Shown here: positions 1 through 64,000 of the stretch, one piece after another
Position numbering within the stretch: position 1 is the stretch's first letter
How the letters are laid out: each line of letters starts with the position of its first letter
Origin: Sipunculus nudus
Lineage: Eukaryota > Annelida > Sipuncula > Golfingiida > Sipunculidae
Length of the DNA stretch: 64,000 nt
Reading direction: 5' to 3'
NCBI GenBank assembly: GCA_026874595.1
Contig: CM049315.1
Coordinates: 15,876,164 to 15,940,163 of the forward strand
Translations under genes and position numbers: made by a program
The notes under the pieces: model-generated
What the model was told of the DNA's origin: nothing
The model's input: the letters and a program-made list of their open reading frames with translations, nothing else
The model's database searches: none

Positions 1-330
1 TTTGGCCTGCTTTGGCTGGGAATGGACATTATGGAAAACAGTAAGAAGCCACATAAAAATTATCATTAAACCCTGTTATAAAACATAAGGAGCTGACCCG
101 GATGGTACCTGAACCATGTTTTCAATGCACTTGTGAGTAATGCAAAAATAGTTGAGTATCTAGAATATCCCAAAAGATACTATATATTCACAATATACAA
201 CGTTTCATAAACCTGATAAAGCCCAAAAAACCCGGTCTTAGGCCAATTTAAGTGACCCTTCACGGTGCATGCCCATGCTTCACTCGTCTACTGGTCATTA
301 TTAAATCTATGAATTAATAAATCTAAATCT

Positions 331-331
331 A

Positions 332-379
<48 letters not shown>
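331..379. repeat. (CA)n/(TA)n microsatellite
   Basis: A CA run passes directly into a TA run. The short frames across it are artefacts of the repeat. Confidence 0.9.
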
Positions 380-582
380 TGATTATTCACGATAATTAAT
401 GCTATATGTGGAATAATAAAACAAGTGAGATAAAAAAAAGTTATTTTTTGGAGATTTGATGGAGGGGGGGGGGGGGGGGCGGTATGGGGGAGGTGAAAGT
501 GTCCTCCATCATTATCCAAACTACTGTTATAGTTTTATATTATCAATACTGAATAATAATAATCTAAAAAGCATACAAATAT

Positions 583-584
<2 letters not shown>

Positions 585-637
<53 letters not shown>

Positions 638-652
638 AGAGAAAGAGAGAGA
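585..652. repeat. (TA)n microsatellite followed by a short GA-rich run
   Basis: About 25 TA dinucleotides followed by AAAGAGAGAAAGAGAGAGAG. Nothing else is recognisable from 380 to 870 except a poly-G tract at 464-479. Confidence 0.9.
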
Positions 653-867
653 GATCCGGCAATGTTTTCATGGATCATTTGTAACCATTCATAGGGCACC
701 CTACGCCGACCTAAACAATCTTGAAAATGGAAAAATAATCGCTTATTGCCGCTTAATGACCTTAATGCTTTATAACAGTACTAAGATCATGATTCATTTT
801 AAACTAGCCCGCATGGCGCCATTTCAGCAGAAATTTTCAAAATGTTTCTAGCTTTATACATCATTTG

Positions 868-945
868 AATCCCCCCTTACTATTCCCCTCTGCGCCCCCC
901 CCCCCCCCCGTCGATCTTAAATCTTATATCCGCCCCTGCTACAGT
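868..945. repeat. Degraded end of a C-rich MITE family
   Basis: A homopolymeric C tract followed by ATCCGCCCCTG resembles the right end of the better-preserved copy at 18909-19120, whose ends read GGATCC and CCGCCCCTG. A similar C tract plus GGATCCGCCACTTG occurs at 4950-4980. Only the end is recognisable here. Confidence 0.35.
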
Positions 946-1111
946 CCGTGAGGTCCTGCTTAGACGGAATTTTCTTATGAAGTTCTCATTTGGAAAGTGC
1001 CTGAATGATATTACTATAATTTGCAGAAAATCTTATATATATACGAAGAAGAAACAAAATTTTGAAATTTGATACAAATAACAAAATCCGTAAAAAAAAA
1101 TGTATTCCTAC

Positions 1112-1496
1112 CTCGGGGGTAGCTTCCATTAGGGAACGTGACGTTGACTGGACCGTCGTCTGTTTTCTCTGCAGGCAGCAGTAGACGCTGCTCCAGCAAA
1201 TCATTCACAGCCTTCAGCTGAGCCGCAATCTGCTTCATTTGCTGCGTCTGATCTCCAGAACTACAGCTCACATTAGACTTCATTTGCTGCAGCAGCCTTT
1301 CTACCGCTCCCAGTCTGGTGTCGAAGGTGTCCAGTTTGCTGACCAGTGGGCAGCTGTCTGGCACGGGCTGGACATTCACCGCCAGATAGTTACAGCCGTT
1401 CTCCAAGTTCATCTTCGTCTGGTTAATGGAGAATTCTGTCGTTGCCATGGAGGCACCGATCAGGACGAAAACGCCAGCAAAAGTAGACAAGTGCAT
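1112..1496 (-). CDS. Secreted coiled-coil protein, first coding exon (partial gene)
   Basis: The ATG at 1496 opens a 128-residue reading frame that ends at a good donor (GAG|GTAGG) at 1112/1111. Beyond it the frame runs into AT-rich intron, so the rest of the gene lies off the window's left edge. Residues 1-18 form a hydrophobic signal peptide (starts MHLSTFAGVFVLIGASMA). The mature part has four N-glycosylation sequons (NQT, NVS, NVT, NGS), a few cysteines and a heptad-like stretch rich in Leu, Gln and Lys (about residues 55-105) that should form a coiled coil. Secreted proteins with this layout in molluscs often carry a C1q or fibrinogen-related domain in later exons, but none is visible here, so the family is unresolved. 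A TATA box and a CCAAT box sit at fitting distances upstream. Confidence 0.65.
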
Positions 1497-1580
1497 GATT
1501 CAGCTGCGTGAAGCGAAGGATTACTGGCTGAGACCTACTGCGTACCTACATGTAGCTGAACACAGCTTGGACACCACATG

Positions 1581-1611
1581 ATATATTACAGCTTAACTTC
1601 TTTGTGATTGG
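1581..1611 (-). promoter_or_regulatory. Putative core promoter of the secreted-protein gene (TATA and CCAAT)
   Basis: On the minus strand a TATA-like GTAATATATCATG lies at about 1577-1589 and a CCAAT box (GGACCAATCAC) at about 1605-1614. These are roughly 90 and 110 bases before the ATG at 1496, which would put transcription start near 1550. Motif reading only. Confidence 0.4.
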
Positions 1612-2229
1612 TCCCTGTGATATGTCATTTCTTGCCATGTGTATAGGGTTATTTCTTAAGAGGGTTTGGAATATTGTCAAGGGGACCGATTTGGGTCACG
1701 TGACTGTCACTAGTTGCATGTTACAGCACGAATGGGAAATTTTACTTTAGGTTTTCCAAATTCGCCGTTTGTATTTAAGACCAACAAGCAAATATGAAGA
1801 AAATCTATGCACCAACAATCGAGGAATTGTATGAAGATATTAACTCATAAGGACCTATATTACTGTTAATTTTAACATTTAACTGTTTTGCCTAATTCAA
1901 AGTTGCCATTATGACTGAGTAATAGTGTTTCAGATGTAATCTATCTCATGTTCATGATACAAAGCCAAAAACATAAATACATAGCTAAAACTTTCACTTT
2001 GCTGTCAGCCTAAAAAAAAATCATAAACTTGATTAGAAATTACAAGATGTATAAAAGATGGTGCTACTGGTCTCAAGCAACAGCAACTGCCCAAGATAAA
2101 TTAGCATGACTAGTTTCAAGGCAATCCGGTAACCGTCACAGTAAAATAAGAAGTTATAGGATATCATGACGTAATATCAGGATACCAAGGTTTGCCTAGA
2201 ATCTCCATGGATGTATCGTTAGAAGTTTC

Positions 2230-2700
2230 TAGATCTAACGGTTACGGTTTGTGCCCCTATAAAGAACGGACTGCTTGATTTGAAGGTCAAGTTCAAAAGA
2301 AAAAAATGTGTAAAAATTAGAAAAAAAAGTACAGGTGGCGCCGCCATTCTTCAGAAACTGATGAAACACTCCATGATCAATATACATGGAAATAATCATG
2401 GCAATCAATGCATTAGTTATTCAGATACTGGAGCTTTTGTTTCAAATTTTTAAGTATTCTTTGGATACTTATGAGCCCCCGTAGCTCGGAGGATATAGGT
2501 CGCATTGACCTGATTTTAGGTTCCAAGAAGATTTTTGTTTGGACCTCCATGCGTTTTCAGTTGGAGGTTTCTTGGTCCTGCGGTTACGATTTGTGCCTTG
2601 TTTGTAACGACCGGAATGACGGACGACGGACAAAAAAGAGTGATCGCTATAGCTCAGATGACTTTCAAAGAGCTGAGCAAAAAAAAATATATTGTTGTTT
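2230..2700 (-). repeat. Diverged copy of the AGCTCAGCTGAC repeat family
   Basis: Read on the minus strand, this stretch begins GCTCAGCTCTTTGAAAGTCA, continues TCTGAGCTATAGCGATCAC and then has a GTCCGTCGTCCGTC stretch. That is the same order as the full copies starting at 21940, 47439 and 51097. The open frame on the plus strand is a by-product. The surrounding 1560-4300 holds no gene I can support. Confidence 0.45.
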
Positions 2701-4300
2701 AGTTCATATTTGAAATCAGCAGTCCTCTATATATACCATGTACGTGCCAGAGATTAGACCCATATTGCGTAATTTCTAGAAGTTAAGGACCAAAACATAA
2801 AGATATCTACTCAATTAATTCTTTCAGCTGAAGATTTATTTTCAGCTAAAATTGAAAGCAATTGTTAAAAAATTGGAGCTTATATTAAGTTTTGTATAAC
2901 TAAGTCTAGTATTGTTTATAACAATCCAGCCCAATGCTACATGCACAGGGATGCAGTTCCATGCAGGATATACGAACTGTAATGGAGCGCTCAGGCTTAA
3001 TTGAAAATTGAAAGCAGTTGATCAAAACTGGAGCTTTTATCCAATCTTCAGAAGACAATGTCATATTTCTGCATAGGTAGTGTGGCCTTTCCGGGCTTTT
3101 TATGTAACTTGACCTGGGCAGATAGCTTGCTCTAGGTCAGAAGGCTTAGAAGCCAGCACTAACAACCACAGAGACTGCACCCGACCCCGACCACTCTTTC
3201 TCTGTCCCACCTCAAATTGACAGGTTTAATAAGCAAAATGAATCTTATAATTTCATATAATATATTTTCCAGACTGTTGATAATTATTTCTGTATATATA
3301 ACAAAATTAATTTTCGGGTCTTCATTCCCATGCTGTATTATGGATTTTGTTAAATATTGAATAATAAAATACCAGATTCTAACACAAGTACTTATTGACA
3401 CATCTGAAGGTTTAATAATGGCATTTAGACACCTAGTTATTATATATTTTTTTGTAAAGAATTAAAAGCAAGTGTTCTGCAAGCTATATTTTAAAGTTAC
3501 ATTTGTACATTTTAATATGTTTAATCTTATAAATGATATATTAAAGCCAAGAAAGGTGGCACTTAGCCAATATTTAGATGTTTTGCGTATGTTTCCTATT
3601 TAATTATTAGTTGGGTTAATGTTCTAAATGAAATTCGTTTTAAAAAATACTGAAATAGTAATCGCAATACTCTTAATCAGTTTCAGCTGAGTACCGTAAC
3701 CCACAGTTCCTTTGTTATTCAATATATAAATATAATGTTACTTTTGCAATATACATCAACATATAGCATCATTTGATTGTCACATACATGCAGTTTTTCC
3801 ACGGAAGAACCATATGGATGATATATATATTTTATATATTTAAATATTTATGTTATAATATCTATATAGTCTAGCCTGTTTTCAAATCCAAGCTGTTTAC
3901 CATTGAATGATAATGTTACAATGAACATACAAGTAGCACAAATGTTCCTTTTTCAGTTTAAATAACACCACTTTATTTATGCCGTTTTGACTTGGGGGAA
4001 CTGTTATCATTCGTCCGCATGAACGGGAGGGGTGGTTGATTAATGACATGGGGAAACCCTGGAACTTCCAGATCCCGTATTATTTACAATTATAAGCAGT
4101 ATGTTTCCTCTGATACAACAAAGCCTTAATGCCAGGTTTCCTTAAAAACTCACATGAGAAATATGTTTGATCAAATATCAAATTGCAGATAAGTAATATT
4201 TTTTCTTCTTCTTCTTCTTCTTTTTACTTTTACTGTTAATTCAAGGGCATTCCAGGGATAAAGGTTACTGCGTCAAATGTGCGAGTATATTATGTGGGTT

Positions 4301-4316
4301 GGACATATATATATAT

Positions 4317-4384
<68 letters not shown>
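4301..4384. repeat. (TA)n microsatellite bordering the large palindrome
   Basis: A nearly pure TA run directly abuts the left end of the foldback element. A matching TA run at 9717-9790 abuts the right end, suggesting insertion into a TA tract. Confidence 0.9.
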
Positions 4385-4387
<3 letters not shown>

Positions 4388-5576
4388 ACAGTGAATGTGT
4401 AAAAAATTTCAGTCAATTTACAAATTGCCTGATTCACTCAGGCACTTTATAAAATGACTGAAATTTCAGGCATTTTACAAATTGACTTCAGTCAGTTAAT
4501 TTGACACATTGACTGAAATTAAAAAAAAATGAAATACTATTGTTATAATTTTACAAAGATTTAAATGACATTTCATTTATTCATAAACCTTACCCTTACA
4601 AAACAAAATACATTTTACATCATATTATTGTACAATTTAATCATATATATAATCAAAAGCGTCCATCTGACATAATTTTAGTTCTTGCAGAAATAATTAT
4701 GAAATTATAAGAGATGTAAATATTGTATTTTCTCAGGGGCACAATTTACTTTTGCACTTTAGGAGCGGGTGTGGGTGGGATGACCTCCTCCCTCAATGCG
4801 GGAATATTGTCACAATTTTCTTTCAACATTTCATCACTTTTGAAGCGAGTTTGGTGTAAAATAACTGGAAATATTCTCGCTTCAGAAACCAAGGACACAT
4901 TAAATTGTTTGACCTAAACATACTTAGGGCAGCAAAGGTCCCCTGAGTGACCCCCCCCCCCCCCCGGATCCGCCACTTGTTTTTCACAATAGACTCCAAT
5001 TTCATGTTTAATTTCTCGAAATCTGCTTGGATCATTAAATTTGTGCTTTAACAATTGGGTCCCATGCCCAATTTCACGGAAAAGAGTGAATCATGCCATA
5101 TATAATCAGTCATTGTGTTAAGTTTTCGTAAATAACTTTTATTTTATTTGTCAATATGGGAGGGGGGGTTAGAGTATGTCCCTAAGGTCCTGCCCCCGAT
5201 TCCCCACAAAAGTGCGCTTCTGTACTGTCTTATTAACAGTTGACAACACAACAATACGAGCCATCATAGTTTGGCTCCAATCAAGGAATGTGGATGCTAG
5301 ACTCATTAAAAGTAACAAATGCAGTAACGGTAACAAGAACAGTTGGTATAATTGTGATTTAACCCTACCCTTTGTAAATCATTTGAGCTTATCTTAATTA
5401 TTTATTTGATATTACCAAACATTTTACTGTGGTTATCCTTCAACTTTATACATCATTCCTTTCACATGTTTTGCGCATTTAAATGTTTTTTATGTTTTAT
5501 CTTATTATAAGCTTCATTTGGTTTGATTCTTACGGAAGCGTATTGCTGCCACCTAGTAAAAGAAAAATAAATTATT

Positions 5577-5745
5577 TATCTCGTACGTACGACATAGTAT
5601 CTCGTACGTACGACATAGTATCTCGTACGTACGACATATTAACTCGTACGTACTACATACCATCTCGTACGTACGACATATTATCTCGTACGTACGACAT
5701 ACTATCTCGTACGTACGACATACTATCTCGTACGTACGACATATA
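5577..5745. repeat. 21-bp tandem array, left arm (8 units)
   Basis: Eight units of a 21-bp repeat carry the self-complementary core TCGTACGTACGA followed by CATA and a variable tail. The same array in opposite orientation, with about five units, is in the right arm at 9090-9212. Different copy numbers show the two arms evolved independently. The open frame across it simply reads the repeat. Confidence 0.9.
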
Positions 5746-6643
5746 ATCTACATTGTCTACCAGTCATACACAGAACTCTCATTTTTAGATAGGTGATTAA
5801 ATTCTGTTGCGTATGGTGCTATAATAGGGAACCTGTCATAATGATGATAAAAGAAATATTGCCTTTGCCAAATTGAAACTATTTTTTGGAGAAGAAAGGT
5901 TCGGACAAGAGTTACAGTTACCAAACAGCCTGACTGTAAGTGTTTGAGAAAGGATATTGGTGGGGCAGGTTTCTAATATTCTAAATCGATTTGTCTAGGA
6001 ACTAGATTTATGATATAACGCACAGTGCAGTGGATCGTTTAAAATATTGAATGCGTATACAGCCATTGATACATGATTAGTGGGTAGCTGAACAGTAAAC
6101 AACCCATTTTCATTTTGAAATAAATAATGATAAAAAAAATAATTAAAAACTATCACGCATGGACATGCCATCAATTTGTGACAGAAAAATATTTCGGGTT
6201 TAATATCTCCTGTTAACCAGTTTTATACGTTGTCATGGTTTTGTGTGTGAGTAAATACAGTTTGTATACCATTACAAGACCTCGTGACCAGAGGAAAGAT
6301 CTTGGTCGGGTCAATTATGAAAAGAGAACAAACATGAATGTATAAACACTGCGAGAAACTTGAAAACCCTTGATTTGTGAAGTTGGACTGTACCACCACC
6401 AAGTGGCGTGAGCGCTGTGTTTGTTTTTCGCCGTTGATTGCGCCCGGGGCAAGCTCTTTTCAACTTGTGTAACGGATTTAGCAATCGGTTTTAGAACGAA
6501 ATATTGACAGATACGGTAAACTTTAAGGAGACTACTTGTATACTTAATATACCATGTATGTGAAATGTAAATAGTTTCCGTTAGAAGCCACTTTTCGTGG
6601 ATTTTAAACTCTCTACTACAATCGGCTCTTTCTCTCATATATA

Positions 6644-6930
6644 CAGTGAAAACTGGTCTAACGGACACCTCACTTAGGCGGACGACTGGCTATAACGGAC
6701 AAGAGAATTTAGCCCCTTCGAAATTCCGTATATGTTGTGTATAAGCAGAACCTCTACAAGGCGGACACCTCGATCGCTACTGCGGACAACGGACAGCAGA
6801 TTGCAACTCAAACGAACATTCTAAGAGTAAATGAACCTGACAAATACGGACACGATAAGCCATCTCCGGCGGACACTGATCACTCGCCCCGGACAACATC
6901 AAAGGCCACAACTTTAGAAAGATTTCCCTG
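6644..6930. mobile_element. TA-flanked MITE with pogo/Tc1-like ends
   Basis: The ends are CAGTGAAAACTGGTCTAA and, reverse-complemented, CAGGGAAATCTTTCTAA, each preceded by TA. The interior repeats the phrase GCGGACACCTC. Ends of this style and a TA target duplication are typical of pogo/Tigger-type elements. There is no transposase, so this is a non-autonomous copy of about 287 bp at the centre of the large palindrome. Confidence 0.6.

Positions 6931-6932
<2 letters not shown>

Positions 6933-6991
<59 letters not shown>
6933..6991. repeat. (TA)n microsatellite
   Basis: Pure TA run after the MITE. The Tyr-Ile repeat frames on both strands come from it. Confidence 0.95.
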
Positions 6992-6993
<2 letters not shown>

Positions 6994-7537
6994 TTAAAAC
7001 GATTATGCGTGCACATGTAAAGAATCTAATCCCGTTGGAAATATAAAAGAACACAAATATGTAACGAATTTAATCGATTATAAAGGTAGCGATCAATCAT
7101 TGGTTAAACAGATTAATTGGCACACTACCAATACATATTGTATATAAATCAGACTATTGCTAAAAATAAGGCTATATACATATATGTGTGTTTTAATAAA
7201 AGTGAGTTTATTTCTAGAGGTATTCATGTTTGATGTTACTATCAGATCAAGGACAGTTATTTCATCGCATTTGAAACAGATGAACATTGGCACTTGTGCA
7301 TAGTCCTGTTTCTAAATTCTATTTCCATATTCAATTTGCTATATAAGCATAGTAGTCCCTCGCAAGTGACAATAACATAGCTGTATCCCTTGCACATGTG
7401 GGATATTTTATCTTGTCAAACAAGAACAAGAACTGATAGACCTTATACGTATTACTAATGATATTAATAGTATCCAACAGCTCAGCCATTCTAACACAGC
7501 GCTGGCAATATCTCCCGAGGCTTTCAGTCTTTTCACA

Positions 7538-7556
7538 CACACACACACACAAATAC

Positions 7557-7625
<69 letters not shown>

Positions 7626-7627
7626 AA
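7538..7627. repeat. (CA)n-(TA)n-(GA)n compound microsatellite
   Basis: CA, then TA, then a long GA run, near the centre of the palindrome. Confidence 0.95.
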
Positions 7628-9089
7628 GGAGGATTGTAGTGGAGATTAAAATCCGTGAAGAGTGAACCTATTTACCTTTCACATACCAGGTATATTAAGT
7701 ATATATGAAATACAGTGTAGTCTCCTTAAATATTACGGTATCTTTAAATATTTCGTTCTAAAACCGTTTGCAAAATCCGTTACGCAAGTGGAAAAAGGCT
7801 TGCCACGGGTGCGATGAATGATGAAAAACAAACAGCGATCACGCGACCTGCATGTTGGACGTACAACCCAACTTCACAAATCAAGGTTTTTTAGTCTCTC
7901 CGGGTGTTTCTTTTTTCATGTTTGTTCTCTTTTTTTATAATTTTCGCGTGTGCTCAACTAAGATCTTGCCTCTAGTCAAGGGGTCTTGTAATGGTAAACA
8001 GACACATGAGGACTGTGTTAACTCACAGACAGAACCATGACAACGTATAAAACCAGTGAACAGGAGTTATTAAGCTCGTGTGTCGGCATGGATTTGCTGG
8101 ACAACTTTCGTTTTCACCCAAAATGAGTTAATAACGTGAAACAATACACACATTATTGCAAATGAATATGAACCTTAAGTGTCACTTACAGAGGTGTCTG
8201 TAATACAAAGATGCCAACAAGGAGAGGTTAATGATTCCTATGTTAATTATGAAACGGAGTGCTTGATCCCATAAGTTTAACTTCATGGTGTCTACAGTAG
8301 TAGGACAAGTTACACTTACATGTACCACATATAAGATTTATACTTATCCGCAAATCAAACCGATCTGAGGTGTAGGCTTTACCACCACTTCAGCCTGACA
8401 TATGAACAAAAGACTTGTTTTATAATTTCGTATTCTTCTTTCACAGATTAATCTCATTTCCATTAGTTATAGTCTTTAATATTTTTTTTATCTAATTCAA
8501 ATAAAAAATTAAATTATATGTACCGCATAAAATGGGTTGTAGACTGTTCCGCTACCCACATATTACATCAATGGTTGTATATACATTAAATATTTTTAAC
8601 GATCCACTACACCGTGCGTTATATCATAAATCTAATTTTTAGGTCAATTATGAGTATTAGAAAACTGCACAATACTCAAACACTAAAATTTAGGCTATTT
8701 GGTAGCTGTCCTCTTGTTTTCAATTTGGCAAAGGCAATGTTTTTTTATTAATACTATGACAGGCTCATCATTTTAACATCATACGCTGCCAACAGAATTT
8801 AATCATCTATGAAAGTTCTGTATATGACCTGCAGACAACGACTTGATATATTTCGCTTCCTTGAAATATTTCAGAAACCCAGACACAGAAAAATGATATA
8901 ATCGAATAGCATTTAAATATATAGTATATATAAATAAATAAAGAAATATATATACGTTCGTTTCAACGGTGTTCAAACTGTTTGCAAGGAGGTGGAGAAC
9001 ATACATTATTAAACATATATATATATATATATATTGCTTATACATATATCAGTTGGTCTGTTTTGTAGTCTATGAAACAGATACGTAAG

Positions 9090-9212
9090 ATTTATTATGT
9101 CATACGTACGAGATAGTATGTCGTACGTACGAGATAATATGTCGTACGTACGAGATAATATGTCGTACGTACGAGATAGTATGTCGTACGTACGAGAAAC
9201 TATGTACGAGAT
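9090..9212. repeat. 21-bp tandem array, right arm (about 5 units)
   Basis: Inverted counterpart of the array at 5577-5745, followed by a mirrored flank containing CTTTTACTAGGTGGCAGC that matches 5546-5570 in reverse complement. Confidence 0.85.
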
Positions 9213-9715
9213 AAATAATTTATTTTTCTTTTACTAGGTGGCAGCAATACGCTTCCGCAGATTCTCGTTCTTACATAAGCTAGCACAGATGTAGCCATAT
9301 GAGTTGTAAAATATAGTATATGCATATATTATTATGTTATAAAGTCTGCATATTTCAACTATATGACGCTGGTTACCCCTGACCAGTGAGTGTATTTTAG
9401 TCTAATACGTGATCAGTATTCTTCATAAATAGGTTAGAAAGAAAAAACAGAGATACAGCTTACTTAAAAGTAGCTGGTTATACTAAATGGCAATGTCTGT
9501 TTCACAATAATGAGATATTTGTAACAACTTAGTATTCAAAATCGATTCAGTCGATGTGTGTCAAATAAATTGACTGATTTTTCATTCAATTTATAAAATG
9601 CCTGAAAATTTCAGTCATTTTACAAAGTACCTGAGTGAATCAGGCAATTTGTAAATTGACTGAAAATTTCAGGCATTTTACAAATTGACTGATTTCTGAT
9701 TTTACACATTGACTG

Positions 9716-9716
<1 letters not shown>

Positions 9717-9790
<74 letters not shown>
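9717..9790. repeat. (TA)n microsatellite at the right edge of the palindrome
   Basis: Pure TA run matching that at 4301-4384 on the other side of the element. Confidence 0.95.
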
Positions 9791-9793
<3 letters not shown>

Positions 9794-9819
9794 GTTATAT
9801 TTAAACCGGTGTCCTAGCG

Positions 9820-10150
9820 GATGCTTCTAGGTGGGCGCGGTCTGAGCTGTTGCCCCTTAACGGGTGCACCGCGCGCGGCTTCTGCGTTGTACCTCTCAAT
9901 GTTGCTCTCGCCAGTCTCCTCATATTCTTCTCTTGTTTGTCCCCCTGGGTACGCTGGCGGCTCAAACAACATTGTGCTTCAGCCTTGGCTTGGTGGTATC
10001 TGCGTCTTCGACTCCAATCAAAATTGTACGCCTAGGGAGCGCCAAGGATATTCCTTTTTGACGTTCCTAAATCCTGATCATGTGCCAGATCCGCACTACA
10101 ATCTAATCGATTCTTCATCGACCAGTTCCCCAAATGCCCTGAAAATTTCA
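9820..10150 (-). other. GC-rich island with open frames, possible coding remnant
   Basis: Base composition jumps sharply here relative to the AT-rich surroundings. On the minus strand an ATG near 9989 opens about 54 codons (starts MLFEPPAYPGGQTREEYEET) ending at a TAG near 9826. Just upstream a second minus frame reads GVEDADTTKPRLKHN, as if joined by a one-base shift. Plus-strand frames are also open, as expected of GC-rich DNA. I do not recognise the product. It may be a scrap of a mobile element rather than a host gene. Confidence 0.25.
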
Positions 10151-10429
10151 TAAGATTCCGTTCAGGATTGCGTCAATTATGTAGCGAAAACACACACACA
10201 CAAATACACACAACCCCCACTACCAAACACAAATACACACAAACAAGCACACACACAAATTAAGGTATACCCTTCTGGCGGAGGCACATATTCCGTACGC
10301 TGGTCTGAACTAAATGTATACATACGTGTGAATTGGTCACCGTTCAGTAGTTCAGTAACTATCTTATAAATTACAGCCTAATGGAGCATCTGCATCACAT
10401 TATCTTTTCTTTTATTAAATTTCACAATT

Positions 10430-11440
10430 GGATCATATTTTTGCAAATAGCAGACTCTAATTTAACAATATTCTGTTCTTGTTTTTTATTCTACTCAAAT
10501 ATTCTAATATGTCCTGATCTGCATAGTTCATCAACCAACGAAACGCCAGTGTCACATAAATTTAAAAATATTCCACCTCCAAGATAAGTGTCAATAACTT
10601 TTTCTTAAATGTAATTTCATTGATGATCTTTGCACTTTATTTATAAGGATGGCATACAATATTCCCATGTTTTTCGTGCTGTATGAATAGGCAGCATGTT
10701 CAATGGCATCAAGAGGTAATTTAAAATCATCAACAAACCCCGGTGCTTTTGAAACTTGAGGATTGACCATCCTTAATTTATCAAAGGATTCTTCACTTTT
10801 TTAGTTCAAATGAATTGTGTAACTTTTTTAAAGCAAAGTTGTCAGTGGAGCAATTTTTAACAAATTTTAACAAAATTTCCTGTAACCAGTCATCCTTAAG
10901 AACAGTGATGTAGAGAACTCCAGTCGTGAGTTAGACAAGAGACTCGAGTCCATTTTCTAGTGACTCGGACTTGGACTCAGGGTCCTTGACTCAGACTTGT
11001 ATTCGGACTCGGACGAAAGGGCTCGAGATATCAGGCCAAGTCCATCTCGAGTCCAATAGATTAAAACCATGTCACATATTATAAAGACTTTTGTACATGT
11101 GCGAACTACTAACAGACTTATACAAAATAATAACACAAGTTAAATACAGTGGTTAACCAAAATAGTATATAAGCTTATGTGAACTACAACTAAAAAATAA
11201 ATATGATAATCGGAAATTTCCACTTTAAATTTCATTTTAAGGATATTTGAATTGGACTCTGACTCGGGTTCCAGCTGACGTGGACTCGAAGAAAGTGGAC
11301 TTGGACTCTAACCTCAAGTGGCCTGCATACTCTGACTTGCACGCGGACTCGGATGGTGTGGATTCGACTACACCACTGCATAAGAGTCCAAGTCTTTTTA
11401 ACGTGGGGTTTGGAAATTTATAGTTAATTAAATCTTGGCA
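10430..11440 (-). pseudogene. Decayed unidentified ORF, downstream half
   Basis: Read leftward from about 11440, protein-like segments follow one another with shifts and stops. They include PNPHVKKTWTLM, then (after the MITE) DDWLQEILLKFVKNC, then EESFDKLRMVNPQVSKAPGF with VDDFKLPLDAIEHAAYS, then DTYLGGGIFLNLCDTG. The hAT-like MITE splits the frame. Counting its 8-bp target duplication once restores a continuous frame across the junction, which supports real ancestral coding. I do not recognise the family. It probably belongs with the similar-looking remains at 15877-16330 and 16575-16765. Confidence 0.45.
10903..11378. mobile_element. hAT-like MITE (476 bp)
   Basis: The ends are CAGTGATGTAG and CTACACCACTG (inverted), flanked by similar 8-bp sequences CTTAAGAA and CATAAGAG (6 of 8 identical). 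The CAGTG...CACTG ends and an 8-bp duplication are the hAT hallmark. The inside is dominated by a loose GGACTCGGACTT motif on both halves and codes for nothing. Confidence 0.75.
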
Positions 11441-12994
11441 CTTAGTGGTGTAGGGAGTTGGAGGTAAGTATGAGTAGGTACCAGTCTACTTTGCTAGGAG
11501 CAGGTGCCCGTCCAGCGAAAGACATCAGCAAGACGTTGATTCGGAAGCGAGGTTGTGGACTAAAAGGCGATTTTGACGAGCGTTGGACTTAGGCCGAGTT
11601 TGAAAGGAAATACGATATGTCTAGGCTTTATTGACTGCTGTGGAGCAACCAGAGGGTGGTCAACAACCTACTGTTAATCGTTGATTAAACTCTTTGTTAT
11701 TGTTTATAGTCTTCGGCTGTTTTCTTCCCATCACCACATAATATCCCCCCCCCTATTTTGTGACGCCTCCATATAATATTCCAGCCAGGGTTCCTATTCG
11801 GACTGTACCTCCGTGAAATTGTAACAGCGGCTTTTGAAGCGCTATAGAGCAAAGTAACGGTACATTGGCGCTGTACCGTGGGGCTAGGGTGGAATTTCTG
11901 GCTGGGGCTTGAATGAAAACCAATGGGATATAGTGAAACAGGTCAGTCAGTCATAACGATAGTCTGAGTGACGTCACACTTGGCTACTGTATATACCATT
12001 GTAATATTAATAGAAAAGATCAAATTAATAGATTCATTAAATTGACAGTAAATGAATTGCCACGTGAATGACAAAATATAAATTGTCAATAGTGGACAGT
12101 ATTGTATCCATATCAAAAGTACTCTGCTGATATTTAACAGGCGGCACAGCCATATTCTGCATCCTGCTTAAACAAGGACGCAACCTCAGTCTGAAACTCT
12201 GAGCGAAGTAGTGTGTGTTAAATCAGCCATGTGATAACACAGAAAGTTATCTGTAAAGTGCATTAAATTTTACTTTGTGATTTACTTAGTTATCTCAATT
12301 GTCAACAATAAAATTTGTCGCTGACCCTGTGACTTTGTAGAGTGAAGTGTAAAATCAGTAATTACCCTGTGTTTGGAAATGACATAAATAGTGTGACAAG
12401 TAGTAGAGGGTAAAGGAATTCCTTAATTGGAGACACACACACCTTGCAGCATAATCTGTTTTATTTGGTAGTATATTGATACAATAGAAACTTGCATATA
12501 AGTCGAGATTATATTTTGGCCTTGCATCGGGTTACATTCATATTGTGGTAAACGGCCATAAATCTCAATTTTATGCTAAGAATGACGATTAAACAGAAAA
12601 GTATACGTGTGAGCTCACAACCCAAACTGAAACACTGTATCCATGGACACGGGTCATTTACTGTATCGCCTGCAAGCTGCCTGCATCCTGTAACCCGTGC
12701 GAGCCATGCTTGTGTTCATGCGGTCATAAATTCAACAAACATGCCGAGGGGTTTACCAATGTGCTGGGTTAAACAGGAACTTTTCTCGCTCATATTTGGT
12801 ATTATTAATGTACACAAAAAATGCTAACGATTGGTCTGGTTTATGTTGATTGACAGTGTACCTATAGGCCATGAAGCATTGTCAGAAATGACGAAAATAT
12901 TTGCATCTTCATAAGGCTTTATAATGCGTTCCTCAGACTTAGATGTAATGACACTCTGGCGCCAGTAATCTGGTCGTAATGCCAGAGGGTCAAT

Positions 12995-13351
12995 ATGACG
13001 CTAGAGAGCTCTATGCCCCCAATGTCAATGAGGCTGCTGTCGCCAGGCTCACCATGTGGAAGACTCCCCATTAAGAGACAAAAAGAACCTGATACATTTG
13101 ATTTCGACCGGGAAGAATGGGTAGACTTCCAGATTCACTTCGAAACAAACGCCGAGTGGAACGGCTGGACAGAAGCCGAGAGAGCCATGCAGCTCGAAAC
13201 GACACAATTACGTGGCCTTGAAGGATGCCTTGGCTAAGAGGTTTGGTCCACCGAGCGCAATCCAGGCGTTGTTCCGTGAGTGGAAGATGAGCGTTAAGGA
13301 AACCCTAATGGATTACGGAAGTGAGGTCTCTCGTCTTGCCCAGAGGGCATA
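12995..13351 (+). pseudogene. gag fragment of gypsy-type element
   Basis: Starts with an open frame containing EPDTFDFDREEWVDFQIHFE and NGWTEAERAMQLE, the region before the capsid helices in invertebrate gypsy gag. A frameshift near 13210 moves the continuation to another frame (ALKDALAKRFGPPSAIQALF, then EWKMSVKETLMDYGSEVSRL) that stops at 13351. Confidence 0.65.
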
Positions 13352-13451
13352 GGGCATACCCAGGTTGGATAAACTCAGGGTTGGAAAATGTCAGCATGAG
13401 GCGGGTTTGGTACAATCTCTAACATCATTGGTTTAGGAAACAGGACTCCTC

Positions 13452-14000
13452 ATGGGAACAGCTCTGGTCAATACCACAAAGGCAAACGTGCCAGTCACCT
13501 TGTTGAACCTAGGTGAAAAGACTACGCAATTGGCCGACGGACTCACGGTAGGAGTGGTGGAAGAAGTTAATAGAGTCTATGACGCAACTGAGTCAGTGGT
13601 GCGGAGCTCCCCCATTGACGCCTCAGTACCTGAACATTTTGAACATATGATAGAGGAGATATGGGATAGGTTGCGTCCTGACCAGAGAAAACAAGTACGG
13701 CTACTGGTAGCCGAATACGGGGATGTGTTCGCGTCACCAGACGGAGCTTTGGAACTCACTGATTTAATAGAACACATAATCGATACAGAGGGTTGCCCAT
13801 CGGTGAAACAACATCCACGGAGGTTGTCGTTAGCTCTTCAGGAAATAACTAACCAAGAAATCGACAAGATGCTCGATAAAGGCTTCATCGAGTGAAGTGA
13901 CCGTCCATGGGCTAGCCCTATAGTATTGGTGACTAAGCATGCTGGGTCCACCATATTTTGTATGGATTATAGGCGTTTAAACGAAGTGCCCCGTAAAAGA
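13452..14000 (+). pseudogene. Gypsy-type pol fragment: spacer and N-terminal reverse transcriptase
   Basis: An open frame of 147 codons ends in EITNQEIDKMLDKGFIE, the usual lead-in to gypsy reverse transcriptase. After an in-frame TGA at 13893 the same frame continues with RPWASPIVLVTKH and FCMDYRRLNEVP, the first conserved blocks of the fingers domain. The catalytic YxDD palm, the rest of the enzyme and RNase H are absent, so the copy cannot be active. Confidence 0.8.
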
Positions 14001-14039
14001 CACGTATCCGCTGCCGACAGTGGATGAAAGAGATGTGCT

Positions 14040-14600
14040 GGACATTCAGAAGAGAAAGACAACAGTTTTATGGAAAGATAGAACGATTCAATAGAACAAT
14101 GCCACGGATGCTTGCAGCTTTCGTGAAATAGAACAAGCGCGAATTGGACGAGTATCTCCCATACTTGACACTGGCTTACCGGAGTACGATGCATGAAAGC
14201 ACCGTGTCGAACCTGATGATGTTTCGGAGAGAGGTTGCCCTCCCTAGTGACATCATGGCTGGACGTTCCCCCTTTGAAGGAGTTGTATCCAAGTGTCAAG
14301 TAGCATACACCGAGTGGTCGCGTGATCTCCATGCTTCTGCATTTGCTTATGCTAAGAGATCCTGATGATGTTTGGGAAAGAGGTTGCCCTTCCTACTGAC
14401 ATTATGACTGGACGTTCCCCTGTGAAAGAGATGTATCCATGTGTCCAGTAGCATACACCGAGTGGTTGCGTGATGCCCTGGCTTCTGCATTGGCTTATGC
14501 TAGGAGACACCTAGCACAAGCAGCAAATCGACAAAAACGGCAGTACGATAGGGAGACTCCCTCTAGCCAAGAAGAAATAGAAGTAGTAGAAGAGTTAGGG
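14040..14600 (+). pseudogene. Gypsy-type integrase C-terminal fragment, partly duplicated
   Basis: Reads RQFYGKIERFNRTMPRML and then DEYLPYLTLAYRSTMHEST, the familiar end of the integrase core in gypsy elements. The segment from about 14205 to 14340 is repeated in diverged form from about 14362 to 14500. The repeat continues into ARRHLAQAANRQKRQYDR, typical of the stretch after the core. Stops and shifts are present. Confidence 0.75.
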
Positions 14601-14805
14601 CGAGGTTAACATTCCCGGAAGCCTTCGGAACCCTTAGACTTATAATGGTCAGGAAACTTCTGGACTCATGGCTGATTTTTCTTTTGTATATTGTAGACTG
14701 GAGTGTTGGCCCCCAGGGTGTGACCGTCCCGCCATATTGTTTGATGAACCTCTAAATTAGGAGGAGGAAAAACCGCGTTCCTAGAAGGGCGAGGACGCCC
14801 CGCTC

Positions 14806-15911
14806 ATGCTTTGCGTCATTTCTTTCCCAAATGACCCCCTGCGGCCAAACCAGGATTTCCGGGTGATGGACCCTCGTACGGTAGACTTTGTGGCGCCAGA
14901 GAGTTTAGGTTACTGCCGGAACGTGTCTAGGAAACTGCGCCAGCTGTCGGAGGAAGAGTTCGGACGGTGGAAATTCGAGAAGGCCCAGAAGAAGAGCCGA
15001 GGGAGAGGCTCCCTCCACCAGTCAGGCTGGAAGATATCTTCCCTGTGGGTCCCGAGACTCCCTTGTCTGCCAAGTTACGGAGCAGCCAGCGAGGATTTAT
15101 CAGGGCTGGACGAAACAAGGAGGAGCGAGTTGTGGAAACTCCAAGCCGAAGCGTCAATCCACGGGGACGTGATCCATGTTTGAGGTGTGCGGTGGCCGCC
15201 TGACAAGGACAGCCGTCCGTTCCTAGCTTTCAATCCCTAGAGAAACATTTTCAATGGGGAGATCTTCCCCGGATCGTCAAGTGTGTGTGCCTGTGGGAGG
15301 AGAGGCTTGCTTCCTGAGTGCCCGGGACGACAGGATCAGGCGACATCTCACGCGGGATCAACACCCTGGAGTCTCGAGGGAGCACTTGCAGGATTTTGGA
15401 CGTCACCTACCTTGTGTCATCAGGCCAGATGATGAATGGAGATCTCACGCCACTCCCTGAGGATCCAGGCTAAGGAAGGCCCTTACGATTGGAACCTCGT
15501 CCACTCTCTCTTGGTGGAATCCGTGTGAACGTGGATTACGATGGAGCAGCTGCTCCTACTCGAGGGATCACTACAAGTGCAGTACCGGTACCGGGAAGCT
15601 CCTGGTCCCAAGTTGTTGTGGAGGCGCAGCCTGCAGCCTTCACTCCGTCGAGAGGTGGAGACGAGGCCATTCGGGTCATTCGGGTAGAGCTGAGCTCCGT
15701 CTGGCGTCAAAGGAAAGAAATTGACCGACGAAAGCGACACCTTGTGGACCGGCTCCACCAGATCCACATACGAGGAGATGTAGGAGTCGAATGCCATGCC
15801 GAGGAGAAGAGACGGACTTGGACGGAAGATTGGCCTTGGGTACGCGGTAAAGAGCAAAGAAACGGTACAAGTGGTTCTACATTTCTTGCCCCAGATGAAA
15901 AGCCTTTCTAA
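14806..15911 (+). other. GC-rich downstream part of the retroelement with unidentified open frames
   Basis: Open frames at 14806-15183 and 15489-15911 have a composition unlike the AT-rich flanks and look like former coding sequence. The first has an RKLRQLSEEEFGRWKFEKAQ segment, the second VWRQRKEIDRRKRHLVDRLH. I recognise no domain. They could be a third retroelement frame or part of another insertion. Confidence 0.3.
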
Positions 15912-16330
15912 AATCATGTTTTGTCAAATTTACTGTGAAGCTTGGTTCATTTTTTGTAAATGTTCTTCGAAGGTTGTATACAATCAGATTTTCAGCATAT
16001 GCCTCAACACCATCAGGAGTTTGATGAGAAATACCAATGCATGAGTCTTTGAAATAACGCTGATCATGGCGTTTCTCATGCCTGAAGATTTAACAGTATA
16101 TATTCTGTTAACAGAATCCATCTAAGTTACAAACGCTGATATTCCCCTCGCCTTCACTGAAAAAGGAACTCCCCAATAACCTCTTATCATTCACAATTTG
16201 TCACGTGGTTGGTCTATTGAACAGTGCTGTCATTCGTCTTTCTTTGGTATAGGATAGACTTGTCTGATGTGGTGACTACAATTGCTTTCGAAAATCAGGG
16301 CAAAATCTGATCAGATTTGGATCATGTTAC
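15877..16330 (-). pseudogene. Decayed unidentified ORF, upstream half
   Basis: One minus-strand frame runs from about 16330 to a TAG at 15877 with only about four in-frame stops in roughly 150 codons. Segments include KERRMTALFNRPTT, NDKRLLGSSFFSEGEGN, DSCIGISHQTPDGVEAYAEN and NLRRTFTKNEPSFTVNLTKH. This is far more open than chance in such AT-rich sequence, so it is a former coding region. The family is unknown to me. It stops where the GC-rich retroelement begins. Confidence 0.45.
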
Positions 16331-16419
16331 AAATGAATATGTTGTCGTACACATACTTCGACTTTCTTCAACAGCAACATATATTAGATCGCTTCAAATA
16401 AAGATTCTAATGGCTCTTT

Positions 16420-16765
16420 CTCTCCTTCCTTCTCTAATAATATTAATTTGCAACATATATAAGATCGCTTCCGATAAAGATTCTAATAGCTTCTCTCTTT
16501 CTCTTTTTAACTCTTCAATCTTTTAGTTTCAATTAGTACTCGAATTGTTTAAATTCAGTACCCTAATAGGGTTCTGCTTTGCTATGTCAGATAACAATTG
16601 AAGGCTCTAACACATCATCATCTATAAAATAATCCACGATGATCCTCTTCAAATTTACTTTTCTCGGTTTCTCTACATCTTCTAATTTTTCATAGGATGC
16701 AAACATATCAAACTTTTCATCAGCTCTTCATCCTTATTCATTTTGTCAATCTAATTTACTCTCGG
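16420..16765 (-). pseudogene. Further coding-like remains, minus strand
   Basis: Contains FDMFASYEKLEDVEKPRKVN followed by LKRIIVDYFIDDDVLEPSIV, then in another frame KIEELKREREKLLESLSEAI. Part of the last segment is present twice (about 16390 and 16460). These may belong to the same old gene as 15877-16330. Confidence 0.35.
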
Positions 16766-16911
16766 AAGAATTACCATGGAAATTGTCATGTAAATATTAC
16801 AACCATAATAATGCAAAATAATACACCCTTGTACTTTAAGACATGACAATACACCTAAGTCTTTACTATTTCAGCATCTTAAACAATACATATAAGGCCT
16901 AAAAAACAAGA

Positions 16912-17217
16912 TTTTGTTCTCAGGCACTTTTGTTCATAAATCAATGCGGGCGGGCGGTTTTTTTTATTTTTAATTTTTTGGTATGTTTCAATAAAATTGT
17001 CATATGATAAGTGACAAGCATGATAATAACAGATTATTTTGCTAAACAAGTAAAAGCACTACATAGCAAAGGAAATTTTATCAAAATGTATGATTTTATC
17101 TCCTTGAAAGAAATGTCCGAACGGCTGGAGCTCAAAAGTTTCTATTGCAAATCAAAATAAATTTTTTTTTATGCGGGGGTTTAAAATTGACGCGGGCGGT
17201 GCATGAAAACCATATCT
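16912..17217. mobile_element. AT-rich MITE, copy 1
   Basis: Starts with GTTCTCAGGCACTT and ends with GGTGCATGAAAACCATA, with GCGGGCGGGCGG and GACGCGGGCGG just inside each end. It matches 24741-25015 along its whole length, including TTTTGCTAAACAAGTAAAA against TTTTGCTAAACAGATAAAA. Confidence 0.6.
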
Positions 17218-18152
17218 TTAATTTATTATTTTTTTTTGCCTATAATTAACCATTTTAAAATGACTGTAATCTTGTGGTTTTGTAACAAGATAGAAATATC
17301 CAGCTTTGGCTGGAAGAGGCCCATATCATAATAGTCAACCGGCCAACCTCCTAAAAAGTTCTTAGAAAACACTTTTGATGGCCTTTTTTGTTTAAAGATG
17401 GCAACCACGCTAGAAGTATCACAATGGTCGAAATACACGGTAACTAAAACGACATTTATATTTCAAGGTCAAATTTCAACGTCAAAACGTCAATCGGGGT
17501 CATATTTTATAGATTTTTTTATTTTTACATATACTTTCATATTGTGTGCAGAAACTATCATCAAAATGAGGAATCACTGGAGCACAATAATTTTTATTCA
17601 TGGAATAAATGATAAATATGAAGGATTTTGTAATAACAAAAGCCCATTATTCCGTAAATATTGGGCTACGGTTAAACTCAAAGTCGCATTTGATCTTTTT
17701 TGTTAGTTTTGGGTTCCAATCTCTTGTAATGTCCGAACATGTCGGTATATACCTCTACAGGTTTAGTGCTATAGTTTGATTTTTTATAACGTTTTATAGC
17801 ACAATACAAGGTCATAAGGTCAAGGTTAAAGACTCCATAAAAACATTAACTCCGCCAAATACATTTATCCACCCGTATATTCTCGTTCATTTCCGTTTAG
17901 TTAATAGACGAAATGCAGAAAATCTTACAAAAAAATTGTTATTTTTTTTTACCCCAGTAAATGAGTATTATCGAGTTAGGCCTATAACAAAGAAAACGGG
18001 TGAATGTAAAGGATATTGTGACCTTCAAGGTCATTTTCAAGATCAAAATGTCAAATATTGTAAAATTTCAGTATTTATATGTGAATATAATAGTGAATAT
18101 AGCAAAATTTATTTCAATCATATGATATAATTATATTATATTAATTATATGA

Positions 18153-18154
18153 TC

Positions 18155-18213
<59 letters not shown>
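18153..18213. repeat. (TA)n microsatellite
   Basis: TA run just inside the left inverted repeat. Confidence 0.9.
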
Positions 18214-18217
<4 letters not shown>

Positions 18218-18789
18218 TAAAGAGGAAGAGTGACGCCTTTTAGATAAACTAACTTATTTATTTATTATAAAGTATTGTAACATTTAAACTAAAATGTTCG
18301 TATACCATGATCAACCACTTAGGGGTAGGGATAACCTTTAAGTACAAAATCAGTCATATTCTACAGAAATAAAGTATTTCGTCAAAATTTGTTTTAAAAC
18401 ACAGCCAAGGAAATTATCAAATGTTTCCCAGTATAACATACAACAATATGTGCATTAATGCAAGTTATGAGAGAGAAGTCTGTGAAGTGACCCTATGAAT
18501 ATACGCAATATTTTATGAAGAAAAATTTACCTAAAATCATAACACTTTTTAGTATCTAATGTCATCATACCTTTAGTTTTGCTCACTTAGTACCGTGGTT
18601 GAAAATGGTGTTAATGATTTGTAATGTCATTTATGTCAAAATATAAAATTAAAAAAAAATAGTGACCCCGGTCATAAGAAAAACGTCAAATATTCATATT
18701 TCCCATGGGTTGATTTTGGTAGACTTTTAGTACGTCTAACTACATACCTTACGAAAATGCATTGTGCAAACAGAAATTCTGAATTTTTC

Positions 18790-19760
18790 ACAAATTCTAC
18801 TGGCCTCCAATAAATTTTCAACTACTCGAGGGCCAAATCCAATGTTACAGTGCAACTACGAAGAGGCTGATATGAGGACTGTCCTGCACGTGCTGGAAAC
18901 AATACAATCCAGAAGCGGATCCAGGGGGGGTCCGGACCCCCCCCCCCCCTTTTCATCAGAAACAACGTTTTTTAAGGGCTTCAGACAAAATTTTGCGGCC
19001 TGGACCCCTCCCCCCCCCCTCCTTTTTCAAACCTGGGGACCTTTTTTTAGGGTTTTCATCAGTCCTCCCGGGTTGGGACCCCCCCCCCCTTTTTTTCTAA
19101 ATCCTGGATCCGCCCCTGCAATCTGGTTTTGAGAATATAATCGTGAGGTGCCAAGGCACGGACGTCCTTCTACTGCTTATTCATTTTACAAGAGATAAAC
19201 CCTCCAAGGTATGGATGATCAGTGGCACCTCAAAGGAGGTTGAATGCTAACCCGTACATGACATCAACGTAAAACTTTCACAATCTGTAGCATTAAATAT
19301 TCTTGGCTTTCATGCATTAACTTTATAAGACACCGTGTCATCATTTGCTAGATATGGCAAGAATTCTTGCTGGGCCTTCCACATGCAATGTCCTAACCTG
19401 CTGAATGGTGTTGGCAGAAACGGTTCACTTTAGAACATCGAGGAATTGGTTTGTTTGTTGTACAAGGCACCATGCTCTAAGCAAGGTGTTGACAGGGCTA
19501 CAACGGACTTTTTCATGAAAGGGAAAAAGGCATTGGAACTGCTCCTACCTTCATCCAATACACTGCATGGATTTACATCTGATTTACATCTGTCACGTGC
19601 TAACTATCAACGGACTTTTCATGAAAGGGAAAAAGGCATTGGAACTGCTCCTACCATCATCCAATACACTGCATGGATTTACATCTGTCACGTGCTAACT
19701 ATCAGGCGAAGGTGTGGCTTCATGTCAGGCAGACAGAACTGTGATGGACATTCCTAGCCC
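18790..19760 (+). pseudogene. Broken gene of the EEADxR / FHALTGCDT family
   Basis: Fragments in shifting frames read CNYEEADMRTVLHVLE, FHALTL-stop-DTVSSFA followed by GKNSCW after a frame change, and LVCLLYKAPCSKQGVD with FFMKGKKALELLLPS. From memory, these match in order a family common in cnidarian and mollusc genomes with EEADTR, FHALTGCDTVS and LPP...H motifs, often left unnamed. A C-rich MITE interrupts the first part. The segment 19505-19582 is repeated at 19612-19688. Many stops make it non-functional. Confidence 0.6.
18909..19120. mobile_element. C-rich MITE inserted in the broken gene
   Basis: Begins CAGAAGCGGATCCAGG and ends CCTGGATCCGCCCCTG, which are inverted relatives, with long C tracts between. 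It splits the EEAD-family frame right after its VLHVLETIQ segment. Related ends are seen near 940 and 4970. Confidence 0.65.
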
Positions 19761-21104
19761 CGTGGAGACAGGACGTTGGAGGGAAACATCAGAGGGACTT
19801 GAAGCAGTGTAGTCGAGGAAGCCCTTAGTTTCTAACACCTGCTTAGAACTGATCACTCGCAGATGTCAAACAAAATGCCGGACAGTATCTAGCATTTGCC
19901 AAAGAAAGAGGCACATATGTATCCAAGCATGTAGCTGTGATGCTGTCGAATGCTCCTCACAGCTGGAGAATAATATAAGGAACGTCAAAATGTTAATCAG
20001 TATCAACTAAATGCTGGTTATTATTGGCCACCTACATTCCATATTAAGTCAACAACAAAACATTACACATCAGAGCTGATCAGCGTCATTTTCGATCAAA
20101 ACTTTTCTTTTTGTATTTTGACTTTACTCTCTAGAAATTCAAAGTAAAGATTAAGGTTAAAGAGTATTCCATACTGGAATGGACCATAGTTCGGAGATTT
20201 GGTAATTCTGAACAAGATGGAATTATCTAAGAAAATTAGGATATATAAATATAAAAATATAATAAATAAAATTATAATTATATAATCGTATAATTATATC
20301 ATATGATTGAATTATATTTTGCTATAAAAATATTATTTTCACATATAAATACTGACATTTCACGATATTAGCCATTTAAAGTCCTACCTCGATAATAAAC
20401 TCATTTATTGGGGTAAAAAGGGTAACAGTTTTTTTTTTTGTAAGTTTTCCTGCATTTCGTTTGTTAACTAAACGGAAATGAAACGGAAATCACGGGTGGA
20501 TAAATGTATTGGGCGGTGCTAATGTTTTAATTGAGCCTTTAACGTTGACTTTATGACCTTGAATTGTGCTATAAAACGTTATAAAATAATCAAACTATAG
20601 CATCAAACCTGTAGAGGTATATACCGACACGTATGCATATTATCACAGACTGGAACCCAAAACGAACAAAAAAAGATCAAATGCGACTTTGTGTTTAACA
20701 ATAGGCCAAATATTAACGCAGTACTGGGCTTTTGATTTTACAAAATCCTTTATATATAATTTATTCAATGAATAAAAATAATTGTTTTCTAGTGATTCCT
20801 AAGTTTTATGATAGTTTCTGCACACAATATGAAAGTATATGTAAAAATAAAAAACCCATAAAATATGACCCCGATTGACGTTTTGACCTTGAAATTTGAC
20901 CTTGAAATTCAAATGTCGTTTTGGTAACCGGCTGTTCCTGAAACCTTGGACCATGGTGATACTTTCTACCATCTCAGGCAGGCGCTTAGAAGTTAGACTG
21001 GCCAACTACATCTGCTGTAATTTAATTTCCCTGCAGCCAATGAATTAGTTGTAAAGTTTGCCGCAAGGTGAGAGAAAATAGTTCAATTAACTCATCACAT
21101 CGTC

Positions 21105-21480
21105 TGATTATTACTATTATTATTACCGTTATTATTACTATTAGTATTATTATAACCATTATTTTTCTAATATAGGTATTATTTTTATTATTACTTCAAC
21201 ATCTATAACCAGTATTATTATTTCTTTTATTTTACTAATATCATTGCTATTATATTTTTGTTATAATCATTATTACTACTACGTGCGTACCACTATTACC
21301 ACTATTATAACCATTATTGTTATCATCATTATTATTACATTATTATAATTTATTATTATTATTTTGATAAATATTATGGGTTATTATTATTATTATTGCT
21401 TTTACTACTACTGCGTACTTCTAAGTACTACTACTATATATAGGCCTACCCAGTATTATTATTATTAATATTATCATAAT
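21105..21480. repeat. Imperfect (ATT)n trinucleotide tract
   Basis: About 375 bases of ATT/TTA triplets with interruptions, ending some 260 bases before the PRXL2C-like start codon. Confidence 0.85.
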
Positions 21481-21599
21481 AGCTACCCATATATAAATCC
21501 GACACTTCATGAGAGTATTCATGTCTTCAAGTTTTCTACTATTTTTTTTAATTCACTATAAATGAAACAAATCGAAGTATTTTTGCCTCCTTGGCCTGG

Positions 21600-21741
21600 C
21601 CTGGTTGCCAATGGAGAACTAATGACGTAGGGGGCATGCAGGTGTCAACAGTTCAGAGGTCACTTGTACCTACGAACTGTGGACACGGTCGAGACTCCAT
21701 ATTCGGTCGATCACAGTGACACACAGTCCAACTGCAGAAAC
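21600..21741 (+). promoter_or_regulatory. Likely promoter and 5' leader of the PRXL2C-like gene
   Basis: A CCAAT box (TTGCCAATGG) at about 21606-21615 and a CRE-like ATGACGTAG at about 21621 lie 120-140 bases before the ATG at 21742. No clear TATA box is seen. The ATG has a favourable context (AACATGG). Confidence 0.4.
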
Positions 21742-21887
21742 ATGGCGTCAAAGATTGCAGCGGAATTGTCCGTCCTGACAGTTACGGACTCGGACGGACA
21801 CGAGCAGACAGCTACGTGTTTGCTGCCAAGTGATCCTGCACGGTTCACGCTTCTGGTGTTCCTCCGAAACTTCGCCTGAATAGCATG
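21742..21887 (+). CDS. PRXL2C: PRXL2C-like exon 1 with in-frame TGA (candidate Sec46)
   Basis: Starts MASKIAAELSVLTVTDSDG and runs to LLVFLRNFA, then TGA (21877-21879), ATA, GCA, TG and the donor GTTGGT at 21888. The donor is off consensus but gives exactly the phase that exon 2 needs. If TGA is a true stop, the protein ends after 45 residues. Confidence 0.75.
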
Positions 21888-24800
21888 GTTGGTAGATACA
21901 AGTCACGTGATCTTGCTACCTCTATAGCTCTACATTTTTAGCTCAGCTGACTATAAGTCATCTGAGCTATAGTTGTGGTCCATTGTCCGTCGTCTGTCCG
22001 TCCGTCCGTAGATGTGGCACGTTTTGAAACCGTAAGACCTAGGAATCCAAAATTCAGCATAATGTTAGATGTCCCCAAGATCTCCTACCAAGCCTAAAAC
22101 TGGGTCTTTGCGACTTCATTCCTTTGAGAAATTAAGGAAAAACCTCAATTTTTTATTAAAAACCTATATTCACACTTCAGGACTGCCTAATATCAAAACC
22201 ACTCATCTGTTTTTCCTCATATTTCCTATAAATAATCCTCTATATAATTCCTATGTACATGCCAGAAATTAGGTCTGTATTATATAATTTAAAAAAGTTA
22301 TGGGCCCAAACATAATGCATTTTGTAAATAATCAGGAAAGAAATTTTATCACTTAACACAAAACTTGTTAAAGCTAAGCACTTTTTTCCAGTAATATTAC
22401 TTTTATTAGTCAAAATTAAATTGTATACCCAAAATTAGATCAAAATCTTTTAAATTTTTTAAAATATTAGCAAAAATAAAAAATTGGTACCTTAAATTTT
22501 GCCCAACTTTGACCATGGCACGTTTTTTTGCTGAAACTGCTGTGGATTTAATTTTCACAGCATGTTTTTGTTAGCATTGTTAACACCAAAAATTTGAAAC
22601 CAGTTAATCAAAAACTGTAGATTTTATTCAAGTTTTCAAGCACCATGTCACATATTGCTAGTGTTATGCAGTTTGCTAGAGCTCAGCTCCCGAATTCAGC
22701 TCTAAATTCCTTAAATTTGGCATACAGTTAGATTTCTCCAAAATCCCCTACCATGCCAAGAATTTGGTCACTAGGACTTAATTCCTTCGAGATATCAATG
22801 AAAAACTTCATTTTTCCATTAAAAACCCATTGTTACACTTTAAGACTGCCTAATATCAAAACCACTGATCTGACTTTAATCATAAATAATATACATATTT
22901 TTCTATACATTCGCTATGCACATGCCAGAATGATATCAGTATTGCATAATTTGTTTTAAGTTATGGGCCCAAACATAATGCACTTTGTAAAAAAATCAAG
23001 AAATATATTTACTCCCTTAACTAGGGCATTGCTGAAGCTAGAGATTTTTTTGTCAGGGATGTAACCTTATTTAATCAAGATTTAATTGAATACCCAACAT
23101 TAGTTCTGAATTTTTCATAAATTTTCATGAATTTTTTTTATAAGTTATTAGTATAAATATAAAATTAGTACCTTAAATTTTGTCCAACTGTGACCATGGC
23201 ACGTTTGTTTCCCGTGAGCACTTTTGATATAATTTTCATATCATGCACACATAAGGATTTCAGCTTTTTAGTTTAGAAAGCTTAAAGAAATTGGCCAAAT
23301 ATTGAAGCTATTATTAATGTTTTTTATGAGACCCTGTCAGACTTTGGCTCTCTCCAGCCCCCCTTGAGTCACCTGTATGTTGACCTTGTTGACCTTTCAT
23401 CAAATTATGCACGCTTGAGGCGAGAATCCTGGCAGCTTATGGCCAGCCACAGTTGATCCAGGTGTCCAACCCAACTCATCTAGTAGTTTTAACCAACAAC
23501 ATAACAATAAACAATAAATTAATAAATTTTTATTGGTTTTTAATAACAAATTAAAGAAAAATAGAAAAGGAATTTGTTAGTTTATAATAACAGGAAATTA
23601 ACTTGCAGTTACTGATGATATAAGAATCTTGTATCGATGGGTAGAATGTCACATATTCCAAATAACACCATGCAGTCACCTATGGCATTTTTAGTTCAAT
23701 TTTAATGATAAAAAAGTAAATCATATTATTCATTACTAATCATTAGGGATTATATGAAGGAAATTAATGATAGACAAAGATGCAGTTGATAATATTAATC
23801 TAGATTTCTACTGTGTCTAGTGTGTACATTGATGTGAAATAAGTCCAGAATGAATTTTTTACAGTTATTTTTTAATATAAATAAAAGCCATAAAACCAGG
23901 TACTTATGATCATAAGTGTGATTTTTGTATATTCTGGATTCTCAACATCATTGTTTGGTGAAAACTGAATAAATACCAGACATGGTGCGAATACTTTGTA
24001 ATTGTATTTAAATACGAATATGATTATGTACTCCATTAAATTTCTTGCATAAAGAATGGGAATTCAGGTAAAAATGAAAGTATATGAATACTCGTGCAAA
24101 TACTTTCAAAATGTATTCATGAATGCATTCATGAATATATTCTTTAATATTATTATAATAATCATATCAGTTATATTTCATTTTAAAAAATCATACGATT
24201 CTCTTATTATTTTTAATAAAAATTATATTTGGGACAATATTTGTAATTTTTTTAATAAATAGTTAAACTCTTATATTATATGTTCTGCTTATAAGTTATA
24301 TGGCCAAGTCAAAATCTGTGTGACAGTAGTACTCCATTTGTTAATAAAATAAATGAAATCAATCCTCTTCCCTGTCTCCAAAGGTACTATCAAAATCATA
24401 CATAAGCTAAACAACAACAACTCATAATACAGCTTATATTTATTACCACACAAAACCAGCATGTGCCTCATTTCTAAATAATATTTTTTTATCATATATA
24501 ACAGCTGAGCGTCGTGACCCATAGGTCCCTTGTTTATTTTATATAACACGATACTTGTCGGAAACATCTTAGCCTGTATTACTATTAAAATATACTTTAG
24601 CTGACAACCCCTGTCATATATTTTCAAGGAAAAGTGAACGTGAATGACACTCCATAAATAAACAAATGTGTGTGTGAGGGTGTGTGCGTGTGCCTGAAAT
24701 TATGTTTCACTCGGTAAGCAGGTAAGGCCAACAAAAGAAAGGTATGGTTCTCAGGCACTTTTTTCAGGAACCATTGCAGGCGGGCAATATTTTATTTTTT

Positions 24801-27800
24801 TCAATTTTTGTATATTTTTAAAATGTCATATGATCAGGGAAACATAAAAATAACAGATTTTTTTTTTGCTAAACAGATAAAAACACTACATATCAAAGGA
24901 AAACTTATCAAAAATGTATCATTTTATCTTCTTGATTATGAAAATCAAAATAAGAATTTTTTATGTGGGGGTTTAATAAAAACGCGGGCGATGCCTGACA
25001 ACCATACCTAGCTTTTTATTTTTTTGGCCTAATGATAAATGTAAAAAAAATAAAATGTTTTTTGTTGCCTTAATGCCACTTAATATCACTTTTAATACCA
25101 ATTTTTCCAGGATATAACAATTGATTATTGATGTTAAAATGCCCTGGGTGACTATGATGTAGGCTCTCATCTGGGCTAGAACGGCCTGTAGACTGTTTCT
25201 CCCGCTAGCACTTTGCTGTGACTTGCATGTAATTTGTACCGTGTTGAGAGTTTTAATAGCTGCAGAGTCGTTTTAAATTAAAAACCATATTTGAAGGTCA
25301 CAATGTATTTTTAGTGCGTCTTTAAATTATTAATCCTCTTTCAGCTTTGAACTGATTACTAATGAATATTTATCTCTGCTCTGTGAAAAGAGTAGGTCAC
25401 AAGTTCATTCATATATATTATTGTTATTCAAAAATAAATATGGTCACATATTTTTAAATTTCAGTCATCTCCTGGTCCAAGCAATGCAGCCATTGTCCCC
25501 ACTCTTCATGAAGCATCATACTAGATTAATATTCATAAGCACATCAACCAATGAACAAACACAGGAGTTCTTAGCCAATCCAATTGTAGACATACCAGGT
25601 GACCTGTATGCTGATCCAAGTGTCAAGGTTCACCGTCTGTTCCAGCTGAAGAGAGGGGTTTTCCGCTCACTGGTGATGCCGCTGTGGTCTGGCATAAAAA
25701 AATATGGTTTCAAAGGCATTATTGAAGGTAACCATATCTTTCTGTTCTTTTGCAAGTCATAAAGTCGTTCTACATTTGTTTAAATAAACCATACTTTAAG
25801 GCACTACTTTCTATATAACTGTTTGCTGGGTATGGCCACTACAGAATTTAATAAAGAGCCAAGAATGTTTTCCCCAATTTATGCAAGCACAGTTTTGCTT
25901 GTTTCAAACTAGGTCAGACGTGATACCCATGCAGCTCTCATTGGTCAGAACACTCTTGGCCCAGTGCGAGCTTTTCTGATGGCAGTACTCAGCAAAGTGT
26001 TATAGAAAGCAATGGTTTTGTGAAAGGAATTATAAATTGAATCTCACCATGGCCTAATGAATGCACTTAAAAATTCACATGAACACAATCCATATCTCCA
26101 CTCATCTTATCGGGTTGCAGGTATTCTTGGAAATATATATCAGTTAAGTCATTAAAGATCAGGCTCGTCTTGAATAATACCAGCACTATCCCAAGTCAGT
26201 TTAACAACAAATGTACTACTAGATAGCTATTGTTAGAAATTTAACATTTAACTGTACATTAACAGGTGACAGGTAAGGGTACCTGCTTCAACCATGTCTG
26301 TACATTAACAACTGACAGGTAAGGGTACCTGACTCAACAATGTCTGTACATTAACAGGTGCTTATTAGGATACCTGACTCAACCATGTCTGTACATGAAC
26401 AGGTGCCTGGTTAGGATACCTGACTCAACCATGTCTATACATGAACAGGTGCCTGGTTAGGATTCCTGACTTAACCATGTCTGTACTTCAACAGGTTCCT
26501 GGTTATGATACCTGACTCAACCATGTCTGTACATTAACAGGTGCCTGGTTAGGATACCTGAATCAACCATGTCTATACATGAACAGGTTCCTGGTTAGGA
26601 TTCCTGACTTAACCATGTCTGTACATCAACAGGTTCCTGGTTAGGATACCTGACTCAACCATGTCTGTACATGAACAGGTGCCTGGTTAGGAAACCTGAC
26701 TCAACCATGTCTGTACATGAACAGGCGCCTGGTTAGGGTACCTGACTCAACCATGTCTGTACATTAACAGGTGCTTGGTTAGGAAACCTGACTTTGCCAT
26801 GTCTGTACATTAACACTTGCTCAGTAAGGATACCTGACTTTGCTATGTCTGTACATGATCAGGTGCTAAGTTAGGATACCTGACTCAACCATGTCTGTAC
26901 ATGAACAGGTGCCTGGTAAGGATACCTGACTCAACCATGTCTGTACATTAACAGGTGCCTGGTTAGGATACCTGACTTGACCATGTCTGTACATGAACAG
27001 GTGCCTTGTTAGGATACCTGACTTGGCCACGTCTGTACATGAACAGGTGCCTGGTAAGGATACCTGACTCAACCATGTCTGTACATGAACAGGTGCAAGT
27101 TGAGAATACCTGACTTGGCCATTTCTGTGTATAAACAGGTGACTGGTAAGGATACCTGACTCAACCATGTCTATACATTAACAGGTGCCTGGTTAGGATA
27201 CCTGACTTGGCCATGTCTGTACATAAACAGGTGCTCGGTGAGGATACCTGACTCAACCATGTCTGTACATTAACAGGTGCCTGGTTAGGATACCTGACTC
27301 AACCATGTCTGTACATTAACAGGTGCTCAGTAAGGATACCTGACTCAACCATGTCTGTACATGAACAGGTGCCTGGTTAGGATACCTGACTTGGTCATGT
27401 CTGTACATTAACAGGTTCCTGGTTAGGATACCTGACTCAACCATGTCTGTACATAAACAGGTGCCTGGTTAGGATCCCTGACTCAACCATGTCTTTTCAT
27501 TAACAGGTGCTAAGTTAGGATACCTGACTTTGCTATGTCTGTACATTAACAGGTGCTCAGTTAGGATACCTGACTCAGCCATGTCTGTACATTAACAGGT
27601 GCTCAGTAAGGATACCTGAGTTAGCCATGTCTGTACATTAACAGGTGCCTGGTTAGGATACCTGACTTGGCCATGTCTGTACATGAACAGGTGCCTGGTA
27701 AGTATACCTGACTCAACCATGTCTGTACATGAACAGGTGCCTGGTAAGGATACCTGACTTGGCCATGTCTGTACATTAACAGGTGCCTGGTTAGGATACC

Positions 27801-30800
27801 TGACTCAACCATGTCTGTACATTAACAGGTGCCTGGTAAGGATACCTGACTCAACCATGTCTGTACATAAACAGGTGCCAGGTTAGAATACCTGACTTGG
27901 CCATGTCTGTACATGAACAGGTGCCTGGTTAGGATACCTGACTCAACCATGTCTGTACTTTAACAGGTACCTGGTTAGGATACCTGACTTGGCCATGTCT
28001 GTACATAAACAGGTGCTCGGTAAGGATACCTGGCCCATCCATGTCTGTGCATTAACAGGTGCCTGGTTAGGATACCTGACTTTGCTGTGTCTGTACATAA
28101 ACAGGTGCTCGGTTAGGAGACCTGACTTAGCTATGTCTGTACATTAATAGGTGCTCAGTTAGGATACCTGACTCAACCATGTCTGTACATTAACAGGTGC
28201 TCAGTAAGGATACCTGACTTTGCTATGTCTGTACATGATCAGGTGCTAAGTTAGGATACCTGACTCAACCATGTCTGTACATGAACAGGTGCCTGGTTAG
28301 GATACCTGACTCAACCATGTCTGTACATTAAGAGGTGCCTGGTTAGGATACCTGACTTGGCCATGCCTGTACATGAACAGGTGCCTGGTAAGTATACCTG
28401 ACTCAACCATGTCTGTACATTAACAGGTACCTGGTTAGGATACCTGACTCAACCATGTCTGTACATGAACAGGTGCCTGGTTAGGATACCTGACTTGGCC
28501 ATGTCTGTACATTAACAGGTGCCTGGTTAGGATGCCTGACTCAACCATGTCTGTACATGAACAGGTGCCTGGTTAAAATACCTTACTTAGCCATGTCTGT
28601 ACGTGAACAGGTGCCTGGTAAGGATACCTGACTCAACCATGTCTGTACTTTAACAGGTATCTGGTTAGGATACCTGACTTGTCCATGTCTGTACATGAAC
28701 AGGTGCCTGGTAAGGATACCTGACTCAACCATGTCTGTACTTTAACAGGTACCTGGTTAGGATACCTGACTTAACCATGTCTGTACTTTAACAGGTACCT
28801 GGTTAGGATACCTGACTTGGCCATGTCTGTACATGAACAGGTGCCTGGTAAGGATACCTGACTCAACCATGTCTGTACTTTAACAGGTACCTGGTTAGGA
28901 TACCTGACTTGGCCATGTCTGTACATGAACAGGTGCCTGGTAAGGATACCTGACTCAACCATGTCTGTACTTTAACAGGTACCTGGTTAGGATACCTGAC
29001 TTGGCCATGTCTGTACATAAACAGGTGCTCGGTAAGGATACCTGGCCCATCCATTTCTGTGCATCAACAGGTGCCTGGTTAGGATACCTGACTTTGCTAT
29101 GTCTGTACATAAACAGGTGCTCGGTTAGGAGACCTGACTTTGCTATGTCTGTACATTAACAGGTGCTCAGTTAGGATACCTGACTCAACCATGTCTGTAC
29201 ATTAACAGGTGCTCAGTAAGGATATCTGACTTTGCTATGTCTGTACATGATCAGGTGCTAAGTTAGGATACCTGACTCAACCATGTCTGTACATGAACAG
29301 GTGCCTGGTTAGGATACCTGACTCAACCATGTCTGTACATTAATAGGTGCTCAGTAAGGATACCTGACTTTGCTATGTCTGTACATGATCAGGTGCTAAG
29401 TTAGGATACCTGACTCAACCAAGTCTGTACATGAACAGGTGCCTGGTTAGGATACCTGACTCAACCATGTCTGTACATTAACAGGTGCCTGGTTAGGATA
29501 CCTGACTAGGCCATGTCTGTACATGAACAGGTGCCTGGTAAGTATACATGACTCAACCATGTCTGTTCATTAACAGGTACCTGGTTAGGATACCTGACTC
29601 AACCATGGCTGTACATGAACAGGTGCCTGGTTAGGATACCTGACTTGGCCATGTCTGTACATTAACAGGTGCCTGGTTAGGATACCTGACTTGGCCATGT
29701 CTGTACATGAACAGGTGCCTGGTAAGTATACCTGAGTCAACCATGTCTGTACATGAACAGGTGCCTGGTTAGGATACCTGACTTGGCCATGTCTGTACAT
29801 TAACAGGTGCCTGGTTAGGATACCTGACTCAACCATGTCTGTACATTAACAGGTGCCTGGTAAGGATACCTGACTCAACCATGTCTGTACATAAACAGGT
29901 GCCAGGTTAGAATACCTAACTTGGCCATGTCTGTACATGAACAGGTGCCTGGTAAGGATACCTGACTCAACCATGTCTGTACTTTAACAGTTACCTGGTT
30001 GGGATACCTGACATGGCCATGTCTGTACATAAACAGGTGCTCGGTAAGGATACCAGGCCCATCCATGTCTGTGCATTAACAGGTGCCTGGTTAGGATACC
30101 TGACTTTGCTGTGTCTGTACATAAACAGGTGCTCGGTTAGGAGACCAGACTCTACCATGTCTGTACATAAACAGGTGCCTGGTTAGAATACCTTACTTGG
30201 CCATGTCTGTACATGAACAGGTGCCTGGTAAGTATACCTGACTCAACCATGTCTGTACATTAACAGGTACCTGGTTAGGATACCTGACTCAACCATGTCT
30301 GTACATGAACAGGTGCCTGGTTAGGATACCTGACTTGGCCATGTCTGTACATTAACAGGTGCCTGGTTAGGACGCCTGACTCAACCATGTCTGTACATAA
30401 AACAGGTGCCTGGTAAGGATACCTGACTCAACCATGTCTGTACATAAACAGGTGCCTGGTTAGAATACCTTACTTGGCCATGTCTGTACATGAACAGGTG
30501 CCTGGTAAGGATACCTGACTCAACCATGTCTGTACATTAACAGGTGCCTGGTAAGGATACCTGACTCAACCATGTCTGTACATAAACAGGTGCCAGGTTA
30601 GAATACCTGACTTGGCCATGTCTGTACATGAACAGGTGCCTGGTAAGGATACCTGACTTTGCTATGTCTGTACATAAACAGGTGCTCAGTTAGGAGACCT
30701 GACTTTGCTATGTCTATACATTAACAGGTGCTCAGTTAGGATACCTGAGTTAGCCATGTCTGTACATTAACAGGTGCTCAGTTAGGATACCTGGCTCAGC

Positions 30801-33259
30801 CATATCTGTACATTAACAGGTGCCCGTTAGGATACCTGACTTTGCTAAGTCTGTACATTAACAGGTGCCTGGTTAGGATACCTGACTTTGCTATGTCTGT
30901 ACATTAACAGGTGCTCAGTAAGGATACCTGACTCAGCCATGTCTGTACATTAACAGGTGCCCATTAGGATACCTGACTTTGTCATGTCTGTACATTAACA
31001 GGTGCTTGGTTAGGATACCTGACTTTGCTGTGTCTGTACATAAACAGGTGCCTGGTAAGGATACCTGACTCAACCATGTCTGTACTTTAACAGGTACCTG
31101 GTTAGGATACCTGACTTTGCTATGTCTGTACATGAACAGGTGCCTGGTTAGGATACCTGACTCAACCATGTCTGTACATTAAGAGGTGCCTGGTTAGGAT
31201 ACCTGACTTGGCCATGTCTGCACATGAACAGGTGCCTGTTAAGTATACCTGACTCAACCATGTCTGTACATTAACAGGTACCTGGTTAGGATACCTGACT
31301 CAGCCATGTCTGTACATTAACAGGTGCCTGGTTAGGATACCTGACTCAACCATGTCTGTACATTAACAGGTGCCCATTAGGATACCTAACTTTGTCATGT
31401 CTGTACATAAACAGGTGCCAGGTTAGAATACCTGACTTGGCCATGTCTGTACATGAACAGGTGCCTGGTAAGGATACCTGACATTGCTATGTCTGTACAT
31501 AAACAGGTGCTCGGTTAGGAGACCTGACTTTGCTATGTCTGTACATTAACAGGTGCTCAGTTAGGATACCTGAGTTAGCCATGTCTGTACATTAACAGGT
31601 GCTCAGTTAGGATACCTGGCTCAGCCATATCTGTACATTAACAGGTGCCCGTTTGGATACCTGACTTTGCTAAGTCTGTACATTAACAGGTGCTTGGTTA
31701 GGATACCTGACTTTGCTATGTCTGTACATTAACAGGTGCTCAGTAAGGATACCTGACTCAGCCATGTCTGTACATTAACAGGTGCCCATCAGGATACCTG
31801 ACTTTGTCATGTCTGTACATTAACAGGTGCTTGGTTAGGATACCTGACTTTGCCATGTCTGTACATTAACAGGTGCTCAGTAAGGATACCTGACTTTGTT
31901 ATGTCTGTACATTAACAGGTGCTCAGTAAGGATACCTGAGTTAGCCATGTCTGTACATTAACAGGTGCTCAGTAAGGATACCTGACTCAGCCATGTCTGT
32001 ACATTAACAGGTGCCCATTAGGATACCTGACTTTGTCATGTCTGTACATTAACAGGTGCTTGGTTAGGATACCTGCTTTGCCATGTCTGTACATTAACAG
32101 GTGCTCAGTAAGGATACCTGACTCAGCCATGTCTGTACATTAACAGGTGCCCATTAGGATACCTGACTTTGCCATGTCTGTACATTAACAGGTGCCCGTT
32201 AGGATACCTGACTTTGCCATGTCTGTACATTAACAGGTGCTTGGTTAGGATACCTGACTTTGCCATGTCTGTACATTAACAGGTGCTCAGTAAGGATACC
32301 TGACTCAGCCATGTCTGTACATTAACAGGTGCCCATTAGGATAACTGACTTTGCCATGTCTGTACATTAACAGGTGCCTGGTTAGGATACCTGACTTTGC
32401 CCATGTCTGTACATTAACAGGTGCTTGGTTAGGATACCTGACTTTGCCATGTCTGTACATTAACAGGTGCTCAGTAAGGATATCTAACTCAGCCATGTCT
32501 GTACATTAACAGGTGCCCATTAGGATAACTGACTTTGCCATGTCTGTACATTAACAGGTGCTTGGTTAGGATACCTGACTTTGCCATGACTGTACATTAA
32601 CAGGTGCTCGGTTAGGATACCAAACATCACACTTGGCTGGAGATTCCTGGCAGCAGGGTGGTCTGGTTCTGTTGGATCAGAAGGGAGATGTCTTGCATCA
32701 GGTGAGGCTATCAAAAGTGCATTTGTTTTTGTTAACATATTTCTTTAGAAATTTATCATTCTGTTTAAAACTATTTATAAGATATTAATCCTGGTTGTTT
32801 ATGTAGGCTGTGTTGTTTTCACAATGCTCTTTTGTATCAATTAAAACATGGTTTATACCTGGTAAATCAGATAATTAACCAGTAAAGAGGAGCATTATTA
32901 GGCTGAGTGCTCTGTGCACCATCACACTCACAGACATTGCACAATCAGTATGTATACAGACATTACACACATAATACACACACAAACTGAACAGAAAAAA
33001 TACATTACATTTGCAGAGGTTAAATCATGAAAGTATATGAATATGCATTCTAATCACCAGGACATCCCATATTATGTGTAAAATGTAAGATAAATTTCTG
33101 TATATATTCCTACAGCACACTGAGAACCATCCCGGTGACTGGAGTGATATGAAGGAGATATTTAACACAATAGGGGTCGATGATGCCAATGTGGATTACA
33201 AACAGGCTGTGGACCAGTGGCTTAAGGCACGGAAGGAGCACCAGCAAGATAAATCATAA
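21742..33259 (+). CDS. PRXL2C: PRXL2C/AAED1-like peroxiredoxin-like 2 protein, possible selenoprotein (gene span, 4 exons)
   Basis: Coding exons are 21742-21887, 25465-25727, 32616-32701 and 33116-33259, giving 212 residues (the human relative is of similar size). Splice phases agree at every junction. The family has a thioredoxin-like fold of the AhpC/TSA type. Here the strand LLVFLRNFA leads into the redox motif, followed by HLLVQAMQPL, the RLIFIST strand, DLYADPSVKVHRLFQLKRG and the conserved SWQQGG near residues 147-152. In relatives the motif is CxxC. Here codon 46 is TGA and codon 49, formed across the exon 1/2 junction (TG+T), is Cys, so the motif would be Sec-Ile-Ala-Cys. A selenocysteine reading explains exon phase and motif spacing. 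A SECIS element, required for it, was not found by eye in 33260-34330. No signal peptide or membrane segment is seen. The gene converges with ANKRD46. Confidence 0.88.
21940..24532 (+). mobile_element. AGCTCAGCTGAC repeat family, copy in PRXL2C-like intron 1
   Basis: Begins AGCTCAGCTGACTATAAGTC with a hairpin to CATCTGAGCTATAGT, then a GTCCGTCGTC stretch, then AT-rich modules with CAAAACCACT and GCCAGAA phrases, and ends CAGCTGAGC then GTGACCCATAGGTCCCTTG. GCTCAGCTGA at the start and TCAGCTGAGC at the end are exact inverted repeats. Two internal modules of about 660 bp resemble each other. No enzyme is encoded. It starts about 50 bases after exon 1. Confidence 0.65.
24741..25015. mobile_element. 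AT-rich MITE, copy 2
   Basis: Inverted ends GGTATGGTTCTCAGGCAC and GATGCCTGACAACCATACC enclose an AT-rich core related to 16912-17217. It lies in intron 1 of the PRXL2C-like gene and codes for nothing. Confidence 0.65.
25465..25727 (+). CDS. PRXL2C: PRXL2C-like exon 2
   Basis: Acceptor AAATTTCAG ends at 25464; donor GAAG|GTAACC. The first base completes a Cys codon with exon 1, and the last base starts a Gly codon finished in exon 3. Encodes the central thioredoxin-fold strands and helices, through IKKYGFKGIIE. Confidence 0.9.
26250..32615. repeat. 46-bp minisatellite, about 139 units, in intron 2 of the PRXL2C-like gene
   Basis: Consensus unit: AACCATGTCTGTACATTAAC, then AGGTGCCTGGTTAGGATACC, then TGACTC (46 bp); some units are 45 bp. 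The array runs for 6.4 kb and its last unit supplies the acceptor of exon 3. A marker variant (GGCCCATCC) recurs at 28031, 29043 and 30055, exactly 1012 bp (22 units) apart, showing higher-order repeats. Another variant (TGGCTCAGCC) recurs at 30792 and 31617. Minus-strand frames reading MYRHG- and VQTWLSQV-type sequence are just the repeat in three frames. Confidence 0.97.
32616..32701 (+). CDS. PRXL2C: PRXL2C-like exon 3 (acceptor inside the last minisatellite unit)
   Basis: Encodes YQTSHLAGDSWQQGGLVLLD and QKGDVLHQ, then donor CAG|GTGAGG. Two AG acceptors are in phase: CGGTTAG ending at 32615 and TTAACAG ending at 32603, which would add four residues (ARLG after the junction Gly). Both lie in the last 46-bp repeat unit, and the pyrimidine tract is weak. 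The coordinates use the inner one. Confidence 0.8.
33116..33259 (+). CDS. PRXL2C: PRXL2C-like exon 4 with stop codon
   Basis: Acceptor TATTCCTACAG ends at 33115. Reads HTEKHPGDWSDMKEIFNTIG-like sequence (as found: HTENHPGDW...) and ends QQDKS then TAA at 33257-33259. The C-terminal tail is charged. Confidence 0.9.
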   Translation, partial: HTENHPGDWSDMKEIFNTIGVDDANVDYKQAVDQWLKARKEHQQDKS

Positions 33260-33276
33260 ACACCATCCTGCACAAA

Positions 33277-33375
33277 CACACAGATCCTAGCATCACTCAG
33301 TAACTGAACAGATCCTAGTCTAAGTGTCTTACTCTGTAACTGAACAGACCCTAGTCTCACTCTGTAACTGAACCA
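33277..33375. repeat. Short tandem repeat in the PRXL2C-like 3' UTR (about 3 units)
   Basis: Three imperfect units of about 30-40 bp contain CAGATCCTAG, CACTCTGTAACTGAA or close variants. Confidence 0.7.
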
Positions 33376-33844
33376 TATACTGTGGTTGGCATTTTGGCGA
33401 GGGTTCAAAATTAGCACATGTCAGTAGTCATTTATGCCTTAGTCTCATTGGTATCTCTTGGTAGTAATGCTTGATGATAGTGACCAAAGTACCAGAGGGG
33501 CAAGAAATTGATATTACATGCCATCACAGATCTCATGTTACCTGTAAATTTAAGACGCATATAATAATTACTGTCAGATATTTAATTTATCTATCAAAAT
33601 TGAACAATTTCATTTAGTACAGTGCACGCTTTGGTCCTTTTTGAATGAGACATTTAAAGAGGTTTTGCTAATTTTCAACAGTTTATGACTTGATATCAAG
33701 TGTATATTGTGTTATGATGTTCAAGTCACTCTGTATAATCTCAGAATTCAACACCAGTAATATGAAGCCAATTACAGTATACTCATGAGTTACAGACATA
33801 AGCCAGTGTGCAAGAGGGTTGTTAATATATATTTATATATATAT

Positions 33845-34016
33845 AGTGGAACCTCCCCTTACAGGTAACTCTGTAATAAGGGCAATTTTTATGGCCACTT
33901 ACGGGCAGTCCCTCGAAAGAAGGTCCCAAAATCTATAAGCACTCTACTAAGGGCACCTCTATATTGCCAGCAAAATGTCTGGTCCCATCAGTGTCCATAA
34001 TTCATAGGTTCTACTG
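33845..34016. mobile_element. pogo-like MITE in the 3' region of the PRXL2C-like gene
   Basis: The ends AGTGGAACCTCCCCTTAC and, inverted, CAGTAGAACCTATGAA are related, with TA-rich flanks. 172 bp, no coding. Confidence 0.55.
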
Positions 34017-34186
34017 TTTGTGTGTATATATATGTATAATGACATATTTTATTATCATGATGTGTTCCATTGAGTCCTGCCACTTATGAGGGTCACTGCT
34101 GAAAGCTCAGTAAAGGGGTAGCATATGATCTGATCACTATGGTTACAGGCATCATTGGAACATATTGTGTATAAAGTTTTTTATTT

Positions 34187-34309
34187 ATTAAAGAACAAAC
34201 TATGCTTGTGTGTTGTCTTTATAATTCGTATATAAGAAAGTGAAAGTAGACTATGTTATATGGTTGTGTTTTATATAAAGATGCCATGCAGTTAGTCACT
34301 TGTAATAAA
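34187..34309 (+). terminator. Candidate polyadenylation signals of the PRXL2C-like gene
   Basis: ATTAAA at 34187-34192 and AATAAA at 34304-34309 lie about 930-1050 bases after the stop codon. No earlier AATAAA was noticed, so the 3' UTR is probably around 1 kb. Confidence 0.4.
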
Positions 34310-35653
34310 TGAAGGGTTTAGAACTAAGCTGAAACACATATAACATTTACTATTATTATTTATAATTAATGGTTGATTAATCATACACTGAAAAGGACAT
34401 AGTACGTTGGCCTATGCAGAATAATCCTACAGAATCTGCCCAGATACCCACCCAAAGTTTCATGGAAATTAGCCGTTTTTGCATAATTCTGCCAACAGAC
34501 CAACAAACCTACATGGGTGATAACACAATCTCCTTGGCAGTGGTAACAAAAAATTAAATACTAAAAATTACTTTCATGTGTTTTACGATCATGCAATTGC
34601 TACTTGTTACTTATGTCATGCCAACAGTAATAAAATATAGCTTCATTACATACTTTTTAAACCTTCAGTCTAACAAAATTTGTTGATGATATAACAATTC
34701 ACCATTAAGGAAAGCACACAGGATTGGCAAATTTTTGCGAAGGATGATAAAAACTATGGAAAAAATCTGAATTTTTTCAAGATAAAGAACTATGATATAT
34801 TTATTAATGATTTTCATGTGGCTACTGGTGTGTTATAGCATGTTGATTTGTCATCCATTAACCTTACCCTTGTGGTAATTCTGTCCGCCTAACCATGGAA
34901 GATGAGGGAATAACAGAACATCTGTGACACAGCAGGGCAGGGGTGCTGCCCAAGCCAGCCAGGCATGATTGATCTTTTACCAGGGAAGACGGTACTCCAT
35001 GCTTTGAAGTAACCAGAAGTGGGCTGGCTGCACTTGACAATGCAATATAACTGATATGGCCCCAAAGATACTTCAGTAAATGGCTCATTTTTTAAGCTTT
35101 TATTTCAAATTTCAAAATTTAATACCGGTAGTTTAAATTCATTTATGTGCATCATATGAAAATAAAATCAATGTTACTTACAGGGAATAAAATTCAACAC
35201 AGCAAAACAAATGTACTTTAAATTATAAGAGATCCCCTACAGTAAACATACTGTGGGGAAAAGCATAACTGTTAATGTTATATATTTTCAAATTACCTAA
35301 CTATACAAATTGAAAATATAATCATATTATGTTTAAAATCGTGAAACCAAGGGTCATGCATTTTTATGACATATTTCTATTCAAGAAATCTATAACTGTT
35401 TAGACAATTTTGGTACATATTTAACACAGGTCTATGTGATAGTAAATGGCATTTAAAACATGTTACATTGAAACAACATATATTTAGTCAACATTATTCC
35501 ATGTGATGCATTTCACTAGTGTCTGTCACACTGTGTGTCCATCCCACCAGCTGACTAATGCAATTACAAGTTGAAATAGGTCTCAACAGTCCCCATAAAA
35601 TGCATACTAAGTCATGTTAGCCATGAAGGCTAAGCTCTCTGAATGATTCACTG

Positions 35654-36002
35654 TCATAGTTCCACTCTGATTTCTCCACCATCAACTGGTATGCGACTGT
35701 CAACTTGCTTGGCTATGCTTGTGGCCATATAGGCCACATATACTGATATCACAAGTATCACTAAAATCAGACACACAAGTCTCTCAGCTCCCAGGTCCTT
35801 ACAGAACCTGTACCAGTCATCTTGTATACTTTTTAAGAGTGAAGTTCTGCTCCCTTGTACAGGTGGCTGTGGATCAAGTAATGGATCTGTCTCTTGTTGC
35901 TGTCCTGCTGTTCCAGGTTCAAGCCTCTCCAGTAATTCTATTGCTCTTGGTTCAACTCCCCTCCTCCTCATCAGCAGGTCAGGCGTGTCACCGTTATGGT
36001 TC
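35654..36002 (-). CDS. ANKRD46: ANKRD46 coding exon 2 with stop codon
   Basis: Acceptor TTTTTGTTGTCAG precedes 36002. The first base completes an Arg codon, then NHNGDTPDLLMRRRGVEP continues the last ankyrin repeat. Ends GGEIRVEL then TGA at 35656-35654. Confidence 0.92.
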
Positions 36003-36850
36003 CTGACAACAAAAAGAATATTTCACCCTTGAAGAGTACAGCTATCAGATCAAGACCAGTATAAGACCCTTGTTTTATATATTGAAGAGAATAATAAAAG
36101 AAATACGGCATAAATTGCAATATTTATATCCTGACATCAGCAACATACAGAATAATGTTATCACTTATGGCGGACGAACAGAAAAAACGTCAATATTTCC
36201 GATTTTCAACACATTGTTATTCCAAAACAATCAGTCAATTCATTAAATATCCCTTTTTTTTATACAAATTAATGTCTCTGTTACATATATACAATAATCT
36301 ACAGCATAATACCTATATATAAACTGTCTTATATACCTTTACAAAAAAAACCCTAAACTACACCTTTACTGATATATATGTATATTATTATTTACATAAC
36401 TGTAATTAAGGGTGATAATATTTTATGTAGTCCATTAAGTGATCAGTGAATTACCATCAAACATCACCAGTGAGGACACTGGTAATTCTGATCACGCTTC
36501 TCCACAAAGTTTTATTTTAAATGATTTTTAAATAACTATAAATTAATTTATCCCTAAGATAAATGAACCCACCTGCTAATCTGAGCACCATGTTCTAGTA
36601 GGCAGCTAATTGTTTCTACGTGGCCAGCATAATGTAGAGGGGTGTTGCCATGACAGTCCACGCAGTTAACCTCTGCCCCATGGTCCAGCAGTAGTCTCAG
36701 CACTGACGCCCTGCCCCGGGAACACGCCCAATGAACGCCCCTTCTCCCTCTCTCGTCCGGGGCGTTTGGGTCCCATCCTTCGTCTAGCAGAGATTTTAAT
36801 TCATTAATATTACCAGCAGCAGATACATTTGGGATAGTGAATTCTCCCAT
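35654..36850 (-). CDS. ANKRD46: Ankyrin repeat domain protein 46 homologue (gene span, 2 exons)
   Basis: Coding exons on the minus strand are 36850-36573 and 36002-35654, giving 208 residues (the vertebrate protein is about 230). The first ATG in frame is at 36850; the frame is open slightly further upstream but only through a TTG. Four ankyrin repeats occupy about residues 6-120, with clear GVHWACSRG and GNTPLHYAGH cores. An acidic, proline- and glutamine-rich linker follows. Then comes QDDWYRFCKDLG, which parallels the vertebrate WQEFVEDLG segment, and one membrane segment at about 168-186 (LVCLILVILVISVYVAYMA) with a short tail. This order of repeats plus C-terminal anchor identifies ANKRD46, predicted to face the cytosol from an internal membrane. 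It converges with the PRXL2C-like gene. Confidence 0.9.
36573..36850 (-). CDS. ANKRD46: ANKRD46 coding exon 1
   Basis: Starts MGEFTIPNVSAAGNINELKS and ends QIS plus two bases; donor AGCAG|GTGGGT. Encodes ankyrin repeats 1-3. Confidence 0.9.
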
Positions 36851-37023
36851 CCTTGATCTATTTTTTTTTCTACTCAAGTGTTGGCACTGTCGACCTTCAC
36901 CTTGCAGAATGTTGTTTACGTGCTCATTGACTGATACCTGCGTTATTACCGTTGACAGGGAGCAGTAGATTTCACGGCTGGGTACCAGGCTAAATCTTTA
37001 AGAGTAAGGTGCACTCTCTACAG

Positions 37024-37100
37024 TCAACCTTTGACCTTACGGTAAAGACCTGCCAAGAGAGCTTAGATGACCTGCCTTGGAATAGCCGTGACGTCACGTG
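37024..37100 (-). promoter_or_regulatory. Candidate ANKRD46 promoter elements: DR1-like site, CRE and E-box
   Basis: On the minus strand, AAGGTCAAAGGTTGA (37024-37038) resembles a DR1 nuclear-receptor site. TGACGTCA (37089-37096) is a perfect CRE and overlaps a CACGTG E-box (37095-37100). They lie 170-250 bases upstream of the ATG. Motif reading only. Confidence 0.4.
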
Positions 37101-37113
37101 AATGAGTAAGGTG

Positions 37114-37222
37114 CAATCTAGGTAGACTGGTGCCCTGCTCTATGATGGCCCTCAGCCAAGCATAGATTGGCCTAGAGCAGCGGTGCCATAATAGAGCGGG
37201 GTACCAGTCTACAATCTAGGTA
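37114..37222. mobile_element. Small hairpin element flanked by 11-bp direct repeats
   Basis: CAATCTAGGTA occurs at 37114-37124 and 37212-37222. Between them GTAGACTGGTGCCCTGCTCT and a 3' arm ending GGGGTACCAGTCTAC pair over 19 of 21 positions, with a loop of about 45 bases. The same end (GTACCAGTCTAC) appears near 11489. A foldback insertion with a target duplication is the simplest reading. Confidence 0.5.
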
Positions 37223-38319
37223 GCCCGGTAACCCGTAGCTTGTAGAATCAAAGATATACATGATCTTGGTACACCGGGTATTTGCAAATTTTGCGACCCA
37301 TTTCAGCAGGTACAATATCTGAAAAATACCTTAATTCATCTCATATACATTTTATAGAGTCTCACATGGATATAAAAAATGTAAACTATATGAAATTAAT
37401 TTCAGCACAGCACTTTATTTCATGAAAAGTTATAGCTCTGGCTAATTTAAGGCCCTATGTGTATCATCAATTTCAACACCGTTACAGACTTTAAGCAGTG
37501 CTTGGAATAATTATAAAAAATTGAGTTGGATATTTCCATGCTAATTCACGGTCCCACATAAATAATTTAGAAAAAATAAGAAAGGTTCACCTGTATGAAG
37601 TATTTTAATATAATAATATTGTTTAACCCTGTAAAATGCATATTTTTTATTTTATGAGTTACGTTTAAATAAAAATTACGGGAGATAAGAGCATTTTCTA
37701 ATATGTTTCAAGTCAATTTATTTTCTTAAGTTTATGTCTATTTTCAAAATAAAACGGTGTTGAAGGAGGATAAAGGTTATGAATTTCAATAAATGTAATC
37801 ATTGGCAAAATTATTACTTAAAGCAAGCAGACTCCTTGTCACCCCAGACTTAACGTGATAACTTTACAACGGATATATCCTATAAAACAATAGGATGGGT
37901 TTACACTCGCCACTTGATTCACTAATCAAGAAATTAGATCCCGGTCATTACAGGTGACATTTCCAGGTTCTTTTAAGGACGTGTATAAAAATACCAGACA
38001 ATCATACACCCAGATCAATAGAAACTATATGAGACATCAGGTTAAATTCACAAACATAATTCAAGACAATACATACAGAGACATAGATGTGAGTGTGTGT
38101 GTGTTGATGTGTCAATACGACAGTCCTTCACATTAAAAATACAAGATATTTACTGAGTCCATGGTTTGTATAAAAACAATAAAGTCCAGTTCCTTCAGAG
38201 ATCTCTGGTTACTGTTTTGTGTAGAATTTAGCGTATGGTTAGTACCATATAGTCTTTCTGAGTTTAGCGATCTTCAACTGATCTTGCTTGACAGCGACCC
38301 GGGTAGGTTTACGTTCACA

Positions 38320-38720
38320 TGAATGGTAATAGCTCTCTTTGTTTACATATGAGCTTAGAGTCCTTGACCTTACTCGTTTAGCAATTGTTTCACGGCTTAC
38401 AGCGATTATGTATCTAGGTCAAGCTGAACTAGGCCGGCAGGTGACGATGCTCTGTCGGCAGCACGGCTGTGATCTCGTGAGCTGGGCCCTTGCCTCATGT
38501 AGAAGCTTGCTTCTATGCCGTTCCTGGCGGGTTTAAGCGTTTCAATGTTCTTTCTGCCGTGCGTGCGTGCTGCCTCTTCAAGCTTCAAGACCCAACTGAA
38601 GCAGCGTCCCGCGTCTCTCCCTGAACTCTGACGTCACAATCGCCTGTGAACTGTGTACGGCGATCCGATTCTCTGATTGGCTTATGGCTCAAGTGTCCCA
38701 TATAAGGATATATGTGATCT
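38320..38720. promoter_or_regulatory. GC-rich, promoter-like stretch without an assignable gene
   Basis: GC and CpG content rises here. It holds a perfect CRE (TGACGTCA, 38629-38636) and, on the minus strand, a CCAAT box (AAGCCAATCAG, about 38660-38672). A minus-strand frame at 38406-38588 is open but unfamiliar. It could be the promoter of a non-coding RNA or a mobile-element end. From 37230 to 43170 I see no other gene. Confidence 0.25.
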
Positions 38721-39417
38721 AGTATGACTGCTAGCGTCCCCATGGCGACCCACATACCAGATGTAATACACGCAATGCGTGACACAGAAAATCAGCTGAT
38801 AGCCGATGGGATTTCATACAAGAATACACAATATATATATACAATCAAGACCTGTCAACGCTTTAGGATGACGCTTCACGTCAATATCAATAGAGAACAT
38901 GCAGACTTCGTTAAACTATGATACAAAACACCGTACATATTGTCACCGATTTTCTGGTGACACTCCTGTTATAATATTTCAAGTTTAAAATATAATAAAA
39001 TAACACAGTCGTCGTAATAAAAACTATAAAAGTCCTGAATAACATAATTATAAGTGAAAAGTAACGGTGTTGATGAATAATGGTGTTGAAAAAAAGATAT
39101 GATATTTATTCACACATGTAATCGCAATAAAAGTTGAAAAATTAGAAGATGTAAAGAAACTTGTAGAAGATTTTTTAAGTAACGGTTTTATTATACATGA
39201 AAAGTGCAAAAAATCATTGGCCTAATCATTTTTTAAAAAAATTAGAGGAAAATAATTTTCTTATTATGGCCTAGGGACAGGTAATTTTAATGACCTTTGA
39301 ACCATTAAGTATAGATTTAAAGCATTTTAGGTATTACTTTGTCAAATCAATAAGCCCAAATTAAGTAGAAAATATAAGATAATGAATTAAATCCAATCCC
39401 GAAAGAACAATGACAGA

Positions 39418-39576
<159 letters not shown>

Positions 39577-40518
39577 ATGGCACTGTGAATACTAGGGACA
39601 TAAATTTTCATGAATTGGGTCGTTTTCTGTAGAATGATCCTGAGATATTTTGAGTTAGCCTAGTCCACAGCCTCGATCAACTTGTCATAGAGTGACCTCT
39701 GGCGGAGATTGATGCGTTGAATCGAAAACGAGTTATTGCACGCTTACAGTGACTTTAACAATAAAGAGTAATTTTAATTAGTGAATGAAACATTTTCGTA
39801 GATAAAGACTATATATATACATTGTTTATTCTGTGTTGCGTTAGGTGTATAGTGATTAGGATTCACAACCGGACTCGTGAGCTGACGACCCACCAGCGGC
39901 ATCGTATATGCACACGACAACCCGTACCATTCAACATTGTTTGAAGAAACATTTAACGCAATTTTAAGAGAATTAAAGTGACGCTATTTTGGCTTACCTT
40001 AAAAAGATTTTAACCTGTGTCAACCGTTTGATCATTATCATATGTGTTTAACCTAATAGTAGATGCGATCGGCTCTGTCTACACTTTAACTCTGGCGAAC
40101 ATAGTTCGAACAGCCAGACCCAGACCTTATGCATAAATAAACATAAAATACTTTCTTGTTATGAAATGGTCATTTGATGGCGGGATATCTTGACATTTTT
40201 TTATTACATACAATTACATACAAAAGAAAACACCAACTACATAATTATACACAATCACATAATATATACATATTTAGTGCCTTTATATAATATTTACTTC
40301 ATTTTACTTTTAGTTCTTACAAAAAAGATGTCCTATTTATTGTTTAATATATAATAGATATATGACCAGGGAATTCTCAACTAATTATATTTTCACAATT
40401 TTTCCATTTTCTTTCATGAATCTGTAATTTACCATTACTTTTTGCTGTTTCAGTATAAATAATATCACAAAGAAAACATTTAAAATTTCTGAATGGAGGT
40501 TTTTTCTCCTCACACTGA

Positions 40519-40573
<55 letters not shown>
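40519..40573. repeat. (TA)n microsatellite
   Basis: Pure TA run downstream of the LINE fragment. Confidence 0.95.
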
Positions 40574-40575
<2 letters not shown>

Positions 40576-40671
40576 TTGCGATAAATAAAATGGCATTCAG
40601 CGTTATATCTTCATAAGTGCCTAAAATAACATTTTTTATATTCAGGTGCTTCAAATTTTAATATTCTTTCC

Positions 40672-41300
40672 TTTTTAAGCCTTTTTAAGTGAGTCAGATA
40701 TATCTGACCATAACTTCTTTACAAAAATACATTTCCATATGATATGTTCAAGTGTTACCTCCTCATCTTTACAAAATTTACAATGATTATCTTCTTTAAT
40801 ACCAAATTTATACAATAAAGGATTCAAAGTCAAGCATATATGCATTAAACAAAATTGAAAATACCTTAATTTTGTTGAGTTTGAATTTTTATAAATATTT
40901 TTAAAACCTCTAAAAATCAACTTTTCTTCTAAAACAAGTTCTTCTTTCCAGCTTGAACTTATTTTTTTCTGGTTTCATATATTTCATATTAATTAAATAA
41001 TTGTATACAAATCTCGATCTCTCAATTTTGAGTTTACCGGAATCTTGAGTATCTAATTGTTTCAAGTAGCCTTTCCAGTCTTTTGGAATGGCATCTAATA
41101 AGCAATCATAATGGAAAAAAAATACATTTCCCATGAAAGTTATTTTCCAATTCTTTATGCGTTAAAAGTCTGGACCCTTTTATTTTATATCTTTTCTTAT
41201 TATATCTCTGATATAATTGCATTTTAATATTTTTATATCTTTATATACAAAAAAAATGTCCGTCAATTTAGATGTGAGAGTTAAACCATATATTTTGGTG
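40672..41300 (-). pseudogene. LINE (non-LTR retrotransposon) ORF2 C-terminal fragment
   Basis: Two adjacent frames, 41134-40910 and 40920-40675, carry DAIPKDWKGYLK and then LNPLLYKFGIKEDNHCKFCK followed by EEVTLEHIIWKCIFVKKLW. The CxxC...HxxxxC pattern is the zf-RVT type zinc-binding tail found at the end of ORF2 in L1/Tx1-like elements. A frameshift near 40915 and stops upstream make it inactive. Reverse transcriptase itself is missing. Confidence 0.75.
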
Positions 41301-42358
41301 TAATGCATTTTATTTGTTGATCTCATCATAATTAAAATTATACCATGCTTTTATAACATAATAAAAAAATTGGATTTAAATTTAAAGACATTGATCACAA
41401 CTTTTGTCTTAAGGTTGCAATCAAGCATGAAATCTGCTTTTAGTGCATTAGTGAAAAGCACATGTAATTTTGTACCTACTTTTAATCTTTTAATCCAGGA
41501 GACTTTTGAAGCTTGTTCTTGTGTATCTATTTCTGTTACATCAACTCCCCCTTTCTTTTGACCCGATAAGTGTCATCCATTTGACTCTCTTTCTTCCCTT
41601 TGACCATACAAATTCACGCATCAATTTTGTTACTGTATTTTTAATTCAAGAATTAGGGGTTGGGAGAACACTTACAGGATCAGCTCTGTCTGTCCATCTC
41701 TGTTTATCATTAAATATATAATGATTTTAAATCAACATTTTCCCTATAAACACTGTTGAATGCTCTCTTTCCCGTTCTCTCTCGCATTCTCTGTTTCTCT
41801 CACCTCCTCCCTCCCTACCTCCATCCAGACTTATTAATAACATTTACACACTTTTGTATGTCGAATGTATCCTTTCATACAACTCTTAAGCACATTTTTT
41901 TCCTTATTGCTTTATCAAATGGTTTCAGGACACAATTTTCATGTATCACACAATACAATATATACTTATCAGATATAGTTTATGCTCATTTGAAAATGGG
42001 ATCTTCTTTTTTTTGTTTACAGCATTTTATTTCATGTTATAAATTGAATGTGTAGGATATTACCATACTTCAGCTAATCTTCACTTTCTTGCTTATTCTA
42101 CAATTGACAGGTGTTCATACGTTCCCATGGTTATTTTATGAACAAATATTCCTGTCACATAGTGATACTTCTAGATATATTTGAACATGAGAGACTCCTG
42201 CATGTTTAAATTAGTCCACAAAAGTGCACAGTTTTAGTTCAGCGAATATATATTTAATATTTGATTTTCACCAGTGAGCAGGGAAATTTCCTCTTAGTTT
42301 TTCCAATGCTAATATATATAAATATTGCATTTGCATTTGCTAAAATTTTCCAAAAATT

Positions 42359-42393
42359 AGCTGAGCAACGTGACCGATGGGTCCCTTTGTTAA
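42359..42393 (+). repeat. Solo right end of the AGCTCAGCTGAC family
   Basis: AGCTGAGCAACGTGACCGAT followed by GGGTCCCTTTG matches the right end of the full copies. Confidence 0.5.
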
Positions 42394-43170
42394 TTCATTA
42401 ACTTAGGCCAACAGTTAACGTAAACTTTGGACACATCCGTTATTTTGTTCAATTAAGTTTGCAAAAGGTCAAATATGGTTTTTCTCCCTTTTCTTGCATA
42501 TTGTTTTATACTTAAAAAAAAGAAGCGTGAAGTGAAATTACGCTGACCTTGGCAGATCAGGCTTATTTTAACTTCATATTTCAGTTTTAAATTAACCCTA
42601 AAGGGCTAAACAATATGTGCAGTATATATAAAACATTAGTTTATTTGTTCTGTACCTAGACTGATATGCATTATATATGGCTAAATTGTATGACTGTAGT
42701 TTTTGTAAAGAATGTCGATCTACTCAGTAGCAGAGATCACCAGTGATCACAGGCGTTGGATGAACGGTCCAAGTTGCCTGGGTCCTCCACGTTTTAGCTT
42801 CAAGGTTGCTTGTTTGTAAACAAATATTGAAGGTCAGGGTCGTGCAGAAAATAACACGCCGCTTACAACGCCGAATAAAAACATATTCCGATTCTTTTTC
42901 ATAATGCATGTTATTCTTTTATTTATTTTATTAGTTTTAATATACTACAGTAAATTAATCTACATGCGAGACTAGACAAAGCATAATCGTGAGGAAATAT
43001 TATTCCTCAATGTTGTAGGTGGCATTTACACTTGATCTCAGGACAGAGGAACGAGAAAGGCGAACTGAAAACGGAAATTATGGTGAATTGCTGGATCTGT
43101 ACAAGGACTGGGTCTCAGCTGGTCTGAACCATGGTCTCAGCTATATCTCTGAGAAAATCAACAAATTGAC

Positions 43171-61979
<18,809 letters not shown>

Positions 61980-62326
61980 CACATTAGGTGGTCCTAAGCA
62001 ATATTTATTTTTATACATTTTGACTGATCTCTGGTTTTTATACAGTGGCTACTATTTAAATGCAGCTAGGGCACAATTAATAGTAGATTGTATTGAACCA
62101 TTCTACTTGTTAAAAATCATGCTATGAAAGAGGTGCAAGTTTTTTTTTACATATTTTAGAGGATGATATATATTGAAATGATTTTCAATATCTTTACATG
62201 AATGTAACATACATGATAAATGTAGTTTTCATTGAAAAATCTGCAGAAAGCATTATTTGGGCAAGATAAAAGATGTATTTAATATTTTAGATATATTTAG
62301 GGACAAGCCAGTTAAACAGTAAACAG

Positions 62327-62332
62327 AATAAA
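62327..62332 (+). terminator. Candidate TMEM185 polyadenylation signal
   Basis: AATAAA about 350 bases after the stop codon; further AATAAA-like sites occur near 62905 and 63090. From here to 64000 nothing else is recognisable except short TA and TC runs. Confidence 0.4.
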
Positions 62333-64000
62333 CTTGTAGTAGTTTGTGTAAGGAATTTGTCTAAGTATTTATGACCAATTCATAATTGCACAGGAATTCT
62401 GAAATATGGTAGATATGTGTCAGTTTCAGAGCAACAAAGAAATGTATAAAATTTTAAAATGTGTTAAAGAAATAGTACTGATGGTTGGCCAGGGCTAATT
62501 TACATATGAGTCGAGCACATGCAGGCTTTATTTTTCAGAACTAATCCATACATTTAAAGCAAGACATGGGTCATTTAACCTGTAAAATTGTCTTAAAAGC
62601 ATGAAAAATTGGAATTAAAGATCTGGCAATATCAGGATTACTGAATTTTATCCATTAATTTTCATTAAACCTTATAAATCTATCAGTGACTCACATGGAC
62701 CATCTCCAATAGCCAGAATTCTCCTTTCACAGATTATAACAATTATGCATATTAAATATTCATCATTTTGTGAAGCAGTGGCAAATTTAGAATGTTCTGC
62801 GTAGTTGCTGTATGCATAAATATATACTGATGCTGTATATGTTAAATCTCATCATATTTATTACTATTTTCTTACACTTTTCACACAAAGAGGAATCAGT
62901 ATGATTGAATAAATGATATATCCTGTAGCTGCAGTATTAGGTAACTGTGGAAAGATTATGGATAAGGATGACAGCAACACTGTTGCAGGGTGGTTGGACT
63001 GTATAAATCTTGTTTCAAGTGAGCTGTTTAGTCTAAACAGCTAATTTTGTATTACTGCACAACCATGATACTGACCTTGTCATTTAATAAGAAAATAAAA
63101 ATAAAAATAAGGAACAGAAAATTTTATATTGTATTTGGAAAATCGTAACAAAATGTGTACATTTACTCTCTGCATTCAAGCTAATTCAGTCTAAAGATGC
63201 ATTAATTAAAACAATTTGATGCTGGGCTTGGAGGAAAAGCTTCTATTCAAGACGATGAAGGTCTCTATAGAGTTAAAGGTCTGAGAGATGACGGTACAGT
63301 AATACTAGCATAGTGAACCTCATTGAGAAGTGACCCGTACCTTGTATATACATATACACCAGTGGTTTGTATATACATATAAACCACTGGCTTCAAGTAC
63401 AGGATAAAGATGTATATACTGTGTTCCTGCAGCTGAACAGAGCTCTGGCAACTGGTAGTGGCTGCTGTGAATATATATAAGCTTTTTTGTATCAATCACT
63501 GGAATTTATATGTAGATGTTGATGTATATGTCAGTGGAAACGTCACAAGGGACCAATATAGTAAAGCTTTATATGTGTCAGACTGATATGCTTGCTCTCG
63601 CACTCTCTCTCTTTTTCTCTCTCTCTTCATATATATATATGTATGTATGTGTGTATAAATCTTAACATTAACATTTATTAAAAGATGGGTTACTAATTTA
63701 TATATTGAAATAAGCATGCTTTTACTTTGAAAGGAGTGCTGTGGTCCTTTTCTCTATTGTTCAAGTAACTGTTCTTAGTGTAAAGATATGGTTATCTATC
63801 ACCAGGGGGCACTCCAGTCTGCATTCAAAGGATATAAATAAAATATATATATATGCAAATATTCCATAAGTCAGATATAAATACATGCCTTGAAAATAAA
63901 AAGCATTGCTGATCTCTGATCATCTTTATTCCTAACTTAAATAAACATGCTTGCATTATAAACTGCATCGCTATTTAATGATTTGTAGGTAATTGTATCT

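Follow-up and report, generated by a model that had tools for sequence, protein, structure and literature searches.

The window analysed here, 64,000 nucleotides of Sipunculus nudus DNA (GenBank assembly GCA_026874595.1, contig CM049315.1, positions 15,876,164 to 15,940,163, forward strand), contains a gene of four coding exons on the plus strand. Coding exon 1 (21742–21887) starts with an ATG at 21742 and encodes MASKIAAELS...LLVFLRNFA-U-I-A-C, including the first two bases of the last codon. An in-frame TGA at codon 46 (21877–21879) is proposed to encode selenocysteine (Sec) at the first position of a UxxC motif. The exon ends at TG|GTTGGT (21887/21888), a weak donor without a strong consensus, and is followed by intron 1 (21888–25464). 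Coding exon 2 (25465–25727) is preceded by TTTCAG (TTTCAG|T CAT CTC), and the split codon TG|T is read as Cys, completing the second Cys of UxxC; this exon encodes the bulk of the thioredoxin-fold core and ends at the donor GAAG|GTAACC (25727/25728). Letters, coordinates and phase at this junction agreed with those given in an earlier note on this DNA.

Intron 2 (25728–32603) consists mostly of a minisatellite of 139 units of 46 bp (26252–32621), and the first bases of coding exon 3 (32604–32701) lie within the last unit of the array. The minisatellite units repeat, in diverged form, the 3′ splice site and the start of exon 3. This exon begins ARLGYQTSHLAGDSWQQGG; its acceptor at 32603/32604 reads AACAG|GTGCTC, the exon sequence from 32604 being GTGCTCGG, and its donor at 32701/32702 reads TCAG|GTGAGG. 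The refined start at 32604 puts A-R-L-G ahead of YQTSHLAG, and a comparable (F/I/A/V)(R/K)L(G/A) stands at this place in most relatives. Coding exon 4 (33116–33259) follows the acceptor TACAG|CACACT (33115/33116) and ends with TAA. The probable 3′ UTR (33260–34210) is delimited by a transcript end predicted from ATTAAA, a poly(A) signal at 34187–34192; a second signal, AATAAA, is found at 34304–34309.

Joining the four exons gave 651 nt (217 codons, counting the final TAA), in which the TGA was the sole internal stop. If it were a true stop, the locus would be a pseudogene or would encode a 45-residue peptide only, and the standard reading does end at residue 45. As the earlier note had pointed out, however, the frame continues intact through exons 2–4: the 170 sense codons downstream of the TGA, running from exon 1 into exons 2–4, were intact and included the conserved residues of the family.

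The predicted protein scored 51 bits with the Pfam family AhpC-TSA_2 (PF13911), whose cut-off is 27 (residues 59–169 of a 212-residue draft). A sequence search of the PDB, with a query carrying Cys in place of the TGA (“FACIAC”), matched prostamide/prostaglandin F synthase 9us9, which we take to be PRXL2B, with an E value of 4.7e-11. “FGCVVC” of 9us9 was aligned with “FACIAC” of the query, and a second PDB entry, 9usa, had “FGSVVS” at the redox motif. Since the TGA was aligned with the first Cys of the CxxC in 9us9, it opens the redox motif, as had been proposed. The gene had also been called PRXL2C-like; the Pfam match bears out a PRXL2-like protein, but orthology to PRXL2C was neither recovered nor rejected by the trees described below.

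A database of 5.8 billion predicted proteins was searched with the single sequence, yielding 11 relatives, and with an alignment of those, yielding 72 (including the 11). None of the 72 was aligned by BLASTP at or before codon 46. Projected starts fell at codons 47–59 in 42 of them; P0002 (MACLL..), P0012 (MACLL..) and P0006 (VACQL..) started exactly at codon 47, giving x-A-C right after the proposed Sec. Five others (P0017, P0022, P0045, P0047 and P0048) projected to codon 46 or further upstream, with N-termini that were unaligned there, and the remaining 25, many of them short exon pieces uninformative on codon 46, had starts still further along the protein. Starts just past codon 46 are expected under the selenoprotein reading because gene finders would stop at the TGA. 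Eleven relatives were named as molluscs, and they speak for molluscs in general, not for one class such as the bivalves of the earlier note: Haliotis asinina, Tegillarca granosa, Mytilus trossulus, M. galloprovincialis, Crassostrea virginica, Saccostrea cucullata, Nucella lapillus, Littorina saxatilis, Pomacea canaliculata (“LOW QUALITY PROTEIN”), Babylonia areolata and Batillaria attramentaria. The N-terminal fifth, containing the Sec codon, was aligned in none of these 11, and the start points of the predicted proteins suggest that the mollusc relatives also have a TGA. The 45-residue N-terminal peptide, used as a query for fragments ending at the TGA, yielded no candidate.

With alignment A1 (12 rows), no relative was detected in scans of bacterial genomes and of viral contigs. 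When a collection of bacterial and archaeal genomes was scanned once with the broader alignment A2, it yielded 186 stretches with a short motif, 36 of which (L001–L036, all from bacterial records) encoded relatives. L031, a C-terminal piece only, was excluded from the count at codon 46; among the 35 spanning this codon, it was TGA in 33 and a Cys codon (TGT or TGC) in two. The search was not biased to TGA, because the query had Cys at codon 46. The residue three positions on was Cys in 28 of the 33 TGA genes and Ala in five. These bacterial UxxC/UxxA “SelL-related redox” proteins resemble the window gene in having TGA (33/35) in the same position behind a V/LxFxRHxG-type strand, a second Cys three residues on (30/35) and a GD-x-x-QQGG motif. 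They differ from it in that Sec insertion would be directed by structure right behind the UGA in place of a 3′ UTR element, in that five have Ala for the second Cys, and in sequence (20–33% identity to the window protein).

RNA just 3′ of the UGA in the 33 bacterial genes was more tightly folded (mean z −0.97) than 105 control windows from the 35 loci (mean z −0.05; Mann-Whitney p 9e-7, a statistic that ignores relatedness), and z was below −1 in 16 of 33 post-UGA stretches versus 14 of 105 controls. Folding after the codon in the two Cys genes gave z 0.4 and z −1.75, so the latter was also well folded. Such post-UGA folding is as expected of bacterial SECIS elements; an Rfam search of 20 of the 36 bacterial loci matched no SECIS family.

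These relatives bear on two further explanations of the TGA. An assembly or sequencing error might conceal a real TGT or TGC, and the two bacterial Cys codons show that a Cys form is viable. We consider such an error extremely unlikely, given TGA in nearly all bacterial relatives and three eukaryote-like relatives starting exactly one codon past it. Alternatively, another exon or donor might give a normal CxxC and bypass the TGA, as the lack of a strong consensus at the exon 1 donor would allow. An extra exon of this kind, which the earlier note had named as a possible refutation, was looked for in the three frames of intron 1; eight CxxC strings were found, and none was exon-like as judged by eye. 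The bacterial relatives, moreover, carry the TGA within the same continuous frame, and a bypass by alternative splicing seems to us highly improbable.

The source genome (1.43 Gb, 153 contigs) was searched for tRNA-Sec. Two loci matched at 80.6 and 79.2 bits, and both were called tRNA-SeC with anticodon tca by ARAGORN; the third of 52 family matches, at 47.6 bits, lay on a serine tRNA. This gap in score matters because the family search also matched in 14 of 14 control genomes, exceeding the cut-off in five. Of 8 candidates from a protein search of the same genome, 4 were matches, all of them the four exons of the gene itself, exon 1 being matched with “1 TGA”; a Pfam family search matched exon 2 alone (1 match of 12 candidates). 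No Cys paralogue was found in the own-genome search, from which divergent, intron-split paralogues could escape. That no second copy was matched argues against a pseudogene, as does conservation of the TGA in 33 of 35 bacterial relatives. On the other side, the only SECIS candidate, described next, is unconfirmed and had no Rfam match. On this evidence a true stop is very unlikely.

The earlier note had found no convincing SECIS element at any RTGA in 33260–34330. A candidate stem-loop does exist there, at 34061–34164 on the plus strand, with ATGA at 34086–34089, a helix II of about 11 bp, AAA at 34102–34104, GA at 34132–34133 and a long basal stem. Its strands read GGGTCA-C-TGCTG, AAA, the loop, and TAGCA-TA-TGATCT, followed by GA; helix II contains a 1×2 internal loop, the spacing from ATGA to AAA is 12 nt, and the ATTAAA signal lies downstream. 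The scan that located it required a TGA, a hairpin of at least 6 pairs followed by an unpaired AA or CC 8–15 nt after the TGA, and a 3′ GA, with the basal duplex added to the score. This was the one site in 33260–36500; three sites in total, the best at −10.4, came from eight further stretches of the same length. The total score of the candidate, −16.7 kcal/mol, was reached by 3 of 1000 shuffles of 33260–34210. When RTGA and AA at 10–13 nt were also required, a filter chosen after seeing the site, it was reached by 0 of 1000.

Folding of 34061–34166 gave −34.4 kcal/mol (z −2.42), equalled by 4 of 200 shuffles. The stability is carried by the basal stem, since shorter stretches, 34067–34155 (z 0.45) and the core alone, 34083–34137 (z −0.28), were unexceptional. 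No Rfam SECIS model matched 33200–36500, or a 171-base stretch around the hairpin, at E values up to 10, and no SECIS was found at the gathering score in the whole window. The stem-loop at 34061–34164 is a good candidate for a SECIS, not proof of one, and the case for a selenoprotein is independent of it. When both strands of the whole window were scanned, two sites outscored the candidate, at 44263 (TTGA, −29.2 kcal/mol) and on the minus strand at 25916 (CTGA, −17.2 kcal/mol); both lack the RTGA core and were set aside.

The earlier proposal of a selenoprotein gained support from the bacterial TGA codons, from the predicted proteins that stop short of codon 46, from the tRNA-Sec in the genome and from the SECIS-like element. 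We are highly confident that the product is a thioredoxin-fold oxidoreductase of 216 residues, belonging to the peroxiredoxin-like 2 (AhpC-TSA_2) family, with Sec at residue 46 in a U-I-A-C motif. A SECIS in the 3′ UTR, for which 34061–34164 is the best candidate, would recruit the Sec machinery to UGA codon 46. Thioredoxin-fold peroxidases and reductases provide a model for Sec46 as nucleophile and Cys49 as resolving residue. By analogy with them, the selenol of residue 46 would attack a peroxide or disulfide substrate, Cys49 would resolve the Sec46 intermediate to a selenenylsulfide, and a thioredoxin/thioredoxin reductase-type system would reduce it. The substrate would likely be a peroxide, an endoperoxide or a disulfide. 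On this reading, selenocysteine occupies the catalytic position of a peroxiredoxin-like redox enzyme.

The selenoprotein may nonetheless be one that already has a name but has gone unannotated here, an orthologue of SelL, of SelU2/PRXL2C or of another SelU, which is compatible with the reading preferred here. The motif of SelL is UxxU. The best and sole NCBIfam match of the window protein was the SelL-related model SelL_rel_redox (NF040769), at 86.7 bits, below its cut-off of 120. The same model matched all 12 rows of alignment A1, and four bacterial relatives at 106.6–125 bits, one of them over the cut-off. It was dropped as a means of telling SelL from PRXL2C, because among provisional human sequences (PRXL2C 82.3, PRXL2B 53.9 and PRXL2A 45.6 bits) PRXL2C nearly equalled the window protein. 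SelL, compared here by description only, has two Sec; the window protein, U-I-A-C, has Cys at the second position. PRXL2C/AAED1/SelU2 belongs to the same Pfam family as the window gene, but the human form, a provisional sequence with CxxC as redox motif, was 24% identical to it and was not joined to it in trees. Prostamide/prostaglandin F synthase likewise shares the common fold family and aligns the first Cys of its CxxC with the TGA, but it is a Cys form, 24% identical in its provisional human sequence (A2), and lies outside the eukaryotic clade of the gene.

Published work describes SelL as Prx-like and as a selenoprotein that aquatic organisms have (PMC2398784), with two Sec two residues apart (PMC3316567). 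As far as the available part of a survey of six invertebrates goes (PMC3473315), SelL was present in five and none is given for the mollusc Lottia, SelU selenoproteins were present in all six, with one in Lottia, a Sec-type SelU2 occurred only in Trichoplax, and AhpC-like selenoproteins were reported in a sponge. Orthology to a named selenoprotein is favoured by the NCBIfam match, by the SelL and Trichoplax records, and by the Sec-form SelU of Lottia, which could be an orthologue. Against it stand the UxxC motif, the record for Lottia in that part of the survey, the non-discriminating NCBIfam model and the trees, which leave the gene apart from PRXL2C although their union was not rejected (AU p 0.076). 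We give this explanation close to an even chance.

Of the 57 rows in the tree, one was the window protein, 18 came from the 72 protein relatives, 35 were bacterial relatives and three were provisional human PRXL2 sequences. The window protein formed an 8-row group (100/98) with five named molluscs, P0001 and P0002, and this group joined 11 further eukaryote-like rows (100/100), which included Triparma (P0043 and P0048) and, from EukProt, P0055. The nearest bacteria were five Desulfobacterales-type proteins (98/96), the same five that have UxxA. The provisional human PRXL2A–C fell among other bacteria on long branches, PRXL2A being placed elsewhere than the window protein. A tree without PRXL2A and PRXL2B had the same outcome: the provisional PRXL2C was not joined to the window protein, and it was to their forced union that the AU test was applied.

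We tentatively propose a separate eukaryotic selenoprotein family, distinct from SelU1–3 and SelL, with Sec retained across many molluscs and by several other eukaryotes, an origin from, or a Sec-type ancestor shared with, Desulfobacterales-like bacterial proteins, and a history of being overlooked since annotation starts after the Sec codon; we regard this proposal as possible, though somewhat doubtful. Among the matches listed in a literature search (titles and abstract starts, most subscription journals lying outside its coverage), no publication on this gene was found, which leaves novelty unproven. Since bacterial relatives have the same UGA, the age of Sec use in this family and its direction (shared ancestor or transfer) can be tested directly. 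Correct annotation of the relatives would enlarge the mollusc selenoproteome: in databases the 11 mollusc-named proteins are labelled as uncharacterized, hypothetical, AAED1, PRXL2C or prostamide synthase-like, two of them being named AAED1 or peroxiredoxin-like 2C.

Intron 2 of the selenoprotein gene contained a minisatellite of about 139 copies of a 46-bp unit (26252–32621). This unit corresponded approximately to the terminal part of intron 2, including the acceptor AACAG, followed by the 18 nt that open exon 3. The acceptor AG was kept in 134 of the 136 scored copies, and the splice site of the gene model (32604) was that of the final copy. An array of the same build, 42 copies of a 59-bp unit (48425–50898), was found in another gene of the window, which we take from its sequence to be TMEM185-like. 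Here the unit consisted of TTTATTTATTTTTCAG and the start of an exon, AG was present in all 42 scored copies, and the exon was entered by the last copy. It is striking that two genes within 64 kb each carry an array that has a 3′ splice site as its seed; a literature search on such arrays yielded no paper evidently about them.

An ankyrin gene on the minus strand (35654–36997), presumably ANKRD46-like as judged from its sequence, is convergent with the selenoprotein gene, and its end limits the likely reach of the 3′ UTR of the latter.

Among the bacterial relatives, the Desulfobacterales loci L003, L004, L006, L011 and L018 had a UxxA motif, in which the resolving Cys was replaced by Ala with the TGA retained. 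In the tree, these UxxA loci were the bacteria closest to the eukaryotic clade.

Seven non-mollusc protein relatives (P0006, P0018, P0020, P0026, P0028, P0029 and P0050) carried a hydrophobic C-terminal tail, probably membrane-anchoring, which the mollusc proteins lacked. In two Triparma proteins (P0043 and P0048), a glutaredoxin domain followed the Prx-like domain.
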